A stretch of 64,000 nucleotides of DNA from Prevotella aurantiaca JCM 15754 (GTDB lineage Bacteria > Bacteroidota > Bacteroidia > Bacteroidales > Bacteroidaceae). The position numbers and the translations under genes are program-made. This document shows positions 1 through 64,000 of this stretch, piece by piece (position 1 is the stretch's first letter; the number at the start of each line of letters is the position of its first letter). The notes under the pieces were generated by a model. The model ran no database searches and was not told the origin of the DNA. It was given only the letters and a program-made list of their open reading frames with translations. The stretch is from NCBI RefSeq assembly GCF_000614025.1, contig NZ_BAKF01000001.1, positions 124,001-188,000 of the forward strand. The letters run 5' to 3'.

Positions 1-3000
1 ATGTGCTGGCGTTGTGTGTTATCGATGGCTGGAACCATGATTTGTGCGAGCGGTTGGCGCACTTTTATGTTCACTTTACGGCGCAAAGCCAATACCATAG
101 AAGTGATGCGCTGTGCCATATCCATACGTGCTTCGAGGTCGAGGTCGATGTTTGCTTTATCAGAAACAGGCCACTTGTCGAGGTGAACACTCTCTTTCTT
201 GCCGCCAAGGTCGTGATATAGTTCGTCAGCATAGAATGGAGCGAATGGTGCAACAAGCTTAGCAACCGTCATAAGACATGTATATAGCGCGTCATAAGCG
301 CTGCGTTTGTTGCCACTCATCTCCTTTCCCCAGAAGCGTTTGCGGTTTAAGCGCACGTACCAGTTGCTCAAATCGTCGTTAACGAAGTTGTCTATCAAGC
401 GTCCAGCGCGTGTTGGGTCGTAGCTTTCAAGCTCTTTTGTAACCTTATCTACCAACGAATTGAGTTTAGAAATAATCCAACGGTCAATCTCGGTGGCATC
501 TTCAGTCAGCACAGGAGTGCCTTCAGCAGGCAGTTCGTAGTTATCTACGTTTGCATAAAGAGCGAAGAAGCTATACGTATTATATAATGTGCCGAAGAAT
601 TTGCGGCGACATTCGTCTACACCATCGGGGTCGAACTTAAGGTTATCCCATGGTTCGCTGTTGGTCATCATATAGAAACGCACTGGGTCGGCGCCATACT
701 TCTCCATCATTTCGAACGGATTAGTAACGTTGCCCACGTGCTTACTCATCTTATTACCCTTTGCATCGAGCACGAGACCAGTTGATATTACGTTCTTAAA
801 TGCCACCGAATCGAACACCATAGTAGCGATTGCGTGCAGTGTAAAGAACCAACCACGTGTTTGATCAACGCCTTCGTTGATGAAATCGGCTGGGTAGAAA
901 GCTGGCGGAACAGCTATTCCGCTGTACGAAGAGTTTACAAGTTGCTTGCGATATTCCTCTTCTGAGAGTCCAGTTTTAGCCAAACCCTCTTTATTTATTT
1001 CGCCTTCGAATGGATAATGGAGCTGTGCGTAAGGCATAGAACCGCTATCGAACCACACGTCGATAAGGTCATCTTCGCGTCGCATAGGCTCTCCTGCGTC
1101 GTTAACGAGTACGATTTCGTCCACGTAAGGGCGATGTAAGTCGATACGATCGTAGTTTTCTTGACTATAATCGCCTACTATGAAGCCACGATCCCTTAGT
1201 GGGTTGCTCTTCATAACGCCTGCTGCCACTGCATTATCTATCTCTTTGTACAGTTCTTCAACCGATCCGATACACTTTTCGTTGCGTTTATCGTCGCGCC
1301 AGATAGGCAACGGCGTGCCCCAGAAGCGCGAGCGGCTCAAGTTCCAGTCGTTAAGATTCTCCAACCAGTTGCCAAATCGGCCTGTACCTGTAGACTCTGG
1401 CTGCCAGTTGATGGTTTTATTAAGTTCCACCATACGTGCTTTTGCGTCCGTATCTTTGATGAACCAGCTGTCAAGCGGATAGTAAAGAATTGGCTTATCG
1501 GTACGCCAGCAGTGCGGATAGTTGTGCGTATGCTTCTGAATATTGAATGCTTCGCCTGCTATTTTCATCTCCATGCAAAGCACAATGTTAAGGTCTTCGG
1601 CCTTTTCCGAGCCTGTTTTGTCCCACACACCATCTGGATTGAAGCGTGGATCGTATGCATTCTTCACGTAATCGCCTGCATGTTTGCCGTAAGCATCTAT
1701 GTTTACGCAAGCCGAAACGAAGTTTTTGTCGAGCTCTTCAATGGTATAATACTTTCCTTGCAAGTCTACCATAGGACGTGTTTCGCCCTTTTTCGAGATA
1801 AGATAGAGTGCTGGAATGTTTGCATCCTTCGCTACTTTGGCGTCATCGGCACCGAAAGTAGGTGCAATATGTACGATACCAGTACCATCTTCAGTAGTAA
1901 CGTAGTCGCCAAGTATAATGCGGAAGGCTTCGCTTTCCATCTCTACGAATGCGTCGCGGCCGTCCTCGCTTTGGAAGACCTTATCTTTATGTGTGTCAGC
2001 GTAGTTGTTTACGAATGCAGGAGCGAACTCTCCGATTCGTTCAACAGGCTTAATCCATTTCATAAGTTGCTCGTAGTGAACGCCTTCGAGGTCGGTTCCC
2101 ATCACCTTACCCACGATACGGTAAGGCAAAACCTTATCGTTTGGTTCGTAAGCAGGCATTTCTCCTTCCTTCACTTCGCCTTCTGGCTTGAAGTAAGCTG
2201 CCACTCTTGTAGATGCTACTACCACTGTTGCCTTGTCGGCAGTATATGGATTGTATGTTTCAACTATCCAATATTCAATCTTCGGGCCCACACAGAGTGC
2301 CACATTCGATGGCAATGTCCATGGAGTAGTGGTCCAAGCGAGGAACGAAGGTTTGCCCCACGCATTGGTTTTGATGCCTTGTTTCTGGCAAAAAGCCTTC
2401 CAATCGTTTTCTACGATGGTAAAGTGTACTGTTGCGGTAGTATCTTTTACGTCGCGATAACAACCTGGTTGGTTCAGCTCGTGGCTTGAAAGTCCTGTAC
2501 CAGCACCTGGTGAATAAGGTTGAATGGTGTAACCTTTGTAAAGCAATCCCTTGTTGTAGAGCTGCTTTAAGAGCCACCATAGTGTTTCGATGTATTTGTT
2601 ATCGTAGGTGATGTAAGGGTTGTCGAGGTCTACAAAGTATCCCATTTCTTCTGTAAGTTTACGCCATTCTTCTGTAAACTTCATCACGTTTTCACGACAT
2701 TTGTGGTTGTATTCCTCTGTCGAAATATATTTTTCAGACGCTTTATTGTCTATATCTTTCTTCGTTATGCCAGTTCTTTCTCCACACCGAGCTCTACTGG
2801 CAGTCCGTGTGTGTCCCAACCAGCTTTACGATGTACTTGAAAGCCCTGCATTGTCTTATATCTGTTGAACGTATCCTTAATGGCTCGCGCCAAAACATGG
2901 TGTATTCCAGGGTGTCCATTAGCCGATGGAGGACCCTCAAAGAAGATGAATTGCGGTTCACCTTCGCGTTCATCGATACTCTTATGGAAGATATCGTTCT

Positions 3001-3076
3001 TCTTCCATGCTTCTAATACGTCTTTATTGGTACCTACCAAGTTCAGTCCGTTATGTTCGGCGAATTTCTTTACCAT
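1..3076 (-). CDS. ileS: Isoleucyl-tRNA synthetase, 3' end beyond window, one internal frameshift
   Basis: Class Ia aminoacyl-tRNA synthetase that charges tRNA-Ile in the cytoplasm. The N-terminus begins [13 protein letters not shown] at 3076. The HIGH-type motif appears as [10 protein letters not shown], the mid-protein has the usual [11 protein letters not shown] stretch, and the KMSKS loop reads [10 protein letters not shown] near 755. About 1,020 residues lie in the window; the C-terminus is cut by position 1. The first frame stops at 2765 just after GVEKELA. Moving one base restores GITKKDID and an open frame to position 1, so one base (probably a G in a GGG run at about 2769-2772) is missing. 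The gene is essential, so a sequence error is more likely than true loss. The promoter lies at 3113-3121. Identity is very sure; the reason for the frameshift is not. Confidence 0.95.
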
Positions 3077-3112
3077 AGTCGTATGTTTCTGTTACCTATT
3101 TTCTTTAGAAAT

Positions 3113-3121
3113 GCAAATGTA
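3113..3121 (-). promoter_or_regulatory. Bacteroidetes -7 promoter element of ileS
   Basis: On the minus strand this reads TACATTTGC, a match to TAnnTTTGC, 37 bp upstream of the ileS ATG. I see no clear -33 TTTG. Confidence 0.5.
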
Positions 3122-3325
3122 CGTATTTTATTTTAATTATGGGGGAGAAATAATGAAAAAAAGACGAAACGAAACTCCGATAGAAACTGAAAGGTGCCGC
3201 ATACAGGGCCTTCTTGGCTTATCGGGGTGGCTCTAAGGACTGCCACACCCCTACTCTGACGTTGCAAAACGATAAGAACAGAAACACGACAATAGTAAAA
3301 AATCACAAAAAAACAATGCTATTTA

Positions 3326-3358
3326 TTTGGTATTAAGAAGATAAAACGCTATTTTTGC
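3326..3358 (+). promoter_or_regulatory. Bacteroidetes promoter of the first DUF2436 repeat protein
   Basis: TTTG at 3326-3329, a 20-bp spacer, then TATTTTTGC at 3350-3358. This fits the Bacteroides housekeeping sigma consensus. The paralog at 8201 has the same arrangement with the same spacing, and both transcripts then begin with a similar sequence (GTTTCATACATTAACTTAAT). Confidence 0.75.
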
Positions 3359-3413
3359 GAAAGTTTCATACATTAACTTAATAGAAAACGAAATGTCCTG
3401 ATTACCCAACTAA

Positions 3414-3464
3414 ACGCCCAAATCTCCGATTCGGCGTGGCTCCTATAGGGGAGTTTCAACAGGG
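3414..3464 (+). promoter_or_regulatory. Conserved two-hairpin 5' leader, copy 1
   Basis: ACGCC (3414-3418) can pair with GGCGT (3433-3437) across a 14-nt loop. A second stem follows directly, GCTCC with GGAGT, and then TTTCAACAGGG. The element ends 13 nt before the ATG at 3478. The same architecture precedes all five paralogs in the window. It is probably a structured mRNA leader acting on expression; no ligand or known RNA class was recognised. Confidence 0.6.
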
Positions 3465-3477
3465 AGACACTGCTAAC

Positions 3478-5322
3478 ATGAAGCCTAACTTACTTAAACA
3501 CGCTTACGCAACCTTTGTTGCGATGTTCATCACAATGCTTTCGATGCCTGCAATGGCGCAATCTGAAGGCAAAGCGAGGATTATTCTTGAAGCTCACAAC
3601 GTGTGGAGCGACGGCAGCGGATACCAAATGTTGCTCGATGCCGACCACAATTTGTATGGCGATAAGATACCTGCGGAGGGGCCAATATGGGACGATAAGA
3701 ATCCGCCTGCTAATCTTTACGATGGCTTCGAGTACAAAATTCCTGCACAGGCCGACCCTTCTACCACACCGAAATATATGGTGATGGACGGCGAAGACTA
3801 TGTGGACATTCCTGCAGGTATATACGATTTCTGTATCGTTGCGCCTCAAACGGATACTAAAATATGGATTGCGGGCGATGCTGACGGCCCTACAAGGGGC
3901 AACGATTATAACTTTGAAGCGGGCAAAACCTATCGTTTCACGATGCATATCGTAACGGAAGTGAACAACGATGGGGCGAAACTTGTTATCACTGAAGGCG
4001 GTAAGGTTACTACATACGACCTCTGGGTGGGCGGAACTCAGGTTACTTCGGAAAACTGTAACGACCTTCCGCACTCGAAAGGCACTGTGTTTTACGACCC
4101 TTCAACGAAGACTTTGAACCTCTACGATGCTTATATCAACATCTACGGAGCCGATGAAGCCATCAGAACGAATATGGACGGCCTCACCATTCACGCTGAA
4201 GGAACGAACATGCTCGCCTCTACCGATGGCGCAGCTATCAAGACCGACAACGCGAAGGTTACGATTACGGGGGGTGGAGCGCTGACTTTAACAGGCAAAA
4301 AGTTTGGTTTGCACGCTGCCAACAAGTCGTCGCTGCTGCTCGACAATTGTACTATTTCGTGCGAAGGTACCTTCGGTAACGATGCCAACGATGCTGCCAT
4401 CAGTATCAAGCATGCCACCGTTATGGCGAAAGGCAATAAACTTGCGAGTGTTTGCGGTATTCAATCGCTCGACCTTGGTAGCGCTTCTATCTCGCAACCT
4501 GCTGGTGCTTACTTCGATGCAACGCTTGGTGGCATTGCGCTCAACGGACAATTGGTGAACGATAAGGTGATTATCAAGGCGAAGGATATTGTGTATTACG
4601 ACCTCGAAGTGGGCAGCCGAAAGGTTACTTCGGCTAACTGCGACGACCTTTCTAAACTCGATAACGTGAGCGGAAAGGCAAGTTACAACCCTGAAACAAA
4701 GGTGCTTACTTTCGAAAATGCCGACATTTCTGGCACCATCAATGCGATTGTATCGCACATCGATGGCCTCACCATCAAGCTCATCGGCAACAACTCTTTC
4801 GTTACAGAATATGTTGCAATTAGCATTACTAAGCCTTTGACCATCACAGGTGGTGGCTCCTTGAAGGCTAAGAGTACGAGAGATTGCGCTATTTACGCCA
4901 ATCAAACCGACCTTCACATCGAGAATTGCACCGTGAATGCGGAGAGTCCTGTGTACGGAATAGCTGGAGATGGCGGCACTAACGAACATCTTAGCATTAA
5001 GAATGCAAATGTTACAGCCATCGGAACCGAGTATGCTTCTATCGCAGACTTGGCTTCTCTCACGCTCACCGACTGTGTTTTAGTTCAACCTTTTGGTGCT
5101 GCCTTCGACCCTGTGAAGCACTGTGTGGCTCTTAACGGAACTCCTGTGAAAAGCAAGGTGGTGATTACGAACGACCCGAATGGCATCGTTAGTCCTTCGG
5201 TTGATGCTCCAACGGCTACTCAAGGGGTTTATACGCTGAGCGGAGTGCGCCTCTCTGCCGAACCAAAAGACTTGCCGAAGGGCATCTATATCGTCAATGG
5301 CAAGAAGGTGGTGAAGCCTTAA
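3478..5322 (+). CDS. Secreted adhesin-like protein: DUF2436 domain plus two repeat modules
   Basis: 614 residues. I chose the ATG at 3478 (MKPNLLKH) because it opens a clean signal peptide ending MPAMAQ and follows the conserved leader; the in-frame ATG at 3436 lies inside that leader. Residues about 32-178 (ARIILEAHNVW, DGSGYQMLLDADHNLYG, ADIPAGIYDF-type blocks) match DUF2436, the domain of Porphyromonas gingivalis gingipain and HagA adhesin regions. Two modules of about 190 residues follow, starting YDLWVGGTQVTSENC (about 180) and YYDLEVGSRKVTSANC (about 371), with repeating T-[IV]-x-G-x-x-x-[LI] strands that suggest a parallel beta-helix. The C-terminus (TLSGVRLS, then GIYIVNGKKVVKP) resembles a type IX secretion tail. 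There is no protease domain. Surface adhesion or haem-protein binding is inference. Confidence 0.85.
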   Translation: MKPNLLKHAYATFVAMFITMLSMPAMAQSEGKARIILEAHNVWSDGSGYQMLLDADHNLYGDKIPAEGPIWDDKNPPANLYDGFEYKIPAQADPSTTPKYMVMDGEDYVDIPAGIYDFCIVAPQTDTKIWIAGDADGPTRGNDYNFEAGKTYRFTMHIVTEVNNDGAKLVITEGGKVTTYDLWVGGTQVTSENCNDLPHSKGTVFYDPSTKTLNLYDAYINIYGADEAIRTNMDGLTIHAEGTNMLASTDGAAIKTDNAKVTITGGGALTLTGKKFGLHAANKSSLLLDNCTISCEGTFGNDANDAAISIKHATVMAKGNKLASVCGIQSLDLGSASISQPAGAYFDATLGGIALNGQLVNDKVIIKAKDIVYYDLEVGSRKVTSANCDDLSKLDNVSGKASYNPETKVLTFENADISGTINAIVSHIDGLTIKLIGNNSFVTEYVAISITKPLTITGGGSLKAKSTRDCAIYANQTDLHIENCTVNAESPVYGIAGDGGTNEHLSIKNANVTAIGTEYASIADLASLTLTDCVLVQPFGAAFDPVKHCVALNGTPVKSKVVITNDPNGIVSPSVDAPTATQGVYTLSGVRLSAEPKDLPKGIYIVNGKKVVKP

Positions 5323-5448
5323 ACAACGCTGCGGGAGTGCAAATTGGCGCACTCCTGCCACGCTTTTCAAAAATAATATCAAGGACATAGTTTCTATATA
5401 TACTCATATTTTTTTCATTCTTCCGGCTCAAACTTTAATCTACATCAC

Positions 5449-5482
5449 AAGGGGCGCAACGCTATTGCGCTCCTTTCTTTTT
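5449..5482 (+). terminator. Intrinsic terminator after the first DUF2436 gene
   Basis: AAGGGGCGCAA pairs with TTGCGCTCCTT around the loop CGCTA and is followed by TCTTTTTG. One G-T wobble. The 126 bp between the stop codon and the hairpin hold no gene. Confidence 0.75.
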
Positions 5483-5614
5483 GTCGCCTTGCTTGTTTTT
5501 CTGTATGGCATCAGCCCTAAAACTTTCTTGCTGAAGTATGCAAACATTGGAATAAATATGCAAACACAATGTTTGCGCATATCTTTCGTGTAACCATCTG
5601 ACCTACAAAGCTTT

Positions 5615-5699
5615 GCAATACCCCTTGTTTTGCATTGCAAAAGTGCCTGTTTTGCTCGGTAAAAGTGCCTATATTGCAACGCAAAACAGCCGCTTTTGC
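5615..5699. repeat. 85-bp modular palindromic intergenic element, copy 1
   Basis: Four 19-bp modules at 5615, 5637, 5659 and 5681, separated by 3-bp spacers. Modules are near-palindromes of the type GCAAAAGTGCCTGTTTTGC or its inverse. The first is the variant GCAATACCCCTTGTTTTGC and the third carries ATATTGC. The rest of 5483-6025 holds nothing gene-like apart from this element. Confidence 0.9.
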
Positions 5700-6025
5700 G
5701 AAGCCATACCGCAGGTAATGATTTACCACAGCATATTTTTCGCAAAACAACGCAACTTTATGCAGAAAATCGTTCCGATGGGGTGGCGTTCCTGAAGCGG
5801 TTTTTTACGAATGGAATATTTGGTGAATGAGGGAAGAAAAATTGGAATTTAAAATGCACAGAAATGCTTTTTTGTAAAAACATCGAGTATATTTGCACTC
5901 ATCATCGCAAGGGATTGTGTTGTTCAACGCCATGATTTGAAAGAACGAAACAACCCTAAGCCGCATATTATCAGCCTGCAACGTGGAAGTCTTAAACCGC
6001 CTTGCACGCTGAAAAAATACCATCT

Positions 6026-6134
6026 AAACACTACTTTTCAACTTCGCTAATCTCACAAAAAATGTGCTTCTACCGCAAAAACGCACAATGAAATGCCACA
6101 AAAACGCACAACGAAATGCCACAAAAACGCACAA
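6026..6134. repeat. Duplicated segment ending in a 23-bp tandem array, copy 1
   Basis: A unique part (6026-6073, containing ACTTCGCTAATC and AATGTGCTTCTACCGC) runs into about 2.5 copies of a 23-bp unit that reads CGCACAACGAAATGCCACAA plus AAA. The whole block recurs at 7850-7982 on the other side of the DUF4143 ATPase gene. Confidence 0.85.
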
Positions 6135-6138
6135 TTAG

Positions 6139-6170
6139 TTGGTTAATCCACTATATTTAAGTATATTTGC
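6139..6170 (+). promoter_or_regulatory. Promoter of the DUF4143 ATPase
   Basis: TTGG at 6139-6142, a 19-bp spacer, and TATATTTGC at 6162-6170. It sits just after the tandem array and 26 bp before the ATG at 6197. Confidence 0.6.
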
Positions 6171-6196
6171 AGTGGTTTTCAAAGTATATAAAGTAT

Positions 6197-7489
6197 ATGG
6201 AGTACTACAAAAGAGTAGCAGATAAGATGCTACATGATAGACTTAAAGCCTTTGGTTCAGTTCTTATTGAAGGACCAAAGTGGACGGGTAAGACAACCAC
6301 AGCCGAACAACAAGCACGGAGTGTTGTAAAAATGCAAGACCCAGACAAGGCTAACGAGTATCTTGCAGCAGCAGCAATAAAGCCTTCTCTCCTTTTAAAG
6401 GGCGAGCAACCTCGACTCATTGACGAATGGCAAGACGCACCAGTGATTTGGGACGCAGTGCGTATGGCAATAGATAACTCGGGCGGTGCTCCTGGACAAT
6501 ATATCCTTACTGGAAGCAATACCATTGATAAAACGAAGATAAGGCATACTGGTACTGGCCGCATTACACGTATGATGATGTATCCAATGAGCCTTTGGGA
6601 GTCTAAAGACTCATCAGGTACGGTTTCGTTACAAGAACTATTCGATAATCCAAACTACAATATTGATGGAGCAAAAAGCGCATTAGACATTCCTGAACTC
6701 ATACGTGTAGCGTGTAGGGGAGGCTGGCCTGCAACGCTACACCTATCTTCTGAGGCAAGCATGATAGTTGCTAAGGATTACGTAAAGAGCGTTTGCAGTC
6801 AGGATATATCTGCTATTGACGGCAAACAACGCAACCCTAAGATTGCAACACGGATTATACGCTCTTATGCAAGGAACATTAGTACGTTGGCAAAGAAAAC
6901 AAATATCTTGGCAGACGTGGCTGGTTCGGAAAACATTGAGATATCTAAAGGTACGCTTGATGATTATATCGAGGCTTTGGAAAAGATATTTGTGATTCAA
7001 GATATCGATGCTTGGTGCCCTGCTATACGAAGCAAAAGCGCCATTAGAAGTGCTCCCAAACGTTGTTTTACCGACCCTTCTATTGCGGTTGCAGCTATGA
7101 ATATCAACGCTGCAGGACTTGAAATGCAATTGAAAACTTTCGGATTTATCTTTGAACAGATGTGTGTTCGCGATTTGAGAGTGTACACCGCAGATTTCGA
7201 TAGCCATATTTCTTATTATAGAGATCGTTACGGTTTAGAGGCCGACCTTGTTCTTCACTTGTCTGATGGTAGGTATGCGCTCATCGAATGTAAGTTAGGT
7301 AGTAGAGATATAGACGAAGGAGCAGAACATCTTTTAGAGATAAAACGTTTAATAAAAGAATATAATCAGACTGAAAAACAGGTGCCTTTGCGTGAACCAG
7401 ACCTCATGATTGTGATGACAGGGGGCCAAATGGCTTACACAAGACCAGATGGAGTAAAGGTTATTCCTTTGGCTTGTTTGAAGGATTAA
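6197..7489 (+). CDS. AAA ATPase, AAA_14 / DUF4143 family
   Basis: 430 residues. I start at ATG 6197 (MEYYKRVADKML) because an upstream in-frame ATG at 6167 overlaps the -7 promoter element. Walker A is GPKWTGKTTT (about residues 26-35) and Walker B-like RLIDEWQ lies near 73. The middle region holds sensor-type TGSNT. The C-terminal DUF4143 part contains EADLVLHLSDGRYALIECK, where an E-x-K with an upstream D fits a PD-(D/E)xK nuclease-like fold. The family is common in Bacteroidetes and usually has no assigned role; defence or mobile-element roles have been suggested for relatives. The gene stands alone between two copies of a duplicated repeat block, which may mean it arrived as a cassette. 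Confidence 0.88.
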   Translation: MEYYKRVADKMLHDRLKAFGSVLIEGPKWTGKTTTAEQQARSVVKMQDPDKANEYLAAAAIKPSLLLKGEQPRLIDEWQDAPVIWDAVRMAIDNSGGAPGQYILTGSNTIDKTKIRHTGTGRITRMMMYPMSLWESKDSSGTVSLQELFDNPNYNIDGAKSALDIPELIRVACRGGWPATLHLSSEASMIVAKDYVKSVCSQDISAIDGKQRNPKIATRIIRSYARNISTLAKKTNILADVAGSENIEISKGTLDDYIEALEKIFVIQDIDAWCPAIRSKSAIRSAPKRCFTDPSIAVAAMNINAAGLEMQLKTFGFIFEQMCVRDLRVYTADFDSHISYYRDRYGLEADLVLHLSDGRYALIECKLGSRDIDEGAEHLLEIKRLIKEYNQTEKQVPLREPDLMIVMTGGQMAYTRPDGVKVIPLACLKD

Positions 7490-7614
7490 GGCTGTTGTTG
7501 CTGATTGGCTGAAAAGCTTTTATAATCTGTTTCTTTGATAAAAGATACCTCGAAGTTATGGGCTTGTTTTGTAAAGAAAGTACATGCAAAAGTCTGTAAT
7601 ATCGGTTTTACGTT

Positions 7615-7699
7615 CCAAAAGCGGTTGTTTTGCGTTGCAATATAGGCACTTTTGCCGTACAAAACAGGCACTTTTGCAACGCAAAACAATGGGTATTGC
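7615..7699. repeat. 85-bp modular palindromic intergenic element, copy 2
   Basis: Modules at 7615, 7637, 7659 and 7681. The second is the GCAATATAGG variant. The last, GCAAAACAATGGGTATTGC, is the inverse of the first module of copy 1, so this copy lies in the opposite orientation. Confidence 0.9.
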
Positions 7700-7849
7700 A
7701 ACGCTTTGCTAATCAAATTGTTACACCATTGTTGCGCTTTGGCGAAATATTTACATTTTTATAGGCTTCTTTTTCTACAAGTTGTTGTCTATAAAAAGGC
7801 GCAATCTATACGCTTTTTCTTGCATGGTAAAAGGGAGAAAAACCTTTTT

Positions 7850-7982
7850 AAACACTGCTTTTCAGCTTCGCTAATCGTGCAAAAAATGTGCTTCTACCGC
7901 AAAAACGCACAACGAAACACCACAAAAACGCACATTAAAACACCACAAAAACGCACAACGAAATGCCACAAAAACGCACAAT
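7850..7982. repeat. Duplicated segment with 23-bp tandem array, copy 2
   Basis: Second copy of the block at 6026-6134, here with about 3.5 tandem units. One unit reads CGCACATTAAAACACCACAA, a diverged version. With copy 1 it brackets the DUF4143 ATPase gene as direct repeats. Confidence 0.85.
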
Positions 7983-8051
7983 TGGGATACTGAAAGGGAA
8001 CGAACGAAGGGTGGAAGCGTAGAAAAAACAATAAAAAAATAGGACAAATTA

Positions 8052-8084
8052 TTTGGAGTTTAAAAGTAAATATGCTATTTTTGC
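8052..8084 (+). promoter_or_regulatory. Promoter of the second DUF2436 repeat protein
   Basis: TTTG at 8052-8055, a 20-bp spacer, and TATTTTTGC at 8076-8084. Same spacing and flanks as the promoter at 3326-3358. Confidence 0.75.
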
Positions 8085-8136
8085 GAATGTTTCATACATT
8101 AACTTAATAGAAAGCATTTCTTAATTAACCTACTTT

Positions 8137-8188
8137 ACGCCCACATCTCCGACACGGCGTAACTCCGAAAAGGGAGTTTCAACAGGGA
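8137..8188 (+). promoter_or_regulatory. Conserved two-hairpin 5' leader, copy 2
   Basis: ACGCC (8137-8141) pairs with GGCGT (8156-8160) across 14 nt. The second stem is AACTCC with GGAGTT. Compared with copy 1, the G-T pair at the stem base has become A-T, which supports pairing. It ends 12 nt before the ATG. Confidence 0.6.
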
Positions 8189-8200
8189 GAAACTGATAAC

Positions 8201-10038
8201 ATGAAACCAAATCTACTTAAGAACACGGGCGCAACTATGGTTGCATTGTTCATCGCTATGCTCGCTCTAACAACTTCAGCTCACGCTCAAGGCACAGCAA
8301 GAATTATTCTCGAAGCGCACAACGTATGGGGCGACGGCAGCGGATACCAGCTGTTGCTCGATGCCGACCACAACCTTTACGGCGAAAAAATACCTTGTGG
8401 AGGACCGCTATGGAAGGACGCTAATCCGCCAGCTGACCTCTATAACGGCTTCGAATATAAGATTCCAGCTAACGCTGACCCCTCTACTACTCCGAAATAC
8501 ATGGTGGTTGACGGCGAAGACTACGTGGATATTCCTGCTGGTATATACGATTTCTGCATCACAGCACCGCAGGCTAACTCGAAAATATGGATTGCGGGAG
8601 ATGGCGATGCGCCCACAAGGGACAACGATTACAAGTTCGAAGCGGGCAAAACATACCGCTTTACAATGTATAGAAGTACGGAAGATGAGAACGATGCAGC
8701 CAAGCTTACGATTACTGGAAGTGGCGAGGTTACAACCTATAAACTATGGATTGGTGGCACACAGGTTACTTCTGATAACTGCAACGACTTGCCTCATACC
8801 GACGGAAACGTTAGCTACGACCCTGCCACAAGGTGCTTACGCTCGACAACGCAACCATCAACGCAACTGGAGATAACGATGGTATATGGTCGAAAACTGA
8901 TGGTCTGACAATTATTATTGTCGGAAATAGCACCATAAACGCTACGGGTGGCGCGGCTATCAAGGTGGAAGAATCGCACTGCACAATGGGTAGCGGCGAC
9001 AAACTGAACCTTTCGGGAAAGAAATATGCACTGAATGTTACGGCTAAAGCAAACCTATTCCTTAGTAATTGTACCATCGATTGCGATGGTTCGTTCGGCA
9101 ACGACATCAACGATGCAACGGTTTCTATCAACAATTCGAACATTACGGCTAAGGGAAAGGGCACCGAAAGTGTGCGCGGAATAGAGAAATTAACGCTCGA
9201 AGGTTGTGCTGTTACCAAACCTGCAGGGGCTACTTACGACCCAACATTGTGTGGTGTAGCGCTTAACGGTAAACTTGTTGCCGACCAGGTAAGTATCTCT
9301 ACCATTGCTGCTTACGACCTTGAGGTGGCTGGAACAAAGGTTACGGCAATGAACTGCAACGACCTTTCGAAGATTGAAGGCTTGAAAGGTAGTGCCCATT
9401 ACGACCCAACGACAAAGGTTCTGACGCTGAACAACGCTACCATAGACACGGAAAGCGAAAACGCTATCCTCTCTAACATCGACAATTTAACCGTGAAATG
9501 TATCGGCACCAATACGCTAAAGGCACAGAAAGCAGCCATTAGTTTGAAGAGTTCGCTGACCATTAATGGCGGCGGAATACTGAACGTGGAAAGCGAGAAA
9601 GATTGTGCCATCTATGTAAACAATGCCAACCTTATTGTGGAGGACTGCACCTTGAACGCTAAGAGCAAGCTCTACGGCATTTCGGGCAACAACGGTGAGA
9701 GCGAAAATCTGACCATCAGAAACGCTAACGTAACTGCTGAAGGTACGGAAAGAGGTTCTATTGTGGACTTCGCATCGCTCTTTATGGAAGGTTGTAGCAT
9801 AACGCAACCCACTGGAGCGAAGTTCGATAAGGCGAAGCATTGCGTGGTATTGAACGGCGAAAAGGTGAAAACAAAGGTGGTAATAGCAAAGAATGCCAAT
9901 GCCATCGACACGCCATCTGCCGACGAGGCAACGGCGACAACGATTTATAACCTTAGCGGTATGCGTTTGTCTGCCGAACTAAAACAGCTTCCAAAGGGCG
10001 TTTATATCGTGAATGGCAAGAAGGTTGTGAAGCCATAA
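8201..10038 (+). CDS. Secreted adhesin-like protein with DUF2436, frameshifted paralog
   Basis: Close paralog of the gene at 3478: signal peptide (MKPNLLKN to SAHAQ), DUF2436 (about residues 30-176), two beta-helix-like modules starting YKLWIGGTQVTSDNC and AYDLEVAGTKVT, and the tail GVYIVNGKKVVKP. The first frame runs off at 8830-8831, where ACAAGG should read ACAAAGG: PATKVLTLDNATIN becomes PATRCLRS and ends at 8908. The correct frame continues to 10038. Restoring one A gives 612 residues, against 614 in the paralog. The sequence is otherwise intact, so this is either a very recent mutation or a consensus error. The leader and promoter are intact. Confidence 0.82.
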
Positions 10039-10103
10039 AGGCACTGGGCAGAACATATTCGCACCCCTGTGCTGACTTATCGGACCGACTTTGATGTATA
10101 AAT

Positions 10104-10144
10104 ACAATAATAGGAGCGTGGGAGAACTACGCTCCTATTATTGT
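10104..10144. terminator. Long hairpin terminator
   Basis: ACAATAATAGGAGCGT pairs perfectly with ACGCTCCTATTATTGT around a 9-nt loop. The T tract is poor, but position 66 bp after the stop of the DUF2436 gene fits termination. Confidence 0.6.
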
Positions 10145-10397
10145 ATATGGACTGAAAACAGGGTGGAAGAACGGCGAACCCACTTAGTATAATCGTTACA
10201 ACCGAATTGTATTTAGACTAAAAACATCGTGCAAAAACAACAGGAGCAAAGGGGTGAGGCAACTCCATCGGCTGCCCTACCCTATGCTTTTGCAAAACCA
10301 AAGTATGAACGAGGCGACACAAAAAAGGCCTCAGCGTTGTTACGATGAGACCGGATTGAGTTATTAATAAAGTTATGCGACAAGGGGTTTTCTTAAT

Positions 10398-10690
10398 TTA
10401 TACATCGGCATTGTCGTTCGTTAGGTTTACCGATTCGAAGTCGATACGAGTTGGAATGCTCGCATCTTGATCCTTTAAGCGTGCCAATTTGGCTTGATTT
10501 CCGAAGGCAGTATTGAACTATGCAGCCGTTAATGCAACGGGAAAAGTAATTGAACTCCACAGATTTTGGGTCATTGTGCGCTTCAATATCCGCGTATAAG
10601 CATGGGCAGAGTTAAGTCCTTGCTTTGTAAGATAGGCGAGCGAGGTTTGCATTTCGTCGAATACCATGTCGTTATCGCCGCAGTATTCGT
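10398..10690 (-). pseudogene. Fragment of a secreted-protein C-terminal region
   Basis: The minus strand reads NDMVFDEMQTSLAYLTKQG, then QNLWSSITFPVALTAA, a TAG stop at 10518-10520, then FNTAFGNQAKLARLKDQD and FESVNLTND, ending at TAA 10398. The pattern W-x-S-[IL]-x-x-P-x-x-L-T, then FxxAFG, is typical of a region near the C-terminus of Prevotella surface proteins. The TAG sits where CAG (AQFN) is expected. No start codon, signal peptide or upstream domain is left. The rest of 10145-11208 looks non-coding. Confidence 0.5.
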
Positions 10691-11208
10691 GGTGTTTGTT
10701 GTATCATTTTTGAATGTAAACATTGGCAAACTACACCTTAGGGAGAAAATAATGTGATAAAATTGTGGGTGTTTAAATTATTTATTGTACCTCGCATATA
10801 CTCGAGAACACCTAATGTTTGGGCAGTATAGAATGTATTTAATAAACACATAGAGCAGTTTCCGTTGTTAGTTGTAACTATCACCGTAAGGCTTTTTAAG
10901 TTATTTAATCTATACAAAAGGCCGTTTTTTTAACACTTTTCTTAGATGGGGACAAAGGTATATAATACTTTTTAAATACACATATTTATATTGTAACAAT
11001 TATAAAACATTAGGAAATAACGCCCAAAATAAGATTTTTGTTTCCAAAAAAGAACATTTTAACACCACAAAACCGCCATATTGACCACTTTTTTCAACTT
11101 CTTTTGCAAAATAATATCCACTTTGTTAAGTCATGGTAACGGCTTCTGTATATTACTGTTACCATTTGTTGAGAATTTATAAATAATACGTTCATATTGC
11201 CATCTAAG

Positions 11209-11239
11209 TTGCATTTATTATAAAAACTATTTATCTTTG
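11209..11239 (+). promoter_or_regulatory. Promoter of the small peptide and fimbrillin-like pair
   Basis: TTGC at 11209-11212, a 19-bp spacer, TATCTTTG at 11232-11239. The leader of about 120 nt contains AACTCTGC and, some 50 nt on, GCAGAGTT, which could pair. Confidence 0.6.
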
Positions 11240-11358
11240 TCCCATAACTCTGCAAGACTCAAAACAGAATTAAATCCATTTTAACTACTATTTATGCCTA
11301 AGCAGAGTTCGAAACAAAGATATATGCTATTCAATTCACGTTAACTTAACTTTTAAAA

Positions 11359-11532
11359 ATGAACAAAAAAATTTACATTCACCCCGATTGTAAGACCTAT
11401 CGGTGTATGAAAGAAGTTGCATTACTTGCAGGTTCTGCTGATCTTGTCAAGCCCGATCCAGGGCACGGAGGCGAGGATAACTTAGCCAAACCAGGCGTCT
11501 GGGAGTTCGACAGTAACGAAGAAACCAATTAA
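11359..11532 (+). CDS. Small acidic peptide upstream of fimbrillin-like gene
   Basis: 57 residues, starting MNKKIYIHPDCKTYRCMKE and ending SNEETN. It has no signal peptide. A motif Y-I-x-P-x-C-K-T-Y is followed by LLAGS and an acidic, glycine- and proline-containing C-terminal half. It lies 16 bp before the fimbrillin-like gene at 11549 and is probably co-transcribed with it. The small gene at 31030-31200 shares Y-V-x-P-x-C-K-T-F and LMAGS and also precedes a fimbrillin-like gene, which argues that both are real. Function unknown; a secreted or processed peptide is conceivable. Confidence 0.7.
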   Translation: MNKKIYIHPDCKTYRCMKEVALLAGSADLVKPDPGHGGEDNLAKPGVWEFDSNEETN

Positions 11533-11548
11533 AAAAAACCAAAACACT

Positions 11549-13555
11549 ATGAAAAAGAGAAACAAAACACTACAAGCTACCTGTGTAGCGTTGTCGTTGT
11601 TGGGCCTTTTTGCTTGCAGCGACAAAGACGAATTGAACGACGGAAACGCTGAAAAACAAAGCTATACCTACGATATTGAGCTGACAGCTAACAATAATGG
11701 CAACGACGAAGGCAGCAGTTCGGCAAAGGATATGACGCGAACGCTTGAACCAGATGAGAACAACGACATCGTTTCTAACTGGGCTGTAGGCGATAAAGTC
11801 TTTGTTTACAACCTCTCGGATAACGATAGGAGCACTGAACTTTCCTATAGTTTAATGACTGCTAAGTCGGCTAATGGAAAGATAGCAACCTTTAAGGGCG
11901 TTATCACCAGCCGTCAAAAGATGAACACTACCGACAAACTTGCGTTCTTCTACCCTGCCGATGCCCTTGAAGAACCACGTACAGTGGAACAAGTTGACCC
12001 TACTATTCATTCAGAAACTGCGGGTAGTGGTGCTAATAAAAATACGATAGAGTACCACGTTTCCCCGAAAGACAAAACCATTAAGAGTACTGTTTCGCTG
12101 AACATGACGAAGCAAGACGGAACGCTAAAGACCATCGATAAGAAGTTCGATTACAACTGGGGAGTTACTTCTCCAGAGCTTATTACCGTGAGCGGCAACC
12201 AAAGTCGCTTGCTCAAAGCCAGTGTTTCGCTGCAACGTAAGGTGTCTTTCTGGGGCTTAAGGTTTAAGAAATCGGACGGAACCTTTATCTCCGACATCGA
12301 TAGTGTAAAGGTTTACGGCTTGCGTTCGTACGATGTGCTGAGCTTGAAAGATGGTTCTTTCGTTGGAACAGATGACGAAAAGGAACACAATATCAACATA
12401 ACCATCAAGGATAAGGCGGCCATTGCTGCTCAAGGTGGCTTTGTATGGTTGGCATTCTTGGCAGAAAACCAGTCTACCAACTTCACCGTTACGGTTTATA
12501 CGCCACAGGGTGCCTTCTCGAAATCGGCTTCTAAGTTGTTCAATTCAAACTTCGATTACCGCACGAACGTTACTGTTAACAACATCGTACCGAAGCCATT
12601 TATCGAAGTAAACGGCGTGAAATGGGCGACAGGCAACTTCATTCACTACGTAAAAAACGGCAAAGAGTACTGGGGAATAGCCCCTGCGCAATGGTGGATT
12701 AGTAGCTATGGCGAAAATCCTGGTCCAGAACACAAGGCCAACAATAAGGAAATTAAGTATAACGGCTTGGGTTCTCAATACTGGTACATAGACAACCATA
12801 TGGGAAGATTCTCACAAACAGCTAACGATTTAGACCTTTTCCAATGGGGAGTCATCAAGGATGCGCTGAAGTTTAACGATGTTTACTACCTTTTAGGCAT
12901 TAGTTCGTACGACTTGGCAGGTAAGTATTATAATGGAAAAGGAAGTATTTGGGTGAACCCAACGCCAATTACCGATAGAAATGCGGCTACGCATGGCGAC
13001 ATCGTTAAGTACTGGACGGAAGACGGAAAGCACACTTATCATTACCAATATCCGTCTGATGCCAACTTCGAATCGTTGTTCAGGGCCAGCACTATCATTC
13101 CTGCGTACTGCTATACCGATAAGGGTAACAAGATTTACGGGGCTTACTTTAGCGATACGAGGTATGCGGGAATGAGTCCGAAGCCTAAGTTCCCTACTGG
13201 CAGAAAGCTTTGGAAGTATCAAGATGTAACGGGTTTGGTGGTGGCTAACCAGGGGTTGTTCCTCCCTATTGCGGGCAGACGACCCATTAGTAGTGCCTTT
13301 GTAGAGTTCCGACATACGGCTGAAAACAGCGGTTTCTACGGACAATACTACACGGCACAAAGCACATCATACTCTATTCCGCATGGTGTCTTCTTCGGAG
13401 CTGCCTTCAAAATGAACATCGCAGTGCCTTCTAAAGACCAAGGAAGTGCTATCCGCCCTGTCTATGTGGGTACCGATGATGAGTCGAAACCTGTTGATGC
13501 AGCCAACTTTGAGCCTTTCCACAACATCATAACGCCATTGGAAAGGAAGTACTAA
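11549..13555 (+). CDS. Fimbrillin-family-like surface lipoprotein
   Basis: 668 residues. The N-terminus (MKKRNKTLQATC, then LLGLFACSDKDE) is a lipoprotein signal with cysteine in the lipobox. Residues about 35-330 follow the fimbrillin pattern (TRTLEPDENNDIVSNWAVGDKVFVY, then FKGVITS, KLAFFYPAD). From about residue 350 (FIEVNGVKWATGNF) the protein changes to a C-terminal domain seen in many Bacteroidetes surface lipoproteins, ending in a STSYSIPHGVFFG to IRPVYV stretch. It could be a cell-surface or fimbria-associated adhesin. A small peptide gene precedes it. No chaperone or anchor genes are nearby, so assembly into a fimbria is unproven. Confidence 0.75.
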   Translation: MKKRNKTLQATCVALSLLGLFACSDKDELNDGNAEKQSYTYDIELTANNNGNDEGSSSAKDMTRTLEPDENNDIVSNWAVGDKVFVYNLSDNDRSTELSYSLMTAKSANGKIATFKGVITSRQKMNTTDKLAFFYPADALEEPRTVEQVDPTIHSETAGSGANKNTIEYHVSPKDKTIKSTVSLNMTKQDGTLKTIDKKFDYNWGVTSPELITVSGNQSRLLKASVSLQRKVSFWGLRFKKSDGTFISDIDSVKVYGLRSYDVLSLKDGSFVGTDDEKEHNINITIKDKAAIAAQGGFVWLAFLAENQSTNFTVTVYTPQGAFSKSASKLFNSNFDYRTNVTVNNIVPKPFIEVNGVKWATGNFIHYVKNGKEYWGIAPAQWWISSYGENPGPEHKANNKEIKYNGLGSQYWYIDNHMGRFSQTANDLDLFQWGVIKDALKFNDVYYLLGISSYDLAGKYYNGKGSIWVNPTPITDRNAATHGDIVKYWTEDGKHTYHYQYPSDANFESLFRASTIIPAYCYTDKGNKIYGAYFSDTRYAGMSPKPKFPTGRKLWKYQDVTGLVVANQGLFLPIAGRRPISSAFVEFRHTAENSGFYGQYYTAQSTSYSIPHGVFFGAAFKMNIAVPSKDQGSAIRPVYVGTDDESKPVDAANFEPFHNIITPLERKY

Positions 13556-13630
13556 GCGGCCGAAACTACCCTTCAGCGTAACGCCCTGCTCACCTAATCG
13601 GGGCTGGGCGAAACGCTCGAAACATAAAGA

Positions 13631-13675
13631 AAGTGCAGAAAGATGCGTCGAAAAACCATCGGTCTGCACTTTTTC
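13631..13675 (+). terminator. Terminator after the fimbrillin-like gene
   Basis: AAGTGCAGA and TCTGCACTT form the outer stem, GATG and CATC an inner one, followed by TTTCTATG. It lies 75 bp after the stop codon. Confidence 0.6.
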
Positions 13676-13791
13676 TATGCTCAAAAATAGAGGCGAACTA
13701 TCCTCGCCCATACCTTACTTATTCTGCCATACCCACCTGCTCGTTTCACCATTTTTATCGCCTTGCACACATGAAAAACCTTGACAGAAAA

Positions 13792-13876
13792 ACCATACCG
13801 ATTGTTTTGTATTCTAAAAGCGCCTATATTGCAACGCAAAACAGCCGCTTTTACCGCGCAAAACAGGCGCTTTTGC
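13792..13876. repeat. 85-bp modular palindromic intergenic element, copy 3
   Basis: Modules at 13792 (diverged), 13814 (ATATTGC variant), 13836 and 13858. It is followed by TTGATTATCAA at 13897 and CGAAAGAATATTTGTAAA at 13924, flanking motifs also seen beside copies 7 and 8. It lies between convergent genes. Confidence 0.9.
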
Positions 13877-14092
13877 AAAACAAGGGTGTAGGCATTGATT
13901 ATCAAATAGTTAGAAAATAGCATCCGAAAGAATATTTGTAAAGAAATTGCAGGCATCTTTTCGCATGGCTCTCCCTATCGTGAAACGCCGTTATGTTGGC
14001 GTTCCAGTACGCTCAATCGGGTGCGAATGTTGGGAGGCTGTATTATTTTTGCAGATGCTTTCGGTCAGCGATGCAATACAAAGACACAAAAA

Positions 14093-14119
14093 GAGGAGCA
14101 CAAACCAATTGCGCTCCTC
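14093..14119 (-). terminator. Terminator of the minus-strand repeat protein at 14225
   Basis: On the minus strand GAGGAGC pairs with GCTCCTC and is followed by TTTTTGTG. Confidence 0.55.
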
Positions 14120-14224
14120 GAGTCGTAAGTTAGAGTCTGAAAACCTAAACAATGAAAAATAATGTCTTACAATATATGCCATTCAAGCTTGGTAAAGCGC
14201 AATCGCTGCGCCCTTACAAAGCAA

Positions 14225-15707
14225 TTACATTTTCATTTGCTTCTTTCCATTCACGATATACACACCCTTTGGCAGGTCTTCGAACTTGCCTGAAACGCGC
14301 ATACCATCAATGGTATATATGTTTTGTACGCCGTTCGCCTTCTCTGCGTTAGTTGCAGAGATGCCCGTTGGGTCGTATTTAATTTCTACTAAGTCGGTTA
14401 TTACCTTGCCACCAGCGTTTGCGAGTGCATAGAACTTACCGTATCCGTCGTTAAACTCCTTCCATTGAGTACCCTTTGGAGTAACTATCGAGCAGCCAGA
14501 GAAGGTTGGTATCTTCTCCATATACGAGATACTACCTGCAAATGGGAACTTAGCGTCGCCTCCAGCCTTTACTTTTACGTTGCAACGATCGAACGTCCAC
14601 TCGCCATAACTAAGGCCATTGACACCTGCATTGCCCTCGATGGTACACTGAACCACCTTCACAATGCCGTGATTTTGTATCACTTGGCGACCTGGTTTGT
14701 CCTTTGCTTCAACAGAACCTTGTAGGTTCAAGGTTGCGCCATTGCCTGAAATAGTAAGCATACAAGCGTCGTTGTTGTAGATAGCGTTGTTCAATTTCGA
14801 TGAAATGCTGTTGGTTCCAACGAGCTTAATGGTTACGCCGTCCATGAAATTCTGTATGCCATAGTATATATCTGTGGTGATAGTAGCGTTCTCAAGCGTC
14901 AGTATTCTGGTCTGAGGGTCGAACTGTACGTTTCCTTCCACGCCTTCAAGAGACGAGAGTTTCTTGCAATTATCAAGCGTAACCTTCTTTCCTGCCACCC
15001 ATAACTGGTACATTGTAGTCGATAACGATTTCTTCTTTCACCAACGAGCCATTTTTTGCCATACCCATGAGCTTGCTATCGTATGCAGCACCCTGTGGTT
15101 GAAGTAGCTTACAGCCAATAAGCGAAACGCCTTTGAGGTTCGCCATCGAAGCCATTTTCTTACCTTCGGCTCTTACGGTAGCATATTTTATGGTGAGTCT
15201 TTCGTCGTGTTTGCCGTCTTTACCCACGATTCCGTGGTTTCCTCCCTTAGCGATGACGGTACAAGCGTCTACTATCAAGCTGGCAGCATTGGCAAAAATA
15301 GCGTCGCCATCAGCGTTTTCAACGTTCAATGTTCCGCTTCCTGTCATAATCAAACGCTCTGTAAGTTGGATAGTAGAGGTGTTATTAGAACGCAATTCGT
15401 TCTTTCCTAACACGTGAATCTTCAATCCGTCTATCTTAGAATAGATAGCATCGGCACTTCCTCCATTAATTTTTGCGTTCTTTAATATCAGCATGTTGTT
15501 TTCAGGTTCGTACTTCACAGTGCCTTCAACACCCGATATTACGGTAAGGTCTTTGCAGTTGCTCGATGTAACTTGAGTACCTGCAATTGTCAAATCATAC
15601 TTTGTTTGAGCTTTAGCTTGCTGTGCACAACCGAACATAGCAACCATAATAGATGCCAACATTACTACAACTGCGCATCTGCGGCTACGTAGTAGATTGT
15701 TTTTCAT
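14225..15707 (-). CDS. Secreted two-module repeat protein, frameshifted
   Basis: Paralog of the gene at 16527-18014, without DUF2436. Signal peptide MKNNLLRSRR to QAKAQ, module 1 from YDLTIAGTQVTSSNC, module 2 from YQLWVAGKKVTLDNC, and tail GVYIVNGKKQMKM. The first frame ends at 14973. Near 15010-15015 it must shift to the frame that starts MYQLWVAG, by one extra base or two lost bases. With that correction the protein has about 493-494 residues, against 495 in the paralog. Promoter and conserved leader are intact. A recent mutation or an assembly error would both explain it. Beta-helix fold and surface location are inferred from the strand repeats and tail. Confidence 0.8.
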
Positions 15708-15724
15708 AATTATATTATGTGCCT

Positions 15725-15773
15725 ACCCTATTGGAACTCTTGCGGAGCAACGCCGTTTCGGAGGCTTGGGCGT
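15725..15773 (-). promoter_or_regulatory. Conserved two-hairpin 5' leader, copy 3
   Basis: Minus strand: ACGCC, 14 nt (CAAGCCTCCGAAAC), GGCGT, then GCTC pairing with GAGT, then TTCCAATAGGG. It ends 17 nt before the ATG. Confidence 0.6.
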
Positions 15774-15884
15774 TAGGTTATTTTATTCGTTATTCTCTAT
15801 TTTATGACTGTCTCAGATGTACTTGCGCCTCGCGCAATAACCATAGTAAAGGTATATTTTTCTTATATTTACCCTATTTATGTG

Positions 15885-15893
15885 GCAAATTTA
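15885..15893 (-). promoter_or_regulatory. -7 promoter element of the repeat protein at 14225
   Basis: Minus strand TAAATTTGC. A shared stretch (AATATTAGGAAGTAT on the minus strand) lies upstream here and before the paralog at 18014, in place of a clear -33 TTTG. The remaining bases to 16312 show no gene. Confidence 0.55.
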
Positions 15894-16312
15894 ATAAAAG
15901 ACTATGATACTTCCTAATATTTTCCGAATATTTTTCATATTTTATTATTACAGCTATTATGTTCACATTTAGTAAGAATTGCTACCTCTTTTTGCGCTTC
16001 CTACTTTCGATTTATCGGACTTTGGGGGTGGAATGGGGGTGAAATTCTGACGAATAAGGGGCAAAAACGCTGCATTTTAGGGCTTCGAAGGCTACAAAAG
16101 GACAATGCGATGACAGTATGCTTTTTTACCTATTAGATGATATTTTGCGCCTTATTATAATAGGTGGGGGAAGATTTTGCACGATGTGGCGATAATTTTT
16201 ATTGTGTAAATTTATACATTTTATAACGTGTATCTACACCTATTACAATAAGAGAGGGGCAAAAAAGGAAGAGAGGCAGATGGGTGTCGCAACACGAAAA
16301 GAACAAAAACCT

Positions 16313-16395
16313 GTAGCCACCTTGCCGCTTCTGCAAAAGAAAAGAAACTAAAATAGGTAGCCAGTGTGCCGCTTCTGCAACAGAAAAGAAACAAG
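16313..16395. repeat. Two tandem copies of a 44-bp unit
   Basis: GTAGCCACCTTGCCGCTTCT at 16313 and GTAGCCAGTGTGCCGCTTCT at 16357, each continuing GCAA-A/C-AGAAAAGAAAC. It lies just beyond the terminator of the next minus-strand gene. Confidence 0.75.
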
Positions 16396-16398
16396 AAA

Positions 16399-16419
16399 GG
16401 AGCGCAAAATATGCGCTCC
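16399..16419 (-). terminator. Terminator of the repeat protein at 16527
   Basis: Minus strand GGAGCGCA, loop, TGCGCTCC, then TTTCTTG. It lies 108 bp downstream of the stop codon. Confidence 0.65.
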
Positions 16420-16526
16420 CTATTTGTAGATTATAGTTTGTTAAAACCTAACAATGAAAAAATAATGTCCTAAAAACATGAATTATTAAAGTTCGGATAC
16501 GTGCAATCGCTGCACCTCCATGGAGT

Positions 16527-18014
16527 TTATTTAGGATTCACCACCTTCTTTCCGTTCACGATATACAAACCTTTGGGCAGCTGATTAGGCTCGCCAGCAA
16601 GGCGTACACCGCCGATGGTGTATGTGTTTTTAACCATTGTAGCTGTCGAAACAGCTGGATTGGCAATACCAGCAGGGTCGGTTGTAATGGTAACCCAGTC
16701 GGTAATAGGTTTCTCGGCTGCATCAACGAGCGTATAGTTGGTACCGTATTCGTCAGAAAATTCCTTCCAATGGGTTCCCGATTGAGCCACAAGCACACAA
16801 CCCGTAAGCTCTGGCACCTTCGCCAGATAGGCGATACTGCCTGCGAAACGATACTTTTCGTCGCCTTCTGCCTTGGCGCGTACATTGCAACGGTCGAACT
16901 TCCACTCGCCAAAACTAAGGGCATTGATGCCTGCGCTGGCCTCGATGGTGCATTGACTGATGCTTGCCGTGCCATGATTTTGGAATGCCTGACGACCTGC
17001 TTTGTCCTCCGATGCAGTGGCACCCTGCAGGTTTAGTCGGGCATTAGGGCCAACAACGCTGATCAAACAGTCGTCGTTGTTATATATAGCATTATTCAGT
17101 TGGGCTGTAATTGTATTTGTTCCAGTAAGTTTTATGGTTAGATTGTTCATGAAATTGAGTATGCCGTAGTGTTTGTTTGTGTTGATTGAGGCATTGTCTA
17201 ACGTTAATGTGCGGGTCTTAGGGTCGTAGTTTACCTTGCCTTCTACACCTGGAATGGCGGTGAGGTCGGCGCAATTGTCGAGCGTTACAATCTTTCCTGC
17301 TATCCAAAGTTGGAACACGGTGGGGTCGATAGCTATCTTGTCTTTCACCAGTGTACCATCTTTTGCGACGCCATGCAGTTCGTCGCTGAATTCAACACTC
17401 TGTGGCTGAGTGATTTTACAGCCCATAAGTGTAAGGTATTTGAAGCACCCTATCGATGCATCTTTCCCACCTTCGGCTGTTAGTGTGGCATATTTAATGG
17501 TAAGTTTTTCGTCGTTTCGTCCGTCCTCTCCTACTATTCCGTAGTTGGTTCCTCGTGCGTTTACGGTACAAGCGTCTATGGTTAGGTTAGTGCAATTGGC
17601 GTAAATGGCGTCGCCATTGGTGCATACCACGTCTAAAGAACCGCTGCCTGCGATGGTCATAGGCTCGATAAACTGTATGGTTGAGATGTAATCGGACCGC
17701 ATTTCGTTCTTTCCTGCAACGCGCAAGGTTAGTCCTTCGAGTTTAGAATAAATGGCATTGGCACCTTTTCCGTCTATTTTTGCATTCTTCAAGAATAGTG
17801 TTTTCGTGTTCGCATCATACCTAACGGTTCCTTCCACACCCGAAATTGCAGTGAGATCGTTACAGTTTTCCGACGTAACCCATGTTCCAGCGATGGCAAA
17901 ATCGTACTTTGTCTGTGCTGTTGTCTGTTGTGTTAGGCCGAAAAATGCGATGAACAAGGCTGCGAAAGTAGCGATGGCGGCCTGTCTGCGTCCATATTGT
18001 AGATAGTTTTTCAT
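16527..18014 (-). CDS. Secreted two-module repeat protein with GLYIVNGKK tail
   Basis: 495 residues, intact. Signal peptide MKNYLQYGRRQAAIATF to QTTAQ. Module 1 starts YDFAIAGTWVTSENC (about residue 36), module 2 starts FQLWIAGKIVTLDNC (about 233). Each module carries VxYDxxTKTLxLxNAxI and later IDACTVNARG-type strands, a pattern that suggests a right-handed beta-helix. The tail TYTIGGVRLAGEPNQLPKG then GLYIVNGKKVVNPK resembles a type IX secretion C-terminus. It differs from the genes at 3478 and 8201 in lacking DUF2436. It has its own promoter (18191-18199), leader (18031-18079) and terminator. Exact function unknown; surface exposure is inferred. Confidence 0.85.
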   Translation of the reverse strand: MKNYLQYGRRQAAIATFAALFIAFFGLTQQTTAQTKYDFAIAGTWVTSENCNDLTAISGVEGTVRYDANTKTLFLKNAKIDGKGANAIYSKLEGLTLRVAGKNEMRSDYISTIQFIEPMTIAGSGSLDVVCTNGDAIYANCTNLTIDACTVNARGTNYGIVGEDGRNDEKLTIKYATLTAEGGKDASIGCFKYLTLMGCKITQPQSVEFSDELHGVAKDGTLVKDKIAIDPTVFQLWIAGKIVTLDNCADLTAIPGVEGKVNYDPKTRTLTLDNASINTNKHYGILNFMNNLTIKLTGTNTITAQLNNAIYNNDDCLISVVGPNARLNLQGATASEDKAGRQAFQNHGTASISQCTIEASAGINALSFGEWKFDRCNVRAKAEGDEKYRFAGSIAYLAKVPELTGCVLVAQSGTHWKEFSDEYGTNYTLVDAAEKPITDWVTITTDPAGIANPAVSTATMVKNTYTIGGVRLAGEPNQLPKGLYIVNGKKVVNPK

Positions 18015-18030
18015 ACCTTATGGTGTGCCC

Positions 18031-18079
18031 ACCCAGTTGAAACTCTCTTGGAGCTACGCCGTTTCGGTGGCTCGGGCGT
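18031..18079 (-). promoter_or_regulatory. Conserved two-hairpin 5' leader, copy 4
   Basis: Minus strand: ACGCC, 14 nt (CGAGCCACCGAAAC), GGCGT, GCTC with GAGT, then TTTCAACTGGG. Loop length is identical to the other copies. Confidence 0.6.
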
Positions 18080-18190
18080 TAGGTTAATATAAGTATTTTT
18101 TCATTATCTTACATCTTTATACGATGCCTGTACGCTTTGAGTGTTTGTTGTTTTATTCTGCTTTTTTCTTTTACTTATTAGGTTAATATT

Positions 18191-18199
18191 GCAAATTTA
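18191..18199 (-). promoter_or_regulatory. -7 promoter element of the repeat protein at 16527
   Basis: Minus strand TAAATTTGC, identical to the element at 15885-15893. Between 18200 and 18850 I see no supported gene. Confidence 0.55.
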
Positions 18200-18851
18200 A
18201 AGAAAAATAATTATACTTCCTAATATTTACGCAATAATTTTCATAATTTCTTTCTGGTGTTATTAAAATGTATTCATGTAGTTTGTGTATTTTCATTCAA
18301 CTTGTGTTGCATTTCGTATAGAACGGAAATAGCCCATTGGCAGTATTGAAACACGCACCGATAGGTGCCATGTTCTTGCTGTCAATGGGCTATGTGGTCG
18401 GTTTAAAACTATAATTTGTAAATTAGTCATGCATTTGGTTCTACCACAATACTCGTAGGTTTGTAAGACGAAAGTCTTATTTGCGATTTTTCACAATGTG
18501 GCGTTTAAATTTCAATACAAAGTTAATATATCTTTAAAAGATACGCAAACTTTTCGCATTTAATTTGAAAATATTACACAAAGATGTCGCTTTCTTGATT
18601 TAAAAACATTTTGTTTCCATCGCCAAATACACCTTATAATATAATAGCAGAGGCATTCGTGAAAGTCATTTTTTTGTCGATTGTTTTGTAAGGGGTGCGA
18701 TTCGTGAGAATATTTACAATGTGTCGGCAATTGAAAGGTTATTTTCTTGTAGAGCGTTAAAATTGCTTTCGCATCGCACAAGCGCAAACGTTTGCACTCA
18801 AAAATATGCAAAAAAGATGCTAATTGTGTAGGTACTTTCAAATATACTGCG

Positions 18852-19073
18852 TACCTTTGCATCAGAAAAAGGCCGAGATAGGTTGTATAGTTTAAAGGTA
18901 AACAGATTTTTCATGATAATTATTAACAGGTAATTTTTATTAAAAGAGACTTAAAAATCAAATGAAATATTTTGAATACTTCATGTAAATAGTTTTTCAT
19001 AGGTATAAATTCAGATTATATTTTTGGTTCTATGGGTCCCATAAGCTGTGAAGCTTGTGGGCCTTTTTTTTTT
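18852..19073 (+). ncRNA. Orphan transcript: promoter, aromatic leader peptide, strong terminator
   Basis: TACCTTTGC at 18852-18860 is a good -7 element. An eight-codon frame at 18962-18988 encodes MKYFEYFM, four of eight residues being Tyr or Phe. At 19035-19073 a strong intrinsic terminator follows: CCCATAAGCT pairs with AGCTTGTGGG around GTGA, then ten or more T. The start of the transcript (AAAAAGGCC at about 18865) could pair with the end (GGCCTTTTT). This looks like an aromatic amino acid attenuator, but no gene follows on this strand for 8 kb. A small RNA or a relic of an attenuator are the options. Confidence 0.45.
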
Positions 19074-19237
19074 ATAATAGATTTCGTTACGAGCCTTATC
19101 AGTTGGCTTGAGAACTATGACGAATAAATGTTTGTATGTAGAACGAAAGGGGCAAACTACTGCAACGGAACATGAAAAAAGTTTTTACATTTTACTATCC
19201 CTTTTATTTCGCGTAACCTGCTGGTTTAAAACACTTT

Positions 19238-19322
19238 ACAATAGGGGTTGTTTTGCATTGTAAAACAAGCTCTTTTGCCGTGCAATATAGGCACTTTTAC
19301 CTTGCAAAACAGGCACTTTTGC
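19238..19322. repeat. 85-bp modular palindromic intergenic element, copy 4
   Basis: Modules at 19238, 19260, 19282 (GCAATATAGG variant) and 19304. It lies between the orphan transcript and the CcsBA gene. Confidence 0.9.
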
Positions 19323-19671
19323 TAAACAAAAGTATATATATAGCTTTTTGTGTAAATATTTTTCATGATTACAGACTACTTTTATAATCTTCTCAGCCAA
19401 CTTCAGCTATTATCTAAATAACATACACCATGCGAACCTCTGCATATGCGTTTTGCTACCTAAGTGGTTGTTAATAATCTTTCGGTATACTATTTGACTT
19501 TGTTGTTGCTTACTTTTGAGAAAACAATATATAAGGGATAAAGTTGCAAGGAGGGTTGAATAATAATATATGAGCGATGAGCGAGCGGAGCAATATTTGT
19601 TGATGTTATGGTTGGTTACAGGGAAACAACTTACTGCAATAGTGCATAACTTTAATTGTAACCCAATAAAA

Positions 19672-19714
19672 AACAGTCCACACACCCGTTTTCGACAAGC
19701 ATGTGTAGACTGTT
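19672..19714 (-). terminator. Terminator of the cytochrome/imelysin operon
   Basis: Minus strand AACAGTCTACAC and GTGTGGACTGTT pair with one mismatch, followed by TTTTTATTG. It lies 17 bp after the CcsBA stop. Confidence 0.7.
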
Positions 19715-19730
19715 CCGTATAATAATATCC

Positions 19731-21905
19731 TTATGCATAAGAGTGCATACCGCCCAGAATATAGTTTACTCCAAAGTAAGTCATAAGTATACAGAGGAAC
19801 GACAGCAACATAAAACGGTGAAAATTGGCTGGAGTTTGTAAAGCTTTCAAGCTGTTGGTATGTAACGGAATAGCGTAAACCATAAAGGTTATCAGTGCCC
19901 AAGTCTCCTTTGGATCCCAGCCCCAATAATTCCCCCAACTTACATTTGCCCAAATAGCACCAATGAAAATGCCCAATCCGAGTGTAGCGATTGCAGGGTA
20001 TAGGAATATCTGCGAAAGGTTTGTAAGTTGCGTATTGATATGTTTTATATTCTCTTTCTTGCTGTTGCGTGTGCAGAAGAACGCCACGGCACAGACGAAA
20101 GTAAGGGATAGTAGTGCATAAGACACCATGATAATGCTGACATGAATGCTCAATAGCGGACTATTTAGTACTGGCATACGAGGTGTTATGCTGGGGTCCA
20201 TTTCGCCAAGATGGCTTACAAGGAGCATGAATCCACTGGCAAGAAGACCGAAAGTAGTTGTTATCAGTATCTTTTGCGTTGCAAATATGGATACAATCAT
20301 AATTAACCACGATAGCAACAACATTGTTTCGTAGCCGTTAGCAATAGGTATGGTGCCATTGATAATCCAACGTAAGGCCAAAACAAAGGTCAGTATGACC
20401 CACGATAACCCCATCAGCCATCTGAAATACATGTATCGACGTGGCTTAGAAAGGAAGAAAACAGACAGCAAACCGAGCGTAAGATTGCATATAAAGAGAA
20501 TGGTGGCGAAAGGAAAGCGGTTGTATATACGTTCTGCCGTAATCTCTGTGCTTGTTGGCATAATTACTCCTCCATAGCGATACTGATATTTTTGTAACTT
20601 CTGAACAAGCTCGTTCACCATGTCTATCTTGCCTTGTACAGCCAATTGGCCCGCTAAGGAAAGTATGGAATGTATGTATTGCTGTTGCTCTTTAGGCATT
20701 GAGCGAGGCAATTTATCGGTAGGTGCGAACCAATCGACGCTTCCATTCGGTGCAATATATGGAAACAGCTTAAGTGATTGTCCCTGCATTAGGTTCATTA
20801 TAAGCATCATCTTATCGTCGGTATCGAGTATTTGCTTTGCCATACCTCCTTGTTGTTCCTGTGCATCTTGCAAATATGGACCAAGAATATAACCTTGTCG
20901 GGTGAACAAAGTGCTGGGAGCAGTGTATTTGTTTAGACGCATCTTAGTTTGCATTTCACTATCTTTAATGTGCAAGATAGGTTCGTTCATCCATTCTTTT
21001 CCCCAAAACATGAAGCCCGTAAGAACCTGACAAGGTGTAAAGTTCTTATAGCTCTTGGCACCATATAGTTTCTTTGTGAAGTCGATGGCATAGGTTTCAA
21101 TCGGACAAATACGTCCATTGTACACGATAAGCACCTTTCCAAACTCGTCGGCAGTGGCAGTTGGCAATGCCGTTTGTGCCTTAACAGCAGAAGAGAAATC
21201 GAATAAAAGAAGTAGCGAAACAATGGATTTCGCAGCATTATTCTTCAATAAACGACGAAAATTTCCTTTGCGTTCGAAAAGCATTGCTACCAATGAGAAG
21301 AAGAGAAGTGCATATCCTGCGTAAGTAACAGGAATGCCATAAGGGTCTGAATTAACGGCAAGGTAAGAACCCTTCATATCCTCGTCGAAGCTACTTTGGT
21401 AGAGACGAGTGCCATATCCTGAATATATCTTGTTCATAGATATTTGATATTGCTCCTTCTTATCTCCTTGAACAAGGGTTACGTTCGACGCATAGTCCAT
21501 GGCAGCCATATTGCCTGCGTGGTAGGAAACGCTGAACTTGTTCAACAATAACACGAAAGGCAATTTCTCGTCGTTACCTTCTTTGGTAATATAAGTCGTT
21601 ATGGCTTTGCCTTGTCGTAAATGTATCATACCTCTTTTTGCAGTTATATGGGTGAGCAAAGCCCCCACAAGGATAACAATAAATGATAGGTGAAGAAGAA
21701 TAATAATAGGTCGGCGGACTTTCTGTTTAACAAAGTAGACAATGCCATAAGCCGCACCTACCGCCCATAACAGACAGAACCACCACGCTCCGAATATATT
21801 ATCTAAGACATAATCTAAGCTTTTGTATTTCCCAATGACCGTTCCAACAGCCATTACAACAATTATTAAAACATACAAAAACTCAAGTATTTTCTTTATC
21901 TGCAT
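19731..21905 (-). CDS. Cytochrome c biogenesis protein CcsBA (ResB-CcsA fusion)
   Basis: 724 residues from MQIKKILEFLYVLII; an upstream ATG at 21953 would add 16 residues, but the start used resembles relatives better. The N-terminal part has membrane segments and a ResB-like periplasmic region (HLRQGKAI, YQISMNKIYSGYGTRLYQSSFDED). The C-terminal part has further membrane segments and the CcsA haem-handling WWD motif WGNYWGWDPKETW near residue 660. System II synthases of this type attach haem to CxxCH motifs of exported cytochromes. The next gene upstream in the operon encodes a protein with two CxxCH motifs, a likely substrate. The downstream terminator is at 19672-19714. Confidence 0.9.
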   Translation of the reverse strand: MQIKKILEFLYVLIIVVMAVGTVIGKYKSLDYVLDNIFGAWWFCLLWAVGAAYGIVYFVKQKVRRPIIILLHLSFIVILVGALLTHITAKRGMIHLRQGKAITTYITKEGNDEKLPFVLLLNKFSVSYHAGNMAAMDYASNVTLVQGDKKEQYQISMNKIYSGYGTRLYQSSFDEDMKGSYLAVNSDPYGIPVTYAGYALLFFSLVAMLFERKGNFRRLLKNNAAKSIVSLLLLFDFSSAVKAQTALPTATADEFGKVLIVYNGRICPIETYAIDFTKKLYGAKSYKNFTPCQVLTGFMFWGKEWMNEPILHIKDSEMQTKMRLNKYTAPSTLFTRQGYILGPYLQDAQEQQGGMAKQILDTDDKMMLIMNLMQGQSLKLFPYIAPNGSVDWFAPTDKLPRSMPKEQQQYIHSILSLAGQLAVQGKIDMVNELVQKLQKYQYRYGGVIMPTSTEITAERIYNRFPFATILFICNLTLGLLSVFFLSKPRRYMYFRWLMGLSWVILTFVLALRWIINGTIPIANGYETMLLLSWLIMIVSIFATQKILITTTFGLLASGFMLLVSHLGEMDPSITPRMPVLNSPLLSIHVSIIMVSYALLSLTFVCAVAFFCTRNSKKENIKHINTQLTNLSQIFLYPAIATLGLGIFIGAIWANVSWGNYWGWDPKETWALITFMVYAIPLHTNSLKALQTPANFHRFMLLSFLCILMTYFGVNYILGGMHSYA

Positions 21906-21989
21906 TTGCCAAATAATAAAGAAGAAGATGGGTATCTCGCTTAAAGACACCACCTTCTTCTTATTTTTTAATACGTAATTATAGTTCCA

Positions 21990-23683
21990 TTAAATAGAAC
22001 GTATGAACTTAACCACCGCATCTCGATCGGCTTTCGGTAGGTTATAGAACTTTATTGCAGAATTATAAGCCTGACTATTCCTGCTGTATGCGTGCCACAT
22101 AATGGCTTCTATCTCGTTGCGCGCACGTGCATCGTGTAGTCTATCTTCCACTCCTGAGTTTAGAAGCGATAGTCCTCTACCCCACAAAGGAGTGGTTCGG
22201 CACCACGATCCATGTATATCATTCTTCATATCAAGCTTATGTTGAATGAAGTCTGAGTATGGATAAATTGTTTGATTTGCATATTTAGGCAATTGTTTGC
22301 TGCCCAATATCTTCGAAGAACCATGGTTATCGGCACCCGTTGTCCAAGAAGGACGATGGCAATGAGCACAACCGAGCTGGCCAGTAAATAGTTCTTTACC
22401 TCTTTGTACAGCCTTCTCGTTAAGGTTTCTCGCACGTGGAACAGCGATACCTCTATGCCAAACCATGAACGCATGATAGGCATCGTCTGTCATTTCAGGC
22501 TTGAAGTTGAAGTAAGGGTTATTGTATAAATCTACATCATCGCTTGGAGAGAGCAGATATGCCACCGCTTTCTTAATTCCTTCACGCGTTCCATCGTTAT
22601 AATAAGGGTGCACGTAAGACATTGGATTACTACCATTTTGCTGTATGTAATCGATAACTTTTTCGTTTTCAGACATTGCTTTTGCCCACGCTTCAGTAGA
22701 GCAAAGGTGCTTAATATCTGAACGAAGAATATTTAATTCGTCCCACAATGCTACGTCGTTCTCAAGACAACCATCAAGCAAATCGTAGTTAAAGCGTTTA
22801 ATAAACTTATTTCCGAAGTAGTCGCTGGCATAAGCTTCTGGCTTCAAAGTCTTGGTTGTGTTATCCCAAAATTCTGGGTTAAGCTCAACAAATCGGCCTT
22901 CCGACTCGTATTGTTTCTTTAAATCTTCGTTCGAAATAGCATCTATCAAGCCCAAACCTTGGAAGTTGCACGATGCAATAAGTCTTACTTCATAGTTGCT
23001 TGGCTTTGGATTGGTGTTGAAAGCCGACTGTGGAATGGCCACAGAAGGGTAACGAAGGCTGAACTTTTCACCATCAGGGAATTGCATTGGAAGTCCACTT
23101 GGCATGTCAGTAACGTTGTTCCATGTTATCTGAATCTGCTTTGGATCAACTGGAGGTAGGAAAGGTTCCACTGCTTGAAGCATTGTAAAGGTCGTCAATT
23201 GTTCGATTGGCGTTCCATTATTGCTGCCTGGAGAGTCTGGATAATACACAGAAACGATGTATCCGTTGCCCTTTACAGGTCCATATTGCTACGACTATGT
23301 CCGTGTGCATAGCCTCCTGAGTGGCAATACTCACACGAACGGCGCGAAGCAATGGGTCCCCATCCTTTATAAGGTGGCGTATCTAAAGTGTATTTGGCAC
23401 TTGCCATGAGGTCGCCACGATTAAAAAGGTCGGTTAATCCTTGTTCGTCTATTGCAGGAGTATTGTCTTCGTAACAGTTTGAAGAGACGTTTTCGGTTGT
23501 TCCGAGCTTACCTCCTGGATACCATTCTGACGCAGAAAAGTTGCCCACTGCTTGACCAACATAGGTTGCTTCCGACTCATTGGGCTGTTCAGGAGTATCA
23601 GGTACATTGTCGTCAGAGCAAGCTACGAACGACCATAATGCCGCTGTAGCCAGCAAAAAGCTGATATAGGTGTTGTATTTCAT
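21990..23683 (-). CDS. Di-heme oxidoreductase (DUF1111-type) lipoprotein, frameshifted
   Basis: The N-terminus MKYNTYISFL to WSFVACSDD is a lipoprotein signal. The first haem motif is CEYCHSGG (about residue 123), the second CAHCHRPSW in the C-terminal half. The family is related to bacterial di-haem peroxidases and often sits beside imelysin genes. The first frame stops at 23273 after SRSNMDL. Adding one G at about 23281 (GGG instead of GG) gives SNMGPVKGNGYIVSVYYPD and an open frame to 21990, 564 residues in all. The break is probably a consensus error, since the rest is well conserved. It lies 98 bp downstream of the imelysin gene and 84 bp upstream of CcsBA. Confidence 0.85.
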
Positions 23684-23781
23684 AATGCTTTATTACTTTA
23701 TTATATGTCTAGACGTAGCCTTATCTTTTTAGACAAAGCTACGTATTTTATAAGTTTTGGTAATTAGATAAAGCAAAAATT

Positions 23782-25140
23782 TTACTTATCTGCTTGTTGA
23801 TTGATCCATGTACCAGCTTCGTTGAGTGCTTCATTGAGCGCATCTACCTTGTCAATACAGTTCTTTACTTGCGCTGCACCTGGGTTGTCTATGAAGGCAA
23901 CACCGCTCTTCTTAGCAACCTCTAAAGCGTTAATAGCTTCGTTGAGTGCATTGTTCAAGTCGTTGTATTTAGCGTAATTGTACTTCTTTAAGAAGTTCAT
24001 TATAGAGTTGCTAACAGGGGTTGAAATGTTCTCTGTGCCACGAACGCCATACAAAGTATTCTTAATAGAGTAGATGTTGTCTTGATAATCCTGGAACGAG
24101 CGTTTGCTATAAGGCGATTCTATATAGTTTGCAGCATCTTCAGATGTACCTGTTCCTGTTGCAACGCGGTATGCCTGACCGAGCTTTTGGCTGGCTACTT
24201 CTTCGCAAATATTAGAGCAACCGCCCACGAAAATGTTCTGTAATGCTTCGTGCCATGTAGGGAACCAGCCGTTAGCAGTGCCTGAATAGTTCAAGTAATC
24301 GCGGTATGGAATGAACTTAGGAGATAGTCCTTGATGTCGTGTACCTGCTATTACCCACATTGCATTAGCGAGTTGTTCTTGGTGAATAGTAGGAGTTGAA
24401 AGTCCTAACCAGCCATATTCTAAGAGGTAAACCATATTGCGTAGATCGCCAGCTACTGCTGCTCCGAATGCGGCTTCGTCTATTGTTTTCACTGTAGTGA
24501 GCCCTGATTCTGTTTCATTCTCAGCATTAAAGCTTTCGATTGTACGATTTTTACCATTACGGAAGAGTATAAACTCTAATCCGTGGAAGCCCAGCACTGA
24601 GTCGAACTTACCATTATTATCGTACACATACTTTGTTGGGTTCTCGCCATTGATACCTGCTATAACGCCTTTATCGTTCAAAGCTTGTGTTAATTGGCTA
24701 TGGTCGAGTGGCCATGAGTCGATGTGTGGGTCGATTTCATTGTCTGAAGCAGCGCCATATAGGAATGCTTCGCTCTGTTCCCATTCCTTTCGGGCGTCTT
24801 TAAAAGCTTCGCAAGCATTGTCTATATCGCTTTGTGTCAGTGTTCCAGCCTTACGCTTTTGATATACTTTTTGGCATGAAAAGTATAGCACGTCCGCTCT
24901 TTTTGCTAAGTCGTGATAGGTTGGTTTCACAACTGCATTGAGGTAGTTGGCAACAATTTTGCCCATTTCTGTCTTCTCTGCATTTGTTTTACTATCGCTT
25001 TCAGCTTGGTTTAACTTGTTTTGTTGCTCCTCTGTGATGAGTGAACTTGGCACTACTTCTTCGCTACTTCCGCATGAAACAAAACCTGTTGTAAATGTTC
25101 CTACGAGCAACAACATTGCTAATTTTGTTACTTTCTTCAT
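23782..25140 (-). CDS. Imelysin family (M75-type) lipoprotein, probable iron-uptake protein
   Basis: 452 residues. The lipobox is TTGFVSCGSS near residue 23. The imelysin signature GxHxxE is present as GFHGLEFILF near residue 194. Other family blocks are visible: VLYFSCQKVYQKR, ESPYSKRSFQDYQDN and the final helical region. Members such as IrpA, EfeO and Algp7 take part in iron or metal uptake or binding; proteolysis is doubtful for most. It lies 68 bp after the porin-like gene, as the second gene of a four-gene minus-strand operon. The C-terminal Glu/Asn-rich helices are ordinary for the family. Confidence 0.9.
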   Translation of the reverse strand: MKKVTKLAMLLLVGTFTTGFVSCGSSEEVVPSSLITEEQQNKLNQAESDSKTNAEKTEMGKIVANYLNAVVKPTYHDLAKRADVLYFSCQKVYQKRKAGTLTQSDIDNACEAFKDARKEWEQSEAFLYGAASDNEIDPHIDSWPLDHSQLTQALNDKGVIAGINGENPTKYVYDNNGKFDSVLGFHGLEFILFRNGKNRTIESFNAENETESGLTTVKTIDEAAFGAAVAGDLRNMVYLLEYGWLGLSTPTIHQEQLANAMWVIAGTRHQGLSPKFIPYRDYLNYSGTANGWFPTWHEALQNIFVGGCSNICEEVASQKLGQAYRVATGTGTSEDAANYIESPYSKRSFQDYQDNIYSIKNTLYGVRGTENISTPVSNSIMNFLKKYNYAKYNDLNNALNEAINALEVAKKSGVAFIDNPGAAQVKNCIDKVDALNEALNEAGTWINQQADK

Positions 25141-25208
25141 TGTTTAAAATTTTTATACAATATTATTTTTAATGTAATATATAACGAATTGGCTATTCTA
25201 ATCCTCTG

Positions 25209-26516
25209 TTAGAGGAAGAAACCTTCGTATGCAATACCGATGTTTATAGCAGGTTCGTCGTTGTATGGTTTCTTCAACTTGCGGTAATTGTATTCTGCTT
25301 TGATTGCAATTTGTGGGATTGGGTAGTAGTTTATACCTGCTGCGAAGATGGTTTTGTTGGTCCACTGCTTTGTTGTACCATGTATATAAGAGTCGTAATA
25401 TTCTACGTGGCCAAACAAATATAGCTTTTGGTTGTCGGCATGAAGGCTATTTATCTGCGAGAAAATATCGTATCCTGCTTCAAACATCATAGCGATAGCG
25501 TGGCTTCCGAAGTTTTTTCCGTTGCCCGATTCGTAGGGTTTTACAATCTGAGTGTTAGGATATGCCAACTGTGTAATCTCTCTTGCGTTGCTTACATAGC
25601 CGTAATCGATGTTGCCTCTTGCTATCCAATTGTAACGTTTAAAGGTGAAATCGAAACTCCCGAGGTATACGTTTCCTTTAATTTTTTTCTTTGTTCCTCT
25701 TTCGCTATCGTGTGGAACGTTGTTGTGCATAGATTGTCCGACGTAGCCACTGACACCTATACGTAATCCTGGAATGGTGTAGTTGTCTATGCGTCCGAGC
25801 AATCCGTACTTGTTTGCAACTTCAAATTCGAATGGACTTGAGGTACCTTTCTGTATCCAATTTGCTCTACTAAAGTGGTAAGCATCTAAGCCTGCCAACA
25901 ATTGGGCCTCGTAACGGAAGGCTCCTTTGCGTCCCCAGAACGAGACACCTGTTTGGTGCCATGTACTGGGAAGTATTGTATTTTCGCCTTCTGGGCGATA
26001 TGCTGTAAAGAAGTTCAAGGGTTCGTGGTGTGCGTTTATCAATCCGAAAGGAACCACTATATGTCCTGCTTTGATATTAAAAGCACGTCCGAACGATTTC
26101 TGAAGCCAGAATTGCTCCAGTTCTACCTCTCCTCCTTTCTCGGTTTCGTGTTCGAATTCTATTGCTTCATCGGCCTCGTACTCTATAGATGAGCCTGTTC
26201 CACCATGTTCAAACTCTACTTCTGTACCCATACTCCAGCCTTTACCGAAGTCGTAGCCCAGGTAAATAACTGCATGGGGAATATCGAATCTGCCATGACT
26301 GGGGTCGTTTTTATAAAGATTTGGTGTTGTGTAACGATTACCATTATCGCTGTAAAAATTGCGCGAAAACACTGCTTCACCATATCCACCGATACTTAGC
26401 TTGTTTCCTTTTGCATGATTCATTACTGAATCGGCTGCGTTTACTTGAGCTTTTGCTGGTGTTATTATGCCACCCAACAATGCTCCTACTAACAAGTTTG
26501 CAAAAATCTTATTCAT
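25209..26516 (-). CDS. Outer-membrane porin-like beta-barrel
   Basis: 435 residues with a signal peptide (MNKIFANLLVGALLGG to PAKAQ). Residues about 40-435 alternate as in outer-membrane strands (LSIGGYGEAVFSRNF, FNIKAGHIVVPFGLINAHH, AIKAEYNYRKLK) and the protein ends in FFL with a terminal aromatic region. An acidic loop near residues 112-132 (EYEADEAIEFEHETEKGG) could bind cations. It resembles OprO/OprP-type porins; such proteins often accompany imelysin and di-haem genes. It is the first gene of the operon, with a promoter at 26559-26590. Confidence 0.8.
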   Translation of the reverse strand: MNKIFANLLVGALLGGIITPAKAQVNAADSVMNHAKGNKLSIGGYGEAVFSRNFYSDNGNRYTTPNLYKNDPSHGRFDIPHAVIYLGYDFGKGWSMGTEVEFEHGGTGSSIEYEADEAIEFEHETEKGGEVELEQFWLQKSFGRAFNIKAGHIVVPFGLINAHHEPLNFFTAYRPEGENTILPSTWHQTGVSFWGRKGAFRYEAQLLAGLDAYHFSRANWIQKGTSSPFEFEVANKYGLLGRIDNYTIPGLRIGVSGYVGQSMHNNVPHDSERGTKKKIKGNVYLGSFDFTFKRYNWIARGNIDYGYVSNAREITQLAYPNTQIVKPYESGNGKNFGSHAIAMMFEAGYDIFSQINSLHADNQKLYLFGHVEYYDSYIHGTTKQWTNKTIFAAGINYYPIPQIAIKAEYNYRKLKKPYNDEPAINIGIAYEGFFL

Positions 26517-26558
26517 AACTCGTGTTGGTTTATATAAGTTAATGTATAAAAACTCTGC

Positions 26559-26590
26559 GCAAAAATAGATAATTTTGGTTTTTCCTGCAA
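26559..26590 (-). promoter_or_regulatory. Promoter of the porin/imelysin/cytochrome operon
   Basis: Minus strand: TTGC at 26587-26590, 19 bp, TATTTTTGC at 26559-26567. No Fur-like palindrome was recognised with confidence. Confidence 0.55.
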
Positions 26591-26868
26591 TACCTAATGT
26601 TGTGTATTTTTTTTGTAAATATATGGTGCAAAAGCCTTTAAATACCTAAATAAGGGTACGAATAATATCCTTTATTTGCGAATTGACACATTATTATATA
26701 ATAGGTATTTTTTTATTATACTGAGCATTTAGAAGAGATGGTGATACGTGTGTGCATTCTTTGATAAGTTGCTTTTCTGATGAACTATTTGTAAAATATT
26801 TTTTCAGACATATTCTTTCTCTTTGCTATTTCATAACTAACTGATAATCAATACGTAGTATATGTGTT

Positions 26869-26953
26869 GCAATACCCATTGTTTTGCGTTGTAAAAGTGC
26901 CTGTTTTGCACGACAAAAGAGCCTATATTGCAACGCAAAACAGGCGCTTTTGC
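26869..26953. repeat. 85-bp modular palindromic intergenic element, copy 5
   Basis: Modules at 26869 (GCAATACCCATTGTTTTGC), 26891, 26913 (ATATTGC variant) and 26935. CTGATAATCAAT lies 25 bp upstream. It lies between divergently transcribed genes, so it is not simply a terminator. Confidence 0.9.
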
Positions 26954-27240
26954 AAAACGAAAGAATTTGAACGGTTTTTAGAGGGGCATATTATGATAAA
27001 ATGATGACACAAAAAAGGGTGTGTTCGATTGTGTTATTCGGGACGTTAAACTAACTGATGCGTGTGTGTTTCGCTTAGTGTTTTTTAACTACCCATATTT
27101 GGTTATACCACGTTAAATTAGTTTCTTTGTAGACTTAATATGATATTAGTAAGATGTTGAAGGAGAACAAACGATACGGGTTATCATTTTTTTCGTAGAC
27201 ACACAACTAAGCTATAATTTTTTAAAATAGATATAACTTT

Positions 27241-28494
27241 ATGAAAAAAACTTTATTCGCGGCTATCGCTGCATGTTGCATCGCAACGACATCGTTCGCT
27301 CAAGAGAATTGGGTTATGAAGGTTCATACCAACTCGGGAGAGGTTAAGGAATTCCAATGCAAAGACGTTAAAGAAGTAACTTTCGATAAACCAGGTAGCA
27401 ACACATACTATGCTGATGTGGCTGTAACCAACACTTACAACATCTACTACGGCTCTGTAGCTGAAGACCTTGCTGCATATACAATACATTTAAGCGACGG
27501 CAACCTTACAACTGGTGGCCTTCCAACTGAAGTAAACAAGCACGTTCTTCGCTTAACAATACTCTCTCACCCATCACAAAACTCGTATAGTGCGGTTATT
27601 CCTGATGGTAATTACAAGCTGATTGATAATACCGACGAACTGGGTGTGTACTACAAGCAGAGTGTTTACATCGAAACGAACAAAATGAACAACAGCGGTA
27701 AGCCTGACGGATTCCTTGATTCGCTCACCGTTTGCAACCTTAACGTGGAGAAAAGAGCCGATGGCACATACAAATTGGTAGTGGAAGGCGAACTGAAAGC
27801 ACATGGAAAGGTGCGCTTTACATACGATGGTAAGTTGCAATTCGTAAACAAAGACCCTGAATCGAAATATCAACCAATTACGAATAACGTTACTTTCGTT
27901 CCTAAGAAAATGAGCGGTAGATATGTAAAAGCTACAGACACATACTGCGACTATGCTCTTACTTTCCTTAATTCAGAGGTAGACGACGAAGGTTTTATCG
28001 TTGGAGCAGGCGAATATCTAAACCTTGTGTTGCTCACAAAGTTCAATATTCCAATGGATATCAACACCATTACAGGTACATACGACATTGTAATGCCTGT
28101 TAACGGAGCTGTTTATAAAGAGGGATTGTTCGTGGGTGGTACCATGTTTAAGCGTGGTCAGATGACTTATCCTGTGGGTTCTTACTACAAAGAATTCGAC
28201 GGACAGGGCGACGAAAGATTTGGTTTGTTCAGCGCTGGTACTGTAACGGCTACTAACAACAATGGTTCTATCCACTTCGTTGGTAACTGGACAACTCCTG
28301 AAGGCAAGACTGTTAAGATGGATTACACCGCTAACGTGAGCGACATTGTAGACCAATCGCAACAGCAGGACGCTAAACCACAAGCACAGTTCAATAGCCC
28401 TGCTGCTAACTTTAACAACGCTTCGTTGAACCAACGCGTAAATATTAAAGATATTCAGAACGCAGGCAACAAAATCATTATGATTAAACGATAA
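27241..28494 (+). CDS. Secreted protein of unknown function
   Basis: 417 residues. Signal peptide MKKTLFAAIAACCIATTSFAQ. The start of the mature protein (VMKVHTNSGEVKEFQCKDVKEVTF) is an opening shared by many Prevotella exported proteins. Two similar halves seem present: YIHLSDGNL to YDGKLQF, and YALTFLNSEVDDEGFIV to HFVGNW, each with strand-rich lipid-binding-like patterns. The C-terminus (QQDAKPQAQFNSPAANF, VNIKDIQNAGNKI, IMIKR) is polar, then basic, and lacks the GxYIxxGKK tail. I do not recognise a named domain. It is monocistronic, with a strong terminator at 28569-28600. Confidence 0.75.
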   Translation: MKKTLFAAIAACCIATTSFAQENWVMKVHTNSGEVKEFQCKDVKEVTFDKPGSNTYYADVAVTNTYNIYYGSVAEDLAAYTIHLSDGNLTTGGLPTEVNKHVLRLTILSHPSQNSYSAVIPDGNYKLIDNTDELGVYYKQSVYIETNKMNNSGKPDGFLDSLTVCNLNVEKRADGTYKLVVEGELKAHGKVRFTYDGKLQFVNKDPESKYQPITNNVTFVPKKMSGRYVKATDTYCDYALTFLNSEVDDEGFIVGAGEYLNLVLLTKFNIPMDINTITGTYDIVMPVNGAVYKEGLFVGGTMFKRGQMTYPVGSYYKEFDGQGDERFGLFSAGTVTATNNNGSIHFVGNWTTPEGKTVKMDYTANVSDIVDQSQQQDAKPQAQFNSPAANFNNASLNQRVNIKDIQNAGNKIIMIKR

Positions 28495-28568
28495 GCCCGC
28501 CAACCTTCTACTGCCGCACCAACATGGTTTCTATGCTTTGCTGGAAGGCAGAGAAAATAAAGACAAAA

Positions 28569-28600
28569 AATGCTAAAGTCAATCGACTTTAGCATTTTTT
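28569..28600 (+). terminator. Strong intrinsic terminator
   Basis: AATGCTAAAGTC pairs with GACTTTAGCATT around AATC, followed by TTTTTT. It closes the secreted-protein gene at 27241. Confidence 0.9.
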
Positions 28601-28932
28601 TGTGGCTGGTAAGGTTGGTGAGGATAAGCAAACACCCACTGAATATGATGAATGGTGCATGTCTGTGGATTCAAAATAAGCGCATGCACTTTCTGATGTA
28701 GGCATTTACGAGGCATACAAGAGTCATTTCTGCATTGAATACAAACTTACTCCACTACTCCACCCTACGCTGATTAAAGTTGATAAAAAGAGGTATTACG
28801 AAGAAACTATACGATATAAACGAAACGCAACACCTTCTGATATCGGGTAATAATCAACGACAAGCATTCTCTCGACGTGCATACAACAACGGAAACACAA
28901 CACTTCTGCTTATCTATATAGTACAAAAAAAA

Positions 28933-28964
28933 GATTTCTCACTGCCATATAGCAATGAGAAATC
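28933..28964 (-). terminator. Terminator of the minus-strand fimbrillin-like gene
   Basis: Minus strand GATTTCTCA pairs with TGAGAAATC, then CTTTTTTTTGT. It lies 72 bp after the stop of the gene at 29037. The bases between 28601 and 28932 show nothing supported. Confidence 0.8.
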
Positions 28965-29036
28965 CTTATAATCGATTCGGATTTAATATATCCGTGTATC
29001 ATCAAATAGCAATAACTGCCTTATTCTATTCCAATT

Positions 29037-30869
29037 TTAAAGGTTCTGAACCAATCTACTCATACAGCCTTGGCCTGGTGCAGAGCCATCGTTAGTATTA
29101 TGAGAACCGTCTTTCAACAAAGCATGTATGATGCCTTTATTTTTGTATGATGAGGTAAAATAGTTACCATGATTTCCCCACTGAACAAGTGTGGCGTTAC
29201 CAGGGGACCTGTAAGCCGTTAGCGGAATGAAGACAGCGCCGCTGTTTTTAATCTTTTCGTATGTCGTTGGATTATTATTTGCATTACCACTTCCGAACGT
29301 TGGGTTTGCTTTAGTAAAGGCTTTTTTAGCATCTTCAAGCGTCATGTTGTCTGGAAAGATAAGGTAACCGCGCAACTCTGCGGGGTTTGTACCTCGTGAT
29401 CCATTTCCGTCCTCATCGATAAAACATCTTGCCCATTTCAAAACCTTAGTCCCACCATCTATCCAAATACGATTGTTCGACTTGCTTGTATTCTGTGGTA
29501 TGAGGTAACCCCATTCGTCTGATGTTAGCACACGTGTCTTTCTATTACCCACAAGCAACTTATTACCGAAATCGTACTGCGTGTCTACGCCCGTACCCCA
29601 ACTTAACTTAGAGGTATATGGAAGCAACGTTGGGTTGTCGATTGTTCCCCATGATGGAGTGTCAAAATAACGATACGTCTCGGGAGAAATATATTGTTTA
29701 CCACCTACAGTAACCGTTTCATAAGTATAATTATGACCTCCTGAAACATTTTTAGGCATTGCTAATTTCCACTGTTCAGGTGCTAATCTGTAATAACCAG
29801 CGTGTGTTGTGAGCTTACCTTTGAGCTTGATAGGTTCTAAAAAAGTCTTTCTAATAAAGGCATTAGGCTCCAACGTGTTTGACTTCATCTTAGAAGTATA
29901 TGTGCTAACAGGCATTACATACTGCATATTGCCATTGGTGATGGCTACTTTCTGATGGTCGCTAACTGAGAAAACAGCTTTACTACCTTTATAATAAACG
30001 AATGAATTTTCTTCAGCATAGTTGTGCGCTTGTGGCACAGTAGTTATAACACTGGAATAAGAACCTGCATAATAAGCATCGAAAGCTGGTGCAACTGCTC
30101 CTGGCACAAACACTATATAGAAGTCTGTAGTACCATTAGGGAAGAAAATATTGGTATCTGGATCTACATCGAAACCTGCTTCAGAAGTTCCTACAGCCTC
30201 TCCGGTGTTCAAATCTACACTTGCAGCGCTGTAAACACCTGCACCGCGTAATCCTACTTTGGTCATTACCGTTCCGTCAGCAGTACTCATTGCGAAGTGT
30301 GCAATGGCGAAAGAGTTCTTCAATGTGATAGCTCCTTCAATATCAGCCTTTGAATTTTCAACGACAATCTTACCCATTCCAGAGAGTACGCAGTGTTTCT
30401 TCAAATCTGCTAACTTGCCACTTTGGCTTGAAAGGTCGATTTCAATTTTACCTGTTTGGGCTTCTGTGGCAGTGATAGTTCCTTTACCTACGTAATAGAA
30501 ACGATAGGTATTTCCACTTGTTACATTATCTTTTGGGATATTACCAGTAAACTCTCCTCGTGCCTTACCTGCTGACGACGGCTTCAATTTAAGCTCGGTA
30601 ACAACCTTACTACCAGAAGGATTGGTCGTTATAACTTGTATCTTATCGTTTGCTTCCCACTTCCATGGACTGGTTTTACCTGCCTCTTCCGACAACAGAG
30701 CTCTTGTTGTTGTAGTGTCTTCACCTGTTCCTGCAATTACAGTGATAGGTATTGTCTCTACTGCTGGGGCACTTTCTTGTTCTGGAAGATCGGTAAGTTC
30801 AGAAGAACAAGACGTTGTTAACATTGATGTTGCCAAGCATATTGCTGACAAAAAGAATATCTTTTTCAT
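29037..30869 (-). CDS. Fimbrillin-family-like surface lipoprotein
   Basis: About 610 residues from MKKIFFLSAICLATS; in-frame ATGs at 30881 and 30893 are alternatives. The lipobox is MLTTSCSSE. The first 300 residues follow the fimbrillin pattern: TTTRALLSEEAGKTSPWKWEANDKIQV, RGEFTGNIP, AIAHFAMSTADGTVMTKVGLRG, and FPNGTTDFYIVFVPG. The rest (VSDHQKVAITNGNMQY, YYRLAPEQWKLAMP, and a long Gly/Asn-rich end) resembles the C-terminal domain of other Bacteroidetes surface lipoproteins, including a YISPETYRYFD stretch. A small peptide gene lies directly upstream, as with the gene at 11549. Probably a surface adhesin or fimbria-associated protein. Confidence 0.75.
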   Translation of the reverse strand: MKKIFFLSAICLATSMLTTSCSSELTDLPEQESAPAVETIPITVIAGTGEDTTTTRALLSEEAGKTSPWKWEANDKIQVITTNPSGSKVVTELKLKPSSAGKARGEFTGNIPKDNVTSGNTYRFYYVGKGTITATEAQTGKIEIDLSSQSGKLADLKKHCVLSGMGKIVVENSKADIEGAITLKNSFAIAHFAMSTADGTVMTKVGLRGAGVYSAASVDLNTGEAVGTSEAGFDVDPDTNIFFPNGTTDFYIVFVPGAVAPAFDAYYAGSYSSVITTVPQAHNYAEENSFVYYKGSKAVFSVSDHQKVAITNGNMQYVMPVSTYTSKMKSNTLEPNAFIRKTFLEPIKLKGKLTTHAGYYRLAPEQWKLAMPKNVSGGHNYTYETVTVGGKQYISPETYRYFDTPSWGTIDNPTLLPYTSKLSWGTGVDTQYDFGNKLLVGNRKTRVLTSDEWGYLIPQNTSKSNNRIWIDGGTKVLKWARCFIDEDGNGSRGTNPAELRGYLIFPDNMTLEDAKKAFTKANPTFGSGNANNNPTTYEKIKNSGAVFIPLTAYRSPGNATLVQWGNHGNYFTSSYKNKGIIHALLKDGSHNTNDGSAPGQGCMSRLVQNL

Positions 30870-31029
30870 TATTGTTTTCATTAATAAGCTCAATTAATTA
30901 AGTGTTATAAACTTCATCTAAATAATTTCTTTCTTCAATAGATGCCCTCTAAGATTTAGAGAGCAATGTATTTTTGTGTATTATCGGTATAATGCCCTTA
31001 ACGTAAACTGATAACAACAACGTTATCTG

Positions 31030-31200
31030 TTAATCTTCTTCAGAGTGCCAAGGGTCATTGGGATCACCACCAACATCCACGTTGTCGGCATTACTTCTAA
31101 CACTTCCAGCCATCAAAGACTGGTTTTCTAAATAGAAAGTCTTACATATGGGCTTTACATAAGCCTGTTTCTTTTCACTGAAAATAGTTTTCATTGTCAT
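31030..31200 (-). CDS. Small acidic peptide upstream of fimbrillin-like gene
   Basis: 56 residues from MTMKTIFSEKKQ, or 54 from the second ATG. The core YVKPICKTFYLENQSLMAGS resembles the peptide at 11359-11532 (Y-[IV]-x-P-x-C-K-T-[FY], then L-[LM]-A-G-S), followed by an acidic Asn/Asp/Gly-rich tail ending HSEED. No signal peptide. It precedes the fimbrillin-like gene by about 160 bp on the same strand. Function unknown; the recurrence of sequence and position suggests a real gene class. Confidence 0.7.
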   Translation of the reverse strand: MTMKTIFSEKKQAYVKPICKTFYLENQSLMAGSVRSNADNVDVGGDPNDPWHSEED

Positions 31201-31275
31201 TAAATATTTTTGTTATCTTGATTCAAAATTATTTAGGAAAATCCTGAAACTCGTGATTCTCATTACAAATGTTAT

Positions 31276-31284
31276 GCAAATATA
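31276..31284 (-). promoter_or_regulatory. -7 promoter element of the small peptide and fimbrillin-like pair
   Basis: Minus strand TATATTTGC, 75 bp upstream of the small peptide ATG. Confidence 0.55.
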
Positions 31285-31408
31285 ACATAATAAAATGAGC
31301 CTATCGAATTCTTAAAAAATATTTAACAACAATTATTTAATATCTTAACGCAAATCAACCTTTTGAGCTTAAAAGTTTGAAATAGACTATGAATGGCGGC
31401 TAAAAAAT

Positions 31409-31464
31409 AGTTCTGTCATGGTGGGTGGCACATTCTCTAATTGCCACAGCACCACGACAGAACT
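31409..31464 (-). terminator. Terminator of the HEAT-repeat gene
   Basis: Minus strand AGTTCTGTC pairs with GACAGAACT, with a further stem GTGGCA / TGCCAC inside, followed by ATTTTTTAG. It begins one base after the stop codon. Confidence 0.75.
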
Positions 31465-31465
31465 C

Positions 31466-32164
31466 TTACAATAGTTTTATTTTCTGGAGCAACTTGCTCT
31501 TTGCTTTCGCAACATCGCCCGAAATTTCGCCCGTACTACCGTTTTCGCGAAGACCATAGCGAACGTTTGTGAGGTCTTGAAGCACTACAATCATGACTGC
31601 TATTACCTCGTCGGCGGTTTCGTTGGCAATATTTTGGCTGACAAATTCCACGATTTTGTCTTTCATTTCCTTGTGTCTGAAGTATATTTGGCGCAGGGCT
31701 GAAACAGTAAATGCCCGCAGCTGGGTGTTGGTTTCCAATGTATAATGAGCCGTAAGTAGGTCGATGGCTTCGTTATCGCCCAGCCAGCCGCATGCAATAA
31801 TGGCTTTATAACGCACCTCTTCGTCCTCTTCGGCAAGGAACGGAGCCACGATGGGCAGGTATTGGCGGTTGTACGACAAGCCGATAAGGTGGATAACGTT
31901 CGACTTTTTAAGCTTGTCGGTTTCTGTTTTCAGCTTTTCCGCTAAGTAAAGCAGTCCTTCTTGTCCTCTTTTTAGGAAACCATTGCCTAATATTCGTTTC
32001 AGAGTTGCATTATCGGTGTCGTTGAAAAAGGTGTAATGACGCTCGATTCCAGAGGGCGAAACATCTTCCAACAAAAGTTTCAAGAACTCGTTGTGCATCG
32101 TAAAACTATCTGTTTCGGAAGCCTTTTGGTATGCCGTTAAAACATTATCGCTGTTCATTTTCAA
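31466..32164 (-). CDS. HEAT-repeat-like protein
   Basis: 232 residues, no signal peptide, all helical in pattern. Residues about 85-170 carry HEAT-type repeats: KSNVIHLIGLSYNRQYLPIVAPFL, EVRYKAIIACGWLGDNEAIDLL and LRAFTVSALRQIY. Such domains are protein-binding scaffolds. It lies downstream of the ParA and DUF3408-like genes but is separated from them by a terminator at 32217-32243, so it is probably its own unit. A start at the second Met (MNSDN) is possible. No specific partner can be named. Confidence 0.65.
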   Translation of the reverse strand: MKMNSDNVLTAYQKASETDSFTMHNEFLKLLLEDVSPSGIERHYTFFNDTDNATLKRILGNGFLKRGQEGLLYLAEKLKTETDKLKKSNVIHLIGLSYNRQYLPIVAPFLAEEDEEVRYKAIIACGWLGDNEAIDLLTAHYTLETNTQLRAFTVSALRQIYFRHKEMKDKIVEFVSQNIANETADEVIAVMIVVLQDLTNVRYGLRENGSTGEISGDVAKAKSKLLQKIKLL

Positions 32165-32216
32165 AGTAATATTTGTTTAAACTCTCTCCTATCTCAGTTG
32201 GAGATATAGGTAGTTT

Positions 32217-32243
32217 AGGGCTTTTAGACGTTCTAAAAGCCCT
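32217..32243. terminator. Bidirectional terminator
   Basis: AGGGCTTTTAGA pairs with TCTAAAAGCCCT around three bases, with TTTGTG beyond on the plus strand. It separates the HEAT gene from the ParA-linked gene. Confidence 0.75.
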
Positions 32244-32302
32244 TTTGTGTATAGAATTCTAATTCGTCCTAACGCCTCAATAAGCCTTAGAACGCCCTGC
32301 AA

Positions 32303-32827
32303 TTAAAGTAAACTATCGCCGTAGATGGCTTCTTTGATGTTCTTCTCGTGGTCGAAAACGAAGCGAGCAACGATTGAACTGAGCAGCGCTGTAGATGGCA
32401 TCTTTATGCTATTTGCCGACTTCAATCGGTCGAGAACGCTCTTTAAGTCTGAATCGATATACACGGTTGCGAGCTTAGAATCGCGCAACTTGTACTCTTT
32501 AGCAAGGTCGAGGAACATCTTCCAGCTATCTTCTGTGTCGCCTTGGGCCAACGTGTACTCGCGCGCAAGCTCTTTTCCTTCGGCTTTGGGCAACTTCTTT
32601 GCTGCGGGAGCCGAACGGTCTTTCTCGTCAGAAACAGCTGTTGGCTTGGTGTGCAACGTGGGTTCGGTGCGCACGGGTTCAGCAACTGGGGCTGGCGCAG
32701 GGGCTACTTCTTCGGCTGATTCGGGCTCGGCTGGAGCACTTATCAATGGTTTCTCTATGCCTTGAACCTTGTTTACTAAGCCAGAAATGCCTCCCGGCAT
32801 GATTACTCTCGTCTTTTTCTTTACCAT
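32303..32827 (-). CDS. DUF3408-like protein next to ParA, possible partition partner
   Basis: 174 residues. The N-terminus is basic (MVKKKTRVIMPGGISGLVNK) and is followed by a long Pro/Ala/Glu-rich linker (about 30-75). The C-terminal third (KLATVYIDSDLKSVLDRLKSANSIKMPSTALLSSIVARFVFDH) has the strand-helix-helix pattern of ribbon-helix-helix-like DUF3408 proteins, often found beside ParA in Bacteroidetes mobile elements and chromosomes. It lies 155 bp downstream of parA on the same strand. A role as the DNA-binding partner of ParA is inference; it is not a ParB/Spo0J homologue by sequence. Confidence 0.65.
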   Translation of the reverse strand: MVKKKTRVIMPGGISGLVNKVQGIEKPLISAPAEPESAEEVAPAPAPVAEPVRTEPTLHTKPTAVSDEKDRSAPAAKKLPKAEGKELAREYTLAQGDTEDSWKMFLDLAKEYKLRDSKLATVYIDSDLKSVLDRLKSANSIKMPSTALLSSIVARFVFDHEKNIKEAIYGDSLL

Positions 32828-32982
32828 AATAATTATGTGTTGTTGTTATTTTCGTTTTGTTTAAGCGGACTATTGCTGCCCTACCCTATCCGTTCGCTTG
32901 CCTTTTTCGGATTCCGCTCGCCGTTCTATCTGACTGACTTACGGCTGATACCAACGGGCGAAAACGAAGGGACAAGGACGTT

Positions 32983-33642
32983 TTACTTCATGCGACGTAT
33001 CATAAACTCGAAGGCGCCTTTCACTGCTTCGCGCTGTGTAGCAAGGAGTTCGAAGGTGTTGATGCGCTTCAACGTGGCACGACTGTTCACCATTGGCGTT
33101 ACTTTGCCTATCTGAGAGAAGATGTCGTTGGTGTCGCTCCACATGCGTTGCTCTTCTGATGTTCCTATTCTTGGGTCGATACGGTTAGGCACAAAGAATA
33201 TCTGAGCGTGCATTTCGGGGTTCACTTCCTTTAAAGCGTTCACCACTTGCACAAAGACTCCCGTTGAATCTAAGGTCTTATCTTCGTATTCGTAGGGGCA
33301 AACGATGTAGTCGGCATTGGTGAAAAGTGGTACAAGACCGTCTTCGCTGACGTTACCTGGTGAGTCGAATAGAACGTAACCTTCTACTTGTGAGGCTGAA
33401 TCCATAAGCTGTTGCATCAGCTCTGGTTCGCTTACGTCGAAGCTTTGCACTACGTATGGCTCTTCGCCTTCGTATATCTGAATATCTTTCTGACGCTGCA
33501 TTAGAATGGTTTTCTGCAAGTCGGTATCGATAATACACACGGGTTTGCCCTTCCAACTGAGATAGTTGGCAAACAGCATACATAGTGTGCTCTTCCCTAC
33601 TCCACCTTTCTGATTGGCAAATACTACCTTAATATTTTTCAT
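32983..33642 (-). CDS. parA: ParA-family ATPase
   Basis: 219 residues starting MKNIKVVFANQKGGVGKST, which contains the deviant Walker A motif KGGVGKST. The switch region is present as IIDTDLQKT, and the Walker B-like block as YVLFDSPGNVSEDGL. Length and architecture match small ParA/Soj-type and conjugative-element ParA proteins, without an N-terminal DNA-binding domain. Such ATPases bind DNA nonspecifically and move plasmid or chromosome regions together with a centromere-binding partner. The neighbouring DUF3408-like gene is the likely partner. The long repeat-filled desert at 35.7-39.7 kb could hold the DNA target. Confidence 0.85.
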   Translation of the reverse strand: MKNIKVVFANQKGGVGKSTLCMLFANYLSWKGKPVCIIDTDLQKTILMQRQKDIQIYEGEEPYVVQSFDVSEPELMQQLMDSASQVEGYVLFDSPGNVSEDGLVPLFTNADYIVCPYEYEDKTLDSTGVFVQVVNALKEVNPEMHAQIFFVPNRIDPRIGTSEEQRMWSDTNDIFSQIGKVTPMVNSRATLKRINTFELLATQREAVKGAFEFMIRRMK

Positions 33643-33777
33643 TACTTTTTACTTTTATGTTGTTTATTGTTCTGTTTTTAATTCTTATGTAAGTCGTTTG
33701 TTCCTTACAACAAAGTACTTACGTGCTTTATTTCTCGCTTGTCTTTCTTCTTGCTGCATAGCCATCGCAACGTAAGA

Positions 33778-34449
33778 TTACTCTAAATTTTGCTCGATTG
33801 CATCGCCTTTGTACTTCAAAGTACGGCTGAGCATGACGAAAATACAGCAGATGGCGATGAGCGTAATGGCACCTGAAACGAATAAAACGCTGTCGGGCAG
33901 ACCAGCAAAGACTAAAAATATCACTATCAAAATTAGTGCTGTTGCTACACAAAGTACCACGCTTACACGATTGAGATAGCGACCTAATGCCCTGCCACTA
34001 TGCGACTTTATCCACGTAAATACAATGGTTATGAGCAAAATAAATAGAAGATATACGATCGTTACTGTCCAATCAAGGACTACGGGAAACTGTTCGGTGC
34101 CGTAATAGAATAGCGACAACTTACCGAAAACGATGTAGGTGATGCCTAAAACAATGGCTGCTGTCAGCAAATTCACTCGTGTGGCTACTCCTTTGATGTT
34201 TCCTACCCTTTTCAAACCATTGCGCGCAATGACCAGCAAAACTACAATCGACGTGTAAAGAAGTGATTCGCATACTATAGAAATGGTGTCGGAAACTTGT
34301 ACACTGCCTTCTGTGAGCTTACCTCCGCTCTGATTGAACACGGCAAGAAATAGGCCCAATGTGCAAAATCCAAATACAAACTCCAACACGGTGAGCAGCT
34401 GTCGCTCGACAGGACGGAGGTTAAAGTGGTTGATTACTGATTGTTTCAT
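33778..34449 (-). CDS. Membrane protein of unknown function
   Basis: 223 residues with about six hydrophobic segments (for example LTVLEFVFGFCTLGLFLAVF, IVVLLVIARNGL, LLTAAIVLGITYIVFG, TIVYLLFILLITIVFTW, VVLCVATALILIVIFLVF). No signal peptide or known motif is recognised. The start codon follows the first copy of the AAATATATAAAAA repeat. It sits upstream of parA on the same strand with a 135-bp gap; a functional link is not shown. Confidence 0.6.
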   Translation of the reverse strand: MKQSVINHFNLRPVERQLLTVLEFVFGFCTLGLFLAVFNQSGGKLTEGSVQVSDTISIVCESLLYTSIVVLLVIARNGLKRVGNIKGVATRVNLLTAAIVLGITYIVFGKLSLFYYGTEQFPVVLDWTVTIVYLLFILLITIVFTWIKSHSGRALGRYLNRVSVVLCVATALILIVIFLVFAGLPDSVLFVSGAITLIAICCIFVMLSRTLKYKGDAIEQNLE

Positions 34450-34450
34450 A

Positions 34451-36336
34451 TTTTTATATATTTACTTTTAAAAATCTATTTATACTTAAACAACTGCCAA
34501 AACTATTTTTTTACATTTTTAATAGAATGCTTTCGATGTACAGCTGGCTCAAAATTGATTTGCTTATGGTGCGTTATTATGTTTTTATATATTTACGTTT
34601 AAATCTTGAAACATACTAAAACGTTGTGAAATATTCACTTGTTTACGCTTTTATATATTTACGTTTTAAAGTCTATTTATATTTAATCACGCTGTAAAGT
34701 CGTTATTTTCAATATTCTATATATTTATATTTAAACTTTTATTTCTATCTTTTTATCTACCTTTAAACGTATTTCAGCAAACTTATATTTATGCTTTCAA
34801 TATCGTTTAGTATCATTTTGATTATTCTTTCAAAGAGATTTGGCAGAATTGTATTTGCGTTTTGTAATGGTTGTTGTAAGCTCAAAACAAATAAATTAAC
34901 CTTGTTTTCTGTAAATATTTTTGGCATATTATTATCCATTTCAAGCCATATTTTGCAACGTTTGTACCTCTTAATAAATATCTTCCTTCTCCTCTATCGG
35001 CTTCATTGTGCGATTTCGAAGCAATAAAAGTGCTATTTCTATCGCTGTTTGGAAAATTAATATCATCGTGTTATAGGTACTCAAAGTTTGCAACGTGAGT
35101 CCTCCCACATTATTATATAAGTAGAGATAAAGCTCGCCAGAAAGGAAAGAAAGCACTGGTAGTACTGTTAAAGCAATGCCATATTGGCGAATTCGACCAC
35201 CAAAACAGCGCACCAAACCAATACCTAAGCACAATTTGGTTAAGCTAATCAGTATATTATTGTAGAAAGGGAGCGCATCTTGGAATCTCTGAAACGTACC
35301 GTCTACACCTGGAACAGCATCGGTATCTATCATTTCGGCAGGTACTAACCCAACAAGTAAGCCTAAAACCGTCAGCACCATAATTACTATCTGCGCCAAT
35401 TGCAACCAAAAATGATTTAATTTATAGAGAGCATGACGAAGCTGTTCCATCGTTAATAGCGAACAAACGATAAAGGCAAAGGAAACCAAACCATATAATT
35501 CGGTCTTAAAATCACCAGCTATATTTGTTGCAAGTATATCGTATGAATCGCCATCTACATTGTTTCCCAATGATTCGGATAGCATAATCAATAAAAAAAC
35601 AATGCCCATGCCAACCGACCAACCCAAGATGGAGATGCGACGCTTTGTTATTTCGAATATATTTATCTTCATATTTTTATATATTTATAGTTTTACTTCT
35701 TTATGTTTGTACTTTTATACATTATCGTTTCTTTATGTTTCTACTTATATATGCTTTTGTTTAGTTACGTATTCACATATCTTTTTAATTACATTATATT
35801 ATATAAAGGTATTTAATGGAATATGTTTAATTCGATTATAAGCATAGAATTAAAAACGTAAGTCTATTTTTATATATTTAAACAAGTGAACAATAATATA
35901 TTAAAACAATTATTCAAAGAACACGTTTATGGTTATTATAAGTGAGCAAATAGTCTGCAAATAAAAGCGTTTATATTTTTATATATTTACTTTATATATT
36001 ATATTTCAACGTTTTACAAAGCTATTGATGCATGTACGAGCATCTCGCTGCACTTTAAAACCGACTGCATAAGATTTCAAAGATATATTTATATAAAAAC
36101 ATAATCTTTATAATTCACATGCAAATACAAATATACTACAAAACATTTAAATAGCAAAAGGTTTATACTTTTTTATAAACTAACACACAAAAATAGAAAT
36201 CTTACTTTATATCTTTATAGGTTTGTATTTTTGTTTTTATATATTTATATCTTTCAACGAATAAGTATTAGTGAGTAATATATTTTTACTGAAAACATTA
36301 TATCTATCTTTTTGTTTCTTTGTTTTTATATATTTA
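34451..36336. repeat. Dispersed direct repeats of TTTTTATATATTTA
   Basis: Near-perfect copies at 34451, 34582, 34649, 35674, 35867, 35976, 36234 and 36323, all in the same orientation, plus a degenerate one near 34715. The copies at 34451 and 34649 extend to about 40 bp (followed by ACNTTTNAAA, then TCTATTTATA). Two of the copies sit against the start codons of the minus-strand membrane proteins at 34449 and 35672; the others lie in gene-free AT-rich DNA. Confidence 0.85.
34971..35672 (-). CDS. Membrane protein of unknown function
   Basis: 233 residues with about six hydrophobic segments (ILGWSVGMGIVFLLIML, ELYGLVSFAFIVCSLL, LAQIVIMVLTVLGLLVGLV, KLCLGIGLVRCF, IALTVLPVLSFLSG). A short cytoplasmic tail ends EEKEDIY. 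No family was recognised. As at 33778, the ATG lies directly after an AAATATATAAAAA repeat, hinting that the repeat is part of its upstream region. The spacer 34450-34970 between these two genes contains three more such repeats and no supported gene. Confidence 0.6.
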   Translation of the reverse strand: MKINIFEITKRRISILGWSVGMGIVFLLIMLSESLGNNVDGDSYDILATNIAGDFKTELYGLVSFAFIVCSLLTMEQLRHALYKLNHFWLQLAQIVIMVLTVLGLLVGLVPAEMIDTDAVPGVDGTFQRFQDALPFYNNILISLTKLCLGIGLVRCFGGRIRQYGIALTVLPVLSFLSGELYLYLYNNVGGLTLQTLSTYNTMILIFQTAIEIALLLLRNRTMKPIEEKEDIY

Positions 36337-37348
36337 TATTACTTTGCTTTTATCTTTATATTGAAAAAGATGGTGAGTTTAGTAATCATATAATATGGAT
36401 TACATAGCATTAATATGAGAATTTTAAGACTAAAAAATGAAGATAGATAACAAAGAAAAGAGAAAATACAATGTAAATGGGATTGATTTTTTAATCATAA
36501 AATAGAGAAATGAAAAGAAACAAAACGTCAATCAAAGTCAAAAAAATAGACTTCGACAAAAAGAAGAAGATGATTCTGCAAAATAAAATGAACTCAAAAA
36601 GGTTGTGCAGAAGGTCCTGCACTTTTTGTGAAATGTGTGCGCAACATTACTGCAGGTATACAGCAGCATTATTGCAATTACAAAACAATAATTTGGCAGG
36701 ACAGAAGTAACGAACGAAAAATAATTGAACGAATACAGAAAAAAATCTCATAGAAATGGAAATAGGGTAGGGGAGAGATGAAAATATTAATTCGTTCGGC
36801 TTCCTTATATATAGATGTGAAAGTGTAAAACACAAATTTTTGTATTATATTCTTGCGTATTATTATTCGCAATGTATATAATTTTATTCAATTTCAGTAT
36901 TTTGCAAGTATATACATATAGTTTGAATTGTACTGTATAATAATTCTGAATGAAAAATTAAAGATGTTATTTCAGAATTAAAGAAATATCTCGAAATTTT
37001 ATAATATAGTAGGTTTGATAAGATAAAAAAATAAGTACTTCTACATTTGTAAAACGCAAATGAAATGGGAAAAGTACCAAAGCAGACGAATATAAAATAA
37101 GAATAGAAAAGCGGTAATGGTTATTCCAACAAACCAATATTGAGAAATGAAAACCTGCTGGGAAAGTTTTGAAATCTTAAATATAATGATTTGGAGAGGG
37201 TGGGGAGCAGTTATTTAAAAACGAAAATGAAAGGGTAAGTATATAAAGATTAGAAAAATACGGTTTAAAGTAGAAAAAAATAGACATTAGAAAATATGTT
37301 TTTAGTTAACCAAAATAATGATTAAAAACTGAAAACTCAAATATCTGA

Positions 37349-39113
37349 GCGACAAATATGGAGGAAATTTTGATGCAAAAAAGTTTGGGTAGTTTGACAA
37401 CAAAATAGAGAAAAAATTACAAGAAAGTTTAGATTGTAAAACAAAAAAGAAATGTCAAATTAGTGAAATTGTCGGTATGGAAATAAAATAGATTAGTCAT
37501 TTCTTCGGAATAAGATAGATTTCGTGCGACAAAAAGGGAATAAGAATAGGGTGAAACCTATGTGCGACAAATGGGGAATATACGTTTTAGGTGTGTAAAA
37601 GGCATCGTAACTCATTGATATACATAAAGGATAAGCGGTGTATTAAAGGCGAACGGCGACAAAAAAGTGAAAAGTTTTGTGAATACTTTAACCTTTTCTG
37701 TAGTCCAAAGCGTTATTTATCTGTATTTAAACAGGTTAAATTAAGTGCAATAACGTACTATTCTGCATTATTTGTTCCTAATATGTCGCGCTTAAAAGCA
37801 TGGTTTTAGAGCATTAGAAGGGTGGTTTTGGAAGACAAAAGTAGTTTTTTAGACGAGTGAGAGCATATAAGTGAGCGACAAATTAGTAAGATTGGAAGAA
37901 ACGGTTGCGTTTGTATGGTGCGACAAAAAGGGAAGAATACCTTTTGAATATAAGTGCGACAAATGGGGAGAAAAAACTGAACGGTGTTGCGAAGGTGTTT
38001 AAACGGGTGGAGATGGGTGGGAGAAATGGGTGGAAAAATCGAAATTTTGAGCGTGAAAGGGAAATGAGTGTGTGCAGATAAATAGAGAAAATAGTCAATG
38101 TATCAGTGGGTTAAGAGAGGAAAAACAGGGCGTAAGAAGCAAATAAAAACGCAAGAGTGGGAATACCCCAACATTAGACTTAAAACGCTTTAAAAGGCAG
38201 AAAACTCAATAAATATACACATTAAAAAAGATGAATTAGACCCGTAAATACTTGCAACCAGTCTTGGTTGGAACTTCATTGTTGCTTGTATTCTGTGAAA
38301 TTTGGACTGTTGGAAAACACGAAAGTAAGAGGTTTTGAGGGCAAAAAACTGCAAGATGAGCGTTAAGATTGAGGGTTATAAACTTAAAACACCGACAAAC
38401 AGCCTGTTTGCAGAAGGGAAGCAGCATGTAAATAAGAAGCAAACAGTTAGACAAACAGGCACGGGAAGAATAAGTGCAGAAACTGGACAGTTTAATGTTT
38501 GTATATCCTTGAAAAGACAAAACAATTAGTATGAAGTCGTAGTTTGTTCCCATTCTGTCGCTAACAATAGTTTTTTAAGGTTCTAAAGTATATTCCTTTG
38601 TGTCGCTTTATGGCTTTATTGTTTTATATCTTACATGTTTTCAAAGTGTTACAACATTATAAATGTAAAGGTGAAAAGGCAGTTTAGTGCATCATACTAC
38701 ATATCTGAAGGGGTGGGGGAGGAGCAATTTAGAAACGAAAAGAGCGATTTAAGAGGGTAAAACCGCTCTGCTTTGGCGTCAAAAAAGTGAAAAATTCCCT
38801 TTATGTCGCACCAATTCTCCCTTTATGTCGTGCTATATTGCCTCACACTTACATATTTGTCGCAGGAAGATTACATATATGTCGCAGCGCATTTCCATAT
38901 TTGTCGCGGCTAACTTACTAATGTGTCGTCGTATGGAAGCGGGGGAAATTGAGTGTCAGATAGTTAGCGGTTCCTATATAATCTATATATAATGATAGAG
39001 AAAATGATACTCTAAGTGAAGCGATAAAGTTCTTGTTTTAATGTAAGAGATATTTCGTTATTGCGCAATGATGATTTTAACTAAGCGTCATTGCGACCCT
39101 CCCTTTTTGTCGC
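37349..39113. repeat. Iteron-like GCGACAAA repeats in two opposing clusters
   Basis: Seven plus-strand copies start at 37349, 37526, 37564, 37656, 37875, 37920 and 37956. Minus-strand copies (TTTGTCGC, TATGTCGC and near variants) lie at 38554, 38599, 38802, 38824, 38856, 38878, 38900, 38926 and 39106. Most extend to TGCGACAAAnAGGGA or TGCGACAAATATGGA, about 18 bp. The two clusters face each other around 38.25 kb. No gene overlaps them. Confidence 0.85.
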
Positions 39114-39380
39114 AGATAGGGTTTTGCAGTGCGTTGGAGGCGAGGACTGTTGGCGATGGTTGTTGGGTGAATAGGGAGACTAGGGAGAATAGGGATACTA
39201 GGTGGGCGGTGAGAAGTGGGAAGAGGGGGCTTTTGGCGTTTTCAGGTGTATGAAATGATAAAATTATAAAACGGAGGAATTGACATAAATATCCATAGAT
39301 TGAATGGAAAAGAAGGGGAGTTTGAGTTAATAAATATACAAAAAAGTGAAGTGTTTTTTGTATTTTATAGTTGTTTGAGT

Positions 39381-39560
39381 GGCGGGAAAATGGGGCGAAA
39401 GTACTGCTATGTTTTGGTGTTTCCTGTGCTTTTCAGATGTTTCAGTGGCGAAAAAAAGAAGCGAAAATGTTGTTATGTTTTTATGTTTCCTGTGCTTTTC
39501 TAACGTATAAAAGGCGAAAAAATGGGGCGAAAGTTCTGTTATGTTTTGGTGTTTTCCGTG
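39381..39560. repeat. 66-bp tandem repeat, about 2.7 copies
   Basis: Units begin GGCGGGAAAATGGGGCGAAA at 39381, GGCGAAAAAAAGAAGCGAAA at 39447 and GGCGAAAAAATGGGGCGAAA at 39513. Each continues with ...CTATGTTTTGGTGTTTCCTG-type sequence. 66 is a multiple of three, so short frames stay open on both strands, but none has a convincing gene context. Confidence 0.8.
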
Positions 39561-39573
39561 TTTATTCATCAAG

Positions 39574-39645
39574 AGAAGGCAGGTTCTAACCCCCGTTTTT
39601 GCAGAAAAGTCTGCTCAGACGTATGGTTTTTAGAACCTGCCTTCT
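39574..39645 (-). terminator. Large inverted repeat, terminator of ridA
   Basis: AGAAGGCAGGTTCT and AGAACCTGCCTTCT form a perfect 14-bp stem around a 44-nt loop, which holds a smaller hairpin GCAGA / TCTGC. It lies just downstream of ridA on the minus strand. Confidence 0.6.
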
Positions 39646-39681
39646 TCGTTTTTATAGTTTCTTTCTTTGCTGTTCGTCAGC

Positions 39682-40056
39682 TTATTTTGCTGCGATGCAC
39701 TCCACTTCTACGAGCGCATTCTTTGGCAAAGTCTTTACAGCGATAGCCGAACGAGCTGGGAATGGTTCGTTGAAGAACTCAGCGTACACCTCGTTCATAG
39801 CTGCGAAGTCGTTCATATCCGATAGGAATACAGTAGTTTTCATTACGTTTCCAAGACCGATGCCTGCTTCTTCGAGGATAGCTTTGGCGTTTGTGAGCGA
39901 CTGACGAGTTTGTTCTTTGATGCCACCAGGTGCGAATTCGCCTGTTGCAGGGTCGATAGGGAGCTGTCCAGATGTGATAACGAGACCGTTAGCTTCGATG
40001 GCTTGGCTGTAAGGACCAATAGCTTTAGGAGCTTTGCTTGTGTTTATTACTTTCAT
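39682..40056 (-). CDS. ridA: RidA-family enamine/imine deaminase
   Basis: 124 residues, full length for the YjgF/YER057c/UK114 family. It starts [33 protein letters not shown]; the conserved GPYSQA and SGQ segments and the catalytic Arg in FPARSAI (about residue 105) are all visible, followed by [13 protein letters not shown]. RidA hydrolyses reactive enamine and imine intermediates from threonine dehydratase-type enzymes in the cytoplasm. It is monocistronic, with a -7 element at 40183-40191. Confidence 0.95.
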
Positions 40057-40182
40057 AATTTTAGTTTGATAAAATTGTTAAACTTACTATTCTGTTACTC
40101 AAAAAGTGCGTTTTCTGGCTACGGCAAATGCTCCAGTCAAGCTGATAGCTACCCTTTTAGCTTTCCGAAAACGTTGGTATCT

Positions 40183-40191
40183 GCAAATGTA
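40183..40191 (-). promoter_or_regulatory. -7 promoter element of ridA
   Basis: Minus strand TACATTTGC, 126 bp upstream of the ridA ATG; same sequence as the ileS element at 3113-3121. Confidence 0.5.
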
Positions 40192-40341
40192 CGAACTTTT
40201 TTTGAAAACAGGAAATGTGCCGTTCGCTTTTCGTTTTTTTGTCTTCCGTGTCTTCGGTGGTAGGTTATGGGATAGCGACAGGGTTAGTTATATTTAACAA
40301 ATGTTTTTCTTTGATTGCACATATATTGCATTGTTGATCTC

Positions 40342-40350
40342 TATTTTTGC
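40342..40350 (+). promoter_or_regulatory. -7 promoter element of the RteC-like gene
   Basis: TATTTTTGC about 190 bp upstream of the ATG at 40544. The leader has no recognised structure. Confidence 0.5.
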
Positions 40351-40543
40351 AGTTGAGACGAGTTAGAAGCGTGAGCACAGACTTGTTTTCGATGTTGTTT
40401 ATTGTGGTCGCACAGCCGTTTTAGAACGACCTTAGCCAGGTGTGTGCCACCAGAGAATTATTAACCTTAATTACTTTTTCGGGCGAGCGGAGTGTGCGCC
40501 GCGTGTGTTTGCTCCGCTTCCCACAAAATTATTATTAAACAAA

Positions 40544-40978
40544 ATGACGCTATTAACAAAAACTCAGGTAGGCGATCGTCGTTGGACGCGCGAAGATGTA
40601 GACAGGATTAGGGCTGTGATTGTAGCCGATTTTTCCGAGTTAATGAACCGAGAACCAGACGAAGGGTTGCGCTGGACCAGTACTAAAACCGACCTAATCG
40701 AGCTTTCTCACCTTGTGTGGGAATCGGGTTTGCTGCTCGACGAGCGCGGAATGCCGCTCAGTTTCCTTAGTATTGTGAAGAAGGTTTTCAAGGTATTGAA
40801 TGTTGTTCCGCCCCAAAATCCGTCGGGAATGTTCGAGAAGACACGCGAGAGAAAGAACATTCGGGTGCGTCCCGTAGCCGAGCGCTACTTGCTGTTGCAC
40901 CATCAGCAGCATATCATGCACCCTATGCGATTGGACATAAAGCGCGCCCGTCTGCATCAAATCATGCCGAGCGAATAA
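40544..40978 (+). CDS. RteC-domain-like protein
   Basis: 144 residues. I prefer ATG 40544 (MTLLTKTQVGDRRW) because the 34 codons before it (from 40442) are not protein-like. The central part LRWTSTKTDLIELSHLVWESGLLLDERG, then SIVKKVFKVLNVVPP, matches the C-terminal pattern of RteC (W-x-x-[SG]-K-T-x-L-I-E-L-x-x-[AL]), the regulator of CTnDOT excision, whose single-domain relatives are common in Bacteroidetes chromosomes. The C-terminus (RPVAERYLLLHHQQH) is unlike full RteC. DNA binding is plausible; no conjugative element is visible around it. Confidence 0.55.
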   Translation: MTLLTKTQVGDRRWTREDVDRIRAVIVADFSELMNREPDEGLRWTSTKTDLIELSHLVWESGLLLDERGMPLSFLSIVKKVFKVLNVVPPQNPSGMFEKTRERKNIRVRPVAERYLLLHHQQHIMHPMRLDIKRARLHQIMPSE

Positions 40979-41000
40979 GTAGGGGTGTATATCTAAAAAA

Positions 41001-41085
41001 GTAAAAGCGGTTGTTTTGCGTTGCAAAACAGCCGCTTTTGTCGTGCAATATAGGCTCTTTTACAACGCAAAACAGGCTCTTTTGC
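41001..41085. repeat. 85-bp modular palindromic intergenic element, copy 6
   Basis: Modules at 41001, 41023, 41045 (GCAATATAGG variant) and 41067. TTGATAATCAAA lies 20 bp further on. It sits 22 bp after the stop of the RteC-like gene. Confidence 0.9.
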
Positions 41086-41352
41086 AAAGCCATTGCTTAG
41101 GTGTTGATAATCAAAGAGTTGTGTAGGGTGTGCGAAGATGATATTTGTTGCCATTTTTACAGCATATTATAGGCTTGGAAATGGCAGCAGAATGTGTTTT
41201 ATGTTAGGTATTTCGTGATGATGAACGACGTTTAAATGTGTTTTGTTGTGCGTGTTAAGTGATGATGAACTACGTTTGAACGTATTTTGTGGTGCGTATT
41301 GAACGACGATGAATCGGGTTTATCTGCGTTGCAGAACCGATGAGACAAAAAA

Positions 41353-41380
41353 GTGAGAACGCCAAAAGTAGCGTTCCCAC
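41353..41380 (-). terminator. Terminator of the one-module repeat protein
   Basis: Minus strand GTGGGAACGC and GCGTTCTCAC pair with one mismatch, then TTTTTTGTC. Confidence 0.75.
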
Positions 41381-41433
41381 ATTATATAATAAGTAGACAG
41401 GAATGCGCTGTTAGGCACACCTGCAAATTCGTT

Positions 41434-42255
41434 TTACTTCTTTACAACCTTCTTTCCGTTTACGATGTAAATGCCTTTCGGAAGGTCTTTCAGCTCGCCC
41501 GACATGCGTGTACCGCTGAGCGTGTAAGTGGCTTTTGCAGTTGTGGTAGCGTCAGAAGAGGTAGAGTTGATGCCCGTAGAGCTGGTAATAACCACTGGAC
41601 TCGTTACCATTTTACCATCAAGAGCCACGTAATGTTTTGCAGCATCGAACGTTGCGCCCGAAGGTTGGGTGATATTGCAACCCTCCAACGTAAGCGATGC
41701 GATATCAACGATAGACCCTCTTTCAGTTCCTTCGGCTGTTACGTTAGCGTTTTTGATGGTAATATGTTCGCAGTTGCCGTTAAATCCAGCAATGCCATAT
41801 ATGATACTCTTAGCCGTTACGGTGCAGTTTTCAATGGTAAGGTCAGCTTCGTTGGCATAAATACAGCACATATTTTCGCTCTCAGTATTCAGTATTCCTC
41901 CGCCTGTAATGGTCAGTGGCTTTCTAAAAGCGATGGCAGCGAACTCTGCTGTAACGAAGTTCGATTCGAGAACCCTAATCTTCAATCCGTCGATTTCCGA
42001 ATAGATGGCCTCGTTCGTAGCCCCTTTAATTGTAACATTCTTCATTGTTAGGGTTTTGGAATCAGGGTTGTAGCTTAACGTTCCGCTTACCCCTTCAATA
42101 GTAGAGAGGTCTTGGCAGTTTAAAGAAGTAACCTTTGTACCCGCAATTTTCAGTGCGTACTCGGTTTGTGCCAGAGTGTTTTGTGGCATGGCAAACATTG
42201 CAACGAACATCGCAGCTGTGGCTACATACATGCTTTTAAGTATTTTTTTAACCAT
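41434..42255 (-). CDS. Secreted one-module repeat protein with GIYIVNGKK tail
   Basis: 273 residues. Signal peptide MVKKILKSMYVATAAMF to NTLAQ, one module starting YALKIAGTKVTSLNC, and the tail YTLSGTRMSGELKDLPKGIYIVNGKKVVKK. It closely matches the second module plus tail of the genes at 3478 and 8201 (IYANEADLTIENCTV, LTIEGGG-like strands), so it is the minimal form of the family. It keeps its own promoter and the shared leader. Probably surface exposed; ligand unknown. Confidence 0.85.
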   Translation of the reverse strand: MVKKILKSMYVATAAMFVAMFAMPQNTLAQTEYALKIAGTKVTSLNCQDLSTIEGVSGTLSYNPDSKTLTMKNVTIKGATNEAIYSEIDGLKIRVLESNFVTAEFAAIAFRKPLTITGGGILNTESENMCCIYANEADLTIENCTVTAKSIIYGIAGFNGNCEHITIKNANVTAEGTERGSIVDIASLTLEGCNITQPSGATFDAAKHYVALDGKMVTSPVVITSSTGINSTSSDATTTAKATYTLSGTRMSGELKDLPKGIYIVNGKKVVKK

Positions 42256-42270
42256 TGTTTAAGTTGCTTT

Positions 42271-42319
42271 CCTATTGAAACTCCTTACGAGAGCAACGCC
42301 GTATCGAAAGCGTGGGCGT
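42271..42319 (-). promoter_or_regulatory. Conserved two-hairpin 5' leader, copy 5
   Basis: Minus strand: ACGCC, 14 nt (CACGCTTTCGATAC), GGCGT, a short second stem (CTC with GAG), then TTTCAATAGG. It ends 15 nt before the ATG. Confidence 0.6.
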
Positions 42320-42374
42320 TTGATAAGTTAATCAATCTATGCTTATATGTTGTTATTTGCCGCTATGAATATAT

Positions 42375-42407
42375 GCAAAAATAGTTTATTTGTTTTGTAT
42401 TATCAAA
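42375..42407 (-). promoter_or_regulatory. Promoter of the one-module repeat protein
   Basis: Minus strand: TTTG at 42404-42407, 20 bp, TATTTTTGC at 42375-42383. Confidence 0.7.
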
Positions 42408-42557
42408 TATTTTATCATGTTTTTCAATAATTATGTCGATGAAAGGAGAAAATAGGAGCGTTGTTGTTCCGACTTCGAACAGCGAAAATTGAAGTTCGAA
42501 GTCGGAATGATGGAAGGCAGATAAAGTAAGAAATGCAGTGGGCAGGAGGTATGCTTG

Positions 42558-42733
42558 TAGCGTTTCTAAACTTGGCAGAAAGTGTAAAGGCATTCGTAAT
42601 GTAGCGTTTCTCAACTTGGAAGAAAGTGTAAAGGCGTTAGTAATGTAGCGTTTCTAAACTTGGCAGAAAGTGTAAAGGCATTCGTAAGGCAGTGTTTCTA
42701 AACTTGAAAGAAAGTGTAAAGGCATTAGTAAGG
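42558..42733. repeat. 44-bp tandem repeat, four copies
   Basis: Units start at 42558, 42602, 42646 and 42690. Each reads GTAGCGTTTCTAAACTTGGC and continues AGAAAGTGTAAAGGCATTCGTAAT, with a few substitutions. A partial fifth copy follows. No open frame runs through the array and no gene overlaps it. A G+C-rich hairpin with T and A tracts lies at 42776-42805. Confidence 0.85.
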
Positions 42734-42805
42734 CAGTGGGAAACATTTGAAACCGTTATGAAAGCATACCCATAAAAAAGGAGCGCAACCTAAGTTGCGC
42801 CCCCA

Positions 42806-44170
42806 CGGTGTTTTTTCAGTGTTAATTAATTTTAGTAATGAAAAACGCGGTGTGATAGAGTTCACCGCCATGCCTTGCTTTATTTGCTTAGCATTATGTT
42901 ATAGTTTATTGTTTGTTTCTGTCTATTGAACGAGCCATCTTGCCCAGCATCATCACACTACACAGTGTATCTATGCTTTGCTTTCCGTCGATGGTGGTCC
43001 ACTACAATGCAAGAGAGTGCTTTGCTTTTTGGGGGGAATAGCGCACCTAACGCGGTGCACAGAGTTGTCTCAGAGATATTGTTGCAGTGGGCTGCTGCCG
43101 TTTTTAGTTTGCCATGCAGTCTTTAAAATCCTGCCATGCTGCGGTTTCATTCCTTCAATGCTATGGTTGAAAGTCTGCTATGCAACCATTTCATTTCTGT
43201 CATACAACGCTTTGAATTTCTCAATGTTGCTGTAAAACTTCTGCAATGCGGTCTTTATTAGTCTGCTATGCAATAGTTTCATTGCTGCAACACAACCTTT
43301 CTAATTCAGCAGTGCAACCATTTCATTGCTGCAACGCGGTCAGTCATTGTCTGTAACTCCAGCTGTATCCAACTATAACGTTGGCTTTTACAGCCTGCAG
43401 CACAGGTTTTTACGGCCTACGTTTTTTTAGTTTTCAGCCTGTGTTTTTGGCACACTGGCCTTTCAGTTTTTCGCTTTGTTGTCTGCAACATTTGCTAATC
43501 GACCTACAATTTTTGGCTCAGTGGTCTTGCAACATAAGCTTTTTCAGACTCCATTTATTCACTTCTCAGCTTGCCATTTTGTCTGATTTGGCCCTTTCAA
43601 ATTTTCCTTTTGTTGTCTGCAACATAGGCAAATCTGCCTACGAATATCTACTCTGAGGCTTCAATGTTAAGCTTTATAGTCTGCAACGGCACTTATGTGT
43701 CAGCAACGCAGAGGTCTTATTATATAATGTAAGACGTTGTTGCGGTGGCGCATTGAAAGCGTCTCCCCGTTGCAGCCCAGCTATAATGCCCTGCTCCTAA
43801 ATGTATTCGAGTTTTTGTTAATAGCGTCCTCTCCATCTCAGACTCCCGTCAGAGATAAACCTTATAGGAGGTTTGGGCTTTTTCTTTAATTACAATAGAT
43901 TTAACAAATATATTTTAGCTGCCTCTTACTTGTACTGCAAAGATAGATGTTTTATTTGATAATGTCAAATATTTTTGCCGTTTTTTTTAAGTTTTTTTGC
44001 TGTGTGCCTTAACAGAACAACACTCTTTTACCTTATAAAAAGACCACCGAAATGTTGCAAGAAATACACTTTTTTACAGCAATTTGCCGATAAACGATAA
44101 CAATTTGCCGATAAATAGAAAGCGATGTTGTAATTTTTCTTATGTATTTATACGTTTATCAGAAAATAAT
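42806..44170. other. Gene-free stretch with degenerate pyrimidine-rich repeats
   Basis: From about 43090 to 43340, variants of CTGCNATGCNNNNTTTCAT recur roughly every 30-40 bp. From about 43380 to 43660, a second degenerate pattern with TTTTGTTGTCTGCAACAT recurs. The open frames are short and not protein-like. It could be decayed coding DNA or expanded simple sequence. Confidence 0.5.
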
Positions 44171-44173
44171 AGC

Positions 44174-44182
44174 TATTTTTGC
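44174..44182 (+). promoter_or_regulatory. -7 promoter element of the adhesin at 44220
   Basis: TATTTTTGC, 37 bp before the ATG at 44220. Confidence 0.5.
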
Positions 44183-44219
44183 AGCCGAGAAATCTATTAT
44201 TTTTAAGTTTTACCTAATT

Positions 44220-47087
44220 ATGAAGAAGAAAACTTTATTAGCATTATTGCTGTGCCCTTTGACTTTACAGGCACAAAATGTAAAGCTGCCTTGGAGCCAA
44301 AGCTTCATGGACGAGCAATCGATGGAGCGCTTTACAGTGCTTGACGCCAACGTAGACGACCAGGCATTTAAGTTTAACGCAGCAACCATGGCTGCCTCTT
44401 GTGTACGTACGCAAGACGCTGACGACTGGTTGGTAAGTCCTGTTATCGCATTAAAAGCAGGCAAAACCTACGAAATTACCTATACCATTAGTGGCGAATC
44501 GTCAAACGCTACCGAAAGCTACGAGGTGAAAATAGGTAAGGACAAGACTGTTGCAGCCATGACAAAGACCATCGCTGCCAAAACAACAGCACCTGCCGAC
44601 TTTATCGAAAAGCAAGCCGTTGCGGTAACATTCAGTGTAGATGCCGACGGCGAATACTATATTGGCTGGCATTTCAACACCGAGATGCAGCTCGACCCAG
44701 GTTCGTTTAACATCTATAATATAGAACTAAAAGAGAAGTTAGGAGCCGCTGTGCCAGCCGCAGTAGGCAACGCTAAGGTAACACCAGCGCCTAACGGAGG
44801 CAACTCAGCAGACATTATGTTCAACGCACCAGCTACCAATCAGGCAGGCGCAGCATTGTCGGCACTCACCAAGATAGAAGTATATCGTGGCGAAGAACTA
44901 ATAAAGACATTCAACAATCCTACACCAGGTGCAGCGTTGAACTTTACCGATACCAACGTGCCCAACGGCAAAACAACATATAAGATTACCCCATTCAGTG
45001 CCGATGGCGAAGGTTCTTCAGTTGAATTAGAAGCCTTTGTAGGTTTCGACATTCCTGCTGCAGTGGGCAAAATCAGCTTCACTTACAACAACGGAAAGGC
45101 AAACGTGAAGTGGGATAAGGTAACAACAGGTGCCAACGGAGCCTACGTAAACCCAGACAACATTACCTATACACTCCGTCGCGGTAAGGTTACTGAAATT
45201 GCAAAGGGCCTCAAAGCCACCACATACGAAGATACACCACCAGCTCAAGACGAGCAAGAAGCATTGGCTTATGTGGTATCTCCAGTCAACGAAGCAGGCG
45301 AAGGCGCACGCACCTATTCTAATATTGTAGTAATAGGTAAGCCTTACGCTCTTCCACTCAAGGAATCGTTTGCGAACGGAAAGCTCTCTTACTTCTGGTT
45401 GGTAGACTACGACAAGCGCAGCCGTTGGTCTCCATTCCACGACGAATCAAGCTATTCTCAAGACGGCGACCGTGGTTTTGCTGGCTTCACACCTATGATG
45501 GAAGGCGAGTGGTCGTTGCTTGAAACAGGTTTGATCGACCTCGGTAACGCTAAAGACCCAATGCTTACATTCTATATTAAGACCCACCAGAACTCGGAAG
45601 ACATATTCAAAATCTGGGTTTCTAAGGAATATGGAACACCTGAAACACTGCTTACTGTAAACTTAGAAGAGGTAAATATCCGCGAATGGATAAAGGTAGA
45701 GCTTCCTTTAAAGAAGTTTGTTGGCTCTAAATTCATACAGGTTGGCTTCGACTACAAGGGCATAGCACACAACAGTAACATCTATGTAGATAACATCAAC
45801 ATCTTCGACCGTAAGGCAAACGACCTTGCAATCAAGATGAAAGAGGCTCCTGGCCGCTTGCGAGTAGACAATCCTGCAAAGGTTGTTGTTAACGTAACCA
45901 ACAACGGTGCAAGCGATGCTAACAACTATAAAGTTGTGGTTTACAACGACAATAAGGTTATCACAAGCGTTAATGGTGTTGCTGTACCAGCTGGAAAGAC
46001 AGTAGAAAACACCATCACCTTCACACCAGAGCGCAACATTGGCGACCAAGTGAAGCTCTATGCGAAGCTCGAAGTAGCTGCAGATGAGGACGCAACCAAC
46101 AACACAACCGAAACCATTACCTTACCAGTGAACTATCCTGTTTATCCAACAGCGAAAAACTTGCAAGCTACTGCAGGTGCTAAGAACACCCTAACATGGA
46201 CCGTTCCAGATGCACCACGCTCTACAAACGAAGTTGTAACAGAAAGTTTTGAAGACTATGCAGACTTCGCTAACAAGAACATTGGCGAATGGTTGCTCTA
46301 CGATGTAGACAATCACACCACCTATGGCTTTAACGAAAGCACCTTCCCAGGCATGGGAGAACGTCAGGCTTGGACCGTTTTCAACTACTCAACAACTACT
46401 CCTGCCAGCGGCAATGGCTGGAAGGGACACACTGGCGATAAGGTTCTTATCTCGTTCGGAGCACCTTATGCCATCACCGAAAACTGGCTTGTATCGCCTG
46501 AACTCCCTGCTACTGCACAGTCAATCAGCCTTTGGGAGAAGGCATTCAACGGAGCAGGCAACGAAACTTACGATGTTCGCTACTCTACAACAGGCTTCAA
46601 CCGCGAAGATTTCCAAATCCTTAAGGCGAAGCACGTAGTACCAACATCGTGGACAAAGGCTGAATACACCTTGCCAGAAGGCACCAAGTATTTCGCTATC
46701 GTAGCATCAAGCACCGACGGCTACGCAACACTTGTCGACGACATCAGCTTCCTTCCTGCATCAAAGGCAGCTCAACAGCTTACACTCATCGGCTATAACA
46801 TCTATCGCGATGGCGTGAAAGTGAATGCAGCACCAGTAGCGGGCACTTCGTTTACCGACGAAATGGGCGGCGCACACATCTACAACGTAACAGCCGTTTA
46901 CGATAAGGGAGAAGCTCGTTTCTCTAATTCTGCAGAAGTAACAGCTGCTGCTGGCATCGTTGAAGTAGACGCAACAGCCGATACTAACGACGAGAACGCA
47001 CCACGTTACGATGTATCTGGTCGTCGTGTTTCTAAGGATTACAAAGGTATTTATATCAGTAAGGGTAAGAAACACATCGCTAAATAA
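44220..47087 (+). CDS. Large secreted adhesin with cleaved-adhesin-type domains
   Basis: 955 residues from ATG 44220 (MKKKTLLALLLCPLTLQAQN, a signal peptide); the in-frame ATG at 44142 lies upstream of the promoter. Domain 1 (about 22-200: LPWSQSFMDEQSMERFTVLD to DDWLVSPVIALKAGKTYEI) is a cleaved-adhesin / choice-of-anchor J jelly roll. Fn3-like segments follow (about 205-390). A second jelly roll (about 400-560: LPLKESFANGKLSYFWLVDYD), a CARDB-like segment (DLAIKMKEAPGRLRVDNPAKVVVN), and a third jelly roll (VTESFEDYADFAN to LVDDISF) come next. The tail is YDVSGRRVSKDYKGIYISKGKKHIAK. Such domains occur in gingipain and HagA adhesins of P. gingivalis. Likely a surface adhesin; terminator at 47121. 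Confidence 0.82.
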   Translation: MKKKTLLALLLCPLTLQAQNVKLPWSQSFMDEQSMERFTVLDANVDDQAFKFNAATMAASCVRTQDADDWLVSPVIALKAGKTYEITYTISGESSNATESYEVKIGKDKTVAAMTKTIAAKTTAPADFIEKQAVAVTFSVDADGEYYIGWHFNTEMQLDPGSFNIYNIELKEKLGAAVPAAVGNAKVTPAPNGGNSADIMFNAPATNQAGAALSALTKIEVYRGEELIKTFNNPTPGAALNFTDTNVPNGKTTYKITPFSADGEGSSVELEAFVGFDIPAAVGKISFTYNNGKANVKWDKVTTGANGAYVNPDNITYTLRRGKVTEIAKGLKATTYEDTPPAQDEQEALAYVVSPVNEAGEGARTYSNIVVIGKPYALPLKESFANGKLSYFWLVDYDKRSRWSPFHDESSYSQDGDRGFAGFTPMMEGEWSLLETGLIDLGNAKDPMLTFYIKTHQNSEDIFKIWVSKEYGTPETLLTVNLEEVNIREWIKVELPLKKFVGSKFIQVGFDYKGIAHNSNIYVDNINIFDRKANDLAIKMKEAPGRLRVDNPAKVVVNVTNNGASDANNYKVVVYNDNKVITSVNGVAVPAGKTVENTITFTPERNIGDQVKLYAKLEVAADEDATNNTTETITLPVNYPVYPTAKNLQATAGAKNTLTWTVPDAPRSTNEVVTESFEDYADFANKNIGEWLLYDVDNHTTYGFNESTFPGMGERQAWTVFNYSTTTPASGNGWKGHTGDKVLISFGAPYAITENWLVSPELPATAQSISLWEKAFNGAGNETYDVRYSTTGFNREDFQILKAKHVVPTSWTKAEYTLPEGTKYFAIVASSTDGYATLVDDISFLPASKAAQQLTLIGYNIYRDGVKVNAAPVAGTSFTDEMGGAHIYNVTAVYDKGEARFSNSAEVTAAAGIVEVDATADTNDENAPRYDVSGRRVSKDYKGIYISKGKKHIAK

Positions 47088-47120
47088 CGAAAAATTCCAG
47101 TTTTTTTATAGAACTCACGT

Positions 47121-47152
47121 GGGTGCACCAACTGTTAGGTGCACCCATTTTT
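47121..47152 (+). terminator. Intrinsic terminator
   Basis: GGGTGCACC pairs with GGTGCACCC around AACTGTTA, followed by ATTTTTTG. Confidence 0.9.
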
Positions 47153-47332
47153 TGTTTCCCTCCACTTCTTTTCGCCCTCCACCAGCCACACCCTTACACC
47201 TTATATATATAAGGGGGACGCTGCATCTATATATGGCGGAACGTGCGAAATCCGTCCTGCGATTTCTTTACAAATATCCTTTCGCTTTCAGTTCTCTAAC
47301 CTCTTGATTATCAATACATAGCGAATGGCGTT

Positions 47333-47417
47333 GCAAAAGCGCCTGTTTTGCACGGTAAAAGTGCCTGTTTTGCGCTGCAATATAGGCTCTTTTGCAACGC
47401 AAAACAGGCGCTTTTGC
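47333..47417. repeat. 85-bp modular palindromic intergenic element, copy 7
   Basis: The cleanest copy: modules at 47333, 47355, 47377 (GCAATATAGG variant) and 47399, each 19 bp with spacers ACG, GCT and AAC. Upstream lie TTTACAAATATCCTTTCG at 47267 and TTGATTATCAA at 47304. Confidence 0.95.
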
Positions 47418-47472
47418 AATGCTATATAGAAAACGTAAAGATTATAGATAGTTGGAAGTGGTTTTCATTGCA

Positions 47473-47580
47473 GCCGAAACCAACCATCGCCAGAGCTGAA
47501 ACTAACCATCGCTAGAGCCGAAACCAACCATCGCCAGAGCGGAAACCAACTATCGCCAGAGTGGAAAACACCCCTCGCCA
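47473..47580. repeat. 22-bp tandem repeat, about 4.9 copies
   Basis: Units at 47473, 47495, 47517, 47539 and a diverged 47561, such as GCCGAAACCAACCATCGCCA plus GA. It lies upstream of the promoter at 47664. Confidence 0.85.
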
Positions 47581-47663
47581 CAACCCTTTTCGCAGAGTTT
47601 CCTTGCCGTTAGTAATAGGTATTAGCCGCCTAAGAGCAACAACTTTTTACCTACATTTAAGTA

Positions 47664-47695
47664 TTGTTTATTCATAAACGTGTGCTTACCTTTGC
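47664..47695 (+). promoter_or_regulatory. Promoter of the leucine-rich-repeat protein
   Basis: TTGT at 47664-47667, 19 bp, TACCTTTGC at 47687-47695. Confidence 0.6.
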
Positions 47696-47742
47696 AGTCC
47701 AGTTATTAAAAATAAATATTAAAATAAGTTTAAAAACAAAAC

Positions 47743-48858
47743 ATGAGAAGATTATACTTAGCACTTACCCTGTGTGTTTTATTCTTTTCTACTTCAGAAA
47801 TAAAGGCTGAAGTAGGTCAAGGCGTTATCAAATTCAAGACCGACAAGGCTGTTGGGTCTACCATTAGCATGGAAATCTTTGTCTACGATGGCTTAGACGA
47901 CGATGGCGATGTAAAGGATGCTAACCCCGAAGAGGGCACTAACATATCGTTCGAAGGTGCCACTAAGAAAGCAATAGTGCAGCAGAAAGTTTATCTAATC
48001 GTTACTTCGCCAGAGATAACCATACATGGTGATGTGAACTATTTAACCATTGTTGGACAGGAAATCAAAGACATTGACGTTAGCGGAGCCAGCAAATTGA
48101 CCACCTTAAGAGTGAACGAAAACCCTTTAACAACACTCGATTTGTCGAACAATGCAGCTCTTACCGAAGTGTGGGCAACCGCATGTTCCGACCTTACTTC
48201 CGTAAAGTTCGCACCTGCTTCTGCCCTCATGACACTCTCGTTGCAAGGCACACAGGTTGCAAACCTGAACCTTTCGCAGGCTCAATTCCTTAGAACCTTG
48301 CACGTAGGCGATAACCCTAATCTCACAACCATCGACCTTTCGCAGCTTACAGAGCTGGAAGAACTATGGATAAATGGCAACGGAATAGAAGCACTCGACC
48401 TTACGAATAACACCAATCTCACCACTCTCGAATGCAGCAGAAACCTGCTTACAACCCTCGACCTGTCTGGAAAGTCAGACCTTAACTATGTTTCTTGTTG
48501 GTGCAACAAGCTCAAAGGCGAAGGCTTAAACGCACTTATTCAGAGCCTAACAAAGGAAACAGAAGGCGAAGAACGCGAACTTTGCGTGTTCAACGGTCTG
48601 TTTGAAAACGAGCAAAACGAACTTACCGACGAGCAAATTGCAGCCATCAAAGCACGTGGTTGGACCCCTAAGCAGGCAAAAGGCAATAAGGAAATGTTTG
48701 CATGGGTAGAGCTTACGTCGGCTGTAACAGGCATCGACGCTATTTCGGTGAAGGCCAACGACACAGACAAATGGTTCGACTTGATGGGTCGCCGCATTGC
48801 TAAACCAACAGCAAAGGGAATCTATATCCACAACGGAAAGAAGATACTCCTGAAGTAA
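47743..48858 (+). CDS. Secreted leucine-rich-repeat protein
   Basis: 371 residues. Signal peptide MRRLYLALTLCVLFFSTSEIKA. Residues about 105-265 hold seven or so leucine-rich repeats of about 21 residues with the pattern LTTLDLSNNAALTEVWA, a type common in Bacteroidetes surface proteins (BspA-related). The N-terminal part (about 25-105) is strand-rich. The C-terminus WFDLMGRRIAKPTAKGIYIHNGKKILLK is the shared type IX-like tail. BspA-type proteins bind host proteins, so an interaction role at the surface is plausible. It has its own promoter (47664) and is followed by a long inverted repeat. Confidence 0.85.
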   Translation: MRRLYLALTLCVLFFSTSEIKAEVGQGVIKFKTDKAVGSTISMEIFVYDGLDDDGDVKDANPEEGTNISFEGATKKAIVQQKVYLIVTSPEITIHGDVNYLTIVGQEIKDIDVSGASKLTTLRVNENPLTTLDLSNNAALTEVWATACSDLTSVKFAPASALMTLSLQGTQVANLNLSQAQFLRTLHVGDNPNLTTIDLSQLTELEELWINGNGIEALDLTNNTNLTTLECSRNLLTTLDLSGKSDLNYVSCWCNKLKGEGLNALIQSLTKETEGEERELCVFNGLFENEQNELTDEQIAAIKARGWTPKQAKGNKEMFAWVELTSAVTGIDAISVKANDTDKWFDLMGRRIAKPTAKGIYIHNGKKILLK

Positions 48859-48927
48859 TCACCCCTATTTCAACTGCCGTTGCACAACGTTCCTGCCTCA
48901 AAGGTTGCGAACACAAGGGGCAACAAT

Positions 48928-48996
48928 AGGCTGATGCCGATATTACTAAGCCATCGTGGCACACCGAAAAGGTCTTAGTAATATCGTCATAAGCCT
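48928..48996. other. Long inverted repeat before the TonB receptor gene
   Basis: AGGCTGATGCCGATATTACTAAG and CTTAGTAATATCGTCATAAGCCT are near-complementary over about 22 bp around a 23-nt loop. It may be a terminator of the LRR gene without a T tract, or an operon leader structure; I recognise no riboswitch class. Confidence 0.6.
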
Positions 48997-49052
48997 TTGC
49001 TTTCATCGGCACCAGCACGAAACAGTATGCAACACAGCAGCATATTACAATT

Positions 49053-51776
49053 GTGAAGAGAACATTATTTACCCTTATGGGTTGCTTATTTCTCCAAATA
49101 GCAGTAGCTCAAATACGATGCAAAGTATTGGAGAAAGGCACCAACGAACCTATAATAGGTGCCACCATCATGGCAGAAGGCACCAAAAACATTATTGCCG
49201 TAACCGACCAAAACGGCGTTTTCGTCTTGTCCGACGGCTTCAATAAGTCGGTTAGAATATCCTATATCGGCTACAAACCCCTTACCGTGCGCCCCCAAAA
49301 AGATGGCGTTTACCACTTGCAGACCGATGTAAACGAACTGCAAGAGATTGTTGTTACAGCACAAGAAGGGCACGGACTGTCCAGCGCATCGACCATTAGC
49401 AAGCAAGCTATGCAGCATTTGCAGCCCTCAAGCTTTGCCGATTTGGTGGAACTTCTGCCTGGTGGACGTGCCAACGACCCTCATCTGAACGTGCCTAACA
49501 CCATCAACCTGCGCGAAACAGGCATCGGAAGCAGTCAGTACAACACCTCTTCGCTCGGCACACGCTTCGTTATTGACGGTGCACCCGTAAGCACTAACGG
49601 CAACATGCAATACCTTTCGGGCGCCCTCGACCGCACTTCTGGAAAGCGAAACTTTGCCAATGCGGGGGTTGATATGCGCACCTTGTCTACCGACGACATA
49701 CAGGAAGTAACCATAATACGTGGTATTCCCTCCGTGCAATATGGCGATTTAACCAGCGGACTCGTAAAGGTGAAACGTCGCAAAGGTGGCAACGACCTTG
49801 CAGCACGCTTTAAAGCCGACATGGATACCAAGCTTTTCTATCTTTCGAAAGGCTTCGAATGGAAACCGTCGAAGCTGTCGCTCAACCTCAGTGCCGACTA
49901 TCTCGACAACAAAGCAGAGCCTCGCAACCTGCTCGAAACCTACAAACGTGTTACTCTTTCGGCTCGTCTGAACAAGCAATGGACCACCCAAAAGATGAAC
50001 TACGGAGCCATGCTCAGCTTCGATTATGGCGGTTCTTTCGACAACGATAAGGTGGATTCGCAATTCAACCATGGCGGAGTAGACAAGTATCGCTCTGCCT
50101 ATAACCGCTATGCAACGAGTCTTTCGCTCAACATGAACAGCAATATCGACCGCTCGCTCTTCCGCAGTTTAGAGCTGTCGGCATCATTTTCGTACGAGAA
50201 AAACATACTGGAACGCACCAAAATGGTACAGCTCGATGGCGACACACCAGCCGCAATGACCATGACAAACGGCGAAAGCGATGCCGTATTGATATCGCCT
50301 TACAACTATATAGCCACACATACAGTAGACGGCCGCCCCCTTAGTTTGTATCTAAAGGGCAACGCTTCGTTCAGCATTCCCATTGCGGGCGTGTCCAATT
50401 CGCTGTTGGTGGGAGCCGATTATCAGATGGACCGCAACGTAGGCGAAGGTCAGATATACGATCGTTTGCACCCTGTTTATACAGGAACGTCGTACCGTCC
50501 GCGCAAATACTCAGCCATTCCAGCCTCGCAAATGCTGGCAGGCTACGTGGAAGAACGCATCAGTATGGGCGTCGGCAGCAGCAAACTCGACGTCGAAGCA
50601 GGTCTTCGTGCCGAAACAATGTTAGGCATCGACAACCAATTTGCCACACATGGAAAGGTGAATATAGACCCCCGAGCCAATGTAGGGTGGACCTTTCCTT
50701 CTTTTGTCGTAGGCAAAAACCGAATGACAATCGGCATTACTGGCGGTATAGGGTGGCACAGTATGTTCCCCACCATCGACCTCTTATACCCCGAACCCGC
50801 CTATATGGACATCGTAGAACTGAACTATTACCACCCCAAACCAGAGTTTCGGAGAATGTATTTGCAGACTTACGTCATCGATCCGACCAACTATGAGCTT
50901 ACAGCAGCACGCAATTTGAAGTGGGAAATAAAGGGAGATGTAGACTGGGCAGGCAACCGTCTCACCATGACATACTTTGTAGAAGACATGAAATCGGGCT
51001 TCCGTTCGATGAGCGTTTATGCCCCTTATCAGTACAAAGAGTACGACGCTTCTGGTGTAAATGCCGATGCCTTGACCGCCAAACCCGATGTTTCCACCTT
51101 GCCCTATACCCTCCGTAACGTTCTGCGCTCGTATGAACACACGTCTAACGGCAGCCGAACTTACAAGCGAGGCATAGAGTGGATGCTCTCCACCATGCGC
51201 TTTCCAGTTGTCAATACACGCCTTACCATCAGTGGAGCATGGTTTAAAACGGAGTATCATAACTCCCTTCCTATCATGTATAAGCCCGTTAAAACGGTGG
51301 GCGGAAGGCCCCTTGAGCTGGTCGGAATCTATAAAGATGACGAGGGATTTATACGCGAAATGGTGAACACAAACTTCACTTTCGACACCGCAATACCCAA
51401 GTTAAAGCTCGGCTTCTCGTTGTCTTTCCAATGTGTTTGGCACACCGCCGAACAGTCGATGCACAAGGATAACATGCCCATTCAGTATATGGACGACAGC
51501 GGAAACATACATGCTTTCACCCCAGCCGATGCAAACGATGTCTATTTACAATACCTCGTGCGCAATTATACAGAGGGTATGTTCGACCGACAAACCGTAC
51601 CTTTCTATATGGATGTGAACCTAAAGGCAACCAAAAAGCTATTCAAAGACAAACTCATGGTGGCGCTTTTCGTGAACAAACTATGGGACGTGCACCCCGA
51701 TTATAAACGCAACGACTTCGTAATAAGGCGGTATGTAACACCTTATTTCGGTCTTGAAATGAACATAAAACTATGA
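49053..51776 (+). CDS. TonB-dependent outer-membrane receptor
   Basis: 907 residues, starting at GTG 49053 (MKRTLFTLMGCLFLQIAVAQ, a signal peptide). Residues about 20-95 form a CarboxypepD_reg-like domain (IRCKVLEKGTNEPIIGATIMAEGT). The plug follows (about 100-250, NELQEIVVTAQEG, TDDIQEVTIIRGIPSVQYGDLTSGLVKV), then the 22-strand barrel ending YFGLEMNIKL. There is no adjacent SusD, so it is not a Sus-type glycan locus. It starts a five-gene operon with four downstream genes that overlap or nearly touch. The cargo is unknown; the M16 peptidase at the end of the operon suggests a protein or peptide cargo. Confidence 0.9.
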   Translation: MKRTLFTLMGCLFLQIAVAQIRCKVLEKGTNEPIIGATIMAEGTKNIIAVTDQNGVFVLSDGFNKSVRISYIGYKPLTVRPQKDGVYHLQTDVNELQEIVVTAQEGHGLSSASTISKQAMQHLQPSSFADLVELLPGGRANDPHLNVPNTINLRETGIGSSQYNTSSLGTRFVIDGAPVSTNGNMQYLSGALDRTSGKRNFANAGVDMRTLSTDDIQEVTIIRGIPSVQYGDLTSGLVKVKRRKGGNDLAARFKADMDTKLFYLSKGFEWKPSKLSLNLSADYLDNKAEPRNLLETYKRVTLSARLNKQWTTQKMNYGAMLSFDYGGSFDNDKVDSQFNHGGVDKYRSAYNRYATSLSLNMNSNIDRSLFRSLELSASFSYEKNILERTKMVQLDGDTPAAMTMTNGESDAVLISPYNYIATHTVDGRPLSLYLKGNASFSIPIAGVSNSLLVGADYQMDRNVGEGQIYDRLHPVYTGTSYRPRKYSAIPASQMLAGYVEERISMGVGSSKLDVEAGLRAETMLGIDNQFATHGKVNIDPRANVGWTFPSFVVGKNRMTIGITGGIGWHSMFPTIDLLYPEPAYMDIVELNYYHPKPEFRRMYLQTYVIDPTNYELTAARNLKWEIKGDVDWAGNRLTMTYFVEDMKSGFRSMSVYAPYQYKEYDASGVNADALTAKPDVSTLPYTLRNVLRSYEHTSNGSRTYKRGIEWMLSTMRFPVVNTRLTISGAWFKTEYHNSLPIMYKPVKTVGGRPLELVGIYKDDEGFIREMVNTNFTFDTAIPKLKLGFSLSFQCVWHTAEQSMHKDNMPIQYMDDSGNIHAFTPADANDVYLQYLVRNYTEGMFDRQTVPFYMDVNLKATKKLFKDKLMVALFVNKLWDVHPDYKRNDFVIRRYVTPYFGLEMNIKL

Positions 51777-52153
51777 TGTCGAAACCCTATACACTTCTTT
51801 TCGCCCTCTTATTGGCTGTTTTTACCACTGGTTGCGAGCAGATAGAAGACGATTATTATACGCAAGCTGAGGTTACATTGCAGCTCCCCGACAGCATAAC
51901 ACCGCTGAAAGTGCAGGGCACCATAACGCTGAAAAACCTGTCGAATGGCCGTGTCTATGCATCGTCCGACTTCGATAAAACCACCATTAGGCTCGATGTG
52001 ATGCGCGGAACCTATATGCTTGATGCCGAAGGAACCATGTTGTGCCGCTACCCCGATGGCAGTGAGAGAGTGAAATACTACCGTTCTTCAAAGGACTACG
52101 TAGAGATAATAGACCACCCAACACGCTTTACAGCAACGGTTATATTTATGTAA
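51773..52153 (+). CDS. Small lipoprotein of the TonB receptor operon
   Basis: 126 residues. Lipobox VFTTGCEQI at about residue 21. The start codon overlaps the receptor's stop codon (ATGA), so the two are translationally coupled. The mature part (QAEVTLQLPDSITPLKVQGTITLKNL) resembles the N-terminal region of the DUF4876 lipoprotein at 53699 (ERGQFVDHEINLQLPIDIQNAQITEARVVMTNV), as if they were related small beta-sandwich proteins. Probably periplasmic or outer-membrane anchored. Function unknown. Confidence 0.75.
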   Translation: MMSKPYTLLFALLLAVFTTGCEQIEDDYYTQAEVTLQLPDSITPLKVQGTITLKNLSNGRVYASSDFDKTTIRLDVMRGTYMLDAEGTMLCRYPDGSERVKYYRSSKDYVEIIDHPTRFTATVIFM

Positions 52154-53673
52154 TGATGCGTAAAAGAAAAATAATTTGCACATTGTTGGCAGTCTTCCTC
52201 GTGTCAATAGCCGCCCAAGCGCAAGACAAAGACACGATTGCAGCAGCCGAACACCTACACCATTGGAACCAAGTAATGGCTCCGTTGCAACAGAATCCCG
52301 CCTTCTTGCAGTCTGCTTTCGCCTCTTCGATAACGCAAGCGGGCCTTAATGCAAGCTATAAGCATGCCAATCAGGCCTTCATAGCGCAGCGGGGAGACGG
52401 TCATACACTGTTTTCTGCTGGCGTAAAATCCTACCTTCGCCTCGACGAAAGCAATACAGTGTGGGGCGCAGCAGCCTATCAGACAGGGCGAAAGCGCAAT
52501 GTTCGCTACAACTCCACGTCCGATTACGACCTTCTTTATCCCTATGTGATGGCTGATACGTTGGGCGGTAACATGGAGAACGAACGCTATACGTTCAATG
52601 GCGGCTATGCTCTGAAACTGAAAAAATGGAGCTTCGGTGCCTTGATAGACTTTAGAGCGGAACACGAATACCGCACCATCGACCCCCGTCCACGCGGTAT
52701 TGCCACCGATTTGACGCTCCGTTTGGGTGCAAACTATGCATGGAAGGACTATAAAATAGGCGCTGGTATCGGCACAAGAACCTATAAACAAACCAATAAC
52801 GTAGACTTTTACAACCCTTTAGGCGTTATTCCAGAGTATCACATGACGGGTCTCGGAAGCGATTACGTGCGCTTTGCAGGAGCGGTAAGGTCGGCTTATT
52901 ATAAAGGAACAGGTATCATTGCCGACTTACAGTGGGCGCCTGACGATGGTAAAACAGGGGCTTATGTTTCGTTAGAAGGGCGTTTCATGCCTTACGAAAA
53001 CATACTTACCGAACTCAATGCACTGCCAATTACACGATTAGAAACCACTACTTTCAACGCAAGAGTAGGGTGGAAGCACGACAAAAATATAGGTTGGACC
53101 GCCTTTTTGGGGCTTGATGGAGAGCGAAGAAACGGCAAAGAACACATCGCAGGCAGCTCTTCCAGCACCGAATATCGCTCGCTTATCACCCTATCCATGT
53201 TCTCCGACAACCGCTACGACTACTATTTAGGAGGCATTATCAACGTCGGAAGTAAGCGAGACCTAACCTTTTCGGCTCGATTCGGGTTCATTGACGACCT
53301 CGCAACCTACGTAGATTTAAGGCGAGAAATGGCATATACAAAGTCGTACGGCACACTATCATGGCAATGGATGTGGCATCATGCAAAGTCGTGGTTCGTA
53401 GAATGGAGCGGCAACGCAGCCTATTACCACAACCGTTCCAAGCGAATCGTAATGCCATACGCAGTGATGGACAGTAAGATAACCGAACTCGTGAACTCCA
53501 CCTATGCGGCTTTAACAGCCCACCAATGGACCTTCGGCACCGCCATACACACCTATTATTATCCTAAAAAGTGGGAAGGCGTGGGCTTATACCTTAATGC
53601 TGGCATACAATTCGACCATAGTTCGATTATTCGCCAAACCCTTCTTAATGCGTCGGTAGGTGTGTCTTTCTAA
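52153..53673 (+). CDS. Outer-membrane protein of DUF6850 type
   Basis: 506 residues. Signal peptide MMRKRKIICTLLAVFLVSIAAQAQ. The stretch EHLHHWNQVMAPLQQNPAFLQSAF, then long alternating segments (SFGALIDFRAEHEYRTIDPRPRGIATDL, GAYVSLEGRFMPYE, WQWMWHHAKSWFVEWSGNAAYYHN) ending NASVGVSF with a terminal Phe point to a beta-barrel. It overlaps the lipoprotein gene by one base (TAATG). The DUF6850 family is known next to DUF4876 lipoproteins and TonB receptors in Bacteroidetes; its role is not known. Confidence 0.75.
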   Translation: MMRKRKIICTLLAVFLVSIAAQAQDKDTIAAAEHLHHWNQVMAPLQQNPAFLQSAFASSITQAGLNASYKHANQAFIAQRGDGHTLFSAGVKSYLRLDESNTVWGAAAYQTGRKRNVRYNSTSDYDLLYPYVMADTLGGNMENERYTFNGGYALKLKKWSFGALIDFRAEHEYRTIDPRPRGIATDLTLRLGANYAWKDYKIGAGIGTRTYKQTNNVDFYNPLGVIPEYHMTGLGSDYVRFAGAVRSAYYKGTGIIADLQWAPDDGKTGAYVSLEGRFMPYENILTELNALPITRLETTTFNARVGWKHDKNIGWTAFLGLDGERRNGKEHIAGSSSSTEYRSLITLSMFSDNRYDYYLGGIINVGSKRDLTFSARFGFIDDLATYVDLRREMAYTKSYGTLSWQWMWHHAKSWFVEWSGNAAYYHNRSKRIVMPYAVMDSKITELVNSTYAALTAHQWTFGTAIHTYYYPKKWEGVGLYLNAGIQFDHSSIIRQTLLNASVGVSF

Positions 53674-53698
53674 ATAAGATAAAACAAAACGTAATTCA

Positions 53699-54946
53699 AT
53701 GAAACATATAATAAAAACAAAATATAGGCTAAACAGGCTGCTATTACTGCTGTCTGCCGTTCTGTTAGTATCGTGCAACGAGTATAAAGAGGTAGAAGAG
53801 AGAGGGCAATTCGTGGACCACGAGATAAACCTTCAACTACCCATAGATATCCAGAACGCCCAAATAACAGAGGCAAGAGTAGTGATGACCAACGTAAGCA
53901 GCCGACAAGAGTATGCCGTTACCGTCTTCCGTTCCGAGCAAGACAAGTACGTTGCCAACATCACACTGCCTGAAGGAACCTACAACTTAACGGTGAACGG
54001 CGTTGTAAACTATCAGCTAAACAAGAAAGAAATAAAGGCAAAGGTGAAGGCAAAGCGCGATAATGTCGTTATTCAAGCCACATCGAAAGCCACCAATATA
54101 GGTCTGAATGTGTTTGCAGCAGAGGAAGGTTTCGTTATCACAGAGCTGTTCTTCACAGGCACAACAACCCCGCAAGGCTTCATGTACACCGACGACCAAT
54201 ACATAAAAATAGGCAACAACAGCGACACTATCATGTATGCTGACGGGCTATGCTTCGTCGAAAGCTTCTTCACAAGCGATGATAAGCACGACTATCAGCC
54301 CGATATCATGAGCCAAGCCATCACCATTGATGCCATCTATATGGTGCCTGGTACAGGACAAGAACACCCTGTTAAGCCTGGCGAAGAGCTAACAATAGCC
54401 CTCACCGCCATCGATCATAGACCCATAAACCCCAACTCTTTCGACCTGAGCCGTGCCGATTTTGAAATCTTTGATAAAACTTCTAACCCAGAAGGCGACC
54501 AAGATAACCCGAAGGTAACGAACCTTTTGAACTGGTATGCCAACTTTGAAGGAACCTTTGTAATGCACACTCGTGGCGTAAAAAGCTATGCTTTGGTACG
54601 TCCAATGGTGGATATGGCAACCTTTATGAAGGACTATCGCTACAAGTTTGGCTATACTTTTAAGCAGGGAGAGTACGTTATTCCGATGGACGAAAACGAG
54701 TATTTCATACCCAATTCGTGGGTCGTTGATGCTGTTAATCTGGCTGTTCCGACTGTCCATGAGTGGAATATTATATCGCCAATCCTCGATAAAGGATTCA
54801 CTTATTGTGGGCATGTTGATGCCGACGAGCAACGTTATAACAAAGCCGTTGTACGACTGAAGGAGGGCAAAAAGTGGATAGACACCAACAATTCGACCCA
54901 CGATTTCCAGCCCAACGCAGTGCCTACCTACCTAAAAAATAAATAA
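53699..54946 (+). CDS. DUF4876-type lipoprotein
   Basis: 415 residues. Lipobox LLVSCNEY near residue 26. Residues about 45-140 form a strand-rich domain, then GFVITELFFTGTTTPQGFMYTDDQYIKIGNNSDTIMYADGLCFVESFF matches the DUF4876 core, and the domain continues to PNSWVVDAVNLAVP. The fold is compatible with a lamin-tail-like beta-sandwich. It lies 25 bp after the barrel gene and 13 bp before the M16 peptidase, within one operon. It may be a surface-exposed partner of the TonB receptor; this is inference. Confidence 0.78.
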   Translation: MKHIIKTKYRLNRLLLLLSAVLLVSCNEYKEVEERGQFVDHEINLQLPIDIQNAQITEARVVMTNVSSRQEYAVTVFRSEQDKYVANITLPEGTYNLTVNGVVNYQLNKKEIKAKVKAKRDNVVIQATSKATNIGLNVFAAEEGFVITELFFTGTTTPQGFMYTDDQYIKIGNNSDTIMYADGLCFVESFFTSDDKHDYQPDIMSQAITIDAIYMVPGTGQEHPVKPGEELTIALTAIDHRPINPNSFDLSRADFEIFDKTSNPEGDQDNPKVTNLLNWYANFEGTFVMHTRGVKSYALVRPMVDMATFMKDYRYKFGYTFKQGEYVIPMDENEYFIPNSWVVDAVNLAVPTVHEWNIISPILDKGFTYCGHVDADEQRYNKAVVRLKEGKKWIDTNNSTHDFQPNAVPTYLKNK

Positions 54947-54959
54947 AATAAGATATAAC

Positions 54960-57787
54960 ATGAACACAATCAGACAATTCCTATTATTGTTTTTTATGCT
55001 TGTTCCCACCTTGTTGCCAGCTCAAAACAGGGTGATTGAACAAGACAAGACCATCAGAAAGGGCAAACTTCCGAATGGATTGACCTACTATATACGCCAT
55101 AACGATAAGACAAAGGGTGTGGCTGACTTCTACATAGCGCAACATGTAGGTTCTATTTTAGAGGAATCGAACCAGCGAGGGCTCGCTCATTTCCTCGAAC
55201 ACATGGCGTTTAACGGAACGAAAAACTTTCCGGGCGACGACCAAAAGCCGGGTATCGTGAAGTGGTGCGAGAGCGTTGGCATTCAGTTTGGCACCAATCT
55301 CAACGCTTATACCAGCGTAGACCAAACCGTTTACAACATCTCTGCTGCCCCCATAAAGCGCGAAGGGATTATCGATTCGTGTCTTCTTATCCTCCACGAC
55401 TGGAGCCATAACCTCTTATTAGCCGATAAAGAGATTGACAAAGAAAGGGGAGTGATAGAAGAAGAGTGGCGCACACGCCGTATGGGACTGGCCATGCAAC
55501 GCCTTGCCGAAGCCTCTATGCCCGTGATATATGCAGGGTCTAAGTATGCCGATTGTATGCCAATAGGCGATATGAACATTGTTAGAACCTTCCCATATCA
55601 AGCCCTTCGCGACTATTATCATAAGTGGTATCGCCCCGATTTGCAAGCCATTATCGTGGTAGGCGATATTGATGAGGACCAGATAGAACGCAAAATTAAA
55701 GCCCTTTTCGGTAATATAGAAATGCCGAACAATACCGCCGAACGCATATTCTACCCAGTGCCCGACAACAAAAAGATGATTCTCTTCACGGCAACCGATA
55801 AGGAACAGCTACAGTAAACTTTACTTTGTACATGAAGAGAGACGTTACACCACGCCAAGAACGAGGCTTTTGGCAGCCGTTTGCCGACAATTATATGACA
55901 AGTATCTTACGAATGGCTATCAACGACCGCCTGAACGAACTCTCACGCAAGGCAGATGCGCCCTTTATATCGGCCTCTGTGCGTGATGGAAACTTCTTTA
56001 TGGCTTCCACGAAAGAGTCTTTTGAAGTGTCGGGAGTGCTAAAAGAGAACTCGATAGCAAGCGGAATACAAACCATTATAGGTGAAGTTGAGCGTGCAAG
56101 GAGTCTCGGTATCACCGAACAAGAGTTGAAACGTGGCAAAGCAGAGCTGCTTTCGTATGCTGTAAGTGGCTATAACGACCGCTTCAAGCGTAGCAACAGA
56201 GAGCTTGTTGAGGCTTGTGTAGACAATTTTCTGGAGGAAGAGCCGCTTATCGACCCTGCTGTTGAGTTGCAATTGGTGCAGGAACTCGACGCAAAAGTAA
56301 CCCTTGAGGAAGTTAATAAGTACATGCGCGAAGTCATAACCAATAGAAATCAGGTGGTAACCCTATACGGACCAGAGAAGAAAGGCTTTGCACTGCCCTC
56401 TAAAAAGGAGGTGGAAAAGCTCGTACTTACGGCACAAAAGAAGCGTTATGCGCCTTATAAAGAGAAAGATATGGCTTCGGAACTAACACCAAACCTCCCT
56501 GCTGAGGGCCGCATTGTGGCTGAAAAGGAATACAAGTACGGCTATACCGAGTTGCAATTGTCTAACGGTATGCGTGTATATGTACGCCCAACGACCTTCG
56601 CCGACGATGAAGTAAGGTTGAAACTCTTCAGTATGGGCGGCAAAAACATGTACGCTGACGACGACATGCCGAACCTTTCGTACCTTATTTCGGGCGCTAC
56701 GGTAGGCGGAGCAGGCCAGTTTGACGAGCTAACATTAGAGAAAATGATTGCAGGAAAGCCTATTTCGATTGGTCCATACATCGATGATGAGACCGAAGGA
56801 ATGGAAGGTAGCTCGAACGTAAAGGACCTTGAGACCCTATTCCAGCTATTGTATCTCTACTTTACACAGCCCAGAAAGGACGTAGAAGCCTTCGAAAACA
56901 TGATGAGCCAGCAAGAAGAGTTCCTCAAGAATGCCCATGTGAACCCGCTGATTGCCTACAACGACAGCCTGCATAAGGTTGCTTACCAAAGCGATAGACT
57001 ACATTCGATGAACAGCGAACTACTAAAGAAGGTGAACTACGACCGCATATTGCAGATATATAAGGAGCGTTTTGCCAATGCAGCAGACTTTAAACTCATA
57101 CTAACGGGCAACATCGACATGGCACGACTGCGCCCAATGCTCTGCAAATATGTGGCTGTGCTGCCATCGAACAACCACTTTGAAAAGGTGGGAACGCTTG
57201 GACCCAACCTCGTTGATGGGCAGGTGAAGAAGCTATTTACCAAAGAACAGAAAACACCATCGACCACAACGACCATCGTTATAAAGGGAAAGATGGACTA
57301 TAACAATCGCAACGAACTGCTTTTAGATGCTGCCGTGCAACTGCTCCGCTTCGTTTATACCGACAAAGTGCGCGAGGAAAAGGGCGGAACATACGGCGTT
57401 TCGGTGTCTGCAACACTGCAAAAACACCCCTACAACGAGGCTGTTTTGCGCATCGCATTCCAAACAGACCCAAGCAAATACGGCGCTCTTATTCCGATAA
57501 TATACGAACAATTGGAGAAGTTAGCCACTGATGGACCCTCTCAAACCGACCTCGATAAGGTGAAAGCCTACGAACTTAAGGTGTACAAACAGGTGCAGGA
57601 ACTAAACAATTATTGGGAACTTGTGCTGTACAACGACCTGTACAACGGCACCGATATAGATACAAACTTCGTAGAAATAGTGAATAGAATGACCACAGAG
57701 GACGTCAGACTGATGCTGAAACAGCTACTCGACCAGAAAAACCGCATAGAGGTTACGATGTCGAGCACTGACTTATCTAACCACTAA
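54960..57787 (+). CDS. M16 zinc metallopeptidase, frameshifted
   Basis: Signal peptide MNTIRQFLLLFFMLVPTLLPAQ. The zinc motif HxxEH is HFLEHMAF (about residue 76), with the downstream Glu in KERGVIEEEWRTR; the first frame ends at 55817 in ATDKEQLQ. Adding one C at about 55809 gives EQPTVNFTLYMKRDV and an open frame to 57787, 942 residues in total, a normal length for PqqL-type M16 proteins with paired M16 halves. The second half (SNGMRVYVRPTTFADDEVRLKLFSMGG, EEKGGTYGVSVSATLQ) is intact. It is the last gene of the TonB-receptor operon. In FusC-type systems an M16 enzyme cleaves an imported protein in the periplasm; a similar role is plausible here. Confidence 0.85.
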
Positions 57788-57824
57788 TTTGTTGTTTCAA
57801 GGAACATAACCACCATAGCTTATA

Positions 57825-57888
57825 GGCTGTTTCAGCAAGCAGGCAACTTAAAAATTATGCCGTAGCTTGCTGCAAACAGCCATTTTTC
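57825..57888 (+). terminator. Terminator of the TonB receptor operon
   Basis: GGCTGTTT CAGCAAGC pairs with GCTTGCTG C AAACAGCC, then ATTTTTC. Confidence 0.8.
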
Positions 57889-58044
57889 GTCCCTACCCAT
57901 GCTTTTCTGCCTACCATTGCCACGCCCCTATACCTTATATATATAAGGTGTGAGCATCGAAAAACCCCCTGCGATTTCTTTACAAATATTCTTTCGCTCT
58001 TCGTTTCGTAACACATTGATACACAAGGCTTATACCCCTACTTT

Positions 58045-58129
58045 CTAAAAGAGCCTGTTTTGCGTTGTAAAAGCGCCTATATTGCACGGCAAAAGCGGCT
58101 GTTTTGCAACGCAATATAGGCTGTTTTGC
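58045..58129. repeat. 85-bp modular palindromic intergenic element, copy 8
   Basis: Modules at 58045, 58067 (ATATTGC variant), 58089 and 58111 (GCAATATAGG variant). TTTACAAATATTCTTTCG lies upstream at 57979, the same flank as copy 7. Confidence 0.9.
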
Positions 58130-58221
58130 AATGCGAAAGCATATACCCCGCTTTTTCTGTCAATATTTCCGAAACGAGAAAAGCAGCTGAATGGTGTTCG
58201 CAAATAAGTTTTAAGACAATG

Positions 58222-58255
58222 TTGGTGCAGTTCGCAAATAAGTCATTACCTTTGC
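58222..58255 (+). promoter_or_regulatory. Promoter of the GT90 gene
   Basis: TTGG at 58222-58225, 21 bp, TACCTTTGC at 58247-58255; leader of about 80 nt. Confidence 0.55.
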
Positions 58256-58340
58256 ATTCAGATTACCAGTCCCAACGGAACAATGCGTTAGTAGAAGGTA
58301 ACAACCCTACAAAAAGCATTTTACGATAGAATAAAAAACA

Positions 58341-59357
58341 ATGAACAATATGCTAAGTCGCAAACTCTACTATCTCCTTCATAGTGGAAAAAACTCGAAA
58401 TTGAAATACTATGTAACGTCCTATCTGTGGATACTTACACCGCATTTCGTGCTTTCGTGGTTGCGAAAGTTCTTGCTATCGGGTGTCGAAAAGCGCAAAG
58501 ACTGGTCGGAAATCGCGCAGCGCGTAGCGTATTACAATAAGTTGCGCCGTGCCGACATCGACCTTTCGCTGTTTCAGCAAAAGGCTATCAAACTATCGGA
58601 ACAAAAGAAAACCAGTCAATCGGTCTACTATTTAGACTCTTTCCGCTACGCAAAAGCCTTTCCGCTCGACGCTAAATGGCGTTTAGATCCAGGCGATGTA
58701 ACATGGGTTTCCGACGTCCCTTCCATCGTAAAAAGTAGGCCCATACATGGCAACAATGCCAATTCGGTGTTGCTAAACCTCGACCGTGTGCGCCATTTCC
58801 TGTTCGTAAACGACCGCACAAAGTACACCGACAAGCAAGATAAGGTGGTGTTTAGAGGACTGATAGGGCAATACGACTGCAACAATCTAAAGCAAAACAG
58901 ATACGATTTCGTAAAGAAATTCTTTGGAAATCCGCTGTTCAACATTGGCGTTATCGACAAGAGTTTCAAGGAATGGCATACCGAAAAGATGACCATCGGC
59001 GAACATTTGTCGTACAAATTCATCATGGCACTCGAAGGAAACGACGTAGCCAGCAACCTAAAATGGGTAATGTCGTCGAACTCAATCGCCGTTATGCCGC
59101 GCCCAACCTACGAAACATGGTTTATGGAAGGCACCCTCATACCCGATTATCACTACATTGAGGTAGCCCCCGACTACTCCGATTTGGAAGCTAAAATCAG
59201 CCATTACATCAACCACCCCGACGAGGCGCAAGCCATAATCGACCACGCCCACGCCTACGTAGATAGGTTCCGAAATCCTCGCCGCGAGTATATCGTTGCA
59301 CAACTCGTGCTGGAAAAGTATTTCAGAGAAACCGCCATCGAATGCGAAAGGAAGTAG
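58341..59357 (+). CDS. Glycosyltransferase family 90 (CAP10-like)
   Basis: 338 residues, no signal peptide; one hydrophobic stretch near residue 28 (YLWILTPHFVLSWL). The C-terminal half is typical of GT90 / CAP10 / LpsA-type transferases: KVVFRGLIGQYDCNNLKQNRYDFVKKF, KEWHTEKMTIGEHLSYKFIMALEGNDVASNLKWVMSSNSIAVMPRPTYETWFMEG and HYIEVAPDYSDLEAKI. Bacterial members add sugars to lipopolysaccharide or capsule. It is a single gene rather than part of a polysaccharide cluster; the sugar donor is unknown. Confidence 0.85.
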   Translation: MNNMLSRKLYYLLHSGKNSKLKYYVTSYLWILTPHFVLSWLRKFLLSGVEKRKDWSEIAQRVAYYNKLRRADIDLSLFQQKAIKLSEQKKTSQSVYYLDSFRYAKAFPLDAKWRLDPGDVTWVSDVPSIVKSRPIHGNNANSVLLNLDRVRHFLFVNDRTKYTDKQDKVVFRGLIGQYDCNNLKQNRYDFVKKFFGNPLFNIGVIDKSFKEWHTEKMTIGEHLSYKFIMALEGNDVASNLKWVMSSNSIAVMPRPTYETWFMEGTLIPDYHYIEVAPDYSDLEAKISHYINHPDEAQAIIDHAHAYVDRFRNPRREYIVAQLVLEKYFRETAIECERK

Positions 59358-59489
59358 GGGAGGGGTGTAAAGAACGCTTCTTACAATCTATAACAACTTT
59401 TCCGAAAGTTAGAAAACTGCTCAATCGTCAGATTTTCAACCCCTTACCCCACAGCAAACCAATTGTAATTATGTTTTCTTTACTATTTG

Positions 59490-59522
59490 TTTGCATATTT
59501 AAAATAATGTTTATACTTTTGC
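59490..59522 (+). promoter_or_regulatory. Promoter of the adhesin at 59676
   Basis: TTTG at 59490-59493, 20 bp, TACTTTTGC at 59514-59522. The leader of about 150 nt has no recognised structure. Confidence 0.6.
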
Positions 59523-59675
59523 ATAGGCTGGTAAACCAGTAGCCAGAAGAATCAAAATCGAAGCATATACAGCCTAACACCTTATATAATATAGAGGCAA
59601 GAGGCAAAGAAAACCAGCAGAAACAACCTAAAGAATTAAAACAATCTGAACAACAAACAACTAATATATTGTACG

Positions 59676-61742
59676 ATGAAAAGACTTATTACTACACTAT
59701 TTGCAGTCATTGCCATCTTTGTAGCAATGCCTGTAACTGCACAAACAACCGAAACAGAGTACAATTTGTACGGACATCTCGTTGGAACAAGGGAGAATAA
59801 CGGCATCTATAAGTTCACAACGGCAGCTACTTCATACTTTACCGAAGTGCAAAAAATACCCTATGCACCCGACTACGGCATTGTAAAGGTGAAAGACCGC
59901 TACTATTTCTTTGTAAAAGACGATTCCGATTACGGCTCAGATATGTACATGTACATCTACAACGCCAACGATTTCACCAACATAACACGACACAAAGTGC
60001 CTGCCGACATGGTATCGATAGGTTGTCCAATCGCCTACGACGAAACCACAGACAAGGTATATTCTGTCTACAAAGACGGCACAACATACAAGCTTTGCAC
60101 CCTCGAACTCACCCAACACGAACGCAAAGAGGTGGGCGTACTGGGCAATAACTTCCTCGCAATAGCCTTTAACAAAGAAGGAAAACTATACGGAATCAAC
60201 TCAGCAGGTAGGGTAGGAGAAATCTCAACAACCGATGCTACCTTCACAGAGATACTCTCTACGGGCATGAATCCGCTTTATCAGCAGTCAGCAGCCTTCC
60301 CCGCAAACGACAATAACACCCTTTATTGGGCGGCAACGCTCGACGATTGGGGCGGAACACCGGGCATTTACAAGATTGACCTAAAGGCTAAGACCAGCAC
60401 AATGCTACGCGAATTCAAGCACGAAGAGGAATTTGGGTGCCTCTGGATAGGCGATAAGGTGGTGGCTCCGGGCGCTCCTGCAAAGGCAACCGACCTTGCT
60501 GCCCACTATACCAACGGCGAACTGAAGGGCAAAATAAGCTTTACAGCACCCACAAAGACTTACGACGGACAAGCACTTACGGGCGCTTTAACCTTTAAGG
60601 TGCTTGTTGATGGTGTGGAAAACACCAGCGGCACCACACAGGCAGGACAGGCTACCACAGCAGAAGTAACCACAACGCAAGGCTTACACAGCTTTGCTGT
60701 TATTGTGATAAATGCAGAAGGCGATGGCGACAAGGCAGAAATAAAGAACATTTACGTGGGACACGATACACCAAAGCAGGTGAAGAACGTGAAACTAACA
60801 CAAGGCGAAGATATTAATAAGCTGATATTGACATGGGACGCAGCCACAGAAGGAATGTACAACGGCTACGTAGACCCAACAGAAGTGAAATACAAGGTGC
60901 GCAAAATGCCTTCAGGCGAAATCGTAGACAACGCTGGCGCATCGCCATACACCTACAACGTTACGCAAGAAAAGGCTGAAAAGTGCTTCTTCGACGTTAC
61001 TCCTTACATCGACGACGACCACAGAGGCATTCCAACAGCATCGAATAAGATAATGATAGGTAAGCCTTTCGAAGTGCCTTACACCGCCACCTTCGACACC
61101 AACGACGAAGTACTGCTCTTTACAACAGAGCATATCGGCGACGGAAATGCCTATTGGGACTGGGACAACGACTACAAATTCATGAAGATATACAGCTCTT
61201 CATCTCCTAAAAACGACTGGCTGTTTACACCATTCATAGCCGTAGAGAAAGACATGCGATACGAATTGTCGTTCGATTTACGCACCATCGGCACCGAAAA
61301 GTACGAAGTGATGTATGGTTTGCAGCCCCAATCCACTGCAATGACCGAACAATTGGTGCCTGAAACACAAGAAGACACCGACAAGTTCGCGCCCCGTATC
61401 GTAGAATTTACTGCCCAACAGACGGCAGCAATATATATTGGGTTCCATGCTAATACTACTGATGTTGAGAAAGGAATGAACCTTTACCTCGACAATATAC
61501 GCTTAAAGAAGGTCGGAACAACCGCCATCAGCAGCGTATCTGCCCTTGCAGCCGATGTCAGCCTACGCATTGCCGATGGAGGAATCTATGTTCTTGGCGT
61601 TGATAACTATATCAGCGTAGTGCGCATCGACGGCACTCACCTCTTTAGTGGCGTTGTTCAAGCTGGTCAGCACATCGCCCTTGAAAAGGGAATCTACCTT
61701 GTGCGCACCGCTAAAGGCACACAAAAGGTGGTAGTAAAGTAA
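59676..61742 (+). CDS. Secreted adhesin-like protein with propeller-like, Fn3 and jelly-roll parts
   Basis: 688 residues. Signal peptide MKRLITTLFAVIAIFVAMPVTAQ. The N-terminal region (about 28-270) has repeating blades such as YNLYGHLVGTRENNGIYKFTTA and KLYGINSAGRVGEIST, reminiscent of a beta-propeller. Two Fn3-like segments follow (about 275-370 and 370-465, with YNGYVDPTEVKYKVRKMP). A cleaved-adhesin / choice-of-anchor J jelly roll occupies about 470-620 (PYTATFDTNDEVLLFTTEHIGDG to NLYLDNIRLKKVG). The tail (VVRIDGTHLFSGVVQAGQHIALEKGIYLVRTAKGTQKVVVK) matches a classic type IX sorting domain. Likely a surface adhesin or haemagglutinin-like protein. Confidence 0.8.
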   Translation: MKRLITTLFAVIAIFVAMPVTAQTTETEYNLYGHLVGTRENNGIYKFTTAATSYFTEVQKIPYAPDYGIVKVKDRYYFFVKDDSDYGSDMYMYIYNANDFTNITRHKVPADMVSIGCPIAYDETTDKVYSVYKDGTTYKLCTLELTQHERKEVGVLGNNFLAIAFNKEGKLYGINSAGRVGEISTTDATFTEILSTGMNPLYQQSAAFPANDNNTLYWAATLDDWGGTPGIYKIDLKAKTSTMLREFKHEEEFGCLWIGDKVVAPGAPAKATDLAAHYTNGELKGKISFTAPTKTYDGQALTGALTFKVLVDGVENTSGTTQAGQATTAEVTTTQGLHSFAVIVINAEGDGDKAEIKNIYVGHDTPKQVKNVKLTQGEDINKLILTWDAATEGMYNGYVDPTEVKYKVRKMPSGEIVDNAGASPYTYNVTQEKAEKCFFDVTPYIDDDHRGIPTASNKIMIGKPFEVPYTATFDTNDEVLLFTTEHIGDGNAYWDWDNDYKFMKIYSSSSPKNDWLFTPFIAVEKDMRYELSFDLRTIGTEKYEVMYGLQPQSTAMTEQLVPETQEDTDKFAPRIVEFTAQQTAAIYIGFHANTTDVEKGMNLYLDNIRLKKVGTTAISSVSALAADVSLRIADGGIYVLGVDNYISVVRIDGTHLFSGVVQAGQHIALEKGIYLVRTAKGTQKVVVK

Positions 61743-61792
61743 GGTTTAACCACACAGTAGCTGTATTATTTTGATGCAGTAACCCACTTTCG

Positions 61793-61825
61793 AAGGAGTC
61801 TTCACCCCATGGTGAGACTCCTTTT
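61793..61825 (+). terminator. Intrinsic terminator
   Basis: AAGGAGTC-TTCACC pairs with GGTGA-GACTCCTT around CCAT, then TTCTTG. Confidence 0.8.
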
Positions 61826-61951
61826 CTTGCTTGATGACCTTCCTGTTGCCCACAGTTTTTCTATTATTCATGGTCCTTTTAATTTCCATCAATCCCATTG
61901 CTATACCGAAAAAAATGTTATCCACAATATTATTATATCACAAATAAACAT

Positions 61952-61960
61952 TATCTTTGC
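61952..61960 (+). promoter_or_regulatory. -7 promoter element of the DUF389 gene
   Basis: TATCTTTGC 17 bp before the ATG at 61978. An upstream TTG at 61957 cannot be the start because it lies inside this element. Confidence 0.6.
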
Positions 61961-61977
61961 ACACAAAAACAAAACGT

Positions 61978-63333
61978 ATGGACTCAAATAACAACCAAAC
62001 ACTGTGGCAATTAGTTAAGCGATGCTTCAATGTCATGCCCGGTAAAGCCTCTGAAGACGACGTAATAGCACAGATAACCGAGGGTGTAGACTTCCATGGA
62101 GCAAACTTATGGATACTTATTCTTGCTATCTTCATTGCTTCCTTAGGACTCAATGTCAATTCAACGGCAGTCATTATCGGTGCTATGCTCATCTCGCCAC
62201 TGATGGGACCAATCATCGGAATGGGCTTAGCGATTGGAACAGCCGACCTGAATTTGTTCAGGAAAGCTATCATCAACTACCTCATTACCACCATTCTCAG
62301 CGTTGTTACAGCTACCATTTACTTTTTCCTTTCGCCTATCACAGAAGCACAATCAGAAATTCTTGCACGCACATCGCCCACACTTTACGATGTGTTGATA
62401 GCACTCTGTGGCGGTGCAGCTGGTATTTTGGCAGTAGCTACAAAAGGCAAAAACAACGTGATACCGGGTGTTGCGATTGCTACTGCCCTAATGCCACCAC
62501 TCTGTACGGCGGGCTACGGACTTGCAATGGGCAACACATCTTACTTCTTGGGTGCCTTTTATCTTTACTTCATCAATACTGTTTTCATCGCTTTCACCAC
62601 CTGCGTGGGCGTTCGTTTAATGCACTTCCATCGTAAAAAGATAGTCAATCAGGAGAAGTTGAAGCGTGTAAACTACTATATTGCAAGTATTGTTATCATC
62701 ACAATGATACCTGCTGGCTACATGACATGGCGCATTATTAATCAGAGTGTCATCGAAAATAACGTAGAAAACTTCCTGCGCAACGAAATAAAAGACAATG
62801 GAACTTACATTCTTTCGCACACTTTCGACAAAGAAAACAAAACGTTGGATGTTGTAACAATAGGCAATTCTATTTCTAACAGCAACATTAAGAAGGCACA
62901 GAAAGCCCTGTCCGACTATCAGTTAGCCGACTATCGACTTCGCATTATACAAGGTGCTAATGCTGATAGTCTTATGGCTATGCAGCAAAAGAAACGCGGT
63001 TTGGTTGCAATAGGAGAAGGAACGTCTTCCGATTGGAAGGAACAAGTGTACAAAAACGATGCCTTACAGAAGCAGTTAGCGGCTTATACACGTTATCCAG
63101 AGTTGGCTAAAGAGATGAAACAAGAGCTGAAAGCCATTTGTCCGGAAGCTAAAAGTATAGCCCTTTCGAACACTTCCGAAGTCTATTTAGATTCTGCTCT
63201 CACCCAAAAATACGTGCTTGCGGTGGTGAAAACCAGCAAAACACTTCCTGCAAACGATAAGCAACAGCTTTACAAATGGCTTAAGGTGCGCGTAAAAACC
63301 GATAGTCTTCAGTTGGTGGTATTGCCCCAATAG
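61978..63333 (+). CDS. DUF389 / TIGR00341-type membrane protein
   Basis: 451 residues from MDSNNNQTLWQLVK. After a cytoplasmic N-terminus there are five or six membrane segments with the family block LGLNVNSTAVIIGAMLISPLMGPIIGMGLAIG (about 48-79), then KAIINYLITTILSVVTATIYFFL, VLIALCGGAAGILAVATKGKNNVIPGVAIATALMPPLCTAGYGLA and a last segment ASIVIITMIPAGYMTW. The C-terminal 200 residues are soluble. Members of this family are conserved in bacteria and archaea without a settled function. It has a short leader and a terminator at 63387. Confidence 0.88.
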   Translation: MDSNNNQTLWQLVKRCFNVMPGKASEDDVIAQITEGVDFHGANLWILILAIFIASLGLNVNSTAVIIGAMLISPLMGPIIGMGLAIGTADLNLFRKAIINYLITTILSVVTATIYFFLSPITEAQSEILARTSPTLYDVLIALCGGAAGILAVATKGKNNVIPGVAIATALMPPLCTAGYGLAMGNTSYFLGAFYLYFINTVFIAFTTCVGVRLMHFHRKKIVNQEKLKRVNYYIASIVIITMIPAGYMTWRIINQSVIENNVENFLRNEIKDNGTYILSHTFDKENKTLDVVTIGNSISNSNIKKAQKALSDYQLADYRLRIIQGANADSLMAMQQKKRGLVAIGEGTSSDWKEQVYKNDALQKQLAAYTRYPELAKEMKQELKAICPEAKSIALSNTSEVYLDSALTQKYVLAVVKTSKTLPANDKQQLYKWLKVRVKTDSLQLVVLPQ

Positions 63334-63386
63334 GTTGCCACAGAAGCATAACGAGAGCTTCGAAACAACTTTTTTTACCCCCTTAC

Positions 63387-63419
63387 ACCCCTTGCGTAAA
63401 GATGCAAGGGGTTGTTTTT
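63387..63419 (+). terminator. Intrinsic terminator
   Basis: ACCCCTTGC pairs with GCAAGGGGT around an 8-nt loop, followed by TGTTTTTG. Confidence 0.85.
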
Positions 63420-63610
63420 GATGTGTTATCTCCCAAATATTGAAATCTTAGCGTTTCTATATTGTTAAATAAGTTTACCCCTTCGTCTTCCCCCTTATCG
63501 CTCTACCATAACGTCATATCATTGATTTCATTTACCGCTAATTTCCTTTTTTTTGTCGCAACAACAGCTTACAAAATGTTGAAAAATATTGAGATTTTTC
63601 TTCTTTTTCG

Positions 63611-63643
63611 TTTGTGTAGTTGAAATAATATATTTATTTTTGC
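63611..63643 (+). promoter_or_regulatory. Promoter of the last gene in the window
   Basis: TTTG at 63611-63614, 20 bp, TATTTTTGC at 63635-63643. It is followed by a leader of about 300 nt (63644-63942) with a TTATTATATATAA palindrome near 63704 and no recognised riboswitch. Confidence 0.65.
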
Positions 63644-63942
63644 AAAACTTACATAACCTTTGAGAAGAAGAAAGAGAAGTTAAAATCATATTCTGCCGTC
63701 CACCTTATTATATATAAGGGCAGCAGAGAAGACGTTACAATCGGCAATCTAATAAACGAAGGGCAATCTTGGGGCAGGCAAGCACAGCCTTCACACACCA
63801 GAAAACTGATGCAGAAATAATGCCAATACCACACAGCAGGTGGCTGAAAAGCAAGGTTGTACAACCATATGCAGGCACGAAACGATAGAAAAAAGCTTTC
63901 CACAACATCGTGATAGCATATTGAACACTAAATTTATTGCTT

Positions 63943-64000
63943 ATGAAAAAGAAGTCTTACCTTATGTTCGCTGGCATCATAGCCTTTTTGCTATGCTGGT
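63943..64000 (+). CDS. Start of an exported protein, cut by the window end
   Basis: The ATG at 63943 begins MKKKSYLMFAGIIAFLLCW, a typical signal-peptide start (positive N-terminus, then a hydrophobic run). Only 19 codons are visible, so the product cannot be named. The strong promoter and long leader upstream support it as a real gene. Confidence 0.55.
   Translation, partial: MKKKSYLMFAGIIAFLLCW

Follow-up and report, generated by a model that had tools for sequence, protein, structure and literature searches.

A predicted trans-acting small RNA of Prevotella, probably part of a LacI-type starch regulon

Introduction

Prevotella is a leading genus of the mouth, rumen and gut. In the genome of Prevotella aurantiaca JCM 15754, a promoter, an eight-codon frame and a strong terminator follow each other closely on the plus strand with no sizeable plus-strand gene behind them for 8 kb, which raises the question of what such a unit could be for. 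An earlier note on the stretch analysed here (the window, 64,000 nucleotides, positions 124,001 to 188,000 of contig NZ_BAKF01000001.1) had offered three readings: a free small RNA, the relic of an aromatic amino acid attenuator, or a regulator acting in trans. Taken as a whole, this earlier interpretation is partly supported. The explanation that we consider likely is a stand-alone trans-acting small RNA of ~205 nt within a LacI-type starch/maltose regulon, probably activated by a LacI-type regulator. Small RNAs of Prevotella appear to have received little study (the literature searched yielded no paper on the subject), and in the open-access literature, covered mainly through titles and the starts of abstracts, neither this RNA nor a starch regulon of LacI type was found described for the genus. 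The small-RNA family is new, and the predicted starch regulon in which it is placed has an unusual genus-wide promoter rule, with signs that the RNA behind the promoter turns over.

A conserved unit between genes

The -7 promoter, the eight-codon frame and the strong terminator of the earlier note were all confirmed (at 18852-18859, at 18962-18988 and ending near 19073). The lack of a plus-strand gene for 8 kb also stands, as the first sizeable plus-strand ORF 3' of the unit in the ORF list of the window begins at 27241; closer plus-strand ORFs are of 90-141 aa and lie opposite minus-strand ORFs. The parts of the unit are as follows.

18784..18795, plus strand: palindrome GCAAACGTTTGC, predicted LacI-family operator (GCAAACGWTTGC in five of five species, 11 of 12 columns invariant)
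18848..18861, plus strand: -7 promoter element with conserved flanks (TACCTTTG at 18852-18859; 12 of 14 columns invariant in five species)
18864..19071, plus strand: predicted small RNA, ~205 nt (promoter and terminator boundaries, fold z -2.77, five species)
18908..18935, plus strand: secondary conserved stretch with TTTTCA and TAATTAT (invariant runs 18908-18913 and 18917-18923)
18962..18988, plus strand: eight-residue frame ATGAAATATTTTGAATACTTCATGTAA, MKYFEYFM and stop (11 of 27 columns invariant in five species)
18994..19030, plus strand: near-invariant 37-nt RNA core (invariant runs of 27 nt and 9 nt in five species)
19034..19073, plus strand: intrinsic terminator, GC-rich hairpin and T-run (terminator scan: stem 19038-19061, then T-run)

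The start of the RNA was placed by inference a few bases 3' of the -7 box, and no clear -33 box was seen by eye upstream of TACCTTTG at 18852. The -7 box alone is not beyond chance; the window contains 19 copies of TANNTTTGCA where 5.5 would be expected, as for promoters. The whole unit is beyond chance because it recurs in four other species with a near-invariant core and palindrome and with changed flanks. These species are P. nigrescens, P. falsenii (G017), P. pallens and the genome G108, which together with the source genome (G000) make up the five-species set. By BLAST the unit was found in P. nigrescens at 75.5% over 322 bp, the only match in the plasmid collection, and in P. falsenii at 77%, while a core scan of named genomes matched P. 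pallens and P. falsenii. When 299 genomes of the genus were scanned with a sequence-only model built on three copies, three of them were hit strongly (G000, G017 and G108, E 3.8e-50 to 1.9e-29); the covariance hits in a further 73 (E 1.1e-6 to 0.0096) were treated as background. The best core match in 27 weaker hits that were fetched (L016-L042) had at least 14 mismatches in 37, and short BLAST hits in G008, G010, G023 and G033 covered the promoter-proximal part of the query only. One replicon of G108 and the P. nigrescens replicon share a median protein identity of 87.5% across 257 orthologs, and as a guess G108 may be P. intermedia.

Conservation within the unit is concentrated in the core, where positions 18994-19020 (27 nt) and 19022-19030 (9 nt) are invariant, as are 36 of the 39 columns of 18993-19031; the G108 core is shorter by one U. 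The secondary stretch keeps 17 of 26 columns (18910-18935), and elsewhere the invariant columns number 5 of 26 in the middle part, 7 of 46 far upstream and 5 of 39 downstream. In the terminator, 89.1% of cells are paired across the five species as against 20-45% with slid partners, including two compensatory pairs for which the shuffle control is weak (60 of 500). A promoter and a terminator of its own, the conserved core and the unconserved frame support the free small RNA of the earlier note, and by these sequence features the unit is a predicted stand-alone intergenic small RNA gene. It had no match in Rfam at gathering scores, weak matches up to E 10 all lying below the gathering scores of their families, and no match in the phage and viral collections searched.

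A hidden coding sequence in the core was considered and rejected. One frame reads IGINSDYIFGS, and a gene of G036 has the similar IGLNADYIFGS (translated by eye); this was taken as coincidence because, in the three species examined, a stop codon closely precedes the frame and a start codon is lacking, and the core-like hit in G036 was excluded as coding.

A palindrome in common with starch genes

The best clue to the role of the RNA, palindrome GCAAACGTTTGC, lies 56 bp 5' of the -7 box and outside the coordinates of the earlier note. In five of five small-RNA promoters, 67 or 68 bp separate the start of GCAAACGWTTGC from the -7 box. The pattern is rare, its distinct places numbering 3 (source genome), 5 (G017) and 7 (G108), whereas the reversed pattern occurs once in the source genome and in neither of the other two; of the 15 places, 11 belong to the small RNA or to starch genes. 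Common to all three genomes are the small RNA itself, the gap between a LacI-family and a SusC-type gene, and the promoter of a GH77 and CBM20 4-alpha-glucanotransferase; an alpha-amylase promoter is preceded by the palindrome in two of the three, the source genome not being one of them. The offset of 67 or 68 bp holds for all of these promoters (SusC 3/3, LacI side 3/3, amylase 2/2, GH77 3/3), and in each of the three genomes the LacI-SusC gap has a single palindrome, equally far from the two divergent promoters that it serves. The palindrome at this offset thus reads, on sequence grounds, as a feature of regulon membership. Of the four non-starch places, three are within ORFs of G108, and the fourth precedes a cfxA-type beta-lactamase gene in G017.

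With a gap of 54-57 between the palindrome and TAnnTTTG, the promoter was found in 227 of 299 genomes of the genus, with the reversed control at 0 throughout. When gaps of 41-71 were allowed (31 spacings, 30 genomes), 46 of 55 matches fell at gap 55 or 56, the other nine being six at 54 or 57, two at 45 and one at 58; the corresponding binomial p of 6e-46 assumes independent matches, although related genomes are not independent. The same gap search returned 1 match in 12 genomes of other families. Used as a rule, the palindrome, a gap of 55 or 56 and TAnnTTTG predict that many of the 227 genomes have a starch regulon of LacI type, perhaps with an unusual activator of that type.

A LacI-family gene adjoins SusC in the source genome, G017 and G108 (Pfam checked for two of them). 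The palindrome is predicted to be the operator of the LacI-family regulator encoded beside the SusC-like receptor. Many LacI-family proteins use similar palindromes, so a paralogue could also bind GCAAACGTTTGC. Maltodextrin as the effector is a guess from the genes in the regulon. The palindrome ends 55-56 bp 5' of the -7 box, clear of the promoter, and lies ~74 bp before the inferred transcription start; because of this upstream position, and by analogy with class I activators, the regulator would seem to activate rather than repress. This is the least certain regulatory step because LacI-family proteins are better known as repressors and mostly act as such. A LacI-type protein that represses the RNA and the starch genes until maltodextrins relieve the repression would leave the promoter set unchanged. 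The near-fixed spacing and the single palindrome between two equidistant divergent promoters fit such a protein less well, as a repressor operator should need no fixed upstream spacing of this kind, and we regard repression as unlikely.

An identical promoter stretch with the palindrome, at gap 57, also stands before a cfxA-type beta-lactamase gene at three sites (L052 in G017, L191 in G010 and L192 in G100; family assignment checked in G017 only), either by chance or by recruitment into the regulon. At gap 54 the palindrome precedes similar genes for a small cysteine-rich protein in G315 (L172) and G309 (L115).

The core and its possible partners

Under activation by the LacI-type regulator, the protein encoded beside the SusC-like receptor would bind the palindrome and, when maltodextrins are present, switch on the RNA together with the starch genes. 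The 37-nt core would then base-pair with mRNAs made elsewhere and alter their translation, and starch use would thereby be coupled to another metabolic programme. If this is true, a small RNA that answers to a starch regulator would link starch to post-transcriptional control, in a setting where promoter, regulator and inducer are all directly testable.

The core is predicted to be a region for base-pairing or for protein binding. Its 5' part, UUUUCAUAGGU, shows complementarity to start-codon regions that follow the pattern ACCUAUGAAAA, the sort of site to which GibS and FopS bind (PMC11697453, PMC7366714). A 22-nt antisense pattern with up to three mismatches matched solely the gene itself in each of three genomes. 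When duplexes were ranked over the 257 ortholog pairs of one replicon, the best energy was matched by 4 of 30 mononucleotide-shuffled cores and the mean of the top five by 2 of 30. The starts of six regulon mRNAs (the P. falsenii SusC start left out) formed duplexes no better than shuffles, SusC mRNA included. Matches to the seed ACCTATGAAA, the RNA gene included, numbered 14 in G000, 19 in G017 and 10 in G108 (reversed control 8, 2 and 2). At the start of an ORF of at least 50 codons, the seed match is common to G017 and G108 at glmL only. This best single candidate fits in P. nigrescens as well, and in the source genome it is broken, reading TATATGAAA. The glmL gene is a glutamate mutase accessory gene and belongs to glutamate fermentation. 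In a set of 40 genomes its protein turned up in two, the source genome (L291, G000:C144) and G017 (L290, G017:C65), both with the family-A RNA, and the co-occurrence may reflect clade history. The regulator acting in trans that the earlier note had proposed is supported by inference only, with no target above shuffles.

Alternatively, the core could be the site of an RNA-binding protein and the RNA a sponge rather than a base-pairing regulator. Most seeds are shorter than the near-invariant stretch of 37 nt, and none of the targets tried stands out; positive evidence for a sponge is absent, however, and target prediction covered the 257 ortholog pairs of one replicon only. We give this about the same low standing as repression, and a core that base-pairs with mRNAs remains the preferred reading.

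Fold and reading frame

The predicted fold of the RNA, from the single sequence, is a long rod with paired ends that folds as well in 1 of 200 shuffles (z -2.77). The pairing of the two ends that the earlier note had pointed out, between AAAAAGGCC and GGCCTTTTT, is present in this fold; across the five species 65.9% of cells pair, and partners slid by 1 or 3 columns 3' do equally well. Six of the nine pairs are open in at least two species, and end-to-end pairing of the RNA is doubtful. A rod of this kind brings to mind a 6S-like RNA that binds RNA polymerase, and the odds of this are slightly raised by the four of nine end pairs that have changed on both sides and still pair, a number matched by 19 of 500 shuffles. 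It is nevertheless very improbable: a third of the end-pair cells do not pair, slid partners do as well, predicted folds vary among the five species, and the Bacteroidales-1 family, which we take to be the 6S RNA of the order, is not among the Rfam matches up to E 10. A separate Bacteroidales-1 RNA, the one copy of this genome, scores above cut-off on another contig (L009, G000:C85:6426-6614, 121 bits). The helix before the core (columns 127-157 of alignment A2) pairs in 95% of cells and says little, because no pair in it changes on both sides.

Least probable of all is an aromatic amino acid attenuator, relic or working, with a Tyr/Phe leader peptide. The MKYFEYFM frame does sit between promoter and terminator, yet only 11 of its 27 columns are invariant next to the near-invariant core beyond, and in the five-species alignment the frame is absent from P. 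falsenii and G108. Of the three species that have it, two differ in its Tyr or Phe codons: P. nigrescens has MKHFEYFM and P. pallens MKHLEYFM, with His for Tyr in both and Leu for Phe in the latter. No biosynthetic gene follows the terminator in the window, the five species have no conserved gene downstream of it, and the site found in the promoter belongs to a regulon of the starch/maltose type. Conservation of the leader codons was the check set by the earlier note itself; by this comparison and by synteny the attenuator is ruled out, and the frame is probably not functional as a leader peptide.

Other units without ORFs behind the same promoter

A further 66 sites were inspected, namely 65 non-divergent ones picked by eye among the matches listed and one arm of a divergent pair (L190). 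Checked homologues follow at 44 of them (19 amylase, 14 GH77, 9 SusC and 2 LacI). At nine sites there is no 60-codon ORF before a hairpin, in most cases with a T-run (L103, L109, L112, L119, L122, L128, L134, L135 and L167); in L103 an 88-codon frame that starts at position 94 continues across the hairpin. Automatic scoring rated the terminator as good in L103, L112, L122, L135 and L167 and as weak in L109, L119, L128 and L134; for these last four the hairpin was identified by eye, and the hairpin of L119 has no clear T-run. The other 13 sites belong neither to the four checked kinds of protein nor to the ORF-less units; among them are, as judged by eye, two further GH13-like genes and a pair of GH97-like ones, together with two cfxA genes and two genes for a small cysteine-rich protein, and L110, L129, L169 and others could not be assigned to a class.

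In five of the nine ORF-less units, TTTTGTTGATTTARTRA stands 5' of the hairpin. A search for TTTTGTTGATTTAGTGA in 299 genomes gave five exact hits among the matches listed, of which four were the source units and the fifth, L166 (G150), was found by the RNA sequence alone and has the palindrome, a correctly spaced -7 box and a terminator. With up to two mismatches the core-B pattern matched in 175 of 299 genomes; only exact core-B hits were used because the reversed control was also frequent at this threshold. L119 (G219) has TTTTTCATAGGT and ATTCAGAT in common with the core of the window. An Rfam scan of eight of the nine units (L166 and L167 outside the scan) gave no match besides a tRNA beside L122. 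No k-mer common to all RNA types was found, the best 7-mers, ATAGGTT among them, occurring in three of five classes, as in 15 of 200 shuffles.

Perhaps these units reflect a genus-wide 'small-RNA slot', in which a LacI-type activator drives one RNA per genome and the rigid promoter is kept while the RNA turns over. The presence of core A in the intermedia group and of core TTTTGTTGATTTAGTGA in other genomes, with further types elsewhere, seems to read this way, but we hold the idea only tentatively and think it somewhat less probable than its opposite. If it were true, lineages would retain the logic of the promoter and rewrite the RNA and with it the set of targets, and lineage-specific RNAs behind one conserved promoter would make a good system in which to watch small RNA evolution.

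Comparison with known systems

The nearest system in logic is MasB of Bacteroides thetaiotaomicron, an intergenic and narrowly conserved small RNA that is activated by the carbohydrate regulator Cur and binds a target mRNA (PMC10994844). MasB is roughly 100 nt long, as against ~205 nt here. Cur itself is of the Crp family and not LacI-type (PMC3878776). The palindrome as a site of Cur (BT4338) was ruled out, since the proposed Cur consensus (PMC6989115) is unlike GCAAACGWTTGC.

GibS and FopS of Bacteroides are sugar- or PUL-linked trans-encoded RNAs, and FopS represses SusC translation near the start codon (PMC7366714, PMC11697453). Like the Prevotella RNA they combine a single-stranded seed with a terminator hairpin, although their seed lies in the 5' part whereas the core here adjoins the terminator. 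FopS has 14 members in one genome, while the Prevotella RNA has one strong copy per genome searched. The Rfam model of FopS (RF04319) scored 17.5 bits on the unit against a gathering score of 56.

In the SusR regulon of Bacteroides, SusC-type uptake and starch genes are likewise placed under one regulator, but SusR is a membrane regulator and not of the LacI family, and the excerpt of that paper makes no mention of a small RNA (PMC3878776). From another phylum, a paper on the maltose regulon and MalR of Streptococcus pneumoniae contains a 12-mer identical to GCAAACGTTTGC (PMC4451989). Metatranscriptomes of periodontitis in which new ncRNAs have been reported (PMC7160235) could hold reads of the RNA.

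Surroundings in the window

Neighbouring genes are common to the window and P. falsenii only, with a Cthe_2159-like gene upstream and the imelysin/di-haem set nearby. None of these neighbours was present in the stretches of 8 to 35 kb from P. nigrescens, P. pallens and G108, nor did these three have any in common with each other, the P. pallens stretch comprising just 0.6 kb upstream of the unit. Four genes or pieces of genes upstream in the window are related to each other by BLAST (8833-10038, 14225-15013, 14973-15707 and 16527-18014), and two of them match the Cthe_2159 carbohydrate-binding family just below the Pfam cut-off. On the minus strand, 19731-26516 holds a gene set of imelysin, di-haem oxidoreductase and a fused ResB/cytochrome c assembly protein. 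The di-haem oxidoreductase gene (21990-23249 and 23273-23683, minus strand) is split into two frames of 419 and 136 aa, either a broken gene or a sequencing error; it is a single protein of 592 aa in P. falsenii and a single annotated gene of 1695 bases in P. nigrescens. In P. nigrescens a like imelysin/di-haem set lies ~40 kb from the small RNA.
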